Shown here in pieces: positions 1-64,000 of a stretch of DNA of 64,000 nt. The notes beneath the pieces were generated by a model that had not been told where the DNA came from, made no database searches, and saw nothing but the letters and a program-made list of their open reading frames with translations. Numbering within the stretch: position 1 is the first letter of the stretch; each line of letters begins with the position of its first letter. The stretch comes from Bacteroidota bacterium (lineage in GTDB: Bacteria; Bacteroidota; Bacteroidia; B-17B0; Aurantibacillaceae), in contig JAUXTT010000008.1 in the NCBI GenBank assembly GCA_030684395.1, positions 124,001 to 188,000 of the forward strand, in the 5' to 3' direction. The translations under genes and the position numbers were made by a program.

Positions 1-1
1 A

Positions 2-148
2 GACATTCAACAGGGCAGAATTAAATCTGCCAAACTGGAAACAGCAGAAAAAAACGGGAAGCTTATTTCGGTACGGGTAATCAAATCATCATCAGACGAT
101 GGCTCGCATATACCCGATGCGTTTTATCGTTCTTCGGGAGGTCCTTAG
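2..148 (+). CDS. C-terminal end of an unknown protein (5' partial)
   Basis: The second forward frame is open from the window edge for 48 codons and ends at TAG (146-148). The peptide is hydrophilic and ends in a Ser/Asp- and Gly-rich stretch (SSSDDGSHIPDAFYRSSGGP). The start lies outside the window and I do not recognise the family. The frame could be open by chance, because 48 codons is short, but its amino-acid composition is protein-like. No clear terminator follows. Confidence 0.4.
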   Translation, partial: DIQQGRIKSAKLETAEKNGKLISVRVIKSSSDDGSHIPDAFYRSSGGP

Positions 149-325
149 GTAACCTGCTGTGGTGGGGAATATCCTGCGGAGCGACCTGGAAGCAGCCGGA
201 AAAAACCGGTTTCAGTTCTAATTGGGTTTAAATTAATTCATCATCCGATAAATATTCGTAATCTTAAATGCACACATTGCATCCGCGCAAACGGGTTCCT
301 GTTTTAAAGGATCTACTCATTTCCT

Positions 326-486
326 CTAAGTATATCCTAATTTCTCAGCAATTACCGGATGTTTATCAAGCCAATCTTCAGCTCCTGAAGATCATTAAAA
401 TCATTTGATCCTTTTCCCACCGCAGGATTTTTTGACTCGTATGTTATGGTAACCGTTATTTTAGCTATTAGCTCTTCCTCTGACAT
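326..486 (-). pseudogene. Short conserved-looking protein interrupted by a one-base frameshift
   Basis: Reading leftwards from ATG at 486, with a good GGAGGG ribosome-binding site just upstream, the frame encodes MSEEELIAKITV... and stops at TAA (352-354) after 44 codons. In the neighbouring frame the same DNA encodes ELEDWLDKHPVIAEKLGYT and stops at TAG (326-328). This ending is much more protein-like than the -INIR tail of the first frame. Joining the two frames near base 385 gives a coherent protein of about 60 residues. It is either a real frameshift mutation, a sequencing error or, less likely, programmed frameshifting. The family is not recognised. If the frameshift is rejected, the CDS is 352-486. 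Confidence 0.35.
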
Positions 487-640
487 CTTTCCCTCCATTT
501 TACTGTAAAAATAAGGCAATAATAAGCTGTTAAAAGCTATAAATTGTAGCAATAAGGGTAATAAATATTAGTAAATTTAAGGGTGTGGGTTGCATCCAGT
601 AAGCTTCTGGTTATTTAGCGGGCTATAGGAGTTAAATTGG

Positions 641-648
641 TATATTTG
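641..648 (+). promoter_or_regulatory. Candidate Bacteroidota -7 element
   Basis: TATATTTG matches the TAnnTTTG -7 consensus of Bacteroidota primary sigma factors and lies about 75 bases before the ATG at 723. The -33 element upstream is weak, with only T-rich sequence around 611-616. It would drive the two-gene forward unit. Confidence 0.4.
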
Positions 649-722
649 AAGGTAGTTGATTATAGCAATAAAAACTGCGCTATTGGCGAAGCTAGGTAAT
701 TAGAAGAAAACCAATTTATCAG

Positions 723-1589
723 ATGAATATATTTAATTCTCCAAGACTAAGAGAAAGAAAACAGGGCGTTGAATTAATGGCCGAGTTATTTAAGGACAAA
801 GCAAAGTGTTATATAATACACTATTCTTGTGAATCATTCATTACAAATCATGGCAGGACACCAAGAATAACCTCAATTTGCATAAGGAATCTCAGAACGG
901 CTCAGACGAAATCTTTTTCCATTCATTTGCAAGCCCAAGTCGCTGGACTTGATTTTAATAATTTAACAATAGAGCAATATGATACTCTTGAGAAAGAAAT
1001 GCTCAATGATTTTTCCTCATTTACAAGACAATCCCCTTCACATAAATGGATTCATTGGAATATGCGAGATTCAAACTATGGTTTCGAGGCAATAAATAAT
1101 CGAATAAAAATTCTTCAAGGACAAATATTTGATATTTCTGATGACTTCAAATACGATTTACCAATAATTCTTGGGCAAATTTACACTTTTGGTTACGAAA
1201 AAAACAAACCCAAAGGTAGACTTCTAAATTTAGCCGAAAGAAATAATATTACTACTCAAACTGCATTAACTGGTGGCGAAGAGGCTACTGCCTTTGACAA
1301 TAAAGAGTATTTAAAACTTCACGTCTCAACGCTAAGAAAAGTTGACATTATTGCCAGCATAATCCATCGAATTGAAAATGAAGAACTGAAAGTTAACACA
1401 CCAAGAAAGCATATATATGGTTTAACTATGCCTGGGATTTTTATTTTAGTAAAGGAAACTCCTTGGTTGTTGTTTCTTATTGGAATACTTGGCTATTTTA
1501 TAGGCTCTGCACTAGAACCTGTAGTGCAACATGTGGTTGGAACTGATGATCTACAAACAATACAAGATACTCTGAAAAATAGTCGCTAA
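723..1589 (+). CDS. Unknown 288-residue protein with one C-terminal membrane segment
   Basis: I do not recognise a named family. The N-terminal half is soluble and mixed alpha/beta, with a YIIHYSCESF stretch near residue 31, ITSICIRNL near residue 50 and HWNMRDSNYGFEAINNR near residue 115. The His, Asp and Asn residues in these blocks would suit a nuclease-like or other enzymatic fold, but that is speculation. Residues about 240-265 (FILVKETPWLLFLIGILGYF) form one hydrophobic segment, followed by a short polar tail, so the protein is probably membrane-anchored with its bulk in the cytoplasm. An internal ATG at 777 is a possible alternative start. It lies 61 bases before the TPR/HEPN-like gene on the same strand, and both are visibly A/T-rich, suggesting a two-gene accessory unit. 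Confidence 0.75.
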   Translation: MNIFNSPRLRERKQGVELMAELFKDKAKCYIIHYSCESFITNHGRTPRITSICIRNLRTAQTKSFSIHLQAQVAGLDFNNLTIEQYDTLEKEMLNDFSSFTRQSPSHKWIHWNMRDSNYGFEAINNRIKILQGQIFDISDDFKYDLPIILGQIYTFGYEKNKPKGRLLNLAERNNITTQTALTGGEEATAFDNKEYLKLHVSTLRKVDIIASIIHRIENEELKVNTPRKHIYGLTMPGIFILVKETPWLLFLIGILGYFIGSALEPVVQHVVGTDDLQTIQDTLKNSR

Positions 1590-1650
1590 GATGTAGCAAG
1601 TATAACCTTGCTAAACAAAATTGAACATAAGACCAAATTAGAAAAAGCTA

Positions 1651-4122
1651 ATGACCAAGACAAAGGACCAGATTACTGATAAATACACCGAAGAAATAGA
1701 TAAAGCTTGGGTAGAGTTTCAAAACAATAATTACGATAAGGCAGAAGCTATTTGCAACGCACTAGTTATTGAATTTCCTGAAACGCTAGGGTCTTTTTAC
1801 TTATTGGGACATATTTATTCAGAACAAGGACAGCTAGAAAAAGCTTTGGAACAATTTTCTATCGCTTTGGAAAAAGATAAAGAAAAGAAAGCCGGTGGAC
1901 ACATAAATTATTGGATTGGACGATTGTATAACAAGTATTCTATATTCGAGCAGACGAATATTCTATACAATACTGATAAAGCAAAACAATGTTATCACAA
2001 AGCAATAGAGTACGAAAATTATCCACCTGATGTTATATATCAACTTCAGTATGAGTATAAGAATGACTATGATAGGATTAAATTTTATGAGGAAGGAATT
2101 AAAAAATTCCCAAACGAAACAAATTTCTATATTCTTATTTCCCAAATTTACACAAGATTAGAACATCCTAATAGGGCAATAGAACGACTTAATGATGCAC
2201 TTGAAAAAGGATTAAAATCTGCCAGTCTTTATTACAATGTAGGGGAGTTTTATTTTAGGAAAAAACAATTTTCTCAAAGCAGAACCTTTTATACAGATGC
2301 CATAAACTTAAACGAGCACTATCCTCATAGTAACTATGCACTCAATTATGCTATTGCAAACTCCTTTTTCAACGAAGGAGATTTCTTTAATGCAGAAACT
2401 TATTACAAAAAATCATTTGAAGAGTCCTCAAATAAATATAATTCCTGGTTTGGCTTCTTCGGGTTAATTCTTGTTTATACCAAGCGAAACAAAATAGAAG
2501 ATGCTCAGAACCTAATTAGTGAAATGATTATTGATGAAGAAATATTTTTTGATGAAGAAATATTGAGTACAGGTCCATTTTGGTTAGATTCTCAAGTAAT
2601 TGAAACGATAACATTAGCACACGACAAAAAAAAAATAAATGCAATATTCAAATCATTAAAGTTTTCAGAAAAGAATAATCAATTCCTAGGCAAACTTTGG
2701 TTAATAAAGGGATTGCTTGCAAAAATCATGGGCAAGCATTTAGATCGTTATACTTTTCTTAAAAATTCTTTAAAGTATCTTTCTGCATACAAACATGAAT
2801 TTCTGTATATAGAACTATGCTCCATTTACACAGATTTAATTTCTCAAAAAACAGAAAAAGAACAAGATTTAAGTCAGACTATAAAACTGTTTAAATCAGA
2901 TTTAGAAAATTATCCTGTATCGTTTCGAATAAATTCGGTTCAAATTCTTGATACTTTAATTAACGCCTTGTTTAAAGCGAAATATTATAAAGACATTGTT
3001 GAAATTTATCATTTCTTTACAGAAGAACAAGTAACAGAAGCTGAAGTTTGGTTTGAAGTAGGCTATTCCTTAAACGAAATAAAAGAATACAACGATGCAA
3101 AAATCGCATATGAGAAACATATAAATATAAAGGGAGAATCGAGCGCGTCCCTAAATAACCTAGCTAATATTTATAAATCCCTAGATAATCTTCCAACAGC
3201 GATAGAATTATATAAGCGCGGTTTGGAATTAGACCCAAAGGATGAAACTCTAAAAAATAATTTAGCTAGAACCCTAAAACAATTAGAGAAAATAGAGCGT
3301 GATAAGAATCAGAAAAAAGCACTAGATGTTTATTTTAAATCGGCGCTAAAATTAGTCCAACAAGAAAACAATTTTGTCATTGATAAGCTTAGTAAATTTA
3401 TATTAAACATAAAAAGAGATGAGAGCTTTAAGAATTGGGAAGCTCCCATACAAAAATATAAATTCCCTGTTTTAATGGGAACTGATAAGCAAAAAGCAGA
3501 ATCGTTGAGAATTCAATGGTTAAAAAAAAATTATATCCAAGAGACTGATAACAGGGATGCACATAATGTAATAATATATTTAATTAACCCATATCTTGAA
3601 ACTGAAATAACAAAAATCAATAATTCCAAGATACCTGAAAATTGGATAAGTGGGTTTGATAATGTTTCAATAGGAAAACTTGAAGATATTGGATACTTTG
3701 AATTAGCTAGTAAAATCCAAAAAGTAAATAAAAAATTTAAACCATTACTCGAAAGAGATTTTAATGAACTTGTTTTTAATTATATAGTTCGAAATGAAAA
3801 AGCTACAATTGTTTTGTCTGGATCATTAGTTGAACTGGCTCTAACTTATCACTGCGAGAAAAAGAAAACCACTCAAATCCCGTACATTGATTCCAAGGGG
3901 AACCCTAAACATAAAAAACTTTATGATTGTGTTCTAAACGATTTGATTTCTTATGCTGAAAAACACCTATTTTTTGGTTCAGATTTTCCTCATTTGAGTA
4001 ACTTATCAAGAATATACCGGAATTTCATTCATCCAGGCCGAGAATTAAAAGACAAACTTGATAAACCAAAATGTGATTTGTGTTTTATTAGTACCACGGA
4101 AATTTTGCGAAAAGTACTGTGA
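1651..4122 (+). CDS. TPR-repeat protein with HEPN-like C-terminal domain
   Basis: This 823-residue protein has tetratricopeptide repeats over roughly residues 15-260 and again at about 420-560; good examples are the YLLGHIYSEQGQLEKALEQF helix pair and SLNNLANIYKSLDNLPTAIE. TPRs mediate protein contacts. The last ~150 residues form a different alpha-helical domain containing SLVELALTYHCEKK and, near the end, SRIYRNFIHPGRE. This RN-containing Arg-x6-His pattern is like the catalytic motif of HEPN domains, which are often RNases in defence and toxin systems. There is no signal peptide. It ends 22 bases from the convergent dnaE stop. TPRs are clear from the sequence; the HEPN assignment is an inference from the motif and helical context; the cellular role is unknown. 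Confidence 0.8.
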   Translation: MTKTKDQITDKYTEEIDKAWVEFQNNNYDKAEAICNALVIEFPETLGSFYLLGHIYSEQGQLEKALEQFSIALEKDKEKKAGGHINYWIGRLYNKYSIFEQTNILYNTDKAKQCYHKAIEYENYPPDVIYQLQYEYKNDYDRIKFYEEGIKKFPNETNFYILISQIYTRLEHPNRAIERLNDALEKGLKSASLYYNVGEFYFRKKQFSQSRTFYTDAINLNEHYPHSNYALNYAIANSFFNEGDFFNAETYYKKSFEESSNKYNSWFGFFGLILVYTKRNKIEDAQNLISEMIIDEEIFFDEEILSTGPFWLDSQVIETITLAHDKKKINAIFKSLKFSEKNNQFLGKLWLIKGLLAKIMGKHLDRYTFLKNSLKYLSAYKHEFLYIELCSIYTDLISQKTEKEQDLSQTIKLFKSDLENYPVSFRINSVQILDTLINALFKAKYYKDIVEIYHFFTEEQVTEAEVWFEVGYSLNEIKEYNDAKIAYEKHINIKGESSASLNNLANIYKSLDNLPTAIELYKRGLELDPKDETLKNNLARTLKQLEKIERDKNQKKALDVYFKSALKLVQQENNFVIDKLSKFILNIKRDESFKNWEAPIQKYKFPVLMGTDKQKAESLRIQWLKKNYIQETDNRDAHNVIIYLINPYLETEITKINNSKIPENWISGFDNVSIGKLEDIGYFELASKIQKVNKKFKPLLERDFNELVFNYIVRNEKATIVLSGSLVELALTYHCEKKKTTQIPYIDSKGNPKHKKLYDCVLNDLISYAEKHLFFGSDFPHLSNLSRIYRNFIHPGRELKDKLDKPKCDLCFISTTEILRKVL

Positions 4123-4144
4123 ACCCTCAAGAGTTTCTCGTTCT

Positions 4145-7100
4145 CTAACTCAAACTACTCTCCACATAATGCATCTTCTCAAACTCATCTAAGAGATCTT
4201 TGGTGATGCTGAGTTTATTTACTTTTGATTGGAGTTTTACAAGTGAGTTCTCTGTGGTGTCTTCCACTACAATTTCGTAGCTGCTTTTTCCTTCTAAAGT
4301 ATTTTTAGCGAGTAATTCGGTTATTGAGTTCAATGCGTTCTCGTCGAGGTTGGCTGAATTTATTTTTAGTTGTAAGTGTTTAAATGCCTGTTGCATTAAT
4401 TCAGATAACAAACCAATCTTACTTACTTTAAATTCAAGATTATCTGCTTGTCCAAATCTTGCCTGAATCCTGCCCTTCACGTATACAAACTGGTTGGGTG
4501 CAAAATAGGTTCTGAACTTCATGTAGTCTTCACCAAACATTACAAATTCAAAACTTCCGCCATAATCTTCCAAACGGAATTTACCCCATGGGTTTCCGTT
4601 CTTCTGTGAGATCCGTTCTTCTGCAAAAGTTATAATTCCTGCTACTCCCATTTCTTTGTTCACCAAAGGTTTTAAGTCGGCAAGTTCGGTGAGTGTATTA
4701 CGGCAGGCAAATTTCATTTCGTATTTAAACATATCGAGCGGGTGGCCCGAAATGTAAAATCCTACTACTTCTTTTTCCTTAGCAAGTTGATCTAATTGTC
4801 CCCATGGTTCAATGGTAGGTAACGCAGGCTCTTGTATGTCCATCTCATCCGTTTCATCAAACATATTTACCTGAGAAGTGTCTGTCATACTGTTCAGACT
4901 ATTACCATATTTAATGATCTTCTCTGTAAGCGTTAATCCGTCTTTCAGATCAGGTTTAAAGAACATAGCACGGTGAATTCCTTCAAAAGAATCAAATGCT
5001 CCGGCCTGCGCCAATGCTTCCAAACTTTTTTTGTTTACCGCTTTGGTATCGAGTCTGCGTGCAATATCAAATACAGAAATATATTTTCCTGCTTCTTTAC
5101 GCTGAGTAACAATTCCTTCTACCACGTTTGCGCCAACACCTTTAATAGCAGCCATTCCAAAACGAATTTCTCCTTTATCGTTTACCGAGAAATCACCGAT
5201 ACTCTCATTCACATCCGGCCCAAGAACAACCAGTCCCATACGTTTACATTCTTCCATAAAGAATGTAACACTTTCAATATTACCCATGTTATGAGTAAGC
5301 ACCGAAGCCATAAACTCAGCAGGGTAATTAGCTTTTATGTATGCAGTTTGAAATGCCACATAAGCATAACAGGTAGAGTGAGATTTGTTGAAGGCATAAG
5401 ATGCAAAGGCTTCCCAGTCGGTCCACACTTTTTCGGCAACTGCAGTATCGTGTCCGTTGGTTTTACAACCATCTAGGAACTTGCTCTTCATTTTATTAAG
5501 AACGTCGATCTGCTTTTTACCCATTGCCTTACGAAGTACATCGGCATCACCCTTTGTAAAATTCGCAAGCTTCTGCGACAAACGCATTACCTGTTCCTGA
5601 TACACCGTGATCCCATAAGTCTCCTGTAGAAACTCATCCATTCCTTCCAGCTCATAAACAATGGGTTCAATACCATGTTTACGTTTAATGTAGTTAGGAA
5701 TGTATGCAATTGGACCCGGACGATACAAGGCGTTCATCGCAATAAGATCCGTTAATGCATCGGGCTTCAATTCTTTCAAAGCCTTTTGCATACCATCACT
5801 TTCAAACTGGAACACACCGTTTGTTTCGCCGCGTTGAAAAAGCTCGTATGTTTTTACATCATCTAAAGGAATATCATCGATATCAATCACAATTCCATGA
5901 CGTTCTTTTACATGTTTTAATGCATCTTTAATAATGGTAAGCGTACGCAAACCTAAGAAGTCCATCTTTAGCAAACCTGCAGATTCAGCAACCGAGTTAT
6001 CGAACTGCGTAACGAGCATGTCGCTATCCTTTGCTTTACAAACCGGAACGAATTTAGAAAGTTCGTCAGGCGTGATGATAATACCACAGGCATGAATACC
6101 GGTGTTACGTACACAGCCTTCCAGCTCGTAAGCTTGTTTTAATACATCCGCCTGTAAACCTTTTTCTTCAGAGAGCTTACGGAAATTGTGTGATTGCTCC
6201 ACAAACTCACGACGATCTTTGATGTCGTCTAAATATTTTTTATTGATCCCTTCCGGTGCCAATAATTTATGTAAAGAAGCTGCGGGTGTTAAAGGAAATG
6301 CTTTTGCAAGGTTATTGGCATCCATTAAAGGAAGGTTCAAAACCCTTGCTGTATCTTTGATCGCGGATTTACCACCCATGGTACCATAAGTGATGATCTG
6401 CGCTACCTGATCTTTTCCGTATTTATTAATTACGTACTCAATTACTTTTCCACGACCTAAATCATCGAAGTCAATATCTATATCGGGCATGGAAATACGA
6501 TCCGGATTTAAGAAACGCTCAAAGAGGAGATCGTACTTAATAGGATCCACATTGGTAATCCACAAACAATAAGCAATGGCAGAACCGGCAGCAGATCCAC
6601 GACCGGGACCAACAGCTACATCCATTTTACGTGCTTCAGCAATGAAATCGGCAACAATTAAGAAATAACCGGGATAACCCATTTTCTCGATGGTTGCTAA
6701 TTCGAAATCAATACGTTCTTGTATTTCAGGAGTAAGTTCAGGATAACGTTTGTGCATCCCTTTATAAGTCCAGTCTTTTAAGAAGATGAACTGTTCCGCA
6801 ATTTTACGGATCTCTTTTTTCTGATTTTCTATTTCTGCTTCGGGAACATTTTTTTCTTCCCATCCCTTTAAGCGATAACCAACAAGACGTTCGAAAGAAG
6901 CTTCAATTTCATCTTTCTTTTCGGTGATAAAACTTTCTTCAATTACGAATGCCGGTAATAATACATCGCGACCTAGTTTATAAGCTTCAACTTTATTTAC
7001 AATTTCATTAGTAGTTTCAATTGCCTCCGGATGATCGCTGAATAATTGGATCATCTCTTGTGGTGAACGGAAATAAAATTCATGGTTAGGGAAACCAAAA

Positions 7101-8620
7101 CGGAAGCCTCTACCCTTACCTACCGGCGTTTCTTTTAACTCACCTTCTTTTACACACAATAAAATATCGTGAGAGTTCGCACCTTTTTTATCGAGGTAAT
7201 AATTGTTGTTTGCAGCAAAATATTTCACACCGTACTTAGCAGCAAAGCGAAGTAAGACCTGATTAACGTGTTCCTCTTCAGGAATGTTGTGACGGTTTAA
7301 CTCTACATAAAAATCTTCGCCAAATAAATTATGCCAGTACTTAAAAGCTTCTTCTGCCTGCTCTTCACCAACATTTAAAATTAAGTTTGGAATTTCGCCT
7401 GTTAAAGAACCTGTGGTTGCGATCAATCCTTCGGCATGTTGTTCTAAAACTGTTTTATCAATTCTTGGAACGTAATAAAATCCTTTAGTAAAACCAATAG
7501 AACTTAACTTGGATAAGTTGGTGTAACCTGCTTTGGTCTTGGCAAAGAAAACTTGCGTGAAACCATTATCCTGCTTAGTTTTATCCAGATGGTCTTTATT
7601 GATGTTAAGTTCGCAACCGATGATAGCTTTTAGTTCATTTTTCTTCTCCCCTATCTTCTCTCCCTTGGCAACCGCTTCGTTATGTGTTTTAATTCCTTTG
7701 TTCGCCTTATCAACCGACTGCCAGAATAAAAACGCACCGTACATATTACCATGATCGGTAAGCGCAACACCGGGGCAATTGTACTCTACCGCCCTTTTTA
7801 CAATACTGTCTATATCGCTGGTAGACTGCTGAACAGAGAATTGTGAGTGATTGTGTAAATGCGAGTACTGAAGCTTTGAAACATCAATATCCGACGTTTG
7901 CTTTTTCTCTCCGCCGGTGGCTGAGGCACTCGAAGCCCCGGTCTTCCTTTCTTTCCAATCCTGTTCGTGCTTGTATAATGCACTAAGATCAGGAGCAATA
8001 TAATTGAGCGTTTGCAGATCAGCTCCGGCTAATTCTTTTACTTTAGTGATTCCTCGTTTAATGATCTCGAAGAAAACTTTAGCTGTAGCAGTAACGTCGA
8101 ATGCAGCGTTGTGAGCCTCCGCAAACGTATCGTTAAATAATTTGGAATATAATTCAGTTAATGTAGGCCATTTGAATTTACCACCACGTCCGCCCGGAAT
8201 AGCACAGAATTCAGTAGTTTCATCATTCTTCGTATCAATTACACCTTTACCTTCAAATACATTTGAAAGTCCGCAACGTAATAATTCAGAACCAATAATA
8301 TTAATATCAAATTCAATGTTGTGTCCACACATGTAAGAGCTTTGTCCAACAGCGGCAATGAACTTTTCTAATGTTCCTTTCAGGTTTTTACCTTCTTCGT
8401 TTGCACGTTCGTTGGTGATACCATGGATTTGAACTGCATTAAAAGGAATAGTATAACCTTCGGGTTTTACGATAATGGAATCGTGCTGCAATAAATTTCC
8501 ATTTGCGTCGTGCAATTGCCATGCAACCTGAACCATTCTCGGCCAATTATCGAAATCGGTAAGCGGTGCATTGTAATTACGTGGTAAGCCGGTGGTTTCT
8601 GTATCGAATATTAAAAACAT
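4145..8620 (-). CDS. dnaE: DNA polymerase III alpha subunit with fused N-terminal proofreading exonuclease
   Basis: This is the replicative DNA polymerase catalytic subunit (1491 residues). The N-terminus is a DEDDh 3'-5' exonuclease: D6/E8 in FDTETTGLP, D105 in HNIEFD, and H170 with D175 in HNAAFD. A linker of about 60 residues leads to the PHP domain, with HLHNHS at 254-259 and TDHG at 288-291. The polymerase core follows, with GPGRGSAAGSA near 673 and the catalytic MPDIDIDF near 711. Next come the helix-hairpin-helix region and an OB-fold near 1320-1400. Fusion of the epsilon-type exonuclease to alpha is common in Bacteroidota and explains the length compared with about 1160 residues for E. 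coli DnaE. It appears monocistronic; the next upstream gene is about 300 bases away. Confidence 0.97.
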   Translation of the reverse strand: MFLIFDTETTGLPRNYNAPLTDFDNWPRMVQVAWQLHDANGNLLQHDSIIVKPEGYTIPFNAVQIHGITNERANEEGKNLKGTLEKFIAAVGQSSYMCGHNIEFDINIIGSELLRCGLSNVFEGKGVIDTKNDETTEFCAIPGGRGGKFKWPTLTELYSKLFNDTFAEAHNAAFDVTATAKVFFEIIKRGITKVKELAGADLQTLNYIAPDLSALYKHEQDWKERKTGASSASATGGEKKQTSDIDVSKLQYSHLHNHSQFSVQQSTSDIDSIVKRAVEYNCPGVALTDHGNMYGAFLFWQSVDKANKGIKTHNEAVAKGEKIGEKKNELKAIIGCELNINKDHLDKTKQDNGFTQVFFAKTKAGYTNLSKLSSIGFTKGFYYVPRIDKTVLEQHAEGLIATTGSLTGEIPNLILNVGEEQAEEAFKYWHNLFGEDFYVELNRHNIPEEEHVNQVLLRFAAKYGVKYFAANNNYYLDKKGANSHDILLCVKEGELKETPVGKGRGFRFGFPNHEFYFRSPQEMIQLFSDHPEAIETTNEIVNKVEAYKLGRDVLLPAFVIEESFITEKKDEIEASFERLVGYRLKGWEEKNVPEAEIENQKKEIRKIAEQFIFLKDWTYKGMHKRYPELTPEIQERIDFELATIEKMGYPGYFLIVADFIAEARKMDVAVGPGRGSAAGSAIAYCLWITNVDPIKYDLLFERFLNPDRISMPDIDIDFDDLGRGKVIEYVINKYGKDQVAQIITYGTMGGKSAIKDTARVLNLPLMDANNLAKAFPLTPAASLHKLLAPEGINKKYLDDIKDRREFVEQSHNFRKLSEEKGLQADVLKQAYELEGCVRNTGIHACGIIITPDELSKFVPVCKAKDSDMLVTQFDNSVAESAGLLKMDFLGLRTLTIIKDALKHVKERHGIVIDIDDIPLDDVKTYELFQRGETNGVFQFESDGMQKALKELKPDALTDLIAMNALYRPGPIAYIPNYIKRKHGIEPIVYELEGMDEFLQETYGITVYQEQVMRLSQKLANFTKGDADVLRKAMGKKQIDVLNKMKSKFLDGCKTNGHDTAVAEKVWTDWEAFASYAFNKSHSTCYAYVAFQTAYIKANYPAEFMASVLTHNMGNIESVTFFMEECKRMGLVVLGPDVNESIGDFSVNDKGEIRFGMAAIKGVGANVVEGIVTQRKEAGKYISVFDIARRLDTKAVNKKSLEALAQAGAFDSFEGIHRAMFFKPDLKDGLTLTEKIIKYGNSLNSMTDTSQVNMFDETDEMDIQEPALPTIEPWGQLDQLAKEKEVVGFYISGHPLDMFKYEMKFACRNTLTELADLKPLVNKEMGVAGIITFAEERISQKNGNPWGKFRLEDYGGSFEFVMFGEDYMKFRTYFAPNQFVYVKGRIQARFGQADNLEFKVSKIGLLSELMQQAFKHLQLKINSANLDENALNSITELLAKNTLEGKSSYEIVVEDTTENSLVKLQSKVNKLSITKDLLDEFEKMHYVESSLS

Positions 8621-8745
8621 GCGCTAATTCAAAAGTGAAAAATTAAAAAGTGAAAAAGGAAGGGAATACCCTCCAAAATCAGAGCACTAAATTTACGGAG
8701 AAAAGAAGGTTTTTGGGAGGGGTGTTGATAAAAAGGAAGAACTTG

Positions 8746-8919
8746 GAATGGCACGCAGATGACACTGATGGCTTATGATTTACTATGATTTTTGAAGGAT
8801 AAGTTGATGGAAAGTTGATTTATCATGATTTTAAATAATCAGTTCAATTAGATCTTAAAAATCCGCGCCTCCCGCCTGAACGAATTCATTCGGGCAGGCG
8901 CGTCATCTGCGTGCCATTC
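8746..8919. repeat. Palindromic intergenic repeat element, copy 1
   Basis: The 302-base gap between dnaE and the PH-domain gene contains no gene. It is bounded by an exact 18-base inverted repeat: GAATGGCACGCAGATGAC at 8746-8763 and its complement at 8902-8919. The inside is A/T-rich with several GATTTA/GATTTT blocks, and a second, G+C-rich hairpin abuts the right arm. A related, more decayed element lies at 9549-9650. The structure suggests a MITE- or REP-like mobile intergenic repeat; no coding capacity is visible. Confidence 0.6.
8864..8902 (-). terminator. Strong G+C-rich hairpin, probable terminator of the PH-domain gene
   Basis: An outer stem CGCGCCT (8864-8870) pairs with AGGCGCG (8896-8902), with an inner GCCTG/CAGGC and CGAA/TTCG stem. 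Read on the reverse strand it is followed by GGATTTTTAAG, so it could terminate transcripts from 8923-9477. The same hairpin could instead be part of the repeat element. Confidence 0.5.
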
Positions 8920-8922
8920 TCC

Positions 8923-9477
8923 CTATCGGGATTTCAGCACATTTTTAATCTCGATCAACTCATTTTTGATATCATTCAACAATTGTACGTCAGAAGCACT
9001 TGTAACAGCTGCTGCAGGTTGGTTAAAAGAGTATTTTTCTTTTATTATTTTTTCCCGTTGAGCAAGGATAGTATCTTTAAAATCAATCGCATTTTCTATC
9101 CCTAACATACTCATCATATTCTGACTGTGGCTGCTTCCTCCTCCACCGGCTGTTTCTACTTTAATAAGCGTAAGCCCAAAATAACGCAAAACAGGCCCGC
9201 CTATAAAAGAAAGATCCTGAATGTTTTCCAGGGGAATTGTTTTCTCAATGTGAATTATTAATCCCTTCGAGAAATTAAGTGTTTTATTGGTCAGCGTACA
9301 GGATAATGTCTTAAAGAATTTCCCGCTCAACCACTGCCCCAATCCGAAGATCCAAAAGGGAATCAGAATAATTCCAATAAAACTGGTGATGAGAAAAAAG
9401 AGGACGATAAAGAAAATATAGGTCTTGACTTTTGGGTTAAAAGTGGCGGATCTTAAGATGATCGTTTCTTCTTGCAT
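8923..9477 (-). CDS. Membrane-anchored bacterial PH-domain protein (bPH2 / YdbS-YdbT type)
   Basis: This 184-residue protein has a hydrophobic hairpin at about residues 15-50 (YIFFIVLFFLITSFIGIILI, then a second segment), followed by a small beta-rich domain with ENIQDLSFIGGPVLRYFGLT. That signature is typical of the bacterial PH-like domain once called DUF304. The C-terminal ~60 residues look helical or coiled coil (LLNDIKNELIEIKNVLKS). Members of this family sit in the membrane with the PH domain in the cytoplasm; their biochemical role is mostly unknown. It stands alone between two repeat elements, unrelated to the polysaccharide operon whose terminator precedes it. Confidence 0.85.
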   Translation of the reverse strand: MQEETIILRSATFNPKVKTYIFFIVLFFLITSFIGIILIPFWIFGLGQWLSGKFFKTLSCTLTNKTLNFSKGLIIHIEKTIPLENIQDLSFIGGPVLRYFGLTLIKVETAGGGGSSHSQNMMSMLGIENAIDFKDTILAQREKIIKEKYSFNQPAAAVTSASDVQLLNDIKNELIEIKNVLKSR

Positions 9478-9518
9478 AATAAATAATTTGGAGATAAATG
9501 TAAGAAAATACGGGACAC

Positions 9519-9540
9519 AAAAAAAGGAAGCAATGCTTCC
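9519..9540 (-). terminator. Intrinsic terminator at the end of the polysaccharide operon
   Basis: Read on the reverse strand, GGAAGC-ATT-GCTTCC is followed directly by seven T residues. It lies 134 bases past the stop of the last operon gene (9674) and just before the start of the PH-domain gene. It is the only convincing intrinsic terminator on this strand between here and 58828. Confidence 0.6.
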
Positions 9541-9548
9541 AACAGATA

Positions 9549-9650
9549 GAACGCAGATGACGCAGATTAATATGATTTTAACTGATCAGGTGCTGTATTA
9601 TTTTTGATAGTAAAAACAAAAATCATAATTGATCATAACCATCTGCGTTC
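9549..9650. repeat. Palindromic intergenic repeat element, copy 2 (degenerate)
   Basis: GAACGCAGATG at 9549-9559 is the exact inverse of 9640-9650. A second inner pair, ATGATTTT (9572-9579) and AAAATCAT (9619-9626), lies between them. A tandem CGCAGATGA/CGCAGATTA duplication follows the left arm. The CGCAGATGAC core is shared with the element at 8746-8919, so the two flank the PH-domain gene. Confidence 0.55.
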
Positions 9651-9673
9651 CGCCGCACGGACAGCGTTCCATA

Positions 9674-9901
9674 TCACTTTTTTTTCAAAGGCTCTAATAA
9701 AAACTCCAATCCATTTAGTTTGATCTCATAAATAGTATTTAACTGCATTCCCAATTTACCTTTAGGAAAGCCACCCTTCCTTACAAACCACTCCAGGTAT
9801 GAAACAGGTAAATTACACAAAAGCCAGCCTTCATGTTTACCGAAAGGCATCTTCTCTGTTACGAGCTGCAAAAGTATTTCGCTGTTAATGCCTTGTTCCA
9901 T
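9674..9901 (-). CDS. DUF3820 family small protein
   Basis: This 75-residue protein matches the DUF3820 pattern: MPFGKHEGW, then LPVSYLEWFVRKGGFPKGKLG, then a YEIKLNGLEFLLEPLK tail. The family is sometimes described as a quorum-sensing-regulated virulence-factor fold and has no settled biochemical role. It starts on the base right after the upstream glycosyltransferase stop codon, so it is probably translationally coupled to it and is the last gene of the operon. Its placement there may reflect only where the operon ended up, because the family is not known to act in polysaccharide synthesis. Confidence 0.85.
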   Translation of the reverse strand: MEQGINSEILLQLVTEKMPFGKHEGWLLCNLPVSYLEWFVRKGGFPKGKLGMQLNTIYEIKLNGLEFLLEPLKKK

Positions 9902-11050
9902 TTATGCTTTAATTTTTTCCGAGATCTTTGCTATTGTATCATCAATAATATGTTCCCACAAAAATTGAGACTTTACTTTTTCGATGCTTTTCTGCTTCAT
10001 AAGCATTAAATCCTTTGATTCCAGACTAATCATTCTTTTCATCGCCAAAACAATTACTGAAGGATCACTATTATCAATCAACACTCCGTTTTCATTATCT
10101 ACCATTAATTTAACTGCCCCCACATCCGTTGCTATAACAGCTAATCCGGATGCCATTGATTCCATTATTACATTCGGCATTCCTTCCGAGTGGCTTGGGC
10201 AAACCAATACATCCATTTCTTTCACTTTCTTTTTCATGATCTCAGCATCCATAATAGATCCATGATAAAACACATGGGCGAGTTTTAATTTGTTACTTTC
10301 AGGAATTGGCCCTATAAAATGGAATTCGAAATTTGGATTCTCCTTAAGAGACAGTAGAGCTTTGTTTAATTCTTCAACACCTTTTCTTCTTTCAAAACGG
10401 CCTACAAAAAGAAATTTGACCCTTTCATTTACAATTAAATTTTCTTTAGTTGCCAACCACGAATTCTCAATCCCTGTTGGAATCTCAATAATTTTAGAAG
10501 AAGGTATATTAAGTTTCTTGATAATGTCCGTTATTTTTCCGCCATACGAAAAAATATAATCGGCATTTTTATTGTTATATAAAACGGGTTTTTGCAAGAG
10601 TAATTTAGCCGACAAATACGACTTGAGGTTAGGAGCTTTTTGGAACATTTCGTATCCATGAAACTTTACTCCAATTGGTGCACACTCGAAGCCCTTTTTC
10701 TTTTCCTCAATTAACTTCCATGCAGAAAATCCTTTAGCATAAATAAAATCAGCGGGGCCTTGTTTTTTTAGAATATCGAAAATAGCTGAAGAATAGAGGA
10801 AAGATGCTTTCAGATAATGTCCGGGCAACTTACCAGCTTTTGGAAAAGGAACAACAAAGGAGCGAATGAATTTTTTTTCTTCCTCACTAAACAACTCAAG
10901 TTTATTTATATCGAGTTTACTTTGATTGGTATGATAAAGATCCACGTAAACACCTCTTTTTGCCAGGTATTTGACCAGGTAGAAAGAATGCTTTTGCATA
11001 CCGCCTATTACATAGGGAAAAATACCGTCGGTGAGAAGGGAGATTTTCAT
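9902..11050 (-). CDS. Family 4 glycosyltransferase (GT-B fold)
   Basis: This 382-residue protein transfers a sugar from a nucleotide donor during glycan assembly, at the cytoplasmic face. The N-terminus has the Gly-rich GIFPYVIGGMQKHS acceptor-side loop. The C-terminal Rossmann domain has FVGRFERRKGVEEL near residue 215 and the family E-x7-E motif in SHSEGMPNVIMESMASG, followed by VIATDVGA. Length and motifs are normal for GT4. Donor and linkage cannot be read from sequence. It lies 19 bases below the acyltransferase and touches the DUF3820 gene. Confidence 0.92.
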   Translation of the reverse strand: MKISLLTDGIFPYVIGGMQKHSFYLVKYLAKRGVYVDLYHTNQSKLDINKLELFSEEEKKFIRSFVVPFPKAGKLPGHYLKASFLYSSAIFDILKKQGPADFIYAKGFSAWKLIEEKKKGFECAPIGVKFHGYEMFQKAPNLKSYLSAKLLLQKPVLYNNKNADYIFSYGGKITDIIKKLNIPSSKIIEIPTGIENSWLATKENLIVNERVKFLFVGRFERRKGVEELNKALLSLKENPNFEFHFIGPIPESNKLKLAHVFYHGSIMDAEIMKKKVKEMDVLVCPSHSEGMPNVIMESMASGLAVIATDVGAVKLMVDNENGVLIDNSDPSVIVLAMKRMISLESKDLMLMKQKSIEKVKSQFLWEHIIDDTIAKISEKIKA

Positions 11051-11069
11051 TGATATTTTTTCAAGATGC

Positions 11070-12125
11070 TTAAACTTTAAAACTGAAGTTTCTTATTGTC
11101 TTCACATATTGCTTAATTGAAAAATTTTCTCTCAAGCTTAACATTGGACTCTCGAACAGTGCATATACCATTAAACAAATAGTATACAGCAAAAAAATCT
11201 GAACAGGTAAAGTAAAAATGCCCAAATGCCAAACCGGAATCCTGAACAATTCCATATGCAACAAATAAATTGAATAGGTTAATATGCTTGTCCATGTAAA
11301 AATGTAATAGATAGGTCTTACTTTTTTGAGTTCCACATTAATTATACTATTAGATTCTATAAAAGGTATCATAAAAGAAACACTTACACTAAGCAAGAGG
11401 CACCATGTAACTTTGTAAAAAGGGGCGATCATTGGAAGATGATGGATGTTTTCAGAAAGCAGTGATAAATAAATAGTTGAGCAGAGTCCGATTAAAAAAA
11501 ACAAAGGTCCCTTCAGTCTTTCATACATTTCATTCATTGTCATCTTTATATATGCGAAAACAACTCCAATTATTAAGCAGTCGAACTGATAAATTATTAC
11601 CCCTTTACCAAAATAATTCCAAAGAAACCTAGCAGTAAATACCAATGCAATAATAAGCAACAAATAGTTCAAATATCTGGTGAATTTTACTCCCAATTTT
11701 ACTACTATAAAAAGAGCAATTGGAAGGAATATGTAAAACCATTCTTCCACAACGAGGCTCCAGGAAACAGGTAAATACTTTATGCCAACTACATTGGCTT
11801 GGAGAAAAAGGAAATACGCAATTATTTTCCAACCATATGGATTACCGTAAATAACCATTTTAGCAATAAGCACAAAATAGTACAATGGAACTATCCTTAA
11901 CCATCTGCGTTTCCAAAAACGTACTATTCTGCCAAAGTCAATTCCACTTTTAAATTCTTTTAGCAGAATTTGTCCAATCAAAAAGCCACTGAGAACAAAG
12001 AAAACCTGAACACCAACCAATCCTAATTCATAAGGGATATCAAATCTATGCGAAATAAAAACCAATGCAATAGAAATCGCTCTAACAACATCCAACCCAA
12101 AATTTCTACTTTTTATTTCCGCCAT
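11070..12125 (-). CDS. OafA/YrhL-type membrane acyltransferase (acyltransferase 3 family)
   Basis: This 351-residue integral membrane protein has about ten hydrophobic segments. The N-terminus carries the family signature GLDVVRAISIALVFISHR, with the conserved His, then GVQVFFVLSGFLIGQ and the basic RRWLRIVPLYY block. Members move acetyl or other acyl groups onto extracytoplasmic or lipid-linked glycans; here it probably O-acylates the exported polysaccharide. It has no fused SGNH domain, so it is the minimal form. It is one of two such genes in the operon; the other is at 17438. Confidence 0.92.
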   Translation of the reverse strand: MAEIKSRNFGLDVVRAISIALVFISHRFDIPYELGLVGVQVFFVLSGFLIGQILLKEFKSGIDFGRIVRFWKRRWLRIVPLYYFVLIAKMVIYGNPYGWKIIAYFLFLQANVVGIKYLPVSWSLVVEEWFYIFLPIALFIVVKLGVKFTRYLNYLLLIIALVFTARFLWNYFGKGVIIYQFDCLIIGVVFAYIKMTMNEMYERLKGPLFFLIGLCSTIYLSLLSENIHHLPMIAPFYKVTWCLLLSVSVSFMIPFIESNSIINVELKKVRPIYYIFTWTSILTYSIYLLHMELFRIPVWHLGIFTLPVQIFLLYTICLMVYALFESPMLSLRENFSIKQYVKTIRNFSFKV

Positions 12126-12149
12126 TCCATTGTTTCAGTTTCAATTACT

Positions 12150-13313
12150 CTATTTAAGTACTTCTACAAGTTTTTTATATGCTTCCGTATTATCATTTGA
12201 TGTTTTTAAAAAATCTCTTTTCGCATATTCAAAACACTTCTTCTTTACTTCAATTCCATTCTTCTTTAAAAAACTCCAATCAGGCTCATTCATATAAACT
12301 ACCGAGCCACAGTCATTGGTTTTAACATATTCACTAAAATCTCCCAAGTTCTCAGATATAAGTACCGGCAGACCTGCATAAAGATATTCTGCAAATTTTG
12401 TTGGTGAAGCAACTTTGTTAGTATCTGATTGTTCTCTTAGTAAAATACCATAATCGCAACAGGCCAGATGATCCAATACTTCACCATGCTCAACCCATTT
12501 TATAATTACCCTGTCTTTATACTTTGAACGTAACTGCTCATTATCCTTGTTGGTTTTTGACAGAAACATAACTTTAATTCTTTCGTCTCTATCCATAAGC
12601 GGCACCAGAATCTTTTCCAGCAGTTCAAAAGACTGCCATGGGGCAGTTGATCCAGAGTATCCTAAAACAATATCTGTATCTGAAATTCCCATTTCAACTT
12701 TTAACTGCAAAGATGTTTCCGACAAAACAAAATTATCATTCGCAAAATGTTTTCTATCTAAAGTACAGGGTATAACAACATGATCATTACCTGTGTAATT
12801 ATAATGTTCTCTCCAATATTCTATTAATTTTTGAGAAACTGCCATTCTATAATCAGAATTATTTACAGCAAACGATTCGAAAGTGCTTACATTTTTTCTT
12901 AAATAATCTACCGGAAAAACATCATACTCGCCAATTTCAGCGGCCATTGCGCTTCTCCCATCCATCACTACTTTCTTTATCATCCCCCACCGTTTGAGCC
13001 TGAGGGTCATTTTTGTGCAAAATACATTTCTACAAATTGCAATTCGCTCGCCTGTGAATAAACAAACCCAAAAAAGTAAAATGGAGGTAAACTGAAAATT
13101 TTTTAATCCCGGGAAAGCGGGAAGCACAATTGCATTGGGCGACAATTTTTTCAACCTTTTCCTGGCATCGGTTTTTAGCAACTCCCGAATGGAGAGAAAA
13201 GCAACAACACGTATTTTTGTTTTATGAAACTTGTTTAAGTAATCACAAACATCAATAACCTGGCTGGAATATATTCCGGGATGAAACTGATCCAGTAAAG
13301 TAATGTAAATCAC
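12150..13313 (-). CDS. Glycosyltransferase, GT4-like
   Basis: This 387-residue protein has a GT-B layout with a weakly conserved N-terminal half. Its C-terminal half contains LGYSGSTAPWQSFELL near residue 215 and SPTKFAEYLYAGLPVLISENLG near residue 325, typical of the donor-binding domain. The conserved Glu is in KFAEYL. It overlaps the wecB stop/start region by four bases (ATGA), so translation is coupled. Substrates are unknown; the family call is firm and specificity is not assignable. Confidence 0.85.
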   Translation of the reverse strand: MIYITLLDQFHPGIYSSQVIDVCDYLNKFHKTKIRVVAFLSIRELLKTDARKRLKKLSPNAIVLPAFPGLKNFQFTSILLFWVCLFTGERIAICRNVFCTKMTLRLKRWGMIKKVVMDGRSAMAAEIGEYDVFPVDYLRKNVSTFESFAVNNSDYRMAVSQKLIEYWREHYNYTGNDHVVIPCTLDRKHFANDNFVLSETSLQLKVEMGISDTDIVLGYSGSTAPWQSFELLEKILVPLMDRDERIKVMFLSKTNKDNEQLRSKYKDRVIIKWVEHGEVLDHLACCDYGILLREQSDTNKVASPTKFAEYLYAGLPVLISENLGDFSEYVKTNDCGSVVYMNEPDWSFLKKNGIEVKKKCFEYAKRDFLKTSNDNTEAYKKLVEVLK

Positions 13314-14410
13314 TTATTCAATATAACATTAAGATGTTCAACAATTCTCCGGGTTGAGACGCCATCCCACATTGGAGGAACTGTTCCTTTTTTATAAGAG
13401 CCATTATCAATTGAAGTGATAACATTGGTGATTAAGCTTAAATCAAAAGGAAGCAATGAATTTGATCCTAAATGAACTGTAGACGGGCGCTCTGTATTAG
13501 GGCGAAGCGTAATGCATGGTTTTAAACGAAAAGTGCTTTCTTCCTGTATCCCTCCGCTATCTGTAAGTATAAACCTGCAATCTGCAATTAGTTTTTGAAA
13601 AGAAAAATAATCCAATGGCTCCGATATTACCAAATTAGCTATGGCGCTAAAACGTTGGTATAGTCCGAATTTTTTCAAATTACTGATCGTACGCGGATGT
13701 AATGGAAATACAATCTTATATTTCTCTGCAACAAATTCAATAAGCGCTATTAATTTATTCAACTCTTCCTTATTATCCACGGTGGCAGGCCTGTGAATTG
13801 TCATCAGCACAAACTGATCTTTTTCCAACCGGAGTTGATCAAGGATTCCATTCTCTCTTATCTTTTCTTCAAAAGCAACCATCGTATCAATCATTGTATT
13901 TCCTACAAAAAAAAGTTGCTCCTTACTTTTTCCTTCGTTGATTAAATGATCCCAACCACTTTGTTCGGTTATAAAAAAATAATCGGTTATTTCATCGGTT
14001 AATAATCTATTAATTTCTTCGGGCATTGATCTGTCAAAGCTTCTTAAACCGCTTTCGAGATGGGCAATTTTAATTCCAAGTTTATTAGCTGTTAATGCAG
14101 CTGCAAAAGTAGAATTCACATCTCCAACAACCATAATGAGATCGGGTTTGTATTCTGCACTTACTTTTTCTATTCCAAGCATGATCTCTGCCATCTGTGT
14201 ATTAGCAGAAGTATTTGAAATATTCAAAAAGTAATCCGGTGTAAGCTCAAACTGCTCAAAGAATATATCCGCCATTTTTGAATCGTAATGCTGGCCTGTA
14301 TGAACAATTTTAATATCGATTTCTTTATAATTTTCCGCTACCCTTTTAAATTGAGTAACCTTTATGAAATTGGGCCTGGTGCCAACTACTATCAATATTT
14401 TTTTCACCAT
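13310..14410 (-). CDS. wecB: UDP-N-acetylglucosamine 2-epimerase (non-hydrolysing)
   Basis: This enzyme interconverts UDP-GlcNAc and UDP-ManNAc. The 366-residue protein carries the full motif series: GTRPNFIK (10-17), HTGQHYD (37-43), GDVNST (96-101), HLESGLRSFDRSMPEEINR (117-135), TIHRPATVDN near 205 and DSGGIQEES near 270. These cover the UDP-binding and catalytic residues. Length is normal. No ManNAc dehydrogenase (WecC) is in the window, so UDP-ManNAc may be used directly or converted by enzymes elsewhere. Many O-antigen loci carry this gene. Confidence 0.93.
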   Translation of the reverse strand: MVKKILIVVGTRPNFIKVTQFKRVAENYKEIDIKIVHTGQHYDSKMADIFFEQFELTPDYFLNISNTSANTQMAEIMLGIEKVSAEYKPDLIMVVGDVNSTFAAALTANKLGIKIAHLESGLRSFDRSMPEEINRLLTDEITDYFFITEQSGWDHLINEGKSKEQLFFVGNTMIDTMVAFEEKIRENGILDQLRLEKDQFVLMTIHRPATVDNKEELNKLIALIEFVAEKYKIVFPLHPRTISNLKKFGLYQRFSAIANLVISEPLDYFSFQKLIADCRFILTDSGGIQEESTFRLKPCITLRPNTERPSTVHLGSNSLLPFDLSLITNVITSIDNGSYKKGTVPPMWDGVSTRRIVEHLNVILNK

Positions 14411-14427
14411 TATCTTCTTTTGAGAAT

Positions 14428-16287
14428 TTATATTTCCTCTATATTCTTTATATCCGGTGTAAATTCACCATTATACCAAACGGCGGTTCCAACTTGCTGC
14501 CACGGTTTAGCAATTTGTCGGTTCAGGAAATCATACTCAAAACCTTTCGGGGAATCTATTTTTTTGCAATAAATAATAAACTTAAATTCCTTATTCTCTT
14601 CATACCGCACTTCTGATTTATGCAACCAATGGGATGAAAAATCTCTAATACCCTTTTTCAATCTGTCCATACCAATATTACCGGCATCAACCCTAAAGGT
14701 CCATTTTACCCAATTAAAATTTTTAAGGTAAGCATCCGGCATACCATTTTTATCTATTATTGGGAGTGTGATTGATTTATTTCCTTCAACATAATCAACT
14801 CTGATAATATGGTTATAATTATTAAAATGGTTATCCATGAAAACACCATGATTTGTTATTCCAAATAAAGATTTAGATGTGCTCCTGATAAATTCCGTTT
14901 TTTTAACTACAGCCTTATAAAATGGATAATCTCCAAACAAATTTGAGGGTAAAGATGATCGCATGGAAACGATAATCTGAAGAAACAAGAACATATAAAA
15001 TATAAACTTCAATGAAAATGATCTAACATTTTCAATGGAAATGTTTTTAAAAAGTTTGATCTTAGACACATCACCTACCGGGGCAGAAAAACCGATTTCA
15101 CAATTATCCTCCGAACATCTTTCTGTATTACGATTTTGAGCGACTACTGAATATACCTTTTTAGCGATATGATATAAGCCCGGAATTTGGATGATAATCC
15201 CAATGGGAAACATATAAATCATTTTCTTGAGTACCCGGATATAAGTATCAACTCCCGAGTAATATTTTGAACCATCCAATGAATAAATGTTATCGAGCAT
15301 TTGATCATAGCTAAGCCCTTTAAAATGATCTTTATACTGCTCATAATTTGATTGAACCGGCAAGAATTTTATTCTTTTAAATACATCAAAAAACTCAATA
15401 ACAATTCTTGTTCTGAGACATAAAGGGCATTCTGCATCATAAAAGAAGATTAATGGCTTTTTTGAAGGTTTAAATTTAAATTTGTCCCAAAAATCGAGAG
15501 GTAACATTAAAAAATACAAACCCGTAACTGCCTGGGCAAACTGCGGTATTGGGAATAAAATCCAAATCCCTATATGCAAGCCAATGCCAATTAAAAGTAA
15601 AGGCCATTTAAAATACTTATTCCAAAAAAAGAAAATGTAAACAAACTCAAATACAATAGTCAGGTAACCCAAAAATTTCATCAACATTTCCTGGTTCAAT
15701 AACCACGAGGCATTTACGTTTACTACAAATGGCATTGAGGCGGGTAACCACATACCAAGACCATCCTTCCACAATGGTGATGCCAGTTTATAAAAAATAG
15801 AATCAAAGTAAACGATGGCTATACCGTAAAATAGCAAAAGGTAGTAATAAAATTCAGAAACCTTTTCGGTTGGTTGATTTAGCTTTCGAACGGAAGAATT
15901 ATTTATTCTATATAATAAGTTATCAAGGGAATAAGATTCTGATACAGGAGTGAAAATCATTATAAAATTAATTCCCATGTAGGCATAAAACATATGATAC
16001 TCATAGGTATCAATAGTCCCGATCAAAAACAAACCTATTATATAATTGAGAATTGCAACAAACCTTGTTTTATAACCAACAATTAAGAGTGCTACTGTTA
16101 CTATCCAAACGTAAAATATATAAACGAAAGAGATTTCTGAAGCTTCAAAAAATGGCACCTTATCAAAGATCAGCTCTCTGAATTCCCTTAATCTTAAAAC
16201 CTCACGTAATAATACCAATCCGTAAAGAATCCTGAAAATACCAAGGCCTTTAGAAGACACCTTATTGTTGATTATTTTTTGAAGCAT
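14428..16287 (-). CDS. HTTM (vitamin K carboxylase-like) membrane domain fused to a DCC/DUF393 thiol-redox domain
   Basis: This 619-residue protein joins three parts. Residues about 1-275 are polytopic and look like the HTTM domain shared with vitamin K-dependent gamma-carboxylases, with LRLREFRELIF and several long hydrophobic helices. Residues about 278-400 form a DUF393 (DCC1-like) domain starting FFYDAECPLCLRTR, where D-x2-C-x2-C is the signature. The final ~200 residues follow one more membrane helix and are soluble, probably extracytoplasmic. The family occurs in Bacteroidota but its reaction is not established. Its placement between wecB and wecE suggests a membrane redox or modification role on the glycan or its lipid carrier; that is inference. 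Confidence 0.75.
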   Translation of the reverse strand: MLQKIINNKVSSKGLGIFRILYGLVLLREVLRLREFRELIFDKVPFFEASEISFVYIFYVWIVTVALLIVGYKTRFVAILNYIIGLFLIGTIDTYEYHMFYAYMGINFIMIFTPVSESYSLDNLLYRINNSSVRKLNQPTEKVSEFYYYLLLFYGIAIVYFDSIFYKLASPLWKDGLGMWLPASMPFVVNVNASWLLNQEMLMKFLGYLTIVFEFVYIFFFWNKYFKWPLLLIGIGLHIGIWILFPIPQFAQAVTGLYFLMLPLDFWDKFKFKPSKKPLIFFYDAECPLCLRTRIVIEFFDVFKRIKFLPVQSNYEQYKDHFKGLSYDQMLDNIYSLDGSKYYSGVDTYIRVLKKMIYMFPIGIIIQIPGLYHIAKKVYSVVAQNRNTERCSEDNCEIGFSAPVGDVSKIKLFKNISIENVRSFSLKFIFYMFLFLQIIVSMRSSLPSNLFGDYPFYKAVVKKTEFIRSTSKSLFGITNHGVFMDNHFNNYNHIIRVDYVEGNKSITLPIIDKNGMPDAYLKNFNWVKWTFRVDAGNIGMDRLKKGIRDFSSHWLHKSEVRYEENKEFKFIIYCKKIDSPKGFEYDFLNRQIAKPWQQVGTAVWYNGEFTPDIKNIEEI

Positions 16288-16301
16288 GATATTATACCTT
16301 C

Positions 16302-17426
16302 TTAAGCGTTATAAAAATCATTAATGATCTCAGAAATATATTCTACTTCACTGTTCTTCAATTCAAAATACATTGGCAACCTAAGCAAACAGTCTGAATA
16401 ATGATCGGTATTAGGAAGAATGTTACCGCTGTGTTTATCTTTATAAAATGGGCTATTGTGCAGAGAGAGGTAATGAAATACGGCATGTATTTCTTTTTCT
16501 TTCAACTTAGAAATAAGCTTTGTTCTCTCATCTATTGAATTACAAACCAGATAATACATATGCGCATTATTAGTAGCAAAATCAGGCAAAAATGGTATTC
16601 TAACACCTTTTGCCGTTAGTTTAGAAAGCTTAGTGTTGTATATATTCCAGATCTCTTTTCTTCTTTTTTGAATAACTTCTAAATTTTCAACCTGTGCATA
16701 TAAAAAGGCGGCAATAATATCTGAAGGAAGAAAAGAGGAGCCAATATCAACCCAACCGTATTTATCAACTTCGCCCCTGAAAAAAGCTGAACGATTTGTC
16801 CCTTTTTCCCTTATTATTTCAGCTCGTTTTGCAAACCTGTCATCATTAATAACAAGCATCCCCCCTTCTCCGGAAATAATATTTTTTGTTTCATGAAATG
16901 AGAATGCAGCCAAATGGCCAATGCTTCCGAGTGGTTTTCCTTTGTAATAACTGTCAATTGCCTGAGCTGCATCCTCAACAACAAACAAATTATGTTTTGA
17001 TGCAATTTCCATAATCCTATCCATATCACATGCAATACCTGCATAATGAACAGGAAGAATAACTTTAGTTTTCGGGGTTATTGCCTTTTCAATGAGTTCT
17101 ATATCCATATTTGGATTGTCATTTGCAGAATCAATGAAAACAATTTTTGCACCCCTTAGCATAAATGCATTTACTGTAGATACAAATGTGTAGGACGGAG
17201 CAATAACCTCGTCACCTTCCTTTATATCCAAAAGTATAGCAGCCATCTCCAGAGCATCGGTACAGGAAGTAGTGAGTAATACTTTTTTAAAACCAAACGT
17301 ATCTTCAAAATACTTATGGCACTTTTTTGTATAAACTCCGTCTCCTGAAATTTTCAGGTTTGAAACTGCATCTTTGATGTACTCCGTTTCTTTTCCTGTT
17401 AAGTATGGCTTATTAAATGTTATCAT
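16302..17426 (-). CDS. wecE: dTDP-4-amino-4,6-dideoxygalactose transaminase
   Basis: This PLP-dependent DegT-family sugar aminotransferase (374 residues) makes dTDP-Fuc4N from dTDP-4-keto-6-deoxyglucose. It resembles E. coli WecE (RffA) throughout: GDGVYTKKC, SCTDALEMAAILLDI, GDEVIAPSYTFVSTVNAF, PVHYAGIACDMD, VEDAAQAI and the FSFHETKNIISGEGG block with PLP lysine K181, then IIREKGTNRSAFFRGEVDKY. It is followed in the operon by an OafA-type acyltransferase and a PglD-like acyltransferase that may N-acylate the product. RmlA and RmlB, which make its substrate, are not in the window. Confidence 0.9.
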   Translation of the reverse strand: MITFNKPYLTGKETEYIKDAVSNLKISGDGVYTKKCHKYFEDTFGFKKVLLTTSCTDALEMAAILLDIKEGDEVIAPSYTFVSTVNAFMLRGAKIVFIDSANDNPNMDIELIEKAITPKTKVILPVHYAGIACDMDRIMEIASKHNLFVVEDAAQAIDSYYKGKPLGSIGHLAAFSFHETKNIISGEGGMLVINDDRFAKRAEIIREKGTNRSAFFRGEVDKYGWVDIGSSFLPSDIIAAFLYAQVENLEVIQKRRKEIWNIYNTKLSKLTAKGVRIPFLPDFATNNAHMYYLVCNSIDERTKLISKLKEKEIHAVFHYLSLHNSPFYKDKHSGNILPNTDHYSDCLLRLPMYFELKNSEVEYISEIINDFYNA

Positions 17427-17437
17427 TATTTACTGTT

Positions 17438-18568
17438 TTAAACTGAACCTGATTGAATAATTGCAAATTTTTCTTTCCTCTTTAAAAAAGGCATTTCAAG
17501 ATATTTATATGATGCCATTGAAATTAGTATGGTTAAAACGAAAGATAGCGAATACAAAACCAAATTAAACATTACTTCCGTTTTAAATTGAGATGCAATA
17601 GAAAAGCTGATAAAAATACACAATGGGTGTAGCATATAAATTCCGTAAGAAATTTTCCCAAAGGGTTTTAAAAATTTTATTTTAATTTCCTGTGTTACCA
17701 ACATCAGAATGAGGAGTATAAACAAAAAAGCCAGGGCTAAGGTATGATTATATTTTACACATTCAAGAATGATTAATATCAGAATGCCTACTAAAGCCAA
17801 TTTGTTCTTTAAAAAAATTGATGCCGGGGCTCTTAATTTTTCCGAAAAAATAACGAAAGCACCAAATGCGCCAACACACATATATTCAATGCTAACTTTT
17901 GACAATATTGCCGGGATTATACTTTGCTTTCCAAAAATGGAATATGAGAAGTAATTAGCTCCTATCTTTATTAAAAATAAAATTAAAATAAATATAAAAG
18001 CTTGTTTTACTCCCTTCGAAAATTTAACAATATTAGGCCATATGAGATAAAACTGTTCTTCAACTGATACTGACCATGATTGAGCCGCTCCGGCTATGGG
18101 TTTATAAAAAAGCAATGCAATATTGGAAAGAAACAATAAGTACATTGGCAATGCATTATAATCTATTTTTTCTATTAATGAGGGGTAGTAAGCCTGCCCC
18201 TGAAAATTAAACAATTTACCTAAAACCGGTAACAAAACAAATCCAATAAAGGTTACAAAAAAATAGAGAGGCCAAATACGTAAGATCCTCCTGATATAAA
18301 ACTCTCTTATTTTAACAGTTCCAATTTTTTCTTTTTCCTTTAACAACAGGTAAGTGATAAGAAACCCGGAGAGAACAAAAAAACAAATCACACTATTATG
18401 CCCAATGTTTGATATGAAATTTCCTGTGTATTTAAATTCATACAAAGATGGATGGGATTCCCTTTTCTTGAACAATTCGACGTGATGAAAATAAACTAAA
18501 AGGGCTGCTATAGCTCTTATTTCATCAAGTCCATAAAAATAAATTCTATTTTGTTTACTATCGGACAT
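17438..18568 (-). CDS. OafA/YrhL-type membrane acyltransferase (acyltransferase 3 family)
   Basis: This 376-residue polytopic protein has the acyltransferase-3 signatures: GLDEIRAIAALLVYFHHVELF with the conserved His, CFFVLSGFLITYLLLKEKE, and the arginine-rich FYIRRILRIWPLYF block. About ten hydrophobic helices follow. It probably O-acylates the lipid-linked or exported glycan. Its start overlaps the stop of the PglD-like gene by one base (TAATG), so translation is coupled. It differs clearly from the acyltransferase at 11070, suggesting two different acylation positions. Confidence 0.92.
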   Translation of the reverse strand: MSDSKQNRIYFYGLDEIRAIAALLVYFHHVELFKKRESHPSLYEFKYTGNFISNIGHNSVICFFVLSGFLITYLLLKEKEKIGTVKIREFYIRRILRIWPLYFFVTFIGFVLLPVLGKLFNFQGQAYYPSLIEKIDYNALPMYLLFLSNIALLFYKPIAGAAQSWSVSVEEQFYLIWPNIVKFSKGVKQAFIFILILFLIKIGANYFSYSIFGKQSIIPAILSKVSIEYMCVGAFGAFVIFSEKLRAPASIFLKNKLALVGILILIILECVKYNHTLALAFLFILLILMLVTQEIKIKFLKPFGKISYGIYMLHPLCIFISFSIASQFKTEVMFNLVLYSLSFVLTILISMASYKYLEMPFLKRKEKFAIIQSGSV

Positions 18569-19203
18569 TATTTAATCCTGTTGGCGGGCATTCCAACATA
18601 CAGCCCTTTTTCTTTTAATGATTTAATAACAACGCATCCTGCTCCAACCTGTATGCCTTCACTAATTTCTATATTATCTATAATTGTTGCATTGATTCCA
18701 ATAATACACTTTTTTGAGATTTTTGAAAACCCGGCTATTTTTACTGCAGGTGACAAAAAAGAATGTGACCCGACTTCTGTATCGTGAGCTATAACACAAG
18801 CAGTGTTTAACAGTACATTATCATGTAAAATAACATTTCTGTCTAAAACACAACCCGGTAAAATAAAGCAACCTTCTCCAATAACAACAGAGGCATCAAT
18901 ATTAGAGCTTGGGTGAACAATTTTGGCAAAAGGAATTTTCCCTTTAAACCTTTCAAAAATCTCTTCCCTGAAATCCATGTATCGGTAACCAACTGCCACC
19001 ATTAAGCAATCAAATTTTTTGTTTTTATAATCTGTCTCCAATTGATCAACTTTCCCCAGTATTGGGTATTGATCCACATTCAGTTCATTCGTATTAAAAT
19101 CGTCGTAGTACCCAACAACATTAAACCCGCAATTTACTGATGCGTGATGAGCAATTAATTGCCCTAAGTCTGAAGACCCTATTATTGCTAGTCTGTTACT
19201 CAT
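18568..19203 (-). CDS. Sugar N/O-acyltransferase of the PglD/NeuD type
   Basis: This 211-residue protein has an N-terminal Rossmann-like domain (RLAIIGSSDLGQLIAHH, then VVGYYDD) followed by a left-handed beta-helix of hexapeptide repeats from about residue 95 (ASVVIGEGCFILPGCVL and following). The conserved catalytic-type His is in ACVIAHDTEVG. PglD-type enzymes acetylate UDP-4-amino sugars; NeuD-type enzymes O-acetylate sialic acid. Being next to wecE favours N-acylation of a dTDP-4-amino-sugar, doing the job of WecD by another fold. That substrate is inferred. It overlaps its neighbours by 1 and 8 bases. Confidence 0.88.
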   Translation of the reverse strand: MSNRLAIIGSSDLGQLIAHHASVNCGFNVVGYYDDFNTNELNVDQYPILGKVDQLETDYKNKKFDCLMVAVGYRYMDFREEIFERFKGKIPFAKIVHPSSNIDASVVIGEGCFILPGCVLDRNVILHDNVLLNTACVIAHDTEVGSHSFLSPAVKIAGFSKISKKCIIGINATIIDNIEISEGIQVGAGCVVIKSLKEKGLYVGMPANRIK

Positions 19204-20131
19204 TGATATTGGTTAGTTCTTTTATAGAAAACAATGGTCGTGCTTTTACTTCCTTGTAAATTCTGCCTATATAAATAGCAAGAACACCAATAAAATAAAG
19301 TAAAATTCCCGTTGCTCCAATAATGGTTATTATAATTGAAGGCCAACCAATTTGGAATTTGATAAAAAACAGACGTAAAACTACAATCGTTAACAATGCC
19401 AGTATTGAAAGGAACATAAGATAGAAACCAAATTTAACCGCCATTTTTAATGGTAGTTCCGAAAAATCGAATATGGCATCAAAAGCTAATTTCATTTTTC
19501 TTCTGAAATTAAACTTACTTACTCCTGCAAATCTATCACGCTGTTGAATCTCAATAGTAGTTTGTTTTAACCCAACGTGCATAAAAATACCCTCAATAAA
19601 TCTATTTTGCTCGGGGTAGGTTAAAAATTTATCGGCGAATTTCCTGTTAAAAATCCGCATAACGGCAATTCCTTTAGGAAGTTTTAAGCCGGTAAATTTT
19701 TCCAACACCCACCAAAAAATTTTAGAAAAAAGTACATTTACAACATTGTCTTTCTTTTCTTTTCTGATACCAAAAACAAGATCGAAACCCTTTTCAATTT
19801 CTTCAATAAATCGGTGTATTTCTTCAGGAGGGTCCTGCAAATCCGGATCCATATAAATCATATAATCACCGGTGGCATATTTGATGCCGGCTGTAACTGC
19901 CCATTGCTTTCCATGATTATAAGAGAATTCTATCAGCTTTATCTGCGGATCCTTAGCTGCTTCTCCCTTAATCAATTCAGTTGTTTTATCTCTGCTTCCA
20001 TCATCTATAAACACAAATTCATATTTATATTGATGGTTTAATTTTGCAAACGCTTCTTTTACCTCTTTTATGAACTGAAGAATACAATCTTCTTCATAAA
20101 ATACAGGCACTACTAATGAAATTGTTTTCAC
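19196..20131 (-). CDS. Polyprenyl-phosphate glycosyltransferase (GT2, DPM1/GtrB-like)
   Basis: This 311-residue protein starts with a GT-A domain: SLVVPVFYEEDC, FIDDGSRDKT and the donor/metal motif YMDPDLQDPPEE near residue 95. Two membrane helices follow near 230-255 and 265-290. Enzymes of this layout (GtrB, ArnC, DPM1) load a sugar onto undecaprenyl phosphate, giving a donor for GT-C transferases on the far side of the membrane. That fits the five GT-C-like proteins of this operon. Overlaps of 8 and 4 bases tie it to its neighbours. Confidence 0.92.
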   Translation of the reverse strand: MKTISLVVPVFYEEDCILQFIKEVKEAFAKLNHQYKYEFVFIDDGSRDKTTELIKGEAAKDPQIKLIEFSYNHGKQWAVTAGIKYATGDYMIYMDPDLQDPPEEIHRFIEEIEKGFDLVFGIRKEKKDNVVNVLFSKIFWWVLEKFTGLKLPKGIAVMRIFNRKFADKFLTYPEQNRFIEGIFMHVGLKQTTIEIQQRDRFAGVSKFNFRRKMKLAFDAIFDFSELPLKMAVKFGFYLMFLSILALLTIVVLRLFFIKFQIGWPSIIITIIGATGILLYFIGVLAIYIGRIYKEVKARPLFSIKELTNINE

Positions 20132-20787
20132 GAGGATTGTTTATTTAATTTATCAATTACACCCGGAATCTGTTCGAAAGTACTAATCCGATTTTTAAAG
20201 TTAGTAAATTCATTAAATCTATCAATTAAAATTGCGTTCATTCCGCATTTTTGAGCGGGCATTACGTCCAGTTTAAGAGAGTCACCAAAATAAACTATTT
20301 CGTGTGGCTCTACACCTAATTTTTGGGTCGCCAGATTGTAAAATTCGATATCCGGTTTCCTGCACCCCACACTTTCCGATACAATATAATGAGTGAAACA
20401 GTCTGGTATTAATTTATCCATCAACTCGTTTAAACCTGAATTAAAATTTGATAAAACACATTTTGGCAATGAAAGTTCATTAAGCGACTTACAATCCTCA
20501 AAAGGCTCCCAGGGCAAATAACTACATGCAGTAAACACATCATCAAGTATTTCTTTATTGGGTAAAATACCAAGCGACAAAATAAGTTCTGTATTAAAAT
20601 GTTCATAAAAATTCCGGTCTGTTCTATCAGGAAAATTAATTATTTCAGAAACAAGTTTATGTTTTGAACGAAGCGTATTTACATCCACAAGGTGTTGATG
20701 TTTTTCAAGAACAGTGGCAATACGGATTAGCAGATCAGGTTTAAAGATCAGGGTATTGGCCGCATCGAATAAAAGTACTTTTATCAT
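20128..20787 (-). CDS. HAD-superfamily phosphatase-like hydrolase
   Basis: This 219-residue protein has HAD motif I as LLFDAANTL (nucleophile D8; the second Asp of D-x-D is replaced by Ala, as in some haloacid-dehalogenase-like members), motif II around CVLSNFNSG, a conserved Lys in GCRKPDIEFY, and motif IV YFGDSLKLDV near 166. The missing second Asp argues against a classical phosphatase and leaves the reaction open. It is coupled to the upstream ATP-grasp gene by a one-base overlap, suggesting a shared small-molecule step. Confidence 0.85.
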   Translation of the reverse strand: MIKVLLFDAANTLIFKPDLLIRIATVLEKHQHLVDVNTLRSKHKLVSEIINFPDRTDRNFYEHFNTELILSLGILPNKEILDDVFTACSYLPWEPFEDCKSLNELSLPKCVLSNFNSGLNELMDKLIPDCFTHYIVSESVGCRKPDIEFYNLATQKLGVEPHEIVYFGDSLKLDVMPAQKCGMNAILIDRFNEFTNFKNRISTFEQIPGVIDKLNKQSS

Positions 20788-21737
20788 TAAAATATATAGG
20801 GTGAAGTGTTTTCTTTATAGATAATATCCATTAAAATGCGAACAGCGCTGCCTGTAATGATCTCCGGTTTATCAGGCTCTGACTGATATAAGTTTTCCTG
20901 TAAAGTATACCATACGTCTTTGAAACCAAAGTTTGATCGTATTGAGTTAGTTCCCGAGATCCGGCAATTCACCTCAAACGGTACAATGATTCCTGCATCC
21001 GTTACAATTGACTGCAGATTGGCTGAACCTTCAACATCTGTTGATGCTATAATTTGATTCAAAATAGGAACAATCCGGCCATCATAATCAAAACTAACAT
21101 TACATGCAGAAGTGGTTCCGTTTTCTAAACTTCTTTCCATAGTGATTAAACCGTGGAGTTTATGCTGTTTATTCACATAAAATGCGGTTGTGATTTCTTT
21201 TCCTTTTAGTAAGGGTTGCACCATATATTTATCATCAGGAAACTCATTGATATTGTCAGGATTAATAAATAATCCACGGGAACCACGTCCTTCCTTTGGC
21301 TTTAATATCACATCACCAAATTGACCTTTGTATTCGCTAGGCAATACCGATTCAGCAAATGGAATATTATTTTTTTTATGGTGTAAAAACGTTTTGTATT
21401 TATCCAGATAAATTTCAGAAGCTACCGGCCCCGAAACAGCAATGGCGCATGGAATTTCAGCTTTGAATTTAGAAAGGTAATACACTTCATAATCAGTTGA
21501 TGGAATAAGCAGATCTATTTTCTGCGAAAGCACAATCTCACGTATAACCGGTATGTAATTTTCCTCGTATGCAAAAGGCGTCTCAAATACCTCTTTGCAA
21601 AAGTAATTTCCGGGTGAAAATTTAATTACATTGCAACCAAATAAATCTATTGGCAAATTAAGGCTGATTATATTCCTTAATATACCTTGCCCGACATTTC
21701 CACCAATTCCGGTTACTAAGATTCTTTTCTTATCCAT
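20787..21737 (-). CDS. ATP-grasp family ligase
   Basis: This 316-residue protein begins with ILVTGIGGNVGQGILR, like the N-terminal domain of PylC/carbamoyl-phosphate-synthase-like ATP-grasp proteins. It continues with LIPSTDYEVYYLSKF, an ATP-binding VILKPKEGRGSRGLF segment near residue 145 and a VPFEVNCRISGTNS metal-binding end. ATP-grasp enzymes join a carboxylate to an amine or other nucleophile through an acyl phosphate. In polysaccharide loci such genes may attach amino acids or related acids to sugars; the substrates here are unknown. Its start overlaps the end of the SDR gene by 22 bases. Confidence 0.88.
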   Translation of the reverse strand: MDKKRILVTGIGGNVGQGILRNIISLNLPIDLFGCNVIKFSPGNYFCKEVFETPFAYEENYIPVIREIVLSQKIDLLIPSTDYEVYYLSKFKAEIPCAIAVSGPVASEIYLDKYKTFLHHKKNNIPFAESVLPSEYKGQFGDVILKPKEGRGSRGLFINPDNINEFPDDKYMVQPLLKGKEITTAFYVNKQHKLHGLITMERSLENGTTSACNVSFDYDGRIVPILNQIIASTDVEGSANLQSIVTDAGIIVPFEVNCRISGTNSIRSNFGFKDVWYTLQENLYQSEPDKPEIITGSAVRILMDIIYKENTSPYIF

Positions 21738-22570
21738 TCTATTAATTGTTTTATTCCCGCTTCTGTTTCAATTTTACAATTCCAACCTAATACTTTACGT
21801 GTTAATTCCGAATCGTAAAGATAGGAAAGAGAATTGTCAGTTCCCTGATGTTCTATTATTGTATCCGGCAAATATTTCTTTATTATTGCTGCAATTTCTG
21901 CATTGGAATGTGAATTCTCACTAACACTCAAAAAAATCCTGTTAAATGAACGCTCTCCCGATTTTATTAAAGATTCCGCAACATCATCCACGTTTATATA
22001 ATTTTGTCTTCTCGCTCCGTCCCCCATTAATGTTATTTTACCTTTTAGAAGTGCGTTTTTAATAATTAAAGGTAAAAAAGTACTCGTTTTCATTTGTATA
22101 CCGTACATAGAGGAAATCCTGTTGATTGCAAAAGAAGGGTGTTGCTTAACAATCGCTTCTGCCCATAATTTACTCAATCCGTATTGGTTTGCATTTTGTG
22201 ATGGGGACTCTTCATTTATAATCGTATCAGATTCTCCATATACCGAAACAGATGAAGCAAGTACTAGGTGTGCGGATTTGAATTTTTCTGCTACCTTTTC
22301 AGTTAATCCAACATTTACATCATATAGTTTCCCATTATCCCATTTATTTCCCTGAGGAATGTATGCGCTGATTAAATAAACAAGTTCAAATTTATCTTCG
22401 AGTTTATCTATATCAATAATATTAACATAAGAAACATCCGGTTGGTGAAGATTAGTGGCCTGGTTATATACACCAATAATGTTAGCGCTTGTTTTTAACT
22501 TGCTTATTAAACAGCTTGCTAAAAAACTATTTGAACCAATAACCAGTATGTTTTTTTTTGCCGACACCAT
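21716..22570 (-). CDS. NAD-dependent epimerase/dehydratase (extended SDR)
   Basis: This 284-residue protein has a nucleotide-binding start ILVIGSNSFLASCL, a variant of GxxGxxG; the catalytic Ser region in VLASSVSVYGES; and the YxxxK pair in QYGLSKLWAE. The C-terminal end is typical of sugar-nucleotide SDRs (VLGWNCKIETEAGIKQLIEW). Which sugar it acts on cannot be told; it could be an epimerase, dehydratase or 4-ketoreductase. It is one base from the next membrane-protein gene. Confidence 0.88.
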   Translation of the reverse strand: MVSAKKNILVIGSNSFLASCLISKLKTSANIIGVYNQATNLHQPDVSYVNIIDIDKLEDKFELVYLISAYIPQGNKWDNGKLYDVNVGLTEKVAEKFKSAHLVLASSVSVYGESDTIINEESPSQNANQYGLSKLWAEAIVKQHPSFAINRISSMYGIQMKTSTFLPLIIKNALLKGKITLMGDGARRQNYINVDDVAESLIKSGERSFNRIFLSVSENSHSNAEIAAIIKKYLPDTIIEHQGTDNSLSYLYDSELTRKVLGWNCKIETEAGIKQLIEWIRKES

Positions 22571-22571
22571 T

Positions 22572-24248
22572 TTACACTATTTGATAAACAAAAATTTCAT
22601 TGTTTTCTGCCCCAAATTTATCAACTAACTTCAACCTTTCTGAATTAATCTTCACCCCGGAAAAAAAATATTTTGTATTCTTATTTATCATTTCATCAAA
22701 ATCCAACTCAAGGGAATCGATAACCTTTTTACCTTGCCTGTAATCTGCAGAAACTATTTCGCAATGGCTACCTATCGAGGGTATATTCAATTTTTGCATT
22801 TCCTTTCTGCAAATCAGGGTAAACCATTCGTTATATTCTTTTGGGTAATAATAGAAATAACCATCTATTGTATTATAGCCATTGAACTGAAGTATTTCAG
22901 CTTCTATTCCAAGCGATGCTACCCTATAAGTTCCGGGTGCCACTTTTTCCTTAATTGATTTAAAAATATCTTCCCGGTAGTATCCAGAAAAAGAAAGCGA
23001 TTCTTTTTCTGAATTAGTAAAGTATGTCTTTAAAAATGCATTTTCCACAAATTTACAATCCTGAAAGTCTTTCATTTTAAAGGAGGACATATTAATAAGT
23101 AACAAGACTGAGAAGATACCCATTAAAATTAATTTGCGGTTCCTTTGCGTATTTCTGAGAATTATAGCTGAACAATATCCAAGAAGACAAATCCACAAGA
23201 TTGGAAATACAGAATAAAATCTGGGAGTAATACCTTTCAAGAAAGCCATTTTACCTGCGACCTGTGCAAATACTCTCCATTCGGGCAATACAAGCATCAA
23301 CGAAATAATATAAGCCAGAAAAAGAGTAAGGAGAATGTATATCTTTTCTTTTTTGATTTTAGTTACAAAAAAAGCCCATGCGCTGACAAACAACACAATT
23401 GGGGCGTTAACAGAATAAAAATGGTATTGCCCCTTAAAAAGGTGCTTGAGTGAAATGCCTATAAGCCCAAAAAAATTAAGGTTGGCACTTTTATCCTTAA
23501 GGTCGCGATGAGTTTCGAAGTGCTCAATAAACTGCATTTCGAACAATTTATGTTCAGCAATTACCGACACTATGGCAAATAATAAAAATGCGGATAGCAA
23601 GCGTAGGTTCAACTTTTTTTTCAGAATAATAATTCCAAAGAAAATAAATCCCAAAATAATCATTAAAAAGAAGTTGGCAAATACCAATACCGAATACAAA
23701 GGGATTAATATAATTACGAACCAGTCTTTCCAATTGGATTCGTTATAATAAATGTTCAAAAATGCGTATAATAGGAGTGGTTGACCGGCGATGGCTAATC
23801 CACCGGAAGGCCAGAATGGCAACAGTGAAAATATTAACGACAAAAAGTATGAAAAGCCCGGATCCTGATCTTTAAAAAAATATTTTCTTGACAATAAAAA
23901 CATTCCATAAAATGCAACGAGGTGCATAATAACAATGTTTAAATTGTATGCTAATAGAGGAGAAAAGAGCAGGTAAAACAAATGTAAAAAATTAAATTCG
24001 GAAGGGTAACATCCTCTTGGCAATCCTGACAAGGTATTGGGAATAATCTCGTTATTAGACGCGAAAAATTTTCCTGATTCACCCAGGTTCTTATACCAAA
24101 CCACATTAGAGTTTAAATTATCATGTACCAGATAATTAGCCTGTTCAGGAATAAAAATGTTGGGCGATAAATAAATTAATAGTACCAGCAAGGCCAGTAA
24201 AAGAAATTTATTTTTATAAAAAAAGCTGCTAAGCTGCAATTTAATCAA
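22572..24248 (-). CDS. Polytopic GT-C-like membrane protein (possibly DUF6044/YkoS-like)
   Basis: This 558-residue protein has about ten to twelve membrane helices and a soluble C-terminal part from about residue 400. The first extracytoplasmic loop carries LVHDNLNSNVVWY, an acidic motif placed as in GT-C glycosyltransferases. The stretch FLHLFYLLFSPLLAYNLNIV resembles the YkoS/DUF6044 group as I remember it, but I cannot confirm this. It probably uses a polyprenyl-phosphate sugar, such as the product of the GT2 enzyme at 19196, to decorate the glycan. It has 1- and 3-base gaps to its neighbours. Confidence 0.7.
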   Translation of the reverse strand: MIKLQLSSFFYKNKFLLLALLVLLIYLSPNIFIPEQANYLVHDNLNSNVVWYKNLGESGKFFASNNEIIPNTLSGLPRGCYPSEFNFLHLFYLLFSPLLAYNLNIVIMHLVAFYGMFLLSRKYFFKDQDPGFSYFLSLIFSLLPFWPSGGLAIAGQPLLLYAFLNIYYNESNWKDWFVIILIPLYSVLVFANFFLMIILGFIFFGIIILKKKLNLRLLSAFLLFAIVSVIAEHKLFEMQFIEHFETHRDLKDKSANLNFFGLIGISLKHLFKGQYHFYSVNAPIVLFVSAWAFFVTKIKKEKIYILLTLFLAYIISLMLVLPEWRVFAQVAGKMAFLKGITPRFYSVFPILWICLLGYCSAIILRNTQRNRKLILMGIFSVLLLINMSSFKMKDFQDCKFVENAFLKTYFTNSEKESLSFSGYYREDIFKSIKEKVAPGTYRVASLGIEAEILQFNGYNTIDGYFYYYPKEYNEWFTLICRKEMQKLNIPSIGSHCEIVSADYRQGKKVIDSLELDFDEMINKNTKYFFSGVKINSERLKLVDKFGAENNEIFVYQIV

Positions 24249-24251
24249 TGT

Positions 24252-25220
24252 TTATCTTCTTCCCGCCTTTAGAATGTCATCCACCATTATTCTTCCGCTT
24301 GGAACATTTATATTTTCCTTGGCGTAAGTATCTTCAATTACTTCACCGGCAATCATTTTATTAATCCATTTATGATAATACAAAGGCACATCCTGATTAG
24401 TTTTTAAAGCTTTTAAGAATTCAATATCATCAAAACCCATTCGCTGCATAAAAGCAAAAACTGTTTGTATCGAATAATCATCTACTTCTGGTCCGGCCTG
24501 GGCACGTGTAGGAGCAAAATAATCATCTTCCAATACTCCATAAAACTTTCCGTCTTTTACATAATATTGGTACGTTTCCTTTGCAGCGATCCCAACTTTT
24601 TTATCCATCCCAAATGCGTAAATAAGTTTCCTGAGTGGTATTTTCATTGCTTTCAAAATTGGGTTGCTTCGCAACGAATCAGTAGCTCTTTTTTTATCAG
24701 GGCTCCATAGCACTACGGTGGCGGATAAGGAAGTAGGATTAACAACTACATGTGGCTCCCAAGCATCTACAAGGTGAACAGGCCGTTGTTGCTGAGTAAA
24801 ATGCTCCCTGATCCGCAGATTTGTTTCCTTTGTAACAGGATCCGTTTCAAATTCTTTTTCAAACAACATAGTTTCATACCCGGAACCAAAAGCTGCGTAT
24901 GTAGTAAGAAGATAATTATTATGATGATGAATAGCCGAAGCAACCACATGAGGTTCATATGTTTTTAATGGTACAAACAAATGTACCTTTACATAAAAAT
25001 CATCATTTTCATGCACGTACAAGAATGGAATTTCATACATGGTCCATTTACGCTGAAGATACCCTTTATCGGTAAGATTATGCTTAAATACCTCGTTCCA
25101 AAACGCCTTGTCATTTGCCATTGATACAAGAGTTTCGGAGGCTGTCTTATGAAACTCATACCTGTCAGTAATTTCCCGGTTAAGTGTAATAATTTTATTT
25201 ACAAAAGAATTGGATTTCAT
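24252..25220 (-). CDS. Unknown cupin-like protein
   Basis: I do not recognise a named family in this 322-residue protein. The sequence suggests a double-stranded beta-helix metalloprotein: SAIHHHNNYLLTTY at 96-109 with three adjacent His (98-100), GSGYETMLFE with E116, and EPHVVVNP with H157. An EPHVV motif occurs twice (89-93 and 155-159). The HxH...E...H spacing is like cupins and cysteine-dioxygenase-like enzymes. The C-terminal third is helical. There is no signal peptide or membrane segment. It follows the deacetylase gene after 47 bases, the largest gap within the operon, so it may have its own ribosome-binding context but is still co-directional. Confidence 0.7.
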   Translation of the reverse strand: MKSNSFVNKIITLNREITDRYEFHKTASETLVSMANDKAFWNEVFKHNLTDKGYLQRKWTMYEIPFLYVHENDDFYVKVHLFVPLKTYEPHVVASAIHHHNNYLLTTYAAFGSGYETMLFEKEFETDPVTKETNLRIREHFTQQQRPVHLVDAWEPHVVVNPTSLSATVVLWSPDKKRATDSLRSNPILKAMKIPLRKLIYAFGMDKKVGIAAKETYQYYVKDGKFYGVLEDDYFAPTRAQAGPEVDDYSIQTVFAFMQRMGFDDIEFLKALKTNQDVPLYYHKWINKMIAGEVIEDTYAKENINVPSGRIMVDDILKAGRR

Positions 25221-25267
25221 GTTGTTGTATTTTACAAAATAATGTGTAAATTAAAGTATAACTAATA

Positions 25268-26314
25268 CTATCTGAGTTGATTAAAATCAGTTATCAGGAT
25301 ATATTTAGAAATTGCATGTTTTAAAAACCTTTCGAAGGTTTTTAAATTATGTAACGAAATCATTTTAGGATGGGAAATAAAATGCATGTAGGGATTCTTT
25401 TCCAGAAATATTCTATATTCCCTTAACTTCATTAGATTCAAAAGTTCTATAGAAATCATTTCCCTGTTTGCTGAACCCAGCATCTCTTTCCTGCCCTTAC
25501 TAAGCTCTTTATCTTTTATAACTAAACTTACTCCATCCCCCATTGATCTCTGGCCTGTTTTCCAAAGGTATTTCAACCATATTTTATTTTTCCAGTATAG
25601 TTTTTTCGATATTTCTATAGTTGATATAGTATATTCGGTATATACTCCATTTTCCGTTTCTTTTGTAGGATCAGAATCAAATTTATAAATTACCTTATCC
25701 GGGCACTTACTAAAATCAAAATACTGGGCGTCTGATAAATTCTTAAATCCGGGAACAACCGAAAATTCGTGGGAGATATGATGTTTTTCAAATGATGGTT
25801 TAAAATCTTCAAAAGGTTGAAGTGACCATCCTCCTGCCCTGTATGCATTTACAGGGAACTTTACCGAACAGGTATCCACTATTTCCTTCAATAAATTTAC
25901 AGATTGGGAAAACAACTCTTCTCTTAATTCCGGGAAAACATGATGGAAACGATATTTTGAAAAATCAGTCAAGGACCAATAGTTTGCACTCTCAACGTAC
26001 TGAGCGTCTGCCCAGTGAGGATGAATGTGGGGAAAAATAAAATGTCCTTTTTCACAAATCAGTTTCAACTGATCAATTATTTTCACATAATCTGCCTTTG
26101 CTGCGGTATCAGACTCCGATTTTAGTCTGAGCAAATAAGTTGTATCTACAAAAAAAATCGCGCCTTTTATTTTATATTTTTCAAATAAATCAAGAAGTAA
26201 TCCGGTTGGTTCAATCAAGCATTTACTTACCGAACCACTTCTGCTTCCAAGAAATAATTCATAATCGAATGTGAATAATATACTACGCCGCGCCTTTTTC
26301 AATTTCCTGATCAA
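25268..26314 (-). CDS. Polysaccharide deacetylase (NodB-like) family protein
   Basis: This 348-residue protein fits the carbohydrate esterase 4 / NodB fold: TFDYEL with D17 and E19 (motif 1), HIHPHW near residue 100 (metal-binding His pair, motif 2), and AYRAGGWSLQPFE near 160 (motif 3). It ends MHFISHPKM, another conserved His. Enzymes of this family remove N- or O-acetyl groups from glycans or glycolipid intermediates. No signal peptide is evident, so it may act on a cytoplasmic or membrane intermediate. Its start overlaps the end of the FemAB-like gene by 32 bases; no later Met fits before motif 1. Confidence 0.82.
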   Translation of the reverse strand: MIRKLKKARRSILFTFDYELFLGSRSGSVSKCLIEPTGLLLDLFEKYKIKGAIFFVDTTYLLRLKSESDTAAKADYVKIIDQLKLICEKGHFIFPHIHPHWADAQYVESANYWSLTDFSKYRFHHVFPELREELFSQSVNLLKEIVDTCSVKFPVNAYRAGGWSLQPFEDFKPSFEKHHISHEFSVVPGFKNLSDAQYFDFSKCPDKVIYKFDSDPTKETENGVYTEYTISTIEISKKLYWKNKIWLKYLWKTGQRSMGDGVSLVIKDKELSKGRKEMLGSANREMISIELLNLMKLREYRIFLEKNPYMHFISHPKMISLHNLKTFERFLKHAISKYILITDFNQLR

Positions 26315-27308
26315 TTATATCCTTATAAGGTTTTCTTTTGGTGATTGAGTTTTTAACTCCAACCAGAAAATCATAAGTTTTGCATTTAAACTTATTTAAA
26401 TCAGCTTTTATCAAATAACCTTCTACCAGCTTACCGCCAAACCTTTGTTTAAACCGTTGTATTCCTTCTAATTTGGTACCACTAACATCACTCAAACGTG
26501 CTCCAACAAAATCGTAATACCTAAGCCCGGAGCTTTTCATTTTTAATATAGTGTGCCAATGCAAATAATTTATTGCCCCTGATTCTGTTATCGAGTCGGA
26601 AGACGAACCATACATATAGTAACAGCAATACTTTGTGTAAGGATTCAGTATTGCACCCTGAGGTTGGCCATTATGATAAATCACTGCACAATAGCAATTA
26701 TTGCTTCCTAAATTTCTGTATAAAGATTCAAATTTCGAATATGGCTCACAAAAAAGGTCAGACCTTTTCATTGTTTGCATATACATATCGTAAAACACAG
26801 GTAACTCATCAACTCCTTCTTTTATAAGCAACTCACTCTTTTGGGCTTTTACTATAACATTTCTGTTTTTTGAATGTAAATTGGCAAGCAATGTTTCAGA
26901 GTCGATGGCCAAGTCAACAACATAAGTACCAAACCTACAAAATGAGGTATTTTTTGGATGCCCTTTCAAAACAACAAAATTCAAAGGAGGGATCAACCTG
27001 TCTGCTATATTTTGTTTATTAAGCTCAGTCAATAATTTTTCAATAAAAAAAGCCTCGCTATATTCATCAATACTACCCTTATGAGAAAATGGTTTGGAAA
27101 CCAACTGGGCATTACTCAAGTATCCCGACTTGTTTATGGAAACGGCAATAAATTCTTTTCCATTATCCGAGCAAGCAATTTGTATCTCGGTGTTATAATT
27201 TTCTTTCAAAAATGTAGAGTAACCTTCAAGAAAAGTGAAAGGAAAATTATCCGGATTGTAATTGTACTTTGTAAAAAAATCTTTAGGAGAAAAAAAATCA
27301 ATCTTCAT
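26283..27308 (-). CDS. FemAB-like GNAT-fold acyl/aminoacyl transferase
   Basis: This 341-residue protein shows the double-GNAT FemAB pattern: a RNVIVKAQKSELLIKEG stretch near 130-150, ELPVFYDMYMQTMKR, then GQPQGAILNPYTKYCCYYMYGSS near 220 and YYDFVGARLSDVSGTKLEGI, QRFKQRFGGKLVEGY. Such enzymes move aminoacyl groups from aminoacyl-tRNA or other acyl donors. In polysaccharide loci they are thought to add amino acids or acyl groups to amino sugars. It sits between an aminotransferase (4-base overlap) and a deacetylase (32-base overlap), consistent with freeing or making an amino group and then acylating it; that order is inference. Confidence 0.82.
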   Translation of the reverse strand: MKIDFFSPKDFFTKYNYNPDNFPFTFLEGYSTFLKENYNTEIQIACSDNGKEFIAVSINKSGYLSNAQLVSKPFSHKGSIDEYSEAFFIEKLLTELNKQNIADRLIPPLNFVVLKGHPKNTSFCRFGTYVVDLAIDSETLLANLHSKNRNVIVKAQKSELLIKEGVDELPVFYDMYMQTMKRSDLFCEPYSKFESLYRNLGSNNCYCAVIYHNGQPQGAILNPYTKYCCYYMYGSSSDSITESGAINYLHWHTILKMKSSGLRYYDFVGARLSDVSGTKLEGIQRFKQRFGGKLVEGYLIKADLNKFKCKTYDFLVGVKNSITKRKPYKDIIDQEIEKGAA

Positions 27309-28345
27309 TTATATGCTTCTAAAACTTTAGCGATTCTATCCATCTCCGGCATTGGTATCGATCTTTCTGTTGAAATTTCTATGATCCTTTTCCCTGATTT
27401 TTTGAAAAAAGGTAGTTCTGCTTTTAATCTTTCTTCCACATCAATACTATCGTACAATCTAAAAAAATGAATATTGTTTGAAAAAAGATACTTTACAAAT
27501 TTGTCCGGATCACCTGAAATATAAAGAACTATTTTAAACTTCAGCCCCTCTTCTGAATCGTATGCTATTTTAACAGAACTCTGCTCTTTAATGGATCTCA
27601 TAAGATGTTCATACCTCAAAACACGCTCCGAACCCTTATTTAAAACAATCCATTTTGCTTCCTTAGCCTTTTGTTTTTGAAATTCAGACAGTTCAATAAA
27701 ATCAGATTCGTTACTTTTTAGTTTTGAAAAAATCTTTAGCAGCAACTTATCCAGAAAAGAAAATTTATATTCATTTAGCCTTGACTTAAAAAACAATTTC
27801 GCATTCTGTGAATCTGCCAATCCAATTTTCTTTATTGATATGCCATTACCCTTAAAGTTCACAATTTCACCACCCATTGCAGCGGTAGTTGATTTGCCAG
27901 GGCCAAAAGAATAAACAATAGCTTTATTGCCCAATACCGAACTATTGATCCCAAAACTTTGTGCAGCATCATGAATCAGTGCAACCCCTTCCTTTTCACA
28001 AAATTCCATTATGCTCTTCGTATCGGGATGTATAAACCCATAAAGATGAGTAAGAATGATAGCTTCAATGTTTTTTTCCTTTATTGTTTCTTTTGAGTAA
28101 TCTGCCCAATATCCTTCTTCTTCTTTCAGATCAAAAAAACAAGGTGTTAGTTTCTCTTCCTTAACTGCCTGAAAAACCGCATCACAACAAAAAGCAGGGA
28201 TCCCAACATTGGCTCCTTCTTTCAAGGAAAAACTTCTTAAAACAAGCCGGAGTGCATTCTTCCCCGAATTTACGACAAATCCTAAATCTACATTTTCGGA
28301 TTTTGCAGTTTCATCCGGCAAAAAAGGGCTTGGGAAATAGGTCAT
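27305..28345 (-). CDS. DegT/DnrJ-family PLP aminotransferase
   Basis: This 346-residue protein has the fold-type I aminotransferase layout: VNSGKNALRLVLRS (PLP-phosphate region), NVGIPAFCCDAVFQAV, LTHLYGFIHPD, LIHDAAQSFGI and the PLP lysine K151 in YSFGPGKSTTAAMGGE. The FGPGKS form is a divergent version of the usual FSFHxxK block and separates it from WecE- or perosamine-synthase-type members. The substrate is unknown, probably a 4- or 3-keto sugar nucleotide. It overlaps both neighbours by four bases. Confidence 0.87.
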   Translation of the reverse strand: MTYFPSPFLPDETAKSENVDLGFVVNSGKNALRLVLRSFSLKEGANVGIPAFCCDAVFQAVKEEKLTPCFFDLKEEEGYWADYSKETIKEKNIEAIILTHLYGFIHPDTKSIMEFCEKEGVALIHDAAQSFGINSSVLGNKAIVYSFGPGKSTTAAMGGEIVNFKGNGISIKKIGLADSQNAKLFFKSRLNEYKFSFLDKLLLKIFSKLKSNESDFIELSEFQKQKAKEAKWIVLNKGSERVLRYEHLMRSIKEQSSVKIAYDSEEGLKFKIVLYISGDPDKFVKYLFSNNIHFFRLYDSIDVEERLKAELPFFKKSGKRIIEISTERSIPMPEMDRIAKVLEAYK

Positions 28346-29142
28346 TTACTTATGATAATAAGAGCCGAATCAAGCCCTGATTTAACAACGTCAAACGAAA
28401 AAGTCATATTTTTTTTCATCTCTTCAAGTATTTGAGGGATGGGGTGAACATATCCTACATCATACCTTGTAATTGCTTTTGAAAGCGTTGATACTTTGTA
28501 TTCTTCTATCGGGGTTTTGCGGAGAGAATTTACTATTACTACTTTTTTGTTAGCAGTATCAATCATTTTTTTCACAAACAGGTTAATTTCGGAAGGATGA
28601 ACATAATCTATGGATCCAAAAACAGAGACCAGATCATAATTGTTATCTTCATCAAACAAATTTTTCACTTCAAATGTTAGCCGTTCATCACTGAACCTAT
28701 CCTTTGCATTATTTATAACCCCTTCGCCAATATCAATTCCCTTGACTTTTTTTGCATTTGTTTCTTTAACACATCTGTTACAAAAAACACCCCAACCACA
28801 ACCAACATCCAAAATAGTTTCCATCTTTTCTTCATTGATCAGCTGAATGGCAACATCAAAGTAGCTTTTTTTATCATTCGTATTGCCTTCAAACCACATA
28901 TACCCCAAATCACTTTCCCAAAAATCTTTTTGATAATCTTCTCCATTTAAAAGCTCTTTAAACTCTTCATGAATTTCTTTGTTTGCATTCATCAACTCAT
29001 TCAGGTTCCTTAATAAGATCCTACCCGTTTTTTTATTCCGGAGTTCCTTATTTAAAGCCGCTATAAAAACCGTTTTCCGATAGTCTTTATTTTGAAGACG
29101 TTTTAAAAAAAAACTATTTAATACTTTACTTACTAAAAACAT
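28342..29142 (-). CDS. Class I SAM-dependent methyltransferase
   Basis: This 266-residue protein has the SAM-binding motif I ETILDVGCGWGVFCNR near residue 112, motif II VKGIDIGEGV, and a post-I FEVKNLFDEDNNYDLVSVFGSIDY segment. The N-terminal ~90 residues are helical and basic. It probably methylates a sugar hydroxyl, or an amine or carboxylate of the glycan. It overlaps the aminotransferase gene by four bases. Confidence 0.88.
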   Translation of the reverse strand: MFLVSKVLNSFFLKRLQNKDYRKTVFIAALNKELRNKKTGRILLRNLNELMNANKEIHEEFKELLNGEDYQKDFWESDLGYMWFEGNTNDKKSYFDVAIQLINEEKMETILDVGCGWGVFCNRCVKETNAKKVKGIDIGEGVINNAKDRFSDERLTFEVKNLFDEDNNYDLVSVFGSIDYVHPSEINLFVKKMIDTANKKVVIVNSLRKTPIEEYKVSTLSKAITRYDVGYVHPIPQILEEMKKNMTFSFDVVKSGLDSALIIISK

Positions 29143-29174
29143 ACTTATTTTTTCTTATCAGTTTTCCAATACAT

Positions 29175-29939
29175 TTATTTTTTCTTAAACACCAAGGTGT
29201 AAGAATTCATATAGGTTCTCAATTCTTTGTTTATTGGATTTTCATAGGGTTCATCATCAAAATATTTAACCCTTTTGTCATCAAGTGTATGTTTATCATA
29301 AATAATATCAAATTGTTTCAATCCAACATTTCTGACTCTCTCAGGAGAATAGGATATATAACTCAGGTCAGGGAATTTGGTGTCGGCAACATTAAGGGCA
29401 TGCGGGAAATTAACAAAAAATATTCCTCCGGGATTTAGAATACTACTTATCTTCAGAAAAAATGTGTTGAGCTGACTCGGATAAAAATATTGCAAAGCTC
29501 CTATACAGTATACCGCATTATACTTTTCATTCAGGTTAATTTTTAAAAAATCTCCCTGCAAAAATTCCGAACCGGGCAATCTTTTAGACGCAATTTCAAC
29601 CATTGACTCATTGATATCCAGCCCCGTCATTTTATATGATCCTTCTAACTCAGCAACAAAATTACCAGGTCCACAACCGATCTCAAGAACTTTTGAATTG
29701 GTGGCGCAGTTATTCTCTATGGCTGATTTAAGCTGAGAAGTAATTGCATTCAAAACCTTGTCCATATACTCATTATGAGAAAAACCTGCTATTTCCCTAT
29801 AAGATTTTTGTGTAATGTCTGCTTTAAAATTCTTATACGGGTTATAAACAGACATAAAAATCCGTTCAATTCCCAGGAAAACCACAAATGGATTTACGTA
29901 CCTGTTATTTAAAAATTTTGCTATTCTTTGTCTCATCAC
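29175..29939 (-). CDS. Class I SAM-dependent methyltransferase
   Basis: This 254-residue protein carries SAM motif I KVLEIGCGPGNFVAEL near residue 85, motif II MTGLDINESMVEIA and the downstream AVYCIGALQYFYP segment. It is a second methyltransferase next to, but not a close copy of, the one at 28342, so two different methylations are likely. It overlaps the upstream glycosyltransferase by four bases. Confidence 0.9.
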   Translation of the reverse strand: MMRQRIAKFLNNRYVNPFVVFLGIERIFMSVYNPYKNFKADITQKSYREIAGFSHNEYMDKVLNAITSQLKSAIENNCATNSKVLEIGCGPGNFVAELEGSYKMTGLDINESMVEIASKRLPGSEFLQGDFLKINLNEKYNAVYCIGALQYFYPSQLNTFFLKISSILNPGGIFFVNFPHALNVADTKFPDLSYISYSPERVRNVGLKQFDIIYDKHTLDDKRVKYFDDEPYENPINKELRTYMNSYTLVFKKK

Positions 29940-31225
29940 TTCACAAAATTAAAAGCGTTAATCATTCTTTTCGTTATACTGCTAACAGAGTGCTTCTCAA
30001 AATTATAATCAACATTTATAAACACTCCTTGCTTCAATTTTGTTTTGTTTTCTATCAAACGATCACTTAACTGTTCGTTCTGAAGTGCAGAATTATTAGA
30101 AACCATTCCCAGTCGATTATCTTTAACCAACTTATAAAGCCCTTCTTCTTTAGACAATAGTAGTATTGGTTTTTTATGCATTAATGCATCATAAACTTTT
30201 GAGCCATAAGCATAGTAATAAATTTCATCATTCAATACCAAATGCATATCTGCAAAAAACATAAACTTCTGAACTTCCTGAGGAGGAATAAAGCTATGGA
30301 ATTTAACCATTTCTTTCAGTTCGGAATTTTCAATCATATTTTTTGTTTCTGCATGAAAGCTCCCAAAAAAATGAAAACAAATATGAGTTTTCTCTGCTTT
30401 CAGTTTTTCTTTGTTCTGCAATATGAATTGATAAAAAGATTTTTCCCTTCCAAATTGAACCGTTCCAAAATGAGAGATATTTACACAAGTTTTATTATAA
30501 AAACCGGAAGGGAAACAATCATCAGGAAAACTCACCCTATCATCTTCATCAAATCCATTCTCAATGAGAATGTGGTTTACATCTTTCAACCCATATGAAT
30601 TTATATTCTGATCAAGCCTCTCCATACAACCCGGAGTAACAGAGAAAACTGCATCAGCATTATCTATGGAAAAAGCCTCCATTTTCACTTCTTTTTTATA
30701 AACCCTGTCTTTAGGAGACATGCTAGGATGATCAAAAAAGTAGTCTGTTATCCACGAATCCCGAAAATCCTGAACCAGCTTAATTGATGGTATTTTTTTT
30801 TTAATGATAGCTCCAAAATAATTCGCACTGAATGGTCCTCCTGAAGCAACCACCAATTTTATCTGCTCACTCTTTATATATTTTACAATAGTAGATTTAT
30901 TCCACACATAACTACTATACGCTTCATCGGTCCAACAAAATATTTTCGCCAAAATTCTTTCTGCTTTAAAAAACAATTTCCCGGTTAGGTTAGGCTCGTA
31001 CTTTTTATCAAAAAAAGAGCTTAGCTGCTTGATTATTATATTCTCATGATTTACGTCGGCCGACCACGACTTATTTACATTCTTACCCCAATTGGCAGTA
31101 ATAACATGAACTTTGTAACCCTCTTTTGCAAAATATTTAGCAAACTTAGCCCATCTTCTTGCTCCAACTCCTTCATAAGGTGGAAATTTATATGCCAGTA
31201 TAAGTATTTTTTTCTCTAAACTCAC
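29936..31225 (-). CDS. Glycosyltransferase, GT4-like (GT-B fold)
   Basis: This 429-residue protein begins ILILAYKFPPYEGVGARRWAKF, a common N-terminus of Bacteroidota capsule/O-antigen GT4 enzymes. It has VVASGGPFSANYFGAII and VQDFRDSWITDYFF in the first domain, and VYDALMHKKPILLLSKEEG in the second, where the donor Glu motif is altered. Specificity is unknown. It has 4-base overlap and 18-base gap spacing within the operon. Confidence 0.87.
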   Translation of the reverse strand: MSLEKKILILAYKFPPYEGVGARRWAKFAKYFAKEGYKVHVITANWGKNVNKSWSADVNHENIIIKQLSSFFDKKYEPNLTGKLFFKAERILAKIFCWTDEAYSSYVWNKSTIVKYIKSEQIKLVVASGGPFSANYFGAIIKKKIPSIKLVQDFRDSWITDYFFDHPSMSPKDRVYKKEVKMEAFSIDNADAVFSVTPGCMERLDQNINSYGLKDVNHILIENGFDEDDRVSFPDDCFPSGFYNKTCVNISHFGTVQFGREKSFYQFILQNKEKLKAEKTHICFHFFGSFHAETKNMIENSELKEMVKFHSFIPPQEVQKFMFFADMHLVLNDEIYYYAYGSKVYDALMHKKPILLLSKEEGLYKLVKDNRLGMVSNNSALQNEQLSDRLIENKTKLKQGVFINVDYNFEKHSVSSITKRMINAFNFVK

Positions 31226-31243
31226 AACAATTTATTTTCCCGA

Positions 31244-33100
31244 TTAACTATTATTTGTTTTAAGCCAGGCCCCTATCACATAATTGCGATAAGCATTATC
31301 TGAAGGTTTCTCTACGTTAATATACTTTTTATTATATAGCAAATACTCGTTAAATGAATCGGAGTACTTTTTTATCCACTCTTCATGAGGGGTTGTAAAG
31401 CCCTTTTTATCCTTACGGTATTTTATACTTTCGGGCAATTCCGTCATACTCTTTCTTAACAGGTATTTTTGCCAACCTTTATTAATTACCAACTCATTCG
31501 GTAATGAATAGCCAAATTCTACTAATCTGTAATCCATAAAAGGGTGCCTCGATTCAATACTGAAAGACATGCTGTTCCTGTCATCAATTCTTAAATAAGT
31601 AGGTAATTGGAATGTATCAAAATCTCTTACCAGCATTTCATCCATTGTATCAATTTTATTCCAGTACTTCATTAAACCATGGTCAAATTTCGACAAAGCG
31701 AGTTTCATTTTAGTTTGCAATTTCACTTCATTCAAAACTATACGATGAACACTTTTTTTTGACACTCCTTTTATTTCCGCATACTGCTGAACCAATGCTA
31801 AATATTTTATCAACTTCCCCTGCGTCACCAATTGCCTGCAATACCTATAAAAGTGATGGTGGTACCCTGCAAATACTTCATCTGCCCCTTGTCCGTTAAA
31901 TAAAATTTTTATTCCGCTTTGGGCAACTTTTTTATATACATTCCATTGAGCAAAAAAAGACGTTCCATTTATAGGCTCATCCTGATGGTAAACATGTTTT
32001 TCAAAATTTTCCATCGAAAACTCTTCCATGGCTTCACAGTAAGTGGTTTCACAGGGAAGGTCTTCGGCTACAATATTCACAAACTTTGATTCATCCGAAT
32101 CAGCATGTCCGGGAAATACAGCAGCAAAACCACGCAATTTACTTTTCTTTCCTTCAGTTTCAATTATATTTCTTGCTGTATATAAAATTGCACTTGAATC
32201 AAGCCCCCCTGAAATAGCAAATCCGAAATCCACATCGGCACGCATACGGATGCGAACTGCGTCATGAAGCAAATATCTCATTTGCTCTATTGCATCGGCT
32301 TCAGAAATGGTTGTTTTTTTCAAACTGATTGAATAGTACTTTTTCTGATCAGAATGTATTTTCTTATTACTGTATCCGGCCTGGTCAATTGAAATGTAGT
32401 TAGATTTTTTAAACCTATACACATTAGTATACATGGTTTCTTCATCTACATCAACATATCCAAAGTTTAGAAAATCGTTTAAGTGTTTTTGGTTTATTGT
32501 TTTAGTAATATCTGAGTATGCTCTCAATTGTTTGGTTTCAGAAAACAGCCTGAAGCCGGCATCTTCCTCATAATAATAGAGTGGTTTAACTCCGAAACGA
32601 TCATTGGAGATAAACATTTTTTTTTGCGGGGCATCCCAAATAAAAATAGCCCACATACCGTTAAATTTATTCAAACAGTCGGCACCCCATAATCTGTACG
32701 CTTCTAAAATAACTTCCGTGTCTGAGTTTGTTTTAAAACTACATCCCAAAGTTTTAAGCTCTTCCCTTAGTTCAATATAATTATAAACTTCACCATTATA
32801 AACAATCCAGGAGCCATCCTTACCTTTCATTGGCTGATGACCATTGGCGCTTAAATCAATAATACTTAAACGCTTGTGCCCTAAAGCAAGATTGTATGAT
32901 TCAAGTTCCTCTCCCAATTGTAAATCAATTCCATCTACCTGCGACCTGCTTATTAAGAATTCACCGGTACTTGTATTCACCAAAACAATTCCCTCGTCAT
33001 CCGGTCCACGATGATCAATTAACCTCAATGACTTCTTAAAATCATTGTATACAGATTTGTTTAGTTTATTTTTCTTAAATATTACTGAAATACCACACAT
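31244..33100 (-). CDS. asnB: Asparagine synthase-like glutamine amidotransferase
   Basis: This 618-residue protein has an N-terminal Ntn glutaminase domain starting MCGISVIF, with Cys2 as nucleophile, followed by ATP-pyrophosphatase synthetase motif SGGLDSS near residue 296 and GQGADEVFAGYHHH near 390. I placed the start at 33100 because the glutaminase Cys must be residue 2 after Met removal; an ATG 93 bases upstream would bury it and overlap the neighbour. In surface-polysaccharide loci AsnB-like proteins usually amidate sugar carboxylates, for example uronamides, rather than make asparagine. It is one of two such genes here. Confidence 0.9.
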   Translation of the reverse strand: MCGISVIFKKNKLNKSVYNDFKKSLRLIDHRGPDDEGIVLVNTSTGEFLISRSQVDGIDLQLGEELESYNLALGHKRLSIIDLSANGHQPMKGKDGSWIVYNGEVYNYIELREELKTLGCSFKTNSDTEVILEAYRLWGADCLNKFNGMWAIFIWDAPQKKMFISNDRFGVKPLYYYEEDAGFRLFSETKQLRAYSDITKTINQKHLNDFLNFGYVDVDEETMYTNVYRFKKSNYISIDQAGYSNKKIHSDQKKYYSISLKKTTISEADAIEQMRYLLHDAVRIRMRADVDFGFAISGGLDSSAILYTARNIIETEGKKSKLRGFAAVFPGHADSDESKFVNIVAEDLPCETTYCEAMEEFSMENFEKHVYHQDEPINGTSFFAQWNVYKKVAQSGIKILFNGQGADEVFAGYHHHFYRYCRQLVTQGKLIKYLALVQQYAEIKGVSKKSVHRIVLNEVKLQTKMKLALSKFDHGLMKYWNKIDTMDEMLVRDFDTFQLPTYLRIDDRNSMSFSIESRHPFMDYRLVEFGYSLPNELVINKGWQKYLLRKSMTELPESIKYRKDKKGFTTPHEEWIKKYSDSFNEYLLYNKKYINVEKPSDNAYRNYVIGAWLKTNNS

Positions 33101-33101
33101 A

Positions 33102-34433
33102 TCAATTATACAAGAATTTAGCAAAGTGTTTGATCCCGTTCTGTTCGAAAAATTCTCTATTTGACAGAGTAATATTCTTTTCGATTTTTTCAAACAAATC
33201 CTGATCAGAGTCTGCGCAAATCAGGGCCATCTTACTTCCTTGCACAGGGAAATTAGGCCAACCCAAGGGCATCAGGAGTGTTTTAAAACCATAATACAAT
33301 CGTTCAAAAACGATAGTAGATTTAAAAGCCACTGCAAAATCCGCTTCTTCAAATGTTTCTGCCGATTTTTTTTTAAAGTCACAAAATTCAAAAGTAACCC
33401 CCTCAAATACTTTATTATATCGCTCTCTTGTCAGGGCTGTATACTTCTCCCATTTTTCACGGGGGTGCAGAAAAATTTTCACTGTGTATTGAGAATTTTC
33501 CATGCAAAATTTCCGAAGAACATGCTTTACTCTTTCCTCCATACCTTCCATTTCATAACCCTGATCGATATGATCTTCTAACTTCCTTACCCAGGCCCCG
33601 GTTGAGTAAAAGCCAATCACCTTTTTTTTTGCAGGTACAGATAGTGAATATTTACCTATGTTTAATAAGGACTGTTCCGGACCATAAAAATCAAGTTTCT
33701 CTACAAACATTGAATCCTTAAAAAAATTCACTTCGTCATATTGATATCCGTTGCATAAACATAAGGTGTCTGCAATAATTATTTTATTCCAAATGCCCAA
33801 TGGAACTTCCGAAGGGATTTTGTTCACTTTTACAGTCAGATAATTAAGCAGCAGGCTTGTAATGTTTGAGTCCTTTTCATAAATGCAGAAATAATAAATC
33901 TCCCTGAAATTATTCAGTTTAATTAAATTAATCAGGTTAACCAATTCTACCTGCTCCTTAAATAAAGTTGCAACAGGGGCTTTGTCCTTCTTAAATAAAC
34001 TGTAAATGAACAATACAGGTAGCCAACAAAAATTAAACAGAAGCAGGAAGAAAAACCGCGAACGGCTTTCTATAAAAGCTAAGTTGTCTTTAAAAGCACC
34101 GCCTGCTACTTTCTGCCCCGAAAAATATTCAACATACTCTTTTCTGTCCACATAACTTTCCGGTTTCAAATCGTATATCAATATATCACCTTGTTGTTCT
34201 ATTGTTTTTTCATTAGAAGCAGAAGAAGAAGAAGATTTAAAAAACATTTTCAACACTTCGAAATATTTTTTTAAAACCAACAATTTCTCCGCCCGGTTAG
34301 ATTGAGGTATTCTAAATGTACTTTGGAACAGATTATATGCTGCAAACTGTTTTTTTGTTTTGGGCCTTCTAATAAAGGCATGCCTGAACCAGGCTGCCAG
34401 ATAAAAACGAAAAACCAAAAACTGAACGCTCAT
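33102..34433 (-). CDS. Putative GT-B-like surface polysaccharide protein
   Basis: This 443-residue protein belongs to no family I can name. It has one hydrophobic stretch near residues 130-150 (FFLLLFNFCWLPVLFIYSLF) and a C-terminal half resembling GT-B donor domains or CDP-glycerol/polysialyltransferase-type proteins: KKVIGFYSTGAWVRKLEDH, VKIFLHPREKWEKY and AVAFKSTIVFERLYYGFKTLLMPLG. The HPRE motif and the late S-T-x-x-E pattern recall capsule synthesis transferases. Probably a membrane-associated glycosyltransferase; donor unknown. It ends one base before the asnB start. Confidence 0.6.
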   Translation of the reverse strand: MSVQFLVFRFYLAAWFRHAFIRRPKTKKQFAAYNLFQSTFRIPQSNRAEKLLVLKKYFEVLKMFFKSSSSSASNEKTIEQQGDILIYDLKPESYVDRKEYVEYFSGQKVAGGAFKDNLAFIESRSRFFFLLLFNFCWLPVLFIYSLFKKDKAPVATLFKEQVELVNLINLIKLNNFREIYYFCIYEKDSNITSLLLNYLTVKVNKIPSEVPLGIWNKIIIADTLCLCNGYQYDEVNFFKDSMFVEKLDFYGPEQSLLNIGKYSLSVPAKKKVIGFYSTGAWVRKLEDHIDQGYEMEGMEERVKHVLRKFCMENSQYTVKIFLHPREKWEKYTALTRERYNKVFEGVTFEFCDFKKKSAETFEEADFAVAFKSTIVFERLYYGFKTLLMPLGWPNFPVQGSKMALICADSDQDLFEKIEKNITLSNREFFEQNGIKHFAKFLYN

Positions 34434-34447
34434 TAAATCTAAATGGA

Positions 34448-35143
34448 TTACCTGGCAAGAACCTTTTGAATCATCTCAAACTCCTTTGCAGTATTTTTTA
34501 TCAATGTTAATTGATTCATATCCATTGCGCCTAAATGCGCTTTTTCGGTTTCAAATTGAAATGAATGCTGAAGGGTATAGTGTTTCTCCAGGTATTGAGC
34601 GCCATGGGCTGATGCATATAGAGCGCCAGCTACACCAAGAGTGTGGTCTGAAATTCCATGAAAAATTGAATTTTTAAAATCAGGCATTGAAAACTCATCG
34701 ACCCTGGTTGGGTATTTCACAACACAATAAAGATAAATTGCATGATCGTATTTTTTTACTTTGTTTACATCATAATCAGAAGGTATAGAAACAAAAGTGG
34801 GGATGTTATAACTCATAATCTTTTCGACAAGATCCGGGGATTCTGCATGCATTCTTGCCGCAACTTTTAGATAAGGTAGCTTCAAATCAATACACCAATC
34901 CAAACGATCCTGCGTAAATGGTGTTGCGAACAAAGGAATATTCAAAGTATCCGCATATTGTTTCAGTCTTTTTAACTGATCGAAAGACATAGAAAGGTAA
35001 GCTCTTTCCGCTCCGAATTGAGTTTCGGTATATAACTGAACTTTTATGGCATCAGCACCTGCCAGTTTTGATTGAAGAATCATTTGTTCTGCTACTTCAA
35101 CAATGCCTCCAAATTGAGGTGAGATTTCGGAAATTACAAACAT
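34448..35143 (-). CDS. NeuB/SpsE-like synthase core lacking the SAF domain
   Basis: This protein of only 231 residues covers the TIM barrel of the N-acetylneuraminate-synthase family: E6 in FVISEISPQFGG, K34 in GADAIKVQLYT, PLFATPF, the metal ligands H167 in GISDHTLG and H188 in LEKHYTL. These match the catalytic core that condenses phosphoenolpyruvate with an aldose. The usual INHNG loop is SPQFGG here, and the C-terminal SAF (antifreeze-like) domain, which contacts the N-acetyl group in NeuB, is absent; typical NeuB is about 350 residues. The reading frame looks intact, so this is a short variant rather than a broken gene, probably with a different substrate. Confidence 0.82.
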   Translation of the reverse strand: MFVISEISPQFGGIVEVAEQMILQSKLAGADAIKVQLYTETQFGAERAYLSMSFDQLKRLKQYADTLNIPLFATPFTQDRLDWCIDLKLPYLKVAARMHAESPDLVEKIMSYNIPTFVSIPSDYDVNKVKKYDHAIYLYCVVKYPTRVDEFSMPDFKNSIFHGISDHTLGVAGALYASAHGAQYLEKHYTLQHSFQFETEKAHLGAMDMNQLTLIKNTAKEFEMIQKVLAR

Positions 35144-35171
35144 GTTTATTTATTTTATGGTTTATATTAAT

Positions 35172-36854
35172 TTATTCTTTAAACTTTAGAAGATAATAAT
35201 CGTAGAATCTTAGTGGATACTTTTTAATAACTGTGAACTTAAAATTATAATAGTCAACAAGTGTATTTTCCTCTTCGGGCCATCCTTTGGTTTTGTCAGA
35301 ACCTCTAAAAGATTTTACAACAGCGTATGCTCCTGTTGACTGGTATAAATCTTTCATATTAGTTTTTGCTATAAGCGGCCTGTCATAATTAGACAGAACA
35401 GGCTTTGCATTACTATAAAACTGAAACGAGTGAGAAAATTCCTGAACGACATATTTACCACTAACCTCCTTTTTCATTTCTGTTAAAGCATCCCGAACAA
35501 AAAACGTTTTCATCACAAAGAATTGATCCGCCACCAAATACGCCGATGGCAGTATACAAAGTATAACCAGGAAAGTAGCAACAACTTTATGTTTGAAGAA
35601 GTACTCCGGCAATATAAGTGCAAGAAGAAAAACAACTGCTACTATTAACCCAAAAATCGCTAACCATTTAGGAATGTTCTCATAATAGCCGTAATCAAAA
35701 CCGGCCCAGTATTGCTGCGAATTATTTACCTTGAAGTTATAATAGATAAAAAGTAAAGAAATTACTGACAGAAATATACGCAAATACTTTGTTTCATTAG
35801 TAATCAACCATTTCATTATTTCCTTTGCATTGGCAAGAGTAAAAATTATAATGACAGGATAAAATATAACATGTTTTTTAAAAGGATAACTCTGAACAAA
35901 AAAATTCTGCAACAAAAACAATGATAAAATAATCAGGAATAGTTGCGAATATTTATTTACCCTGATGGTTTTAATACTATAAAAAACGAGTACAACGAAC
36001 ACAACCAGCAAAAACAAATTATACCTAAAAAAATTCGTAGAAATAATCTGGGTTAGTGTCAGAATCAGTTTTTTTGGCAAACTTATTGCATCCCCTGAAG
36101 TATCGGCATCTATACCTCCACCGTGTGCCTGCAAGTTTCCAAAAAGCTCATTAAAATTAATATTAAATACAAAACCATAAGAAATCCACACAAGCAATGC
36201 CGCAAGCCCCCCAAACACTAACGGAACAAGCATCTTGAAATTTTTTGTAAGATATGCTCTTAAACAATACCATAAAAACACAGATACGGCAATATAAAGA
36301 GTATAAAAATACACCCCTAAAACCATGAAGCCGCATAAGAACCCCACAAAGAACAGCGAAGATTTTGAGTTATTCTTTTCCCGGAAAGCAATATATAACA
36401 ACAAGCTAATAAACAGCATACAGAATATTTGCGGGTTATAAAACCTTCCTATCAAAAAAGAATAAAACTCTGTAGATAAAAAAACAATCGTAAGCAGAAT
36501 AACCCATCGAGGAAAACCTTGTTTATTAGCAAATAAAGCAAGTAATAAAGTGATAAAAACGGAACAGATCACAACCGGCATTCTCAATCCATAATAATTA
36601 CTTCCAAAAAGTTTCAAACTTAAATAAGTAGTAGGAGTATTTATAATTTGCAACAACTCTATATCGGTTTTCGAAAAATCGGGATGAAGCCTTCCCTCAT
36701 CTGCAAGAAAATTGTTTACCCCTCCTATACAGTAATATGGTTCATCTTCCTGAGAAAGCCCACCTATCATATAGGACGGAACATCCTGCTCAAGGAATAA
36801 AAACCGGGGGACCGATAAAAGAATTACTATAAAAACAATGTGTAATTTTTTCAT
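35172..36854 (-). CDS. GT-C-like polytopic glycosyltransferase (ArnT/PMT-like)
   Basis: This 560-residue protein has about 11-12 membrane helices and a soluble C-terminal part from about residue 440. The first extracytoplasmic loop holds GGLSQEDEPYYCIGG, with the acidic pair expected of GT-C enzymes, followed by YYGLRMPVVICSVFITLLL. That is the general layout of ArnT and protein O-mannosyltransferase relatives. It probably transfers a sugar from polyprenyl phosphate at the periplasmic face. It is spaced 28 and 37 bases from its neighbours. Confidence 0.8.
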   Translation of the reverse strand: MKKLHIVFIVILLSVPRFLFLEQDVPSYMIGGLSQEDEPYYCIGGVNNFLADEGRLHPDFSKTDIELLQIINTPTTYLSLKLFGSNYYGLRMPVVICSVFITLLLALFANKQGFPRWVILLTIVFLSTEFYSFLIGRFYNPQIFCMLFISLLLYIAFREKNNSKSSLFFVGFLCGFMVLGVYFYTLYIAVSVFLWYCLRAYLTKNFKMLVPLVFGGLAALLVWISYGFVFNINFNELFGNLQAHGGGIDADTSGDAISLPKKLILTLTQIISTNFFRYNLFLLVVFVVLVFYSIKTIRVNKYSQLFLIILSLFLLQNFFVQSYPFKKHVIFYPVIIIFTLANAKEIMKWLITNETKYLRIFLSVISLLFIYYNFKVNNSQQYWAGFDYGYYENIPKWLAIFGLIVAVVFLLALILPEYFFKHKVVATFLVILCILPSAYLVADQFFVMKTFFVRDALTEMKKEVSGKYVVQEFSHSFQFYSNAKPVLSNYDRPLIAKTNMKDLYQSTGAYAVVKSFRGSDKTKGWPEEENTLVDYYNFKFTVIKKYPLRFYDYYLLKFKE

Positions 36855-36891
36855 TTTCTATTCAGCCTGTCCTTTTAATCTCCTCATCTTC

Positions 36892-37548
36892 TTATTCTGA
36901 TATTAAAACCGGCCTGCAAAGCATACCTGATGTGTCTTCAATATTTAAGGGTAAACATGATAATGTGTAGTTCCCACTCTTTATTATTGCTGCATCAATT
37001 AATAACGGTGCCAGTAAAAGCATTTCAGGGTTGGCTTCAAAAAGCTTAATTACGGGTTTGTAAGGTTCCTCTGTATTTTCAATGATCGGGGTATCTACTC
37101 CTAATAAACCAATCTTAGAATTGATTAACCAGTTAGTAAGTTCTTCTTCAAAATAAGGGGATTCACTTAAATAAGTATCATTCGTATGATTTATCCCGTA
37201 GCCATTTGCAATAATAAATGCATCTCCGGCTTCCGGAAGTAAATTTTCCCTTGTCGCAATTTCCAACACTTTTTTCTTTGTGATTCTCTTTTTTTCATCG
37301 GTAATAACCACTTTCACTTTGCGGTAAAATGATTCTATAGGAAGAGTATTTAAGATCAGGTCATTTACCAATTTATGCTGAGAAGTTTCAATATAAGAAC
37401 CTGTGTGGCTAAATAATTTCATTTCGTATACGGTGCTTTGTCCTCCATTCGAAGTGCTTTCAAATACACTTATAGAGTTCTTCCATTCAGGCCTGTAACT
37501 CCACATTTGGTTAGTAACAGGCAATGATATGTCGTAAATTTTTTTCAA
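36892..37548 (-). CDS. Cyclase/kynurenine-formamidase-like protein with altered metal motif
   Basis: This protein of about 218 residues starts with KKIYDISLPVTNQMWSYRPEW and contains HTGSYIETSQH and GDAFIIANGYG, the pattern of the cyclase family (KynB-like). In that family HxGTHxDxPxH binds metal; here the middle His is Tyr and the Asp is Glu. I chose a TTG start at 37548 because it follows the upstream TAA directly and gives the expected family N-terminus. An ATG at 37581 would add 11 residues and overlap the NeuA-like gene by 32 bases. It lies between the NeuA-like and GT-C genes and may act on an ulosonate or its lactone. Confidence 0.72.
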   Translation of the reverse strand: MKKIYDISLPVTNQMWSYRPEWKNSISVFESTSNGGQSTVYEMKLFSHTGSYIETSQHKLVNDLILNTLPIESFYRKVKVVITDEKKRITKKKVLEIATRENLLPEAGDAFIIANGYGINHTNDTYLSESPYFEEELTNWLINSKIGLLGVDTPIIENTEEPYKPVIKLFEANPEMLLLAPLLIDAAIIKSGNYTLSCLPLNIEDTSGMLCRPVLISE

Positions 37549-37549
37549 T

Positions 37550-38107
37550 TTAAATCTGGCTTTCCAGCTTTTTAATATCATCCATTGTGTGAACATCCAG
37601 TATATCGGCAACAACAAAACCACAATGTGCGCTCAGAAACTCATTATATAAGTGTGGCATTTTAATAATTCTAAAGGCAGCATTTTGAACTCCATTGCTA
37701 TCTGCACTCATCACTTCCCACAAATTATACTTAAACATCATCTCAAATCCCTTATCAATAGCTTCGGCACTTATTTGAGGAGAATTAGCCTGAGGAACGA
37801 TTATAATTTCAGGTTGATTTTTACTCATCAATCCCAATTGCTTAACTGCACTTCTAATTGCTATAATCTTTGGTGTTGTATCATCGGCTAAAACCGCTTC
37901 TCTTTTAAGAGGCTCTGCACCGTATAAACTTCCGGTACTCAATATTTCGTCATCATCACTACTCACATAAATATCCGTTATGTATTTTGATTTTTTACAT
38001 GCTTCAATTGTATACGCAATGAGTGGCTTACCATTTAACGGATAAATATTCTTTTTTTCCAAACGCTTTGAGCCTCCCCGTGCCGGAATAATTGCAGTAA
38101 TTCTCAT
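37550..38107 (-). CDS. CMP-nonulosonate synthetase-like cytidylyltransferase (NeuA family)
   Basis: This 185-residue protein begins with the nucleotide-binding IIPARGGSKRLEKKN (residues 6-20), then NGKPLIAYTIEACKKS, YVSSDDDEIL and PQANSPQIS, all NeuA/KdsB-family marks. It is shorter than usual NeuA (about 220-230 residues) but ends with the customary DVHTMDDIKKLE region, so it seems complete. It probably activates an acidic sugar as a CMP derivative for a transferase, perhaps the one coupled to it by a four-base overlap at 38104. Confidence 0.85.
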   Translation of the reverse strand: MRITAIIPARGGSKRLEKKNIYPLNGKPLIAYTIEACKKSKYITDIYVSSDDDEILSTGSLYGAEPLKREAVLADDTTPKIIAIRSAVKQLGLMSKNQPEIIIVPQANSPQISAEAIDKGFEMMFKYNLWEVMSADSNGVQNAAFRIIKMPHLYNEFLSAHCGFVVADILDVHTMDDIKKLESQI

Positions 38108-39183
38108 TTTTTCATTCTGTTTAAAATATCTTCCGCAATAACACTTGCTCCATTTAAAGGATAAGTGTGCTCCTGCATATTTTCTTTGATTGTTTTGTAT
38201 TCTGCGTTAAAAAATCTACTCAGAAAAGATGGTAAATTAGTTGTAAACTGATGCAAGGAAATAAATGATCCGATTCCTTCATGCTTTACATTGATAATAT
38301 TTTCATTCATTTCGGGGTTCATGGCTTCCGACAAAAGCAACATAGGAGTTCTATAGGCTATACACTCTGATATAGTATTAAAGCCGGCACGACCTATTAC
38401 CAAATCAACCTTTCCAATATAATCGATGAAAAATTCGTTTTTTCTTATTTTTATCACATTCTCCGCTTCCACATTAAAGGTTTCCGAAATATATATTTCA
38501 TACTCCTTAAGATCTTTTATTTGCATCAATGCCTTTTGGATGGTAGTTTTCAGTACTCCCGAACCACTATCAATGAAGAGAATTTTAATTTTGGTTCCTG
38601 AGGACACAATATTTTCCGCGTTAATTTTTCTGATAATAAAGGGAACCTGCTTTGCCTTTTTATTATAATACTTTAATATTTCCTGGGGAGTAAACGGAGG
38701 AAAATATAGTACGTCACTAAGTTCAGCGTATTCAAAAAATCTATTGAGCACTTGTTGTTTTAACGGTAAAGGATAAAGCTTGGAGAAAAACCAATCCCAG
38801 GTAAAATGAGCGATGCCAAATGCAGGTTTTTTGTATTTCTGAGCTACATAAAATGCTTCATACACAAAATCACTTATCACAAAATCAACATCAGCAATAT
38901 CTTCGCCTTTCATCCATTCGTCAGACCTTGTAAGGTAATCGCTAAAATCACTCTTTATTCCATCAACATCCGGAAACCCTTCATCTGTTTTTCTCCAGGT
39001 GATCAAATTATGTTTGTTAACCAAAGCTTTATGTTTAATGGAGCGTTCAACTTCCTCGGCGTGTCGGTTAGTTTGAATGATCGTTTCAAAATCCGGTTGC
39101 AGAGCAAGCATCGCCTCAACTATAGCAGATTGCCTAACAACCGGTCCAAATCCTTCATCCGTTATATATATTTTAGCTTTCAA
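38104..39183 (-). CDS. MurG-like glycosyltransferase (GT-B fold)
   Basis: This 359-residue protein has a MurG/GT28-like C-terminal domain: FLIDSGSGVLK-type strand, DLVIGRAGFNTISECIAYRTPMLLL and a late MNENIINVKHEGIG helix. The N-terminal half includes VVRQSAIVEAMLAL and FVISDFVYEAFYVAQKY. Being coupled to the NeuA-like gene suggests it may use the CMP-sugar made there, but a pyrophosphate-type sugar donor is equally possible. It lacks the PseG hydrolase N-terminal motif. Confidence 0.83.
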   Translation of the reverse strand: MKAKIYITDEGFGPVVRQSAIVEAMLALQPDFETIIQTNRHAEEVERSIKHKALVNKHNLITWRKTDEGFPDVDGIKSDFSDYLTRSDEWMKGEDIADVDFVISDFVYEAFYVAQKYKKPAFGIAHFTWDWFFSKLYPLPLKQQVLNRFFEYAELSDVLYFPPFTPQEILKYYNKKAKQVPFIIRKINAENIVSSGTKIKILFIDSGSGVLKTTIQKALMQIKDLKEYEIYISETFNVEAENVIKIRKNEFFIDYIGKVDLVIGRAGFNTISECIAYRTPMLLLSEAMNPEMNENIINVKHEGIGSFISLHQFTTNLPSFLSRFFNAEYKTIKENMQEHTYPLNGASVIAEDILNRMKK

Positions 39184-39224
39184 TTTTTTCTTTTTCTGAT
39201 TATCACTAAAAGAACCGGCTCTTA

Positions 39225-40451
39225 TCAGTTTGATATCTCCTTATAGAAGCTGCGGTAGTTCTTTTCTGCATTAAAATTATCGTCCCAATAATTCCTAACC
39301 TTATTCCTAAATGATAGAGAATTTTTTGAAGATTCTTTGAATTTTAGAATTTCGTTCGCTACTTGTTCAGGGTCAAAATCTTTCTTTATAAGAATTCCTG
39401 TGTTATCGTTACATATTTCACCACAACCACCTACGTCAGTAGACATTAATGGAATTCCGAAACTAATAGCTTCGATCATGGTGTAGGGTAATCCTTCGTT
39501 AGAACTTAAGCTCAAAAAAAGTGAAACGCCATTGGTTCTTAAATAAGAAAGGAATTGTTCATTTTCAACATGCCCTACCAATTCAACTCTTTTCCCCAAT
39601 CCCTTTTTTTCAACCAGTTCCCTCAATAAATTCATTTCGGGTCCTGATCCGAAATGAATCCACTTGAATTTTTCAGGTAAATGAGAAAGAACTTCGGGAA
39701 AAGAAGTTGTCCGCTTTCTTTTTTGCACTGAACCGCATGACACTATAATAAATTGGTCCGTGGATTCATTAAACGGGTTAATATAATTGTGCGGAATGGT
39801 TCCTAAATAAGAACATTTAAATTTTTGAGAAAAAAAAGGATATAACTTAGTCAAATATTTTGCTCCATGTTTGGAGACGCTATAAACTTCAGACACATTC
39901 TCCAGTTGAAATTTTCTGTTCAAAATATACCCATCCCTGTTATCTTCTTCATAAAGGTCAAATGCATGTGCTCTTGTTATGAAATTAAGGTTTCTGATTT
40001 TTCTCTTAACTACGCCCAAAATTGTTGCCCAACGATCGAACCAAAAAGAATAAAACACGGTTTGTTGCTGAGGCTCATTTAAAATATACTCACTCAATAT
40101 CTGCGCTCTATATAATTGATGTAAATTATCATTGGCAACATCCTTAAATTTTCTTAAGGTTTGTTTTGGGTGCGAACGAAATTCGCCAATAATCAATTTC
40201 AAAAAAGCTGAGAAATTATTAAAGCAAACTTTTCTTCTATTAAATCCGGTATTTCCCTGCTCAAACAAATTAACCACCTTTACATTTGGCGGCAACTTTT
40301 TTGCATGCTCCTTTCCACAATCAATAGGAAAAATAACAACTTCATTAAAACATTCTGATAACACAACTATCTCTCTACCTACAAATATCTCACCTTCTCC
40401 ATAAGGGTAACTTTGAGTAAAAAGGAAACAATTCTTTTTTCTCTCAATCAT
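39225..40451 (-). CDS. Family 4 glycosyltransferase
   Basis: This 408-residue GT-B enzyme has NCFLFTQSYPYGEGEIFVGRE at the N-terminus, ITRAHAFDLYEE in the acceptor domain, IVSCGSVQKRKR and FGSGPEMNLLRELV in the donor domain, and the E-x7-E motif in SSNEGLPYTMIEAISFG, then STDVGGCGEI. The family call is firm; donor and linkage are unknown. It overlaps the upstream GT-C-like gene by eight bases. Confidence 0.92.
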   Translation of the reverse strand: MIERKKNCFLFTQSYPYGEGEIFVGREIVVLSECFNEVVIFPIDCGKEHAKKLPPNVKVVNLFEQGNTGFNRRKVCFNNFSAFLKLIIGEFRSHPKQTLRKFKDVANDNLHQLYRAQILSEYILNEPQQQTVFYSFWFDRWATILGVVKRKIRNLNFITRAHAFDLYEEDNRDGYILNRKFQLENVSEVYSVSKHGAKYLTKLYPFFSQKFKCSYLGTIPHNYINPFNESTDQFIIVSCGSVQKRKRTTSFPEVLSHLPEKFKWIHFGSGPEMNLLRELVEKKGLGKRVELVGHVENEQFLSYLRTNGVSLFLSLSSNEGLPYTMIEAISFGIPLMSTDVGGCGEICNDNTGILIKKDFDPEQVANEILKFKESSKNSLSFRNKVRNYWDDNFNAEKNYRSFYKEISN

Positions 40452-42009
40452 TAGCTACTCTGTAAACATGGATCTCTCCAAAAACGGTATCTGGAAAAAT
40501 AGTTTTATTCAACTCTCTTTTCATTTTATCGTAACTGTGCTGAATAATTTCATCTTTTCTGGATTTATTCTCTGAAAAATCAGATTCAAAATTAAATTTA
40601 TATGTCAACAGGTAGTTTGCATTTTGCTTTTGAATATTTCCGGGATTGATAAACGAATTCCACATGTAACTTTTATCGGGAATTGGATACGGATAACTTG
40701 CAGCAAAAGGATGATATCTTGACACAGCTAAAAAATCAGTAAATGGATATCTAACTGTTATATCCTGAAGGATACTGATTTTTCCTGGTTTTTGATTTAA
40801 ATAATCATAAACTTTCTGAGAATCCGATTTAATAGCCTTAGCCTGCTCTTCCAGTTTCACCAGCGGGTAAATTTTTATAATTGAAAACATAACAGAAACT
40901 GTCATCAGTAAACTTAACCCCGCATAAGCTGCCTTTTTTCCAATTGTATTCCTGAAATTTGACTCTGCAGAAGCCAGTAAACCCAACGCAAGAAAAACAA
41001 ACCCTGTCCATAAATAATGTGCCCACAACCTTTTTGTGAGTATCATTACCGGCAGCAGCAGACATAAACCAACTAAAGATAAAATCAACTCACTTGAAAT
41101 ACTCTTATTTTTAAAATACCTGATAACACCCTGTGTTATAAAAAATAAAAACGCTGCAAATACAATAACTCCTATAATTGTTCCACCTGTGTACCATTTA
41201 AACAATCCATCTTTTAACCAATCCATTATTGTAACCGTTGTATCATCGTAATGATCGGCATTTTTAAAAGTTGAGTCAATATATGTTTTCAGGAACTGTG
41301 GTTTAAACGGGCTAAGCAATAACCCAGGGATAGCAATTATAATTCCAGTACAAAATAAAATACCTGAGGAGATACATTTCTTAAAGTTAAACTGACCAAC
41401 AAATATAGGCAACAAAAAAAACAGTGGCAAAATCATTAATACATTAAATTTAACACCATACGCCATCCCTAACCAAATAAAATGCCTGCCAAAAGACCAA
41501 TTTCTTTTGTATGCATAATAAATAAAAACAGCAATCAGTAAAAGTTGAAACGGCTCGGGTTTTGGAACCATAACAAAATAGCTCGTATAATAAAGCGATA
41601 AAACACTCATGTAAAAAATCAACCTGCTTAGCATATTTTTCAAAAAAGTGCTTCCTAGTAAGGTAAGCCCGAAAAACAAACAAAGTACATGAAACATTCT
41701 GATGCTATAAACCAAACCGCTTATTCCCCCAATCTTATATGGCAGATAAGCAACAATGGCGTCGGTATAAAACATCATTCTGCCATAGAACATTACATCT
41801 CCGGCTGCAATTGACATTGCAAAATGCTTGAAACTCGCAGGCTCTAATATTGAATAAACTTCCCGAACTGTAAGGTATTCATCATGCCCCGAAAAAGTAT
41901 AATTGATATTGGATCCATCAAGAAATTGTGTATTGAGTATTCCTGCATACACCATGAATACAACAAACATTATACTTTCGAGAATATTTCTCTTAAAAAA
42001 GTCAATCAC
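40444..42009 (-). CDS. GT-C-like polytopic membrane protein
   Basis: This 521-residue protein has about ten membrane helices. Its first extracytoplasmic loop contains YTFSGHDEYLTVREVYSIL, with the Asp-Glu pair typical of GT-C glycosyltransferases. A soluble tail from about residue 400 contains FAASYPYPIPDKSYMWN. It probably transfers a sugar from a polyprenyl-phosphate donor outside the inner membrane; the substrate is unknown. Overlaps of eight bases on both sides tie it tightly into the operon. Confidence 0.78.
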   Translation of the reverse strand: MIDFFKRNILESIMFVVFMVYAGILNTQFLDGSNINYTFSGHDEYLTVREVYSILEPASFKHFAMSIAAGDVMFYGRMMFYTDAIVAYLPYKIGGISGLVYSIRMFHVLCLFFGLTLLGSTFLKNMLSRLIFYMSVLSLYYTSYFVMVPKPEPFQLLLIAVFIYYAYKRNWSFGRHFIWLGMAYGVKFNVLMILPLFFLLPIFVGQFNFKKCISSGILFCTGIIIAIPGLLLSPFKPQFLKTYIDSTFKNADHYDDTTVTIMDWLKDGLFKWYTGGTIIGVIVFAAFLFFITQGVIRYFKNKSISSELILSLVGLCLLLPVMILTKRLWAHYLWTGFVFLALGLLASAESNFRNTIGKKAAYAGLSLLMTVSVMFSIIKIYPLVKLEEQAKAIKSDSQKVYDYLNQKPGKISILQDITVRYPFTDFLAVSRYHPFAASYPYPIPDKSYMWNSFINPGNIQKQNANYLLTYKFNFESDFSENKSRKDEIIQHSYDKMKRELNKTIFPDTVFGEIHVYRVAND

Positions 42010-42721
42010 TTTTTTTCAATTTTTTACGTAATTCGAAAATGTAGTTCAATGTCCGTTTTATTAGTTTCCATTTTACTTTACTACTGCTTCCACTTCCTCC
42101 TTTTGCTTCACCGGCAACTCTTTTTGCAAAATAAACCGGAAAGTCAATTATTTTTCCGTGCTTTTTGGCGCAATAAAGTAAATACAGGTCGAGTGAAAAA
42201 TCATGAGGAGCATCTTTATTATATGCTTCAAAAAACTCTCTACTAAACAATTTAGGTTGTGCATTAATCTCTGATAATCTTGCTCCCAAAGCCATTGAAG
42301 ATAAAAGCCCCATCCCATATGAAAAAAATGCTTCCATTGTTTTCCTGTTTTTCCTAAAGCCTTTAACCAAAAGCATTTTATTCTTACCCTGCTTATATAT
42401 TTCCAATGCTTTTAACACATCCAAAGGATCTGTTTGTTGGTCAGCATGAGTGTATGATAAAACTTCTCCATTCGCACTTTTCAAACCTTCAAGGATGCCA
42501 TAACCATATCCTTTGTTAACAGGAACATAGACTACTCTGAATTTATCATTTCGCTTCAGCAATTCCTTTTGGAATACAGCTGCAGAATTATCTGTAGAAC
42601 CATTATTCACTAAGATAATTTCAATATTAGAATTGGCTTCTGCAAGTTTATCCAAACGGGCAAATAAGGCAGTAAGATTATCCTGTTCATTATAGCATGG
42701 TAAAACAACAGAGACTAACAT
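42002..42721 (-). CDS. Family 2 glycosyltransferase
   Basis: This 239-residue GT-A enzyme starts VSVVLPCYNEQDNLTALF, has LVNNGSTDNSA (residues about 36-46) and a metal-binding SYTHADQQTDPLD stretch near 88 in place of the usual D-x-D. It lacks the C-terminal membrane helices of polyprenyl-phosphate glycosyltransferases but ends in a basic stretch that could bind the membrane (WKLIKRTLNYIFELRKKLKK). It resembles DPM1-like GT2 proteins. It is next to two nucleotidyltransferases that may make its donor. Confidence 0.9.
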   Translation of the reverse strand: MLVSVVLPCYNEQDNLTALFARLDKLAEANSNIEIILVNNGSTDNSAAVFQKELLKRNDKFRVVYVPVNKGYGYGILEGLKSANGEVLSYTHADQQTDPLDVLKALEIYKQGKNKMLLVKGFRKNRKTMEAFFSYGMGLLSSMALGARLSEINAQPKLFSREFFEAYNKDAPHDFSLDLYLLYCAKKHGKIIDFPVYFAKRVAGEAKGGSGSSSKVKWKLIKRTLNYIFELRKKLKKSD

Positions 42722-42727
42722 ACTAAA

Positions 42728-43492
42728 TCAGGACTTGTTTGTGATTGTATCAAAATATCCATTCCAATAATTAAATGTTTCATAATCGGTTGGCGTTCCC
42801 CAACAAACATAGTGGTCTATCTCAAAAACCTCTACTTTATATCCCAGCTCAACGAGATCAGTAATACATTCATCCACATAGAATTCATTATTAATTCTTC
42901 TGTTTTGAGCTATCATTCGTTCGGCAGCTTTAACAAAATAATCTGATTTTTTAAACCAAAAAGCACCTACTACCGCGTGATCATTTTGAGGAGTCTTACT
43001 TATTGGGACTTTAACACTCATTCCTTTAACTGTGTTATCGTCGTTTACCTTCACCCAACCATAGGCTTGGGGTTTTGCATCTACCGCAGGATTATTTCTA
43101 AATGTAAATACCAATGCGTCTGCATTTAGTTTCTGCTCATCAAATTTTTTATGATCATAGATCATTCCGTTATCACTTGCGCCAATAACCAATTCTTCAT
43201 TTGCATCGAAAAGGTGCTTTGCTTTTAAGCAGGTTACTGCCTGACCTTCTGTTAAATGATCTAGCACGATAATATCAGCCTGAGGATAATATTTTTTTAA
43301 ATGCTTATCAATTTCATATTCTGAGATCTGGAAATCGCGTACTATAAATGAATATTTTTGAGAGGCAGGTAATGCCTTTGCCGCACTCACCACCATTGGC
43401 TCCCCCAGAACCGGCAACAAAGGTTTTGGTGTTTTGTAGCCTGCCTCAGTAAATCGGCTACCTGCTCCTGCCATTGGAATCAAAGCTCTCAT
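42728..43492 (-). CDS. Sugar- or polyol-phosphate nucleotidyltransferase (first of two)
   Basis: This 254-residue protein starts with the NTP-transferase signature RALIPMAGAGSRFTEAGYKTPKPLLPVLGEPMV, where GSRF and the KPLL lysine bind the nucleotide and phosphate. Further marks are GASDNGMIYD near residue 107 (metal-binding Asp) and the end VFEIDHYVCWGTPTDYETF. It makes an NDP-activated compound from a phosphate and NTP. It shares layout and ending (WGTP-DL/YE) with the gene at 43489, with which it overlaps by four bases, so the two probably came from duplication and then diverged. Confidence 0.88.
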   Translation of the reverse strand: MRALIPMAGAGSRFTEAGYKTPKPLLPVLGEPMVVSAAKALPASQKYSFIVRDFQISEYEIDKHLKKYYPQADIIVLDHLTEGQAVTCLKAKHLFDANEELVIGASDNGMIYDHKKFDEQKLNADALVFTFRNNPAVDAKPQAYGWVKVNDDNTVKGMSVKVPISKTPQNDHAVVGAFWFKKSDYFVKAAERMIAQNRRINNEFYVDECITDLVELGYKVEVFEIDHYVCWGTPTDYETFNYWNGYFDTITNKS

Positions 43493-44274
43493 GATAAAAT
43501 CTCCTTTCCTTTATAATGACCTATTATTTCCATCCATGTTTCATACTCCTTCAAGTCTTTAGGAGTTCCCCACTGACAAAAATATTTCACATCGTCATAC
43601 ACCAATACATCCAGACCATCTCTTACCAAAAGATTATAAACCATACTGATATAGTATTCGCCATTCAGATCCTGCTTTTCATCCATCAGTTGCTGAAAGT
43701 ATTTTTTCACGTACTTTCCTTTTGAAAAATAGTAAGTACCTCCTGAATGGCTCGCTTTTGTTTTATCTGTTTCAAAAGAGTATTTCTCTTTTATCTCTAC
43801 TAAATTACTTTCCGAATTTTTCTTACAGCTTGCGTACAGGTTTTCCGGATGCATAAGGTGCGGATGAAACCCGGTGTAACAAGGAATTGCTCCATACGAT
43901 CCTTTTTCTTTAACTGTTTTTTGAAAGTGAGCAAAATCCCAAACCTGAAAAAAATCGCAATAGTTTGTAATCACTTCTTCTTCCTCTTTTATAAGATCAA
44001 AAATTTTGGCAACGGCATAAACCGGTCCTAATTTGTGGCCTTCGATAGAAACAATTTTTCCATCGGGCTTGATTCGGTTCAACTCACTTTTTAAAGGAGT
44101 CAATTTCAAATGCTCTTCCCTGCAAATAAAAATGAATTCGTGATCACCCGGAAAAAGCCCAACTACCCATTCAATAATTGGTTTTCCATGAACTTTTATC
44201 AAAGGCTTAATATCAGAATAACCTGCATCCTGAAACCTTTTACCTAAACCTGAAAGTGGAATTATAATTTGCAT
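43489..44274 (-). CDS. Sugar- or polyol-phosphate nucleotidyltransferase (second of two)
   Basis: This 261-residue protein has the same family start, QIIIPLSGLGKRFQDAGYSD, then KPLIKVHGKPIIEW, ITNYCDFFQVWDF near 105 and a FCQWGTPKDLKEYETW ending. The GKRF form instead of GSRF and the low identity outside motifs suggest a different substrate from its neighbour. It lies directly downstream of a class II aldolase and a kinase fusion, suggesting it activates their product. Confidence 0.88.
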   Translation of the reverse strand: MQIIIPLSGLGKRFQDAGYSDIKPLIKVHGKPIIEWVVGLFPGDHEFIFICREEHLKLTPLKSELNRIKPDGKIVSIEGHKLGPVYAVAKIFDLIKEEEEVITNYCDFFQVWDFAHFQKTVKEKGSYGAIPCYTGFHPHLMHPENLYASCKKNSESNLVEIKEKYSFETDKTKASHSGGTYYFSKGKYVKKYFQQLMDEKQDLNGEYYISMVYNLLVRDGLDVLVYDDVKYFCQWGTPKDLKEYETWMEIIGHYKGKEILS

Positions 44275-44292
44275 AGTTTGTTTTTAAAGAAA

Positions 44293-45348
44293 TCAGGAAT
44301 TTTTCATAATGTTTTTCCTGTGTTTCTCCATATCCATATTATTAATATAATCGATCTCTTTTCCTTTTATTAGTTTAATTTTATTAGCAGCTGTTCTCAA
44401 TGTATCGTACAAAAACAAATAAGCGGTCATTGTTTCGTGAATGGATTCCGCTTCACGTTCATTGCCTTTATATTTTAATGTATAGTCTGCTGAAATATTA
44501 ATTTTTTTTGATTCTTCTCCAGTTAAAGTTATGTTGCCTTTAAAAAAAACCGTTTGATCCGGAAACAAGACCTGATCAAAAAAATCTGCTGCAACCTTAT
44601 ACTTAGATAAAATTCTGCTGCAATAATCATTAACCGGAAAAAAGCTTTCTTCTTTTAGTTCAACCTGAGTTACCGGATATGCATCAATTTCAACTGAAAA
44701 TATTTTTGCAATACTTGAGTCCACCTCCGTCAACAGGTTTGTCACTTCTTCCATGTTATCTCCATGAGCAATGATCCCATGATTTTCAAGAAAGAAAATC
44801 TTTGGTTTAGGTGAGTTGTTTTTCTCAGCATAAATTAACTCTTGTGTGATCAAATAAGACAGGCCAAAACCGGGACTAACAAAAGGAATATGAACAATTG
44901 GCACTGCGAGTTTTTCCTGAACTTTATTTCTTAATTCGGTCCCCAACTCATTACAATTGACAAGGTTTGCCCAAACAGAATGAGTATGAATAACATATTT
45001 ATCAAGCACCGCATGGAACCCGGTTTCCATTGAAGGTTTTGGGAATTTAACTCCATTTGCATCACTTAAAATATTGTTAGTGATCAACTCCAATGATTCT
45101 TTTTCGCATTGCTCCTTTGAAATAATCTGAACATTTCTGAAATACTTTTCAATTACTCCGGAGCTCACTGCTGAATACCCTCCATTGTCATTCATCTCAT
45201 TAAATCTGAATCCTGAAGCTTTTATGTACATATTTCCGGCTTCGTCTTTAACAGATGTATTTCCACCCGGTCCCTGGATCAGATCTGCCCTTCCAACAAA
45301 GGGTTTTGTAAGTTTCAGTAATTCGTTAATTATGGTATGATCAGACAT
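44293..45348 (-). CDS. Class II aldolase/adducin family protein
   Basis: This 351-residue protein has the class II aldolase fold in its N-terminal ~230 residues: LIQGPGGNTSVKDE and MYIKASGFRF (phosphate-binding), VIHTHSVWANLVNC with the zinc His pair, and FLENHGIIAHGDN with the third His. Such enzymes cleave or form ketose phosphates, or act as epimerases or decarboxylases. It is longer than L-fuculose-phosphate aldolase (about 215) by a C-terminal domain of about 120 residues. The phosphate-kinase, aldolase, nucleotidyltransferase gene order suggests a phosphorylated polyol or sugar acid is made and NDP-activated. Confidence 0.87.
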   Translation of the reverse strand: MSDHTIINELLKLTKPFVGRADLIQGPGGNTSVKDEAGNMYIKASGFRFNEMNDNGGYSAVSSGVIEKYFRNVQIISKEQCEKESLELITNNILSDANGVKFPKPSMETGFHAVLDKYVIHTHSVWANLVNCNELGTELRNKVQEKLAVPIVHIPFVSPGFGLSYLITQELIYAEKNNSPKPKIFFLENHGIIAHGDNMEEVTNLLTEVDSSIAKIFSVEIDAYPVTQVELKEESFFPVNDYCSRILSKYKVAADFFDQVLFPDQTVFFKGNITLTGEESKKINISADYTLKYKGNEREAESIHETMTAYLFLYDTLRTAANKIKLIKGKEIDYINNMDMEKHRKNIMKNS

Positions 45349-45353
45349 GCTTA

Positions 45354-47447
45354 CTAATTAGATTTTATTCTGCTAAACACAATGTATATAGTAAACAACT
45401 GCAATAGACCTTCATAGTTATCTTTCCATTCTGCATTGTACACTCCAACTTCTTCCAATTCAGGAATTAACTGAGAGGCTAGCAATTCGAGGTATTCGCT
45501 GGTAATGTTACCTTTTATGGTAACCAATAATCTACTATCAGTATAATCAACATTCAGATTTATAGTTTCAACCCGTGACAGTTTCTCTAATAATGGTTCG
45601 ATGTTAACATTGTTGTAAAAGCTAAGTTTAAGACCTAATTCCGGTTCAACATCCAATTTTAAAGGGTCTAGTTGGTTCGAACTAAAAAAGCTTACGATTA
45701 TATCTGCATTATCTGATTGCGAACGAATATATTTCAACGAATCCTCCTCGCGTTTTTTTAGCTGTTCAAGAACCTGCTCCGGAGCATAACCTCTCTTTGC
45801 CACATCACGCTTAACTTTCCACCAAACCCTAAGGTTCTCTTCCGGTTCCATAAAAATTTTCAAGTCATAAACATCCGAATGATTTTTGAGATAAAATGAA
45901 TGCAACCCTTCAAATATGACCAGTTTATTCGACTTTATAAATTGTGGTAAAGTAAACTTCCCTGTATTATGATCATAAAAGCTTCTTTTAATTCCCCTAC
46001 CTGTTTTTAAACTCCTCGCCTGATCAATATCCTCATGTAACTTATTTGCTCTTGGATCTAAATGTGTGTAATTATTCCAGTTCTCATTACCACGTTCCCA
46101 TTTATGCATATCATCTCCGCGGATAACGCTTGTATTTTGTAATTCAAAAATGGAAGTAAGTGAATTACTTAACGTAGACTTACCTGCAGCCGAGTCTCCG
46201 CCAATACCTATTAAATATGATTGCGACAAAAACTTAGTTTGTATATTATTATGAATTCCCTTTTTGAAAACCAAGTATCCAAAAATAATAAGTGTGGTTT
46301 GCAATATGGTAAAGGTGATATCCAGAAATTTAGGGTTATCAAGAAATGACAATTGAATTCCTAAATTTATTTTACCGAAATTAAAAGAAGTCAAATAATC
46401 TGAATTAGGAACTAATCCGAAATAAACGAAATACAATAGTGATACAAGTATTAATAATTGCCTTTCTTCCCGATCTTGTTTAACTGCAAAATAGGTAAGA
46501 AAAGGAATGATCCAGTAGTACCAACCTTGCATAGGAGCAACCATTAATGTTAGAGCCAGAAATGTAAAAGCAAGAAAAAGTATCAATTGATCGCGGTTGA
46601 CAAATTTCATATTAACGTACCAAATCAATAACGAAAAGTACATTGCGGGAATAAAGTATATTTTAAGTGAGTCATTGAAACGATAGAATAAATCAAAAAC
46701 CTGTTGTTGCACAGGGTTGTTGTAGACCATTGATATAAATCCGGCAGATGAAAGATATGGAAGGTTTATCAAAAGAATTGTTCCGGCAAAACATACTACA
46801 GAAATCACACTTTCTTTTAAACTTACATTTTGGGTTCTTAACAAATAAATCACATAAAAAGGGAAAACCAAAATTATGTTGGTTTTGCATCCAATCGCAA
46901 ATGCTAAAAACAAAAACGAAAAAATCCACTTTTGTTTAAACAGAAAATATAATGACGCAAACAGCAACGCAATAGGAATAACATCCAATTGCCCATGGAA
47001 ATAGTTAATATAAATCAATACCGGTGAAAGCCAGTACCATATCAACACTTGTCTCATTTTTGTTTTTAACCACCTGATGAGCGCAAACAATATTGCAAGA
47101 TCGGCTATGAATAACGGAATACGGTAAACAAAGCTCTCAAATGCACTCAGAATACCATCACTCGTGCAAAATGGGGATAAAATAATCCTCGGTATACTAA
47201 ATATCCATAGCATTAATGGTGGATATGGGAATTCATTTCCCTTCCCATTATTTGCAAAATGCTCGTATGGATTTTGAAACCCGCTTGAAACAAAATAATC
47301 TGTAAACGGTGCGAATAAATCTCTTAAAAAGGTGGAGGCAAATAAAAACGATAAAATCAGTTTTATAAAAACTCCCAACCAAAATAACCTCGACTTCATT
47401 AAAGGTAATTTGCTTTTTCCGTACTTATCTTTTAAAATAAATTTCAC
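45354..47447 (-). CDS. Fusion of a GT-C-like membrane domain and a uridine kinase/PRK-like P-loop kinase
   Basis: This 697-residue protein joins two domains rarely seen together. Residues 1 to about 395 have about ten membrane helices and an early acidic loop (FTDYFVSSGFQNPYEHF), as in GT-C glycosyltransferases. From about residue 410 a P-loop kinase begins: GIGGDSAAGKSTL (Walker A, near 414), RGDDMHKW, HLDPRANKLHED, VIFEGLHSFY (Walker B side), then WKVKRDVAKRGYAPEQVL and REEDSLKYIRSQSDNADIIV. That order is characteristic of uridine kinase/phosphoribulokinase relatives. The last ~90 residues are soluble and unassigned. No stop or frameshift lies at the junction (about 46210-46260), so the fusion looks real. 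Substrate unknown. Confidence 0.85.
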   Translation of the reverse strand: MKFILKDKYGKSKLPLMKSRLFWLGVFIKLILSFLFASTFLRDLFAPFTDYFVSSGFQNPYEHFANNGKGNEFPYPPLMLWIFSIPRIILSPFCTSDGILSAFESFVYRIPLFIADLAILFALIRWLKTKMRQVLIWYWLSPVLIYINYFHGQLDVIPIALLFASLYFLFKQKWIFSFLFLAFAIGCKTNIILVFPFYVIYLLRTQNVSLKESVISVVCFAGTILLINLPYLSSAGFISMVYNNPVQQQVFDLFYRFNDSLKIYFIPAMYFSLLIWYVNMKFVNRDQLILFLAFTFLALTLMVAPMQGWYYWIIPFLTYFAVKQDREERQLLILVSLLYFVYFGLVPNSDYLTSFNFGKINLGIQLSFLDNPKFLDITFTILQTTLIIFGYLVFKKGIHNNIQTKFLSQSYLIGIGGDSAAGKSTLSNSLTSIFELQNTSVIRGDDMHKWERGNENWNNYTHLDPRANKLHEDIDQARSLKTGRGIKRSFYDHNTGKFTLPQFIKSNKLVIFEGLHSFYLKNHSDVYDLKIFMEPEENLRVWWKVKRDVAKRGYAPEQVLEQLKKREEDSLKYIRSQSDNADIIVSFFSSNQLDPLKLDVEPELGLKLSFYNNVNIEPLLEKLSRVETINLNVDYTDSRLLVTIKGNITSEYLELLASQLIPELEEVGVYNAEWKDNYEGLLQLFTIYIVFSRIKSN

Positions 47448-48118
47448 TGTTGAGTTTTATAAAATGTACTATTTGCCTTTATATGATATGTTTTAATTCC
47501 AAGCAATTTTGCGCCTTCAATATCCTTTTTCTCACTATCACCTATCATAATAACATCTGACGGATTCAACTTCAGTTTTTCCAATCCCATGTTAAAAATA
47601 TAAGATGCCGGTTTTTCAACTCCTGCCTCTTCCGAGGTAACTATAAAATCAATGTAATTTTCCAGTCCAAGGTGAAGCCATTTTTTTAATTGAATCTGCG
47701 TTGTTAAATCGGTAACGATGCAAGAAGGTATTCTTTTGCTCTTTAATAGTTTTAAAAAATCCTTTGCATCCGAATCTATTTTCATGACAGAAATAAATTC
47801 TGTCCAATAAAGATCCTCCATTTTAAGTACATAAGCTGCATCTGTATGGCCGAAAACCTGCTCGTATTGTTTTTGAAAATAAAGTAATCTCGAATGAGAA
47901 GCTCCTTGTCCGTGAAGATCATTGTGAACCTTACTTCGCGCCGCCTTCCATGTAAGATCAAAATCGACTTCAGAAATTGCGTAATTAGCCCCGGCAAAAA
48001 CTTTACATTTTTCATAAGCAAAGTTATGGCAGATGTCATATGGATACAAAGTATCATCAAGATCCAACAAAACACCTTTTATACCATTTAAATCTATTTC
48101 AGAAAATGTAGTCAGCAT
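47444..48118 (-). CDS. HAD-superfamily phosphatase (YjjG/pyrimidine 5'-nucleotidase-like)
   Basis: This 224-residue protein has HAD motif I LLDLDDTLYPYD (nucleophile D19, acid D21), motif II SCIVTDLTTQ, a conserved Lys in AGVEKPASYIF and motif IV MIGDSEKKDIEGA. The start at 48118 is chosen because an upstream ATG at 48157 would overlap the previous gene by 35 bases, whereas 48118 leaves a four-base gap. The TLYPYD form is typical of nucleotidase-like members. It overlaps the kinase fusion by four bases, so a paired kinase/phosphatase step on the same intermediate is possible. Confidence 0.9.
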   Translation of the reverse strand: MLTTFSEIDLNGIKGVLLDLDDTLYPYDICHNFAYEKCKVFAGANYAISEVDFDLTWKAARSKVHNDLHGQGASHSRLLYFQKQYEQVFGHTDAAYVLKMEDLYWTEFISVMKIDSDAKDFLKLLKSKRIPSCIVTDLTTQIQLKKWLHLGLENYIDFIVTSEEAGVEKPASYIFNMGLEKLKLNPSDVIMIGDSEKKDIEGAKLLGIKTYHIKANSTFYKTQQ

Positions 48119-48122
48119 TTGT

Positions 48123-48695
48123 TTACCAAAGATCGGGGCGTTTTGTGCATACGGCATCTACTTCCATCCCTTTTAGTTTTTGTTTAAATTCATCAATCCT
48201 GCTTAAATCATAACCCTGCAATTCGGGTGAAACAATACATAATTTAAAATGTTTTTTCAAAATAGTGTAATTCTCCCGGTTCAATGGCAGATCATTAAAA
48301 CAGTCAACCCAAACCCAGTTCACTTTTCCGGCAAACCCCAAAACAAAATCCAAAGGCTCATGCTCGGAGAAACGGATTGCAATATCCTTTACCCCTTTTT
48401 TCATGTACTTAATAAGAAAAGGTAAAGAAAGGTCGAGGAAAAAATATTTTTTCACCTGAAATTTATTCATTAGGTCGAGAATCCTTTCTTCCATTCCCTC
48501 TGCTTTGGTATTAAGAATAAGCAAACTGTGTTTATAGTGTTTTAACCATTCTTCAAAATCTTCACCCTCTTTAAATGCATCATGATGAATAATAATTTTA
48601 TCTCCATTCGGACGAAGATCCATTTCTACGCCATACTGAACGGGCGTATCATTTAACTGTTGAATGGTATTTATTCTATGTGCTATTTTTAACAT
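48123..48695 (-). CDS. Short GDPD-like phosphodiesterase
   Basis: This 190-residue protein resembles the glycerophosphodiester phosphodiesterase barrel: H6/R7 in KIAHRIN, E24 and D26 in GVEMDLRPNGD, and H37-H38-D39 in IIIHHDAF, the metal and catalytic set. It is shorter than normal GDPD (about 240) and lacks the typical N-terminal AHRG glycine. There is no signal peptide, so it acts in the cytoplasm. In this module it may hydrolyse a phosphodiester or act on a phosphorylated polyol; specific role unknown. Alternatively it is a PI-PLC-like relative. Confidence 0.78.
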   Translation of the reverse strand: MLKIAHRINTIQQLNDTPVQYGVEMDLRPNGDKIIIHHDAFKEGEDFEEWLKHYKHSLLILNTKAEGMEERILDLMNKFQVKKYFFLDLSLPFLIKYMKKGVKDIAIRFSEHEPLDFVLGFAGKVNWVWVDCFNDLPLNRENYTILKKHFKLCIVSPELQGYDLSRIDEFKQKLKGMEVDAVCTKRPDLW

Positions 48696-48706
48696 GACTA
48701 CGGAAT

Positions 48707-49462
48707 TTACAATTTCTCCAATAGTAATTCAAAAACGCCTTCTCTATCATAATAAGTATCTTTGAAAAAAGACTTTGGCTGCACTTTATCAGGAAATAAA
48801 TTGATCTTCCCTTCACCATTCACTTCCAGCAATTTGAATCCAGCTGCTTCTGCACGTGAAATAAGGTACGCTTTAGAAGTGCAGGTAAGTTTTCCAGGCT
48901 CAGTTTTACCGGTAGCCAAATAGTTAATAGTATTTTCAATTGTTTCTATAGCCATCTGTCGGGGAGAAAAATCGCTTGCAGGATTATGGTCTTCCAACAT
49001 ATTATAGATGTACCATCCAAGTCCGTTTGAATTCAAGTAGAACTTTCCTCCCTTTTTTAACACACGATGCATTTCTGTTAGTGTTTTATTAACGTCGGTA
49101 CAAAGTATAACGCTATAACAAAAAATTGCATCAAATGAATTATCATCAAATGTGGTTTTTTCTATGGAGCCATTTCTTAAATCAATATCGCTTAATTTTA
49201 GTTCATCAAACATTTTTTTCACAGTTTCAAACCTGTTTTGTGCAAACTCAATTCCAGAAACCTTTTTATTCAATTTTGAAAGAGGCAGCATCCACTGGCC
49301 AAAACCAAAACCGGCATCAAGTACGTGATTAAAGTTTTCGAAGCCAATTGCCTTTAATCTATCCAAATAAACTTCGTCTGAAGTTTGCCAAACCCGTCCA
49401 AAAAAACCTTTATCGTTGCCTTGCAACATATCAGCATATTTTTCTATTATCGCTTTATCCAT
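48707..49462 (-). CDS. Class I SAM-dependent methyltransferase (Methyltransf_11-like)
   Basis: This 251-residue protein has SAM motif I VLDAGFGFGQWMLPL near residue 47, motif II VSGIEFAQNRFETV and motif IV FDAIFCYSVILC followed by EMHRVLKKGGKFYLN, the classic UbiE-like pattern. It is the third methyltransferase of the operon. The target is unknown; a sugar hydroxyl or a terminal residue that stops chain growth are both plausible. Confidence 0.92.
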   Translation of the reverse strand: MDKAIIEKYADMLQGNDKGFFGRVWQTSDEVYLDRLKAIGFENFNHVLDAGFGFGQWMLPLSKLNKKVSGIEFAQNRFETVKKMFDELKLSDIDLRNGSIEKTTFDDNSFDAIFCYSVILCTDVNKTLTEMHRVLKKGGKFYLNSNGLGWYIYNMLEDHNPASDFSPRQMAIETIENTINYLATGKTEPGKLTCTSKAYLISRAEAAGFKLLEVNGEGKINLFPDKVQPKSFFKDTYYDREGVFELLLEKL

Positions 49463-49465
49463 AAT

Positions 49466-51049
49466 TTACAGCTTTAATTTTGTCCTATTTATTCTTAATA
49501 AAAGTACACCCAGTTCTTTATCTTCATGCACCAGTTCCGTTACATCTTTTATATCGCCATGTTCAGAAGAAGCTCCGCGATACGCGTCAAACTCTTTGTT
49601 TGTTGTTAGCCAATAATTAAGATCAAAGTGATTTACCATTTCTTTGTAATTGAAATCAGGCATCGGGTAATTTCCAAATGCCAGTTGATGACTTTTTATT
49701 GATTCAATACGGATGCTTTGCATACCTCTTAGAGCAATGTATTTAAAGTTTCCGAAAAAAGCGCCTTTGGTTCTGAAATGAGCTGAAGCATAAACGTTTC
49801 CTTCTATCAGCGGATTTATTTTAGCAAAGAATGTTTTGTATTTATTATAATTGGTGTGTTCAATACGGTATTTTTTAAAGAACTCCACCTGATAAAAAAC
49901 ATAACGGATCAAGCCAATAAAAATCCATGCTGAAATAAAATATACTGCAATTTCTCTATAGCTATAGATGAAGGTAAAAAACAATACCATAGCAAAAGTA
50001 ACCCCGAACTCCAGGTAACGGTAGCTTTCGCCCAAAAAAAGTAACTTTCTGAATAATGTTGCAACAAAGGCAAGCAGGCAACCAAGGGTAAGCATCATTA
50101 CAAAATATGACTCTTTAAGAACAAGTGTTTGAGTATTGAATATGAAAAAATAGCAAAAATAGGACGCAACCAATAAATGAATCGGGCTGTTATAAATATT
50201 AAAATAAATTATCAAACTCTTTAAGTTAAAGCGCAGGGCCAATTTAAACCAGCCTTTGAGGGTTTTAAAATAATCGACAAGTGGGTTCGACAAAAATTTC
50301 CATTTTGCAAGATGAACATGCTGAAAAAATTTAAAATACCATTCGTAATGCCATATACGTGCTACTATCATTTGATGCCCTTTTCTCCAGGTCAACAAAT
50401 AGAATAATAACAAAGAGCCTAAAGGAATCAACGAATACATCCATATTCCTGAGCAAACAATAACAACGCTGCTTAAAAACAAAACCTGTGTGCCAAATAT
50501 GGAAAACAAGATCAACAAAAAACCAAAGATGATAGAAATGCCCAGATACATATAATCACCTGAATTGTAATACAAGTAAAATGCATAATTTATACAAACA
50601 AAAAACAATTGACTTATTACTCTTGAACTACCGTGATATGCTCTGGGACCACTATCATTTCTGAGATAAATAGAATAGGTTGCCAACACTCCGGCAAATA
50701 AACAAAAATATGTTTCATCTATTTCAAGCTGATTCATAAAAGTGAAATACTTAAAGAACCTGTATGCCACATAAATCATCAAGGTGTCGGAAAGAGGACT
50801 AATAAGGATTTCGAAGGCAAGATGCAGTTTTTTAGGAATTAAAATAAAGAGATACATCAAACCATATGGATAACCAAACAATTGTTTCAACACTGCTTTG
50901 GTATAATACTGTGGTGGTACCAATCTATTTTTATAAAGTATATTAATATCCTCGTAATGGCTGTAACCATCATCTGTAATAGCATATGGCAAAACTAACC
51001 TTGGAGTTATTCTTAGTAAGAAAGCTATTGATAAAACAATCCAGATCAC
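49466..51049 (-). CDS. GT-C-like polytopic membrane protein
   Basis: This 527-residue protein has about eleven membrane helices and a soluble tail of about 110 residues (from YRIEHTNYNKYKTFF). The first extracytoplasmic loop carries YAITDDGYSHYEDIN, an acidic motif placed as in GT-C glycosyltransferases. There is no family I can name. It probably transfers a sugar from a lipid-linked donor. It has three- and six-base gaps to its neighbours. Confidence 0.77.
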   Translation of the reverse strand: MIWIVLSIAFLLRITPRLVLPYAITDDGYSHYEDINILYKNRLVPPQYYTKAVLKQLFGYPYGLMYLFILIPKKLHLAFEILISPLSDTLMIYVAYRFFKYFTFMNQLEIDETYFCLFAGVLATYSIYLRNDSGPRAYHGSSRVISQLFFVCINYAFYLYYNSGDYMYLGISIIFGFLLILFSIFGTQVLFLSSVVIVCSGIWMYSLIPLGSLLLFYLLTWRKGHQMIVARIWHYEWYFKFFQHVHLAKWKFLSNPLVDYFKTLKGWFKLALRFNLKSLIIYFNIYNSPIHLLVASYFCYFFIFNTQTLVLKESYFVMMLTLGCLLAFVATLFRKLLFLGESYRYLEFGVTFAMVLFFTFIYSYREIAVYFISAWIFIGLIRYVFYQVEFFKKYRIEHTNYNKYKTFFAKINPLIEGNVYASAHFRTKGAFFGNFKYIALRGMQSIRIESIKSHQLAFGNYPMPDFNYKEMVNHFDLNYWLTTNKEFDAYRGASSEHGDIKDVTELVHEDKELGVLLLRINRTKLKL

Positions 51050-51055
51050 TTCTAT

Positions 51056-52060
51056 CTAAAAATATTGAACAAGTTCAGATTCTTCATTCTTTATCATACA
51101 CTCGGCAACCTTTAATCCGGCAACCTGCAGGTTAATTATAGGTGTCAGACCAACGTATCCTAACGTTTGTGTCATAAATTTAGCAATACCTTTACGCATT
51201 GGATAAACATTGACTCCTTTATTACTTAACAATTCATTATCAATTTCTCCGTACAAGTGTACTACTCCAAATGCATCATTCAGTGAAACTAATTCATCCA
51301 AATCCATGAAACCATTGCTTCCAAAGTATGGTCTTGTTTCATCGTAGTCGCAAACAAAAATAAAATCACATTCTTTGAAACCGTTTAATAGGTCAGTATA
51401 ATTAGTTGTAGTTATAACCCTTTTTGCTCCTGCGCTACGAAATCCTTCACTAACAACATCTCCAAAATGATCGTCGGACCAAACAACAATATTATTCCCG
51501 AAAACTTCGTAACCGGCTTCATGAGCCAACTTAATTGCTAACTGCCCACATGCACCAAACACATTTATATCCGGGTGTTCTTCCCATGTACCGGCAACTT
51601 TGATCTTATTTTTTTGACAATAATCAATGTCTATATCTTCTTTACGAACTTCCCATTTTTCATACATCAAAGGAATAACAACATCCTTTTTTGCTTTTGC
51701 CAAAATTGACTCGTTCAAAGGACGTAAATTTCCTGAGTTTGTTATAATGTCTGCTTCAGCAATAAATTCATCAGGAACAACATTAATTGAGATTTCAATT
51801 TTATTTTCAACACCCAAAGCAGCGGCTATTCTTAAGCATTCTTTCTTAATATCTTCACCTTTACCATACCTAGAGTCCTTTGTTATAGCGCAAACTTTTT
51901 CAGCTCCTGCCAATGCTGCAATAATTGGGGTATAGATATAATAATTACTGCCAACTTCAGTAAGTACAATTTGTCCATCGAGATTCAAACTTAATGTATC
52001 AATTGCCTGATTAATTAATTTTATAGCTCTTTTGGTTTGGTAATCGAACATATTAGTCAA
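51056..52060 (-). CDS. Unknown protein with a Rossmann/NAD-binding-like fold
   Basis: This 334-residue protein is not one I can assign to a named family. It has alternating alpha/beta structure: residues 30-70 hold QIVLTEVGSNYYIYTPIIAAL followed by a long helix. A middle block, KVAGTWEEHPDINVFGACGQLAIKLAHEAGYEVFGN, and FIFVCDYDETRPYFG look like dinucleotide- or ligand-binding parts of dehydrogenase-like folds (compare S-adenosylhomocysteine hydrolase and alanine dehydrogenase). The Gly-rich loop is not canonical. Its start overlaps the upstream AsnB by eight bases, so it may supply or use the carboxyl or amide group acted on there. Function unknown. Confidence 0.7.
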   Translation of the reverse strand: MTNMFDYQTKRAIKLINQAIDTLSLNLDGQIVLTEVGSNYYIYTPIIAALAGAEKVCAITKDSRYGKGEDIKKECLRIAAALGVENKIEISINVVPDEFIAEADIITNSGNLRPLNESILAKAKKDVVIPLMYEKWEVRKEDIDIDYCQKNKIKVAGTWEEHPDINVFGACGQLAIKLAHEAGYEVFGNNIVVWSDDHFGDVVSEGFRSAGAKRVITTTNYTDLLNGFKECDFIFVCDYDETRPYFGSNGFMDLDELVSLNDAFGVVHLYGEIDNELLSNKGVNVYPMRKGIAKFMTQTLGYVGLTPIINLQVAGLKVAECMIKNEESELVQYF

Positions 52061-53948
52061 CCAGTTTTTCTCCGTTTAAAAACAACCTGCACCACATCTC
52101 AAAATTCATAAAACTCCAGATCAATAATCTATGATTAACTCTGTCGTTAATATGTTCATTAACGATCTTCTTCATATAATCCTGATTAATGAATTCGGAA
52201 GAAACCGTTTTTTTGTCCAACAATAATTTTTTCACATAATCTGCATTCTCTCCTCTATACCAGCTTTCATCCGGTGCAGAGAACCCTTGTTTTTTTCTGT
52301 TGATGATTGACTCCGGAATAAAATCCATCATTGCCTTACGTAGCACATTCTTACCATCATCAAACTCCTGGTATTTTGTTCTTCTGGATGAAATATTCTC
52401 ATCCATTTTCTTCATATTATGCAGATTCCCAAGTTTATGTTTTACCGGAATTTTTTGAGCAAAATTAACGAGTTCATTATCTAAAAATGGGAAACGTTCT
52501 TCTAAACCGTTAGCCATCGAAAGCTTGTCTCCAACAAGTAATAAACCCGGCAAAAAAGTTTTTATCTCGAAGTACAAACTGTTATTTATATGTTGTTCGG
52601 GTGTTTCATATTTCAATTTAGGATTGAAGGTGAACACTCTTTCAAAAACTTTTCTTGGCTCATCTAATTTAATTTTAGAATACACCTCATCAGTAAATAG
52701 TTTTGACTTATCATTATCCGATACTAAACGTTGCCAAAAACCATAATAATTATTGAAATATTCTTTTTGATCTAATGATTGAAAAACACGGTAATAACGC
52801 CAAGGATAACCACCATACAATTCATCACCACCAGTTCCCTGCAAACATACTTTTACAAATTTAGATGCAAGTCTGCTTATGTAGTAGTTTGGATAACTCA
52901 TTCCAACTCTCAAATCTTCCAAATGCCATACTACCCGGGGCAATGACCAGGCGAGGTCTCCGGCATTAATTACCTGCTCATAATGTTCGGTTTTGAAATA
53001 ATTAGCCATTAACTCAGCGTCACGTCTTTCATCATAGTTTGCTTCAACTCCTGTAACAGAAGACATATCAAATCCTGCTGTAAAAGTTGTAAGCCTTTTC
53101 ACATGTTTGCTGGCAATTGCTGTTAAGGATCCTGAATCCATTCCTCCGGAAAGATAAGATCCAACAGGAACATCAGAGATCATTTGTTTTGCTACAGCAT
53201 TTTGCAACAAGCGCTCTGTCTCCATTTTCGCATCTTCAAACGACATGGATTCATCTGTTTGCGAAAAATCATAATTCCACCACGAACTGTGTTTTATTGT
53301 ATGAACATTGTTCGTATCAATTTTTACTGTATTTGCAGGAGGTAACATAATTACTCCTTTAAATAAAGTTTGAAAACTAAATAAATTCTGAAAAGTAAAA
53401 TACTCATTCAATGCATCATGATTCAACTCTACCTTAAAGTCGGGATGAGCCATGAATGCTTTTATTTCGGAAGCAAAAAGAATACTCTTTCCGTTCAACC
53501 AATAATACAATGGTTTCACTCCAAATCTATCCCTGCTCAGGTATAATGTTTTTGATGGTTTATGCCATGCAGCAACTGCAAACATACCATCAAATTTTTC
53601 AAAAACTGAAATTCCGTATGCAGCTAATCCTTCTGTAATCACTTCCGTATCCGTTGTAGAAACAAAAGAATGGCCTCTTGATTTTAGTTGTGATTTTAAT
53701 TCCAGGTAATTATAAATACAACCATTAAAAACCACCACCCACTCTCCATTCTTTGATTCCATAGGCTGGGCACCTAAAGAAGAAGTATCCAATATAGCAA
53801 GCCTTCTATGACCAAGAGCAATATTCTCTTCCACATAAAAACCTTCACCATCAGGCCCGCGATGAGCAATATTAGTTGTCATCGCTTTAATGGTATTTAA
53901 CGAAGTGGCTACTCCGTTAATATTAAATATACCGGCTATGCCGCACAT
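52053..53948 (-). CDS. asnB: Asparagine synthase-like glutamine amidotransferase
   Basis: This 631-residue protein begins MCGIAGIFNING with Cys2 as the glutaminase nucleophile, then NIAHRGPDGEGFY, ALGHRRLAI and VVFNGCIYNYLELK. The synthetase domain has SYLSGGMDSGSL near residue 266 and QGTGGDELYGGYPWRYY. It is a complete class II glutamine amidotransferase; in polysaccharide operons the amide probably goes to a sugar acid or related carboxylate instead of aspartate. It abuts the aminotransferase gene without a gap. It differs clearly from the AsnB at 31244, so it likely has a different acceptor. Confidence 0.94.
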   Translation of the reverse strand: MCGIAGIFNINGVATSLNTIKAMTTNIAHRGPDGEGFYVEENIALGHRRLAILDTSSLGAQPMESKNGEWVVVFNGCIYNYLELKSQLKSRGHSFVSTTDTEVITEGLAAYGISVFEKFDGMFAVAAWHKPSKTLYLSRDRFGVKPLYYWLNGKSILFASEIKAFMAHPDFKVELNHDALNEYFTFQNLFSFQTLFKGVIMLPPANTVKIDTNNVHTIKHSSWWNYDFSQTDESMSFEDAKMETERLLQNAVAKQMISDVPVGSYLSGGMDSGSLTAIASKHVKRLTTFTAGFDMSSVTGVEANYDERRDAELMANYFKTEHYEQVINAGDLAWSLPRVVWHLEDLRVGMSYPNYYISRLASKFVKVCLQGTGGDELYGGYPWRYYRVFQSLDQKEYFNNYYGFWQRLVSDNDKSKLFTDEVYSKIKLDEPRKVFERVFTFNPKLKYETPEQHINNSLYFEIKTFLPGLLLVGDKLSMANGLEERFPFLDNELVNFAQKIPVKHKLGNLHNMKKMDENISSRRTKYQEFDDGKNVLRKAMMDFIPESIINRKKQGFSAPDESWYRGENADYVKKLLLDKKTVSSEFINQDYMKKIVNEHINDRVNHRLLIWSFMNFEMWCRLFLNGEKLVD

Positions 53949-55091
53949 TTAGTTGATAGATTTTAGAACGTTAACAATATATTCGAAATCTTCTTTCACC
54001 ATTTTATTATGTAATGGAATAGACATTGAATATTCATTGGCGGCATAAGCTCCTGGGAAATCAGCAGGTTTAATATTAAATGTTTTAGCATAAAACCCAA
54101 GCATGTGTACTGCATGTGTACCCGGACGAGTACTTATCCCTTGTTGCTGAAGGAATTCCATCAGGTCATTTCTTTTCATCGGAGATTTTGTTTCATCCAC
54201 AAACAAAACATACGATTGCCATCCATGTTTATATCCATCAGGAATATAAGGAGTATTTAGCCATGATATCTTAGAAAGTTCACTTGTATAATAATTAGCC
54301 CATTGCTGACGCTCATCAATAAACATGTCCAATTTTTTTAACTGAACTACGCCCACTGCTCCCTGAATATCAGTCATACGATAGTTGTAACCTACCATAT
54401 CAAATTCAGGAAGTATATAAGGTTTTGGGCCTTTGTGTCTCTGCTCTTCAGAAATGGATGCTCCGTGATTTCTCAGCATATTTAAATGCTCCGCCAAAGC
54501 GTCATCATTGGTAGTTAACATTCCACCTTCGCCTGTGGTAACAGATTTTCTTGGGTGAAAAGAAAAACATCCTATATCTCCAAGACTTCCCGCAGGTCTG
54601 TCTGCAATACCCGCTCCTGCTGCACATGCTCCGTCTTCCACAATTTTGAGTGAAGGAGCAATTCTTTTTATCTCATCAATATTCGCACATAATCCGAACA
54701 AATGAACGGGAATGACTGCTTTCGTTTTTGATGTTATTTTGTTTGCCAATTGCTTTGTATCAATATTGAATGTTTTTATATCAATATCAATGAACACGGG
54801 AGTAGCTCCACAATACATAATTGCGTTTGCAGTAGATACCCATGTAAAAGCAGGGACAATAACCTCATCACCGGCTTTAATACCTAATGCAACTAAAGCC
54901 AAATGCAATGCAGTGGTACAGTTTGAAACAGCAATAGCATGTTTTACTTTATGACGTTCAGCAAAGATTTTTTCGAACTCAGCTATTCTGGGTCCTTGAG
55001 TTATCCACCCTGAAAAAATTGGTGCTTTTGTTGCTTCCCATTCTTCCTGTCCCATGGATGGAAGTGATATTGGTATGATTCTTTTTTCCAT
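53949..55091 (-). CDS. DegT/DnrJ-family PLP sugar aminotransferase
   Basis: This 380-residue protein resembles perosamine synthetase/PglE-type aminotransferases: SLPSMGQEEWEATKAPIFSGWITQGP, VSNCTTALHLALVAL, GDEVIVPAFTWVSTANAI, PVHLFGL and the lysine block GCFSFHPRKSVTTGEGGM with K182. The late YNYRMTDIQGAVG motif is typical. The product is a 4-amino (or 3-amino) sugar nucleotide. It lies between an SDR epimerase/dehydratase and an AsnB-like gene, each within two bases, and is read early in the operon, right after the exporter. Confidence 0.93.
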   Translation of the reverse strand: MEKRIIPISLPSMGQEEWEATKAPIFSGWITQGPRIAEFEKIFAERHKVKHAIAVSNCTTALHLALVALGIKAGDEVIVPAFTWVSTANAIMYCGATPVFIDIDIKTFNIDTKQLANKITSKTKAVIPVHLFGLCANIDEIKRIAPSLKIVEDGACAAGAGIADRPAGSLGDIGCFSFHPRKSVTTGEGGMLTTNDDALAEHLNMLRNHGASISEEQRHKGPKPYILPEFDMVGYNYRMTDIQGAVGVVQLKKLDMFIDERQQWANYYTSELSKISWLNTPYIPDGYKHGWQSYVLFVDETKSPMKRNDLMEFLQQQGISTRPGTHAVHMLGFYAKTFNIKPADFPGAYAANEYSMSIPLHNKMVKEDFEYIVNVLKSIN

Positions 55092-55093
55092 TA

Positions 55094-56080
55094 TTACGCG
55101 AAAATTTCTTTGTTTTTATTTTTTTCTCTCCATTCAATTAGTCTATTCAATCCTTCTTCTAATGAATAATTGTATTTGAATCCAAGTTCTTTTTCTGCTT
55201 TTACTGCAGAGCCAATACGGTTTTGCACCAATGCTCTTGCGTCATCAGCACTGTAAGGTTTATAAGTTACCTTTAAATCAGATTTTTTCAAATGAAGTAT
55301 AAGGTCACATAATTGTTTAATGGATGTTTGCACTTCTGTTCCAACATTGTAAAAACCAAAATCCTGATCCGATTTAAGTGCCTGAACATTACATCTTGCA
55401 ACGTCTTCAACATAAATAAAATCGTATGCCTGACTTCCATCTCCATTAATAACCGGAGCTTCATTAGCATCGATTTTATTAAGCATGATTGGAACAACAC
55501 CTGTATATGCCGCTGTTTGATCCTGATGAGGACCATATACATTCATATAACGTAGTCCAATAACTTTTAAGCCGTACCTATCGTTAAATGCTGTTGCCAT
55601 TGCTTCTCCTGCAATTTTTGTAGCACCGTAAAAATTCTTATTGTTGTAAGGATGTTCTTCTGTCATTGGTAATTGAACTGCATCTCCATACACAGAAGCA
55701 GACGAAGACCAAATCAATTTTTTTATATTGTTTTTAACGCATGCTTCCAACACGTTAAATGTTCCTGCGATATTCACATCAAATGCGGTACGTGGAAAAT
55801 CTTTACAATGAAGGAGCCACATGGCAGATAAACAAACTACATAGTCCATACCTTCCATTGCTTTATTGAGGATATCGATTTCACGTATATCTCCTCCGAT
55901 CGGAAAAATCCTGCATCGTTTATCCAAAAGTGATTCTTCAAGGTATTCCTTTTTTCCCCTTGCAAAATTGTCGTATACTACAACTTCTGCCACCTCTTCC
56001 TTTAGAAGTTCGGCAACAACAAAACTTCCTATGAAGCCCGCTCCACCAAGCACAAGTATTTTTGAATTCTTTAGTTCCAT
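55094..56080 (-). CDS. NAD-dependent sugar-nucleotide epimerase/dehydratase
   Basis: This 328-residue extended SDR has the GGAGFIGS nucleotide-binding loop (12-19), IWSSSASVYGD with the catalytic Ser/Thr, and the YxxxK pair in NFYGATKIAGE near residue 150, then LRYMNVYGPHQ. It resembles UDP-glucose/UDP-GlcNAc 4-epimerases of the WbpP/GalE-like type. It could equally be a 4,6-dehydratase feeding the aminotransferase; the lack of the dehydratase Asp-Glu pair after the TS motif favours an epimerase. Confidence 0.9.
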   Translation of the reverse strand: MELKNSKILVLGGAGFIGSFVVAELLKEEVAEVVVYDNFARGKKEYLEESLLDKRCRIFPIGGDIREIDILNKAMEGMDYVVCLSAMWLLHCKDFPRTAFDVNIAGTFNVLEACVKNNIKKLIWSSSASVYGDAVQLPMTEEHPYNNKNFYGATKIAGEAMATAFNDRYGLKVIGLRYMNVYGPHQDQTAAYTGVVPIMLNKIDANEAPVINGDGSQAYDFIYVEDVARCNVQALKSDQDFGFYNVGTEVQTSIKQLCDLILHLKKSDLKVTYKPYSADDARALVQNRIGSAVKAEKELGFKYNYSLEEGLNRLIEWREKNKNKEIFA

Positions 56081-56082
56081 TT

Positions 56083-57381
56083 TTATGAATTTAGTTGTTT
56101 ATATTTCCAATTGCTTTCCGGTTCTGTGTAACCATGAACAGTATAATAAGGATAATCATCGCCTCCCATGTAACCTATTCTTACTACTCTGAACGAATAA
56201 ACATTTTCTACCCAGTCGATGGCAAAACCTGTTTTTGTTTGTATGAATCCGGCCGTTATGCTATAATTTCCCGGCATTAGTTTTACATTCATATCAATTT
56301 CAATACTTACTGTTCCCTTATCAAACTTTCTGCTGTTCTGAATTCCGAATAAACTATCGCGGATAAACATTACAGGATCTCCGGTGCTTGATACTATTGT
56401 CAGACAAAGTGTAGCGTCAATAAAATCTTTATGAAGCTCTATTTCTGTATGGATTCTGAATTTTTCTCCAAATGCAAGATCCTTTACCTTTTGATTTGAA
56501 ATGCTTGTTGCATACACTTTTGTAAATAATGCCTCACCGGTGCCTGCGCTTCTATGAAAGTCATCCGGAATCTCACCTGTTTCAGCCACCGTTCTGTTTT
56601 CTGCAAGGTACTCGGTTAAGACGTTTTCGATGGGGCCCTGATGTAATACCTCACCGAATTTAAGATACAAGCCTGTTTTACATAATGACTTTACTGCCGG
56701 CATATTGTGGCTAACGAATAAAACTGTTCTTCCTTGTCCACTTACATCTTTCATTTTACCCAGACATTTTTCCTGGAACTCTGCGTCGCCAACTGCAAGC
56801 ACTTCATCAACGATAAGTATTTCAGGTTCAAGATGCGCAGCCACTGCAAAAGCAAGACGAACATACATCCCACTACTATATCGTTTTACGGGTGTGTCAA
56901 TGTATCTCTCAACACCACTAAATGCAACAATCTCATCAAATTTTGAACGAATCTCTGATTTTGTCATTCCTAATATAGCTCCGTTAAGAAATATATTTTC
57001 TCTTCCACTCAGTTCAGGGTGAAAACCTGTTCCAACTTCCAGCAAACTGGCTATGCGGCCTTTTGCTTTAAAAGAGCCGGTTGTAGGACTTGTAGTTCTG
57101 GAAAGAATTTTAAGCAGAGTGGATTTACCAGCTCCGTTTTTACCTATAATTCCTAAGACATCACCTTGACTAACTTCAAAATTAATGTTTTTTAAAGCCC
57201 ATACATATTGTGAATCGGCTTTTTTAGTGCGGTCATTAGATGAACCCAGTTTTAGGGTTGGATCTTCTTTTCCACGAACACGTGCCCACCAACTGTTCAG
57301 GTCATGTGATATGGTGCCGGTTCCAACCTTACCAAGGCGGTAAAGCTTTCCAAGATCTTCTACTTTAATTACGGTGCTCAT
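56083..57381 (-). CDS. wzt: Polysaccharide ABC exporter ATPase with C-terminal glycan-binding domain
   Basis: This 432-residue protein powers export of the finished glycan with Wzm. The N-terminal ABC domain has Walker A GKNGAGKST (80-88), the YSSGM signature near 165 and Walker B ILIVDE near 185, with the H-loop SHNM. Residues about 265-432 form a beta-rich extra domain, like the Wzt carbohydrate-binding domain that recognises modified chain ends before export. The domain order and length are those of O9a-type Wzt. The gene lies directly after wzm near the operon start. Confidence 0.95.
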   Translation of the reverse strand: MSTVIKVEDLGKLYRLGKVGTGTISHDLNSWWARVRGKEDPTLKLGSSNDRTKKADSQYVWALKNINFEVSQGDVLGIIGKNGAGKSTLLKILSRTTSPTTGSFKAKGRIASLLEVGTGFHPELSGRENIFLNGAILGMTKSEIRSKFDEIVAFSGVERYIDTPVKRYSSGMYVRLAFAVAAHLEPEILIVDEVLAVGDAEFQEKCLGKMKDVSGQGRTVLFVSHNMPAVKSLCKTGLYLKFGEVLHQGPIENVLTEYLAENRTVAETGEIPDDFHRSAGTGEALFTKVYATSISNQKVKDLAFGEKFRIHTEIELHKDFIDATLCLTIVSSTGDPVMFIRDSLFGIQNSRKFDKGTVSIEIDMNVKLMPGNYSITAGFIQTKTGFAIDWVENVYSFRVVRIGYMGGDDYPYYTVHGYTEPESNWKYKQLNS

Positions 57382-57384
57382 ATA

Positions 57385-58263
57385 TTAAACAGTATCCATA
57401 AATGATTTTTCCACCTTATTGAATATGATAACAGCAAGGAAAAAGGTAAGGAATGCAAAACCGGTTGAATATAAAAGCCAAGGCCAGCTAAGCGTTCCGG
57501 TTCCGTTTCCAAGAAAGATAAATTTGAAAGCTTCGAGAATAGATGCCATTGGATTTAGCATCTCAATAAAATGTTTTTTTGCATTTACCGCTTCAGGTGT
57601 AACAGGTCTTAAAACGGGCGATACAAACATAAATAATTGTACTCCGAATGCGATCAGGAAACGAAGATCCCTGTATTTAGTAGTAAGTGAAGAAATTGTA
57701 ATTCCTATACTCAATCCAAGCATAGCCATAAGTATTACCAGTAAAGGAACTAAGAAAACCGACCAACTGATTTCCATTCCTACACGCCCGATCACAATAA
57801 AATAAATGAGCATTACTATAAAGAAAACAAACTGAATCAGGAATTTAATCACAGAGGATGTTACAATGGCAAGCGGTGAAATTAACCTTGGGAAATAAAC
57901 CTTTCCAAAAATGCTGGAGTTAGCTATGAATGTGTTGGATGTGTTGGTAAGACATTCAGCAAAATAATTCCAACAGGCAATACCGCAAAATGTAAAAAGG
58001 AAATAAGGACAGCCGTTAATGGAACGTGAAAACGAACTGGAAAACACAAAGTTAAAAACAATAGTCTGAAGTAAAGGCTGCAACACAAACCAAATTGGTC
58101 CAAGGATGGTTTGTTTGTATACAGCTACAATATCACGCTTTACGAACAAGATTAAAAGGTCTCTGTACCTCCACACTTCTTTTAAATTGAGGTCGAATAC
58201 GGATACCTGGGGTTTAACCACCAGATCCCACTTCTCTTCGCTATCCATAGTTTTATTTTGCAT
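57385..58263 (-). CDS. wzm: Polysaccharide ABC exporter permease
   Basis: This 292-residue ABC-2-type permease has six membrane helices and the family N-terminus WRYRDLLILFVKRDIVAVYKQTILGPIWF, then ISPLAIVTSSVIKFLIQFVFF and FVSPVLRPVTPEAVN. Together with wzt it moves the lipid-linked polysaccharide across the inner membrane. No other exporter or polymerase is visible in the window, so this is the ABC-dependent route. It is the second gene after the antiterminator. Confidence 0.95.
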   Translation of the reverse strand: MQNKTMDSEEKWDLVVKPQVSVFDLNLKEVWRYRDLLILFVKRDIVAVYKQTILGPIWFVLQPLLQTIVFNFVFSSSFSRSINGCPYFLFTFCGIACWNYFAECLTNTSNTFIANSSIFGKVYFPRLISPLAIVTSSVIKFLIQFVFFIVMLIYFIVIGRVGMEISWSVFLVPLLVILMAMLGLSIGITISSLTTKYRDLRFLIAFGVQLFMFVSPVLRPVTPEAVNAKKHFIEMLNPMASILEAFKFIFLGNGTGTLSWPWLLYSTGFAFLTFFLAVIIFNKVEKSFMDTV

Positions 58264-58288
58264 TATTAAGATGGATCAAATACTTGAA

Positions 58289-58828
58289 TTACTCTTTTAG
58301 GGGGAGTACAATTTCTTCCGGTAATTTCACTCGGATACTTTGCCCGATGCTTTCAAGAAGAATTTCAATATATTTTCCTTCTATATCGTCAATAACAATT
58401 CCTTCTATATTTTTAAGTACACCGGAGGTTATTTTTACTTTATCTCCTTCTTTGTATTTTCTTTTTATAGAGCTCACTTCCAGTTGATACCCAAGTTCAA
58501 CCAGTTGTTTAAGTGAATCAATTTCTTTTTCTCTAATGACAGCTATTTTCCCTTCTGATCTTACAAAATTAACCACGCCTTTTGTATGCAATGTTTTTTC
58601 CTGTTCATTTGCTTCAATGCAAACAAATACATAACCATTTAACAGTGGAAATTCAACAAGCTTTTTTCTATCGGTCCATTGCCTCATTGTTTTAACGAGT
58701 GGTGTATATGCATGAATATTCCTTAAGGTCAAATTTTCCGTCACTTTCTTTTCCGACCTTGAATTTACATACAGGGCATGCCAGTTTCTTGATTGATTTT
58801 CGCTTATTTTTGTTTTTGTATTCTGCAT
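58289..58828 (-). CDS. NusG-family transcription antiterminator (UpxY/RfaH-like paralogue)
   Basis: This 179-residue protein starts with NWHALYVNSRSEKKV, the NGN-domain beginning of NusG relatives, then FPLLNGYVFVCIEANE. The C-terminal KOW domain is at about 118-165 (YKEGDKVKITSGVLKNIEG). It is the first gene of the 46-gene operon. Specialised NusG paralogues at the head of polysaccharide operons (UpxY in Bacteroides, RfaH, LoaP) keep RNA polymerase going through long operons and can compete with NusG. That role here is inferred from placement and family. Confidence 0.93.
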   Translation of the reverse strand: MQNTKTKISENQSRNWHALYVNSRSEKKVTENLTLRNIHAYTPLVKTMRQWTDRKKLVEFPLLNGYVFVCIEANEQEKTLHTKGVVNFVRSEGKIAVIREKEIDSLKQLVELGYQLEVSSIKRKYKEGDKVKITSGVLKNIEGIVIDDIEGKYIEILLESIGQSIRVKLPEEIVLPLKE

Positions 58829-58925
58829 TTTACTTACGGCTCCGCCCTCTCAGTCACATACTAAGCGAGACTCTTTATCCAAATAGAAATCACGGAACAA
58901 AAGCTCCTGACAACTACCCTTACCT

Positions 58926-59483
58926 TTATTTACTCCACAGCAACAACGGATGTATTCCCGGTTCTTTTAGTTTGCCTAAATCAAATTCCGATTTTGTATA
59001 GTGTATATACTTTATTTTCTTCCCGATTTTTTTTTCTGCTTTTTGAATTTGCTCAACTAAGAAATGTATATTAAGATCATTGCCTACCAAAACCAGATCT
59101 ATAACATCTGTATTGTGCCCCTGAGCCAATTTACCCACCAGGTATACCTTTTCCAAATCACCAATACGCTGAAGAACATAATCAACAACATACTCTATTC
59201 CCGTCATTTTCAGGATGATCCTATTTAAATCAATAAATAAAGGGTGCTTGGTATTGGCAGTGAAAACCTTTTTGTTTCCTTCCTTGGTTGAACTTAAAAA
59301 ACCCGCCTTTTCAAATTTATTCAGCTCTAAGCGAATTCCATTAGTAGAATCACCAAATTCTTCTTCTAAGTTCCTTAAGTACGCAGTGTTATTACTGTTG
59401 AGAAAGAATTTCATCAACAGTTTAATTCTAGTTTTTGAAGAAATTAACGTTTCTATCATAGAATGAGTAACAAAATTACTCAA
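58926..59483 (-). CDS. Winged-helix regulator with degenerate nucleotidyltransferase domain
   Basis: This 185-residue protein has a winged helix-turn-helix N-terminus (SSKTRIKLLMKFFLNSNN and IRLELNKFEKAGFLSSTKEG) like ArsR/MarR-type regulators. The C-terminal half (about 110-185) has a polymerase-beta-like nucleotidyltransferase core, VYLVGKLAQGHNTDVIDLVLVGND. The usual GS is GK and the first catalytic Asp is lost, so it is probably non-catalytic. An internal ATG at 59459 is a possible alternative start. It is the last gene before the antiterminator (97 bases) and a good candidate for operon regulation. Confidence 0.82.
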   Translation of the reverse strand: MSNFVTHSMIETLISSKTRIKLLMKFFLNSNNTAYLRNLEEEFGDSTNGIRLELNKFEKAGFLSSTKEGNKKVFTANTKHPLFIDLNRIILKMTGIEYVVDYVLQRIGDLEKVYLVGKLAQGHNTDVIDLVLVGNDLNIHFLVEQIQKAEKKIGKKIKYIHYTKSEFDLGKLKEPGIHPLLLWSK

Positions 59484-59601
59484 AAAAAAACATCAGCCAA
59501 TCTTTTTAGCGAATTATTTTCCTTTTCGACAAAAATCTTACATGTGTTAGAAAAAAGAGGTTATTTGGCTCAAAAACAAGGTAGAAACACTTTTTTTTTG
59601 T

Positions 59602-59609
59602 TAGCTTTG
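59602..59609 (+). promoter_or_regulatory. Candidate Bacteroidota -7 element before the T9SS cargo gene
   Basis: TAGCTTTG matches TAnnTTTG and lies 46 bases before the ATG at 59655. It follows a T-tract at 59591-59599. A TTTG at 59564-59567 is too far away to be a good -33 element, so the -33 box is weak or missing. Confidence 0.5.
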
Positions 59610-59654
59610 CCAAAGAAGTTTGTAAATTTATATCTACGTTAATATATAGAAATC

Positions 59655-62324
59655 ATGAGAAAATTACTTATCCTTTTTGCATTAGCACTGCCTGTTGGTT
59701 TAATTTATGGCCAGTCCGCTACTTTTAATACTACCGGAGCTACAACGAATTGGAGTGCAGCTACAACCTGGACTGAGGTTGTAGGAGATGATGCTGATAA
59801 TATCCCGGATGAAGATGATGATGTTGTTATCCTAAATACACATACAGCTTCGCTTTCTGCAACAATTTCGTATGCTAAATCAGTCACCATTAATAACGGT
59901 GGAACTTTAACACATAATAACCGAAAACTATATATGTATGGTGATTTATCAAATAGTGGTACTTTTACAGGTCCGGCAAACATTGCCTTTTTTAACTGTA
60001 CTGCGTCAATTACCTCTGGCAGTACCCTCAACTTTGGTCTGACTACAAATACGGGAATTTTAACTATCTCGAATTCTGTTGTAACTGTTATAGCCGGGAC
60101 TTCTATAAATATTTCTAACGGTAGCATAAATGTAGCTAGTAATAGTACCCTAAATAACAACGGAACGATTACAGTAAAAACTCTAAAACCAAATGGCGGA
60201 AGTGCTAACATTCTTAATAACAATGCGGGTTCTTCCTTAGTTTTTGTTGTAAATCACATACCTTCAGTTAATCTTACTTTAAACAACAATCTTACATCAA
60301 CAGTTACGTTGAATAACAATGTTAGTGCGGTTCCTAATTATACTTATGGGCGTTTAACTTTGGCAGGTAGTGGATCATCCAAAACTGTTGCCAGTGCTTT
60401 AAATGTAAATGGAATTTTAACTGTTAATTCAGGTGTGACCATGAATTTAGGAAATAACACTCTTAATCTGGGCGGGGATTTAGCAAATTCAGGCACTATT
60501 TCTAATATTTCTACCTTTAACCTTAACGGGACTGCCAACCAAACATTGACTTCTTCTTCTGCACTTACCATTCCAACTTTAACTGTTCCAAATACCAATA
60601 CGATCATTTTGAATAGTGGAACATTCAATAATACAACAAGTAACTCTTTCAGTTCAGGGCTAACACTTAACGCGGCTGGTATTTTTAACCTGAATAGTCT
60701 TCCGCTTAACCTTGCCGGTAGCCTTTCCAATTCAGGAACTATATCCAATCTTGTAGATGCTAATTTTAATGGTACTACTGCTCAATCTATTTCCTCAACC
60801 CAGAGCTTGGCATTTGATGATCTTACTTGCTCAAATGCAGGTGGGGTTACTTTTACTGCCGGAAACCATACAATAACCAATTCGTTAACCGTTAGCACCG
60901 GAAACCTAGATGTAGGAACGAATCTTGTGACTTTGGTTTCAGATGCAACTAAAACCGCTTATATAGCTAATTCAGCAGGTACAATGAGTGGATCTATGAT
61001 TGTTCAGAGAAATCTCCCTGCAAGAACTGCAAGTTATTCGGACTTAAGCTCATCATGTACTTCCCTAACAATTGATGATTGGGATAATGAATTATATATG
61101 AGTATTGGAGCACCTAATGATGTTCCGGGTTTCCCGGGTGGTGATGGAAGTGCTGGTGGTTTTATTTCAGTTACAGAATACAATACAGCAACAGATGCAT
61201 ACGATAACATTTATACAGGTGAAGTTTTAAACGTTGGTCAAGGCTATAGTGTTTGGATTGCCGATGATATGGCTAGCTTCCCCGGAAGAACGATTGACTC
61301 AAGAGGTACTCCAAATATGGGTAATGTTCCTATTGCTGCAGTTTTTGATGCAGGAAACCCTTCTTTTCCGGGATGGAATTTGATTGGTAACCCTCATGCT
61401 GCATTTATTGATTGGGCCGATGTTGTAGCTGCCTCAAGTAATGTTGATCCTGAAATTCAAATTTATGATGGTTCAGGAAACTACGTTAATGCAACTAATC
61501 CAGAAATTGCACCAGGTCAGGGATTCTGGTGTTTTGTAACCACAAATACTACTGTTAACGTTCCTCAATCAGCTAAAACTACCACTACTTCCAGTGCCTT
61601 CATGCGTACTGCACATGTGAAGAATTATGATTTAAAACTTCGTTTATCTTCCGGATCTAACCCATATTATCACGAAATTAAAGTTGTTTACGATAATAAG
61701 GCTACTTCAAAATATGAACAGGGTAAAGACATACCATTTATAAAAAGCCCAAGACAAGTTGCCCCTTACATGACTTTTATAGATGGCGATATGAAGTTTA
61801 TTGAAAACAATGTTAATGCAGAGGAAACTAATCTTGTATTACCACTACAAATCAAAGCTCCAATTGCCGGAAACTATGTAATTGAATTAGAAGGGTTATT
61901 ATCAAACACAGAATACACATCAGCGTACATCTTCAATACATTAACAAATGAGAAGTTTGAAATAAACGATGCAAGTGCAGTTAATGTGTATTTTGAGCAA
62001 GGTCAAATCAGCAATGACTTTAACTTAGTACTAAGCAAAAAGAAATCTGAATCTTTAAATTCTGCACTTGAGATTTCCGAAAACGTTTCCATTTTTGCAA
62101 CCTCCGATAATATAAACATTAAGGGAAATTTAGATGAAACTCAAGAGGTGAAAATAGAAGTATTAAATATCATGGGTCAATTGATATTGGAAAAAACTGA
62201 GATGCTAACAACAAACAGCACAATTTTATTATCAACTTCTGAATTAAGTTCTGAAGTATATGTTGTAAAAGTTACCACAAAAGATAACAAACAATTTACC
62301 AACAAGATAATTGTAACCAAGTAA
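59655..62324 (+). CDS. Secreted T9SS cargo protein with beta-helix-type repeats
   Basis: This 889-residue protein has a clear signal peptide (MRKLLILFALALPVGLIYGQ), then about 400 residues of Asn/Thr/Ser/Gly-rich repeats (repeated LNGT, NSGTIS, NLN-type turns) typical of beta-helical surface proteins. A globular region with GWNLIGNPHAAFIDW near residue 575 follows. The last ~80 residues (from about 810) match the Por secretion C-terminal sorting domain: an LNIMGQLILEKTE strand pair and a final VYVVKVTTKDNKQFTNKIIV. It is therefore exported by the type IX system and fixed to the cell surface or released. It is read away from the polysaccharide operon. Confidence 0.92.
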   Translation: MRKLLILFALALPVGLIYGQSATFNTTGATTNWSAATTWTEVVGDDADNIPDEDDDVVILNTHTASLSATISYAKSVTINNGGTLTHNNRKLYMYGDLSNSGTFTGPANIAFFNCTASITSGSTLNFGLTTNTGILTISNSVVTVIAGTSINISNGSINVASNSTLNNNGTITVKTLKPNGGSANILNNNAGSSLVFVVNHIPSVNLTLNNNLTSTVTLNNNVSAVPNYTYGRLTLAGSGSSKTVASALNVNGILTVNSGVTMNLGNNTLNLGGDLANSGTISNISTFNLNGTANQTLTSSSALTIPTLTVPNTNTIILNSGTFNNTTSNSFSSGLTLNAAGIFNLNSLPLNLAGSLSNSGTISNLVDANFNGTTAQSISSTQSLAFDDLTCSNAGGVTFTAGNHTITNSLTVSTGNLDVGTNLVTLVSDATKTAYIANSAGTMSGSMIVQRNLPARTASYSDLSSSCTSLTIDDWDNELYMSIGAPNDVPGFPGGDGSAGGFISVTEYNTATDAYDNIYTGEVLNVGQGYSVWIADDMASFPGRTIDSRGTPNMGNVPIAAVFDAGNPSFPGWNLIGNPHAAFIDWADVVAASSNVDPEIQIYDGSGNYVNATNPEIAPGQGFWCFVTTNTTVNVPQSAKTTTTSSAFMRTAHVKNYDLKLRLSSGSNPYYHEIKVVYDNKATSKYEQGKDIPFIKSPRQVAPYMTFIDGDMKFIENNVNAEETNLVLPLQIKAPIAGNYVIELEGLLSNTEYTSAYIFNTLTNEKFEINDASAVNVYFEQGQISNDFNLVLSKKKSESLNSALEISENVSIFATSDNINIKGNLDETQEVKIEVLNIMGQLILEKTEMLTTNSTILLSTSELSSEVYVVKVTTKDNKQFTNKIIVTK

Positions 62325-62348
62325 TAATTGGTCTTAAAGATAATAACA

Positions 62349-62378
62349 AAAAAGAGCCGGTTTTACCGGCTCTTTTTT
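62349..62378. terminator. Bidirectional intrinsic terminator
   Basis: AAAGAGCCGGT (62351-62361) pairs with ACCGGCTCTTT (62365-62375) around a three-base loop, with A and T tracts on the two sides. It ends the T9SS gene on the forward strand and, read the other way, the DUF1573/PD40 pair on the reverse strand. Confidence 0.9.
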
Positions 62379-62434
62379 GTTGCATTCATTTCGTATAATG
62401 GGTTTGTTATTCTCTACAAAATCATAAACTCCCG

Positions 62435-62830
62435 TTATTTTTTCAGAACAACACCTTTAAATCGTATTCTTTCCGGACTATTTTTGGCATTGGAAATTAC
62501 TTCTACTACCCTATCCTGCCTATCGTAAACGGTTTTTGTATCGAATGTAACGGTTAGGCTGCCTTTTTGTTGGGGCAATACAGGTGATTTAGGAAAGCCT
62601 ACTGATGTGCAGGTGCATTCTACTTTATAATCAGTAATAATAAGTGGTTGGTTTCCTGTGTTTGTAAATTCAAAGGTTATTTCTACCAATTTACCTTGCT
62701 TTACAAAACCGAAGTTCTTTTTAGCATCAAGAAACTTTATTACGGCCTGCGCTTTAGAAATCGTTGATAAAGAAAAAAGGAGAATTGCCCATGATAAGGC
62801 AATTCTCCTTTTTGTAAATGATTGAGTCAT
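62435..62830 (-). CDS. DUF1573 secreted protein
   Basis: This 131-residue protein has a signal peptide (MTQSFTKRRIALSWAILLFSLSTISKAQA) followed by one DUF1573 domain: FGFVKQGKLVEITFEFTNTG, LIITDYKVECTCTSVGFP and LTVTFDTKTVYDRQDR. The CxC pair in ECTC is typical of the family, an immunoglobulin-like fold found in many Bacteroidota exported proteins. Its function is unknown, perhaps envelope-related. It follows the PD40 gene after one base, so the two form a unit. Confidence 0.9.
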   Translation of the reverse strand: MTQSFTKRRIALSWAILLFSLSTISKAQAVIKFLDAKKNFGFVKQGKLVEITFEFTNTGNQPLIITDYKVECTCTSVGFPKSPVLPQQKGSLTVTFDTKTVYDRQDRVVEVISNAKNSPERIRFKGVVLKK

Positions 62831-62831
62831 T

Positions 62832-64000
62832 TTATTTTTTATTCAATAGGAATTGTTTCTCCAAAGAAGCTGTTTCTCCATTGTTTCCCATAGGTAGATT
62901 TATTGTTTCATTTGTATCAATAAATCCTTTTTTAGAGATCTTTATTTTATAGGTTGTTCCGCCTTTAACAGAAAAGAAATACTCGCCCATTTCGTTTGTA
63001 ACTGTGGACGTCACTTTATCACCACTTTCTGTGGTAAGTTCTACCTCTGCTCCGTCTAATCCTTTTCCTTCGAAACCATCACGAATCATTCCTTTTAGTA
63101 TGCTTAGTTCATTACCTGTCATCTTTTTGAAATCTTTCTGAAGAACTGCATAATCCATCAAATCTACTTTATAAATATCTGTTTCTCCCAAACCACCTTC
63201 TCTGTTACTCGCAAAATAAGCAACTTTAGCATCGGCAGATATGGTAAATGTTTTGTCATCTCTGAAAGTATTAATTGGATACCCCAGATTTACAGGTTTA
63301 CTCCAGGTTCCATTCTCCAAAATAGTCCTGAATATATCCTGCCCACCCATTGAATTAGGTCCATTTGAGCAGAAAAATAAAGTCTTTCCATCAGGAGATA
63401 AAAACATTCCGCCTTCATCAAAAGAAGTATTTATTTCTGCACCCATGTTTACAGGTTTGTTCCATTCTGTTTTAGTTTTTCTGGTAACCATCCATATATC
63501 AGAGTGACCTAAGCCACCTTTTCGTTCACTGGTAAAAAATATTGTTTTCCCATCGGGTGAAACACATGCCCCACCTTCCCAATAACTTGAGTTAATTGGT
63601 TTCCCAAGCGATTCTGGAGTTTTCCACTTATTATTATTAACCTTAGAAACAAATATATCACCACCTCTTGATTCCGGATCGTTAATGTTATTTCTGTAAA
63701 TAAAGATCTGTTTACCATCAGCGCTCATACCTGTACAAGCATCGTGCGCCCCATCCACATTTACTTGCCCCGGAACCGGCTCTGCCGCATTCCATTTTGC
63801 CCCGGCACTATCCCAGGAAGAAATATAAATATCTTCAAAGTACTTTCCATCTCCTTCAATGTCCATTGGTGCATCAGTAGTTTCAGGCCTGCGGGAACTG
63901 AATACCAGTTTTTTTCCATCAGCACTTATACTTGGGGCTTTATCATCAAACTGAGAATTGATAAGATTACCAGCATTGTCAATTTTGACATTTACAGGGC
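62832..64000 (-). CDS. PD40 beta-propeller protein with C-terminal carboxypeptidase-regulatory-like domain (5' partial)
   Basis: The frame is open without a stop to the window edge, so the start lies beyond base 64000; the first internal Met at 63866 is not the real start. The visible 389 residues contain four or five PD40/TolB-type blades, with ISADGKKLVFSSRRP near the edge, SPDGKTIFFTSERKGGLGHSDIWM, SPDGKTLFFCSNGPNSMGGQDIF and ISADAKVAYFASNREGGLGETDIY. A beta-sandwich from about 260 before the C-terminus (VELTTESGDKVTSTVTNEMGEYFF) is a carboxypeptidase-D-regulatory-like domain. This order occurs in PorE-like/OmpA-linked envelope proteins of Bacteroidota; no OmpA domain follows here. It probably acts in the periplasm or outer membrane. 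Confidence 0.88.
   Translation of the reverse strand, partial: PVNVKIDNAGNLINSQFDDKAPSISADGKKLVFSSRRPETTDAPMDIEGDGKYFEDIYISSWDSAGAKWNAAEPVPGQVNVDGAHDACTGMSADGKQIFIYRNNINDPESRGGDIFVSKVNNNKWKTPESLGKPINSSYWEGGACVSPDGKTIFFTSERKGGLGHSDIWMVTRKTKTEWNKPVNMGAEINTSFDEGGMFLSPDGKTLFFCSNGPNSMGGQDIFRTILENGTWSKPVNLGYPINTFRDDKTFTISADAKVAYFASNREGGLGETDIYKVDLMDYAVLQKDFKKMTGNELSILKGMIRDGFEGKGLDGAEVELTTESGDKVTSTVTNEMGEYFFSVKGGTTYKIKISKKGFIDTNETINLPMGNNGETASLEKQFLLNKK

Follow-up and report, generated by a model that had tools for sequence, protein, structure and literature searches.

What might a protein do that carries a polytopic membrane domain and a P-loop kinase in one chain? The question is raised by a gene in a 64,000-nucleotide stretch of Bacteroidota DNA (hereafter the window), which an initial annotation made from the sequence alone had read as a GT-C-like membrane domain fused to a uridine-kinase/PRK-like kinase, possibly coupling the phosphorylation of a small molecule to the transfer of a lipid-linked sugar or polyol phosphate. 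The gene, its two halves and the neighbouring genes of its cassette are listed in Table 1.

Table 1 Coordinates of the fusion gene, its two halves and the cassette genes in the window.
Feature	Position	Strand	Basis
Fusion protein, 697 aa: GT-C-fold membrane domain and phosphoribulokinase-type kinase (predicted)	45354..47447	-	ORF, Pfam/NCBIfam, AlphaFold, VIA
GT-C-fold membrane half (predicted), residues 1-400	46248..47447	-	VIA alignment, family profile, homologue alignment
PRK-type kinase (predicted) including C-terminal domain, complete, residues 407-697 and stop	45354..46229	-	Pfam, profile, VIA
HAD phosphatase, best NCBIfam model ribulose-1,5-bisphosphate 5-phosphatase	47444..48157	-	NCBIfam, profile
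GDPD-like phosphodiesterase, predicted TIM barrel	48123..48695	-	structure prediction, alignment
Class II aldolase, FucA-like	44293..45348	-	Pfam, profile, alignment
Nucleotidyltransferase NTP2	43489..44274	-	family matches
Nucleotidyltransferase NTP1	42728..43492	-	family matches
GT2 glycosyltransferase, probably a polyprenyl-phosphate-sugar synthase	42002..42721	-	NCBIfam matches, all below cut-off
Membrane protein, probably the acting GT-C transferase	40444..42009	-	no Pfam match

One open frame joins the two halves

As first annotated, the fusion gene is a single uninterrupted frame; it begins with GTG, fills exactly the interval given in Table 1, and shares four bases at its start with the end of the upstream HAD gene. 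By hydropathy scan, the membrane half has ten hydrophobic stretches, in line with the ten or so helices that had been proposed. In the AlphaFold model (mean pLDDT 89.5) the junction, for which a structure prediction had been suggested, appears as a dip in confidence between two folded halves, with pLDDT falling to 61 at residues 401–410, which link the last membrane helix and the kinase. PRK (PF00485) is the only Pfam match above cut-off in the protein.

The same fusion is present in a relative (G067), on plasmids and in many phyla. A search of 150 related genomes gave a match in 46, and both halves lie in an open frame only in the window's genome and in G067, whose homologue is 79% identical over residues 4–697; two other searched genomes of the same genus gave no match to the fusion, and its occurrence among close relatives is thus patchy. 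At least 80% of the fusion is covered in 3 of 113 matching plasmid records. A scan of genome contigs, in a collection that has a single genome for each species, yielded at least 586 pattern matches and at least 168 confirmed relatives, of which the best 80 were retained, giving 79 loci. Carriers were named from record titles, and some metagenome names may be wrong; they comprise Bacteroidota, Pseudomonadota, Myxococcales, Bdellovibrionales, Lachnospiraceae, Paenibacillus, Obscuribacterales, candidate phyla and two archaea.

For comparison of the two halves, the window protein was aligned with 44 of 88 ORFs hand-picked for diversity (alignment A2), with plasmid copies and most Lachnospiraceae omitted. 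Across these 45 hand-picked sequences, pairwise distances in one half correlate with those in the other at 0.907, a value reached by 0 of 1000 permutations. In the tree, the window protein lies inside a Bacteroidota group of eight with 100/100 support.

The initial annotation had allowed that related genomes might carry two separate genes and that a sequencing error had removed a stop. That account fails: among the best 80 of at least 168 relatives, both halves are spanned in 78 of 79 loci, each by a single open frame of at least 626 residues, and the sole exception (L099) starts at a contig edge. An assembly or sequencing artefact that deleted a stop between two genes is so improbable as to be negligible, given full-length homologues of 25 to 79% identity from independent assemblies and the co-variation of the halves. 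With the fusion conserved, in single open frames and with co-varying halves, a lost stop or chimera was ruled out; the gene is a genuine fusion.

The kinase half is predicted to be of the phosphoribulokinase type

The P-loop kinase features named in the initial annotation are all present. The Walker A sequence GDSAAGKST occupies residues 417–425, and is followed by R547-D548...R552-G553 and then by R566, D569, Q577 and D582; 26 kinase columns are identical in all 45 homologues, and D582 in 44. Of the two families that had been joined in the label 'uridine-kinase/PRK-like', PRK is the one that stands. PF00485 scores 133.7 bits against a cut-off of 22 and matches every one of the 45 aligned homologues at E ≤ 0.01, and the best NCBIfam model is the phosphoribulokinase PRK07429 (NF005655), at 203.3 bits, under its cut-off of 236. 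The uridine kinase model TIGR00235 gives 74.8 bits, short of its equivalog cut-off of 220.3, and a profile of the 45 homologues reaches the bona fide PRKs 6kev/6hzk at 8.1e-66 and the best uridine kinase at 8.7e-25. Because the cut-off was missed and the profile match is far weaker than that to PRK, a uridine kinase identity was discarded. By VIA, residues 407–696 align to the cyanobacterial PRK 9qkp (Z 29.8, 2.7 Å, 284 residues).

Eight residues, D445, H448, R452, K544, R547, D548, R552 and R566, are kept in all 45 homologues and in both kinases of viral contigs that lack the membrane half (see below). We take them to keep the spacing of D42, H45, R49, K165, R168, D169, R173 and R187 of the R. 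sphaeroides PRK, and to be catalytic or Ru5P-binding residues of PRK. The positive residues that follow the last membrane helix (FKKGIH) fit a cytosolic kinase. On family matches and the predicted structure, the kinase half is thus of the phosphoribulokinase type, complete with its C-terminal domain, and is predicted to have ATP:Ru5P 1-kinase activity.

Phosphoribulokinase is a Calvin-cycle enzyme, which also occurs in some methanogens. The window's genome gave no Rubisco match, for which reason a Calvin-cycle role was discarded, and no further PF00485 match.

The membrane half has a predicted GT-C fold

In VIA alignments of residues ~14–411, the best match is the C. glabrata GPI mannosyltransferase I (9wno; PIG-M-like) with Z 28.7 and 4.1 Å over 349 residues, followed by ALG3 (9s6r; Z 26.7, 3.6 Å, 332 residues) and ALG6 (6snh; Z 25.5, 3.4 Å, 362 residues); lower matches are PIG-U (Z 23.3), ArnT (19.4) and PimE (19.3). 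The window protein itself matches no named GT-C Pfam family (ALG3, GT87, Alg6_Alg8 or PIG-U), and these families match 8, 6, 1 and 1 of the 45 homologues, respectively, at E ≤ 0.01. The family profile reaches GPI mannosyltransferase 1 at E 0.003, which, together with the ALG3 and GT87 matches, weakly agrees with a GT-C fold. The predicted structure thus assigns the membrane half a GT-C fold; the initial description of it as GT-C-like is upheld by VIA and the family profile, and its caveat that the half might not be GT-C-like falls away.

In known GT-C enzymes, the catalytic base is supplied by an acid in an external loop. An early acidic loop had been pointed out in the present protein, and it is acidic in the window sequence, but its acids are not conserved: in columns 40–80, around the first external loop, Asp plus Glu never rises above 22 of 45, and position 50, which we take by eye to be the site of the PIG-M acid, is Asp or Glu in 10 of 45. 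Among the close matches is PIG-U, a subunit of GT-C fold that is not known to act as a transferase. In addition, another polytopic protein, of 350–900 residues, is found in the fetched stretch by a crude hydropathy screen in 41 of the 48 loci with at least 6 kb on either side.

These three observations speak against the idea that the membrane half is itself an active transferase, the founder of a new GT-C subfamily with D155 or D116 as base, which would move the polyprenyl-linked product and so make the fusion both the first and a last step of its pathway. We regard this idea as rather doubtful, and it does have evidence on its side: the fold lies near those of PIG-M, ALG3, ALG6 and ArnT; D155, K188, W312 and P315 are identical in 45 of 45 homologues and D116 in 44; and F73, P74, Y75 and M79 of the loop are invariant. 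The conservation of D116, D155 and K188, as if the half had its own chemistry, counts against an anchor-only reading. Most likely, the membrane half anchors the first enzyme and is not a canonical transferase, and it probably binds lipid-linked material.

The coupling of phosphorylation to lipid-linked sugar transfer, as originally suggested, is plausible at the level of one pathway, with a GT2, the usual polytopic protein and sometimes GtrA in the cassette. Catalysis of both steps by the same polypeptide is not borne out: no acid is conserved in the loop, access to ATP requires a kinase site on the cytosolic side, and two viral kinases lack the membrane half.

The fusion gene belongs to a cassette

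The surroundings of the gene were surveyed at 82 loci (L031–L112), all reached via the fusion, using models built from the window and plasmid copies and covering six chosen families. A nucleotidyltransferase is present in 72 loci, an aldolase in 71, a HAD in 69, a GT2 in 68, the GDPD-like enzyme in 63 and GtrA in 22. The first five partner types occur together in 55 of the 82 loci and in 41 of the 48 well-flanked ones, the seven incomplete being L036, L041, L042, L048, L094, L102 and L104; no aldolase was detected at L036 or L037. The members stay together, although their order differs between loci and the nucleotidyltransferases are encoded either as a fusion or apart. From the 40444 membrane protein to the GDPD-like enzyme, G067 has the same order as the window, at 57–84% identity. 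Nothing in the fetched G067 stretch corresponds to the methyltransferase at 48707 or the protein at 51056, which were therefore excluded from the cassette. Homologues of the 40444 membrane protein adjoin the GT2 in L034, L035, L036, L045, L050 and L120. In Yersinia proxima (L110), eight genes form an island between a histidine-degradation operon (read by eye) and unrelated genes, and on an E. coli plasmid the cassette is flanked by IS26 copies, as expected for a self-contained module.

Partner families were examined in hand-picked alignments, chosen for diversity, of the window protein with 31 of 70 HADs (A4), 33 of 68 aldolases (A5) and 34 of 64 GDPD-like proteins (A3). The top model for the window HAD is NF053830, a haloarchaeal RuBP 5-phosphatase, at 184 bits, below its equivalog cut-off of 330; the model matches all 32 HADs at E ≤ 1e-10 (best E 3.7e-59). 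The aldolase profile finds the uncharacterised chain 3m4r at 1.3e-29 and next L-fuculose-1-phosphate aldolases at 1.3e-14, and E108, H121, H123 and H190, which we take to be the glutamate and zinc histidines, are invariant in 34 sequences. HAD and aldolase share one frame at L060. The GDPD-like window protein has no Pfam match at E 0.01, and the corresponding profile finds nothing better than E 0.027 among PDB sequences. It is predicted to form a TIM barrel (pLDDT 96.8), with GDPDs as nearest structures (3ks6, Foldseek E 7.2e-7), and H6, R7, E24, D26, H38 and K64, presumably the GDPD catalytic set, are kept in 35 of 35 aligned sequences. Predicted fold and catalytic residues thus place this partner in the GDPD superfamily.

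As a check independent of selection by the fusion, the GDPD-partner profile was run against 395 genomes of the phylum. At E 1e-15 it matches five, the window's own included. Two other strong matches (L127 and L128) carry the fusion, with 698–699 residues. At the weak matches L129 and L130 (91 and 87 bits; 19.5 and 12.9 kb fetched), the genes resembling GDPD, HAD and nucleotidyltransferase are diverged, and neither kinase nor aldolase is seen, so that these parts may serve another pathway too.

Viral versions

The fusion profile found four viral contigs. Two (L113 and L114) carry the fusion; the other two (L115 and L116) encode a soluble kinase of 236–257 residues without the membrane half, beside both nucleotidyltransferases, the GDPD-like enzyme and the aldolase, and in L116 also the HAD. 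The fetched stretches of L115 and L116 showed no GT2, GtrA or membrane half. L116 further encodes a TET-associated glycosyltransferase (TAGT, PF20691), of a DNA-glycosyltransferase family, at 41 bits against 27.5.

A viral scan with the GDPD profile gave six loci, of which two, L134 and L135, are new and have an identical ORF layout. In L134, which was the one scanned, a fused nucleotidyltransferase and the GDPD-like enzyme stand at the centre, neighboured by a thymidylate-synthase-like protein, a xylose-isomerase-like barrel, two zinc dehydrogenases, a ribulose-phosphate 3-epimerase (150 bits) and a TAGT (44 bits). Judged by these family matches, clusters of the L116 and L134 types share nucleotidyltransferases and the GDPD-like enzyme, and their variable front end appears both times to be pentulose-phosphate chemistry.

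The full-length fusion, used as a single query, matched neither viral contigs nor any of 50,697 phage records, and the L116 GDPD-like protein matched no phage record. The L116 kinase gave five distant phage-record matches, and the fused E. coli nucleotidyltransferase gave 19, of which 18 are Synechococcus phages.

A proposed pathway and its alternatives

The cassette probably makes an unusual five-carbon sugar for decoration of the cell surface, and perhaps of phage DNA. On balance, we consider it probable that the fusion is a membrane-tethered phosphoribulokinase that starts a route from Ru5P through RuBP and ribulose-1-phosphate to an activated, lipid-linked and surface-transferred sugar; we infer the substrates and products, the sequence of reactions and the role of the membrane tether as follows. 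The kinase would phosphorylate C1 of a pentulose 5-phosphate in the cytosol, most likely turning D-ribulose 5-phosphate into RuBP, and the HAD would remove the C5 phosphate to give a pentulose 1-phosphate (ribulose-1-phosphate), whose free C5 hydroxyl would allow ring closure to a furanose. Next, the class II aldolase may reset the stereochemistry at C3/C4 or otherwise remodel the ketose 1-phosphate, after which the two nucleotidyltransferases and the GDPD-like enzyme would produce a nucleotide-activated, pentulose-derived sugar. The GT2 would place this sugar on polyprenyl phosphate and the separate GT-C protein would transfer it to a surface glycan, with the GT-C-fold half of the fusion keeping the kinase where assembly takes place on the membrane. 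In favour of this route are the PRK-type matches of the kinase, the HAD and aldolase matches, the haloarchaeal precedent of a HAD and a FucA-type enzyme that work on RuBP and ribulose-1-phosphate (PMC9700705), the single HAD–aldolase frame of L060, the co-occurrence of the partners and the viral clusters. Against the RuBP route stand the scores of HAD (184 versus 330) and kinase (203 versus 236), both under curated cut-offs, and an aldolase of the haloarchaeal type, which would drain the pathway by cleaving ribulose-1-phosphate. That no GtrA was found in the window's genome leaves flipping of a lipid-linked product without explanation and weighs against the proposed pathway, as do the incomplete partner sets at 7 of the 48 well-flanked loci and the scarcity of the PRK 'EGLH' glutamate among the homologues.

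The shortfall of the kinase against PRK07429 also favours another substrate, such as a different pentulose, a sugar, a nucleoside or a lipid-linked sugar, in which case the RuBP route would be wrong and the cassette would still yield an activated sugar. Further points in that direction are W450 and W457, which are invariant in the family and are not tryptophan in the PRK sequences aligned for comparison; the glutamate of the PRK 'EGLH' motif, which is present in the window protein (E513) and in 17 of 45 homologues and missing in 28; and the closest solved relatives of the kinase, which include a 'cyanobacteria specific PRK' for which a literature search revealed no role. We nevertheless think another substrate unlikely, as every Ru5P-binding and catalytic position considered is kept in 45 of 45 homologues, the matches of HAD and aldolase are separate indications of RuBP and a ketose 1-phosphate, and a viral variant has a ribulose-phosphate 3-epimerase. 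Doubt of another kind concerns the product, which might be a polyol phosphate, an aldopentose or a C2/C3 unit formed by aldol cleavage (DHAP and glycolaldehyde) in place of a pentulose-derived glycosyl donor. CDP-pentitol routes use zinc alcohol dehydrogenases, and two such enzymes occur in the viral L134. Passages of PMC9700705 describe a haloarchaeal operon whose RuBP phosphatase and FucA-type aldolase act catabolically, from RuBP via ribulose-1-phosphate to DHAP and glycolaldehyde, and passages of PMC6024577 describe arabinose on the DNA of phage RB69, with ORF53_52c, distantly similar to nucleotidyltransferases, proposed to help supply UDP-arabinose. The cassette, however, lies in or forms glycan modules with a GT2 and membrane proteins, where a purely catabolic end makes little sense, and we judge a product of this kind improbable.

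Within the preferred pathway, a more specific 'phosphate walk' to ketofuranose donors can be drawn, which would account for the phosphodiesterase and for the presence of two nucleotidyltransferases; we offer it as a speculation that is quite unlikely to be correct. The kinase would put its phosphate on C1 and the HAD would free C5 for ring closure; one nucleotidyltransferase would activate the C1 phosphate; the GDPD-like enzyme would expel the nucleotide by way of the anomeric hydroxyl and a 1,2-cyclic phosphate, leaving the phosphate at the anomeric C2; and the second nucleotidyltransferase would form the anomeric NDP-pentulofuranose. If true, this scheme would supply the rare xylulofuranose (or ribulofuranose) found in bacterial glycans, and phages would mask their DNA with the same sugar.

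Relation to known systems

Both folds are already known. A full-text literature search aimed at the fusion, the cassette and the viral form, with most subscription papers and all preprints outside its scope, found no description of them, and a new pathway is possible behind them. The kinase shares with phosphoribulokinases (PF00485; 6kev, 6hzk, 9qko, 5b3f) the predicted 290-residue fold and the catalytic residues. It differs in being fused to a membrane domain of GT-C fold, in many bacterial phyla, in its place in a glycan-type cassette in a genome without a Rubisco match, in scoring below the PRK07429 cut-off and in often having lost the EGLH glutamate. The membrane half shares the predicted fold of PIG-M, ALG3, ALG6, PimE, ArnT and PIG-U over ~280–350 residues, and differs from them in its C-terminal kinase and in a first external loop without a conserved acid.

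Known gtr modules have three components, GtrA, a GT2 and a GT-C. The cassette is like them in its GT2 and polytopic protein, in the GtrA of 22 of 82 loci and in the eight-gene island of Yersinia proxima, and unlike them in that it brings along the kinase fusion and the enzymes to make its sugar. A search of the window's genome at E 0.001 found no GtrA; the three-component set is thus incomplete there, and GtrA was discarded as the flippase.

With the haloarchaeal system, as far as passages of PMC9700705 describe it, the cassette shares a HAD and a FucA-type aldolase that, here by our reading, would act on RuBP and ribulose-1-phosphate; that system is catabolic and fed by an R15P isomerase, whereas here a PRK-type kinase, two nucleotidyltransferases, a GDPD-like enzyme and a GT2 are found. 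Phage DNA sugar-modification clusters (TAGT, PF20691; RB69 arabinosylation, PMC6024577; the Thanatos pentose, PMC12838424, in the passages available) likewise have nucleotidyltransferases and sugar-phosphate enzymes, which in L116 and L134 stand beside a TAGT; the present clusters differ in combining the GDPD-like enzyme with a PRK-type kinase and aldolase, or with a ribulose-phosphate 3-epimerase.

Xylulose-containing glycans are listed, in passages of PMC8707391, for E. coli O95, Y. enterocolitica O:10, C. jejuni RM1221, Eubacterium saburreum T15 and Devosia; these passages give no route of xylulose activation, and passages of the Y. enterocolitica O:10 paper make no mention of GtrA, an aldolase or a nucleotidyltransferase. 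If the preferred reading is true, the cassette makes the question of xylulose activation directly testable and links the sugar chemistry of surface glycans with that of phage DNA. The two E. coli plasmid carriers did not tie the cassette to the xylulose-containing serogroup O95. They are the only two among 5,426 complete E. coli genomes that have the E. coli cassette, both times on a plasmid, and the Yersinia query finds the same two.

Related gene clusters in viral contigs

The gene cluster of viral contig L134, whose ORF layout is identical in L135, encodes a thymidylate-synthase-like protein, a sugar isomerase-like barrel, two zinc dehydrogenases and a ribulose-phosphate 3-epimerase, together with a fused nucleotidyltransferase, a GDPD and a TET-associated glycosyltransferase (TAGT, a DNA-glycosyltransferase family). 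It likely represents a DNA sugar-modification pathway. A TAGT gene is additionally present on L116. The fused nucleotidyltransferase of Synechococcus phage S-SM2 shares ~40% identity with that of the cassette, and lies near a class II aldolase and PfkB- and cytidylyltransferase-like fragments. A transketolase and a dehydrogenase are also annotated at this locus, which gave no match to GDPD or PRK.

Loci with the cassette or related genes
Locus	Feature	Source
L134:2103-9444	Probable DNA sugar-modification cluster	Viral contig
L118:8001-11309	Fused nucleotidyltransferase and neighbours	Synechococcus phage S-SM2
L116:3600-9005	Cytosolic cassette part with soluble PRK-type kinase	Viral contig
L115:9213-14408	Cytosolic cassette part with soluble PRK-type kinase	Viral contig
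L129:9350-12541	Polysaccharide-type locus; diverged GDPD, HAD, nucleotidyltransferase genes	
L130:9390-11396	Polysaccharide-type locus; diverged GDPD, HAD, nucleotidyltransferase genes	
L032:6022-14984	Cassette flanked on both sides by IS26 copies	IncR E. coli plasmid

Cassette variants and genomic context

Near the diverged gene sets of L129 and L130, neither kinase nor aldolase was found, and these loci are perhaps a sister pathway using a different sugar source. Among 5,426 complete E. coli genomes, the cassette occurred in two, plasmid-borne both times. HAD and class II aldolase are fused in a single frame at L060:10532-12925, where the upstream frame extension is probably non-coding.

In the window's own genome (98.9% complete), the fusion (window 45354-47447) is the sole PF00485 match, and hence a uridine kinase belonging to this family was not observed there. 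Away from the fusion, window 22572-24248 encodes a full-length DUF6044 protein (358 bits). On a Lachnospiraceae contig (L092:7562-12745), an inverted second set of GDPD, aldolase, GT2 and HAD adjoins the first.
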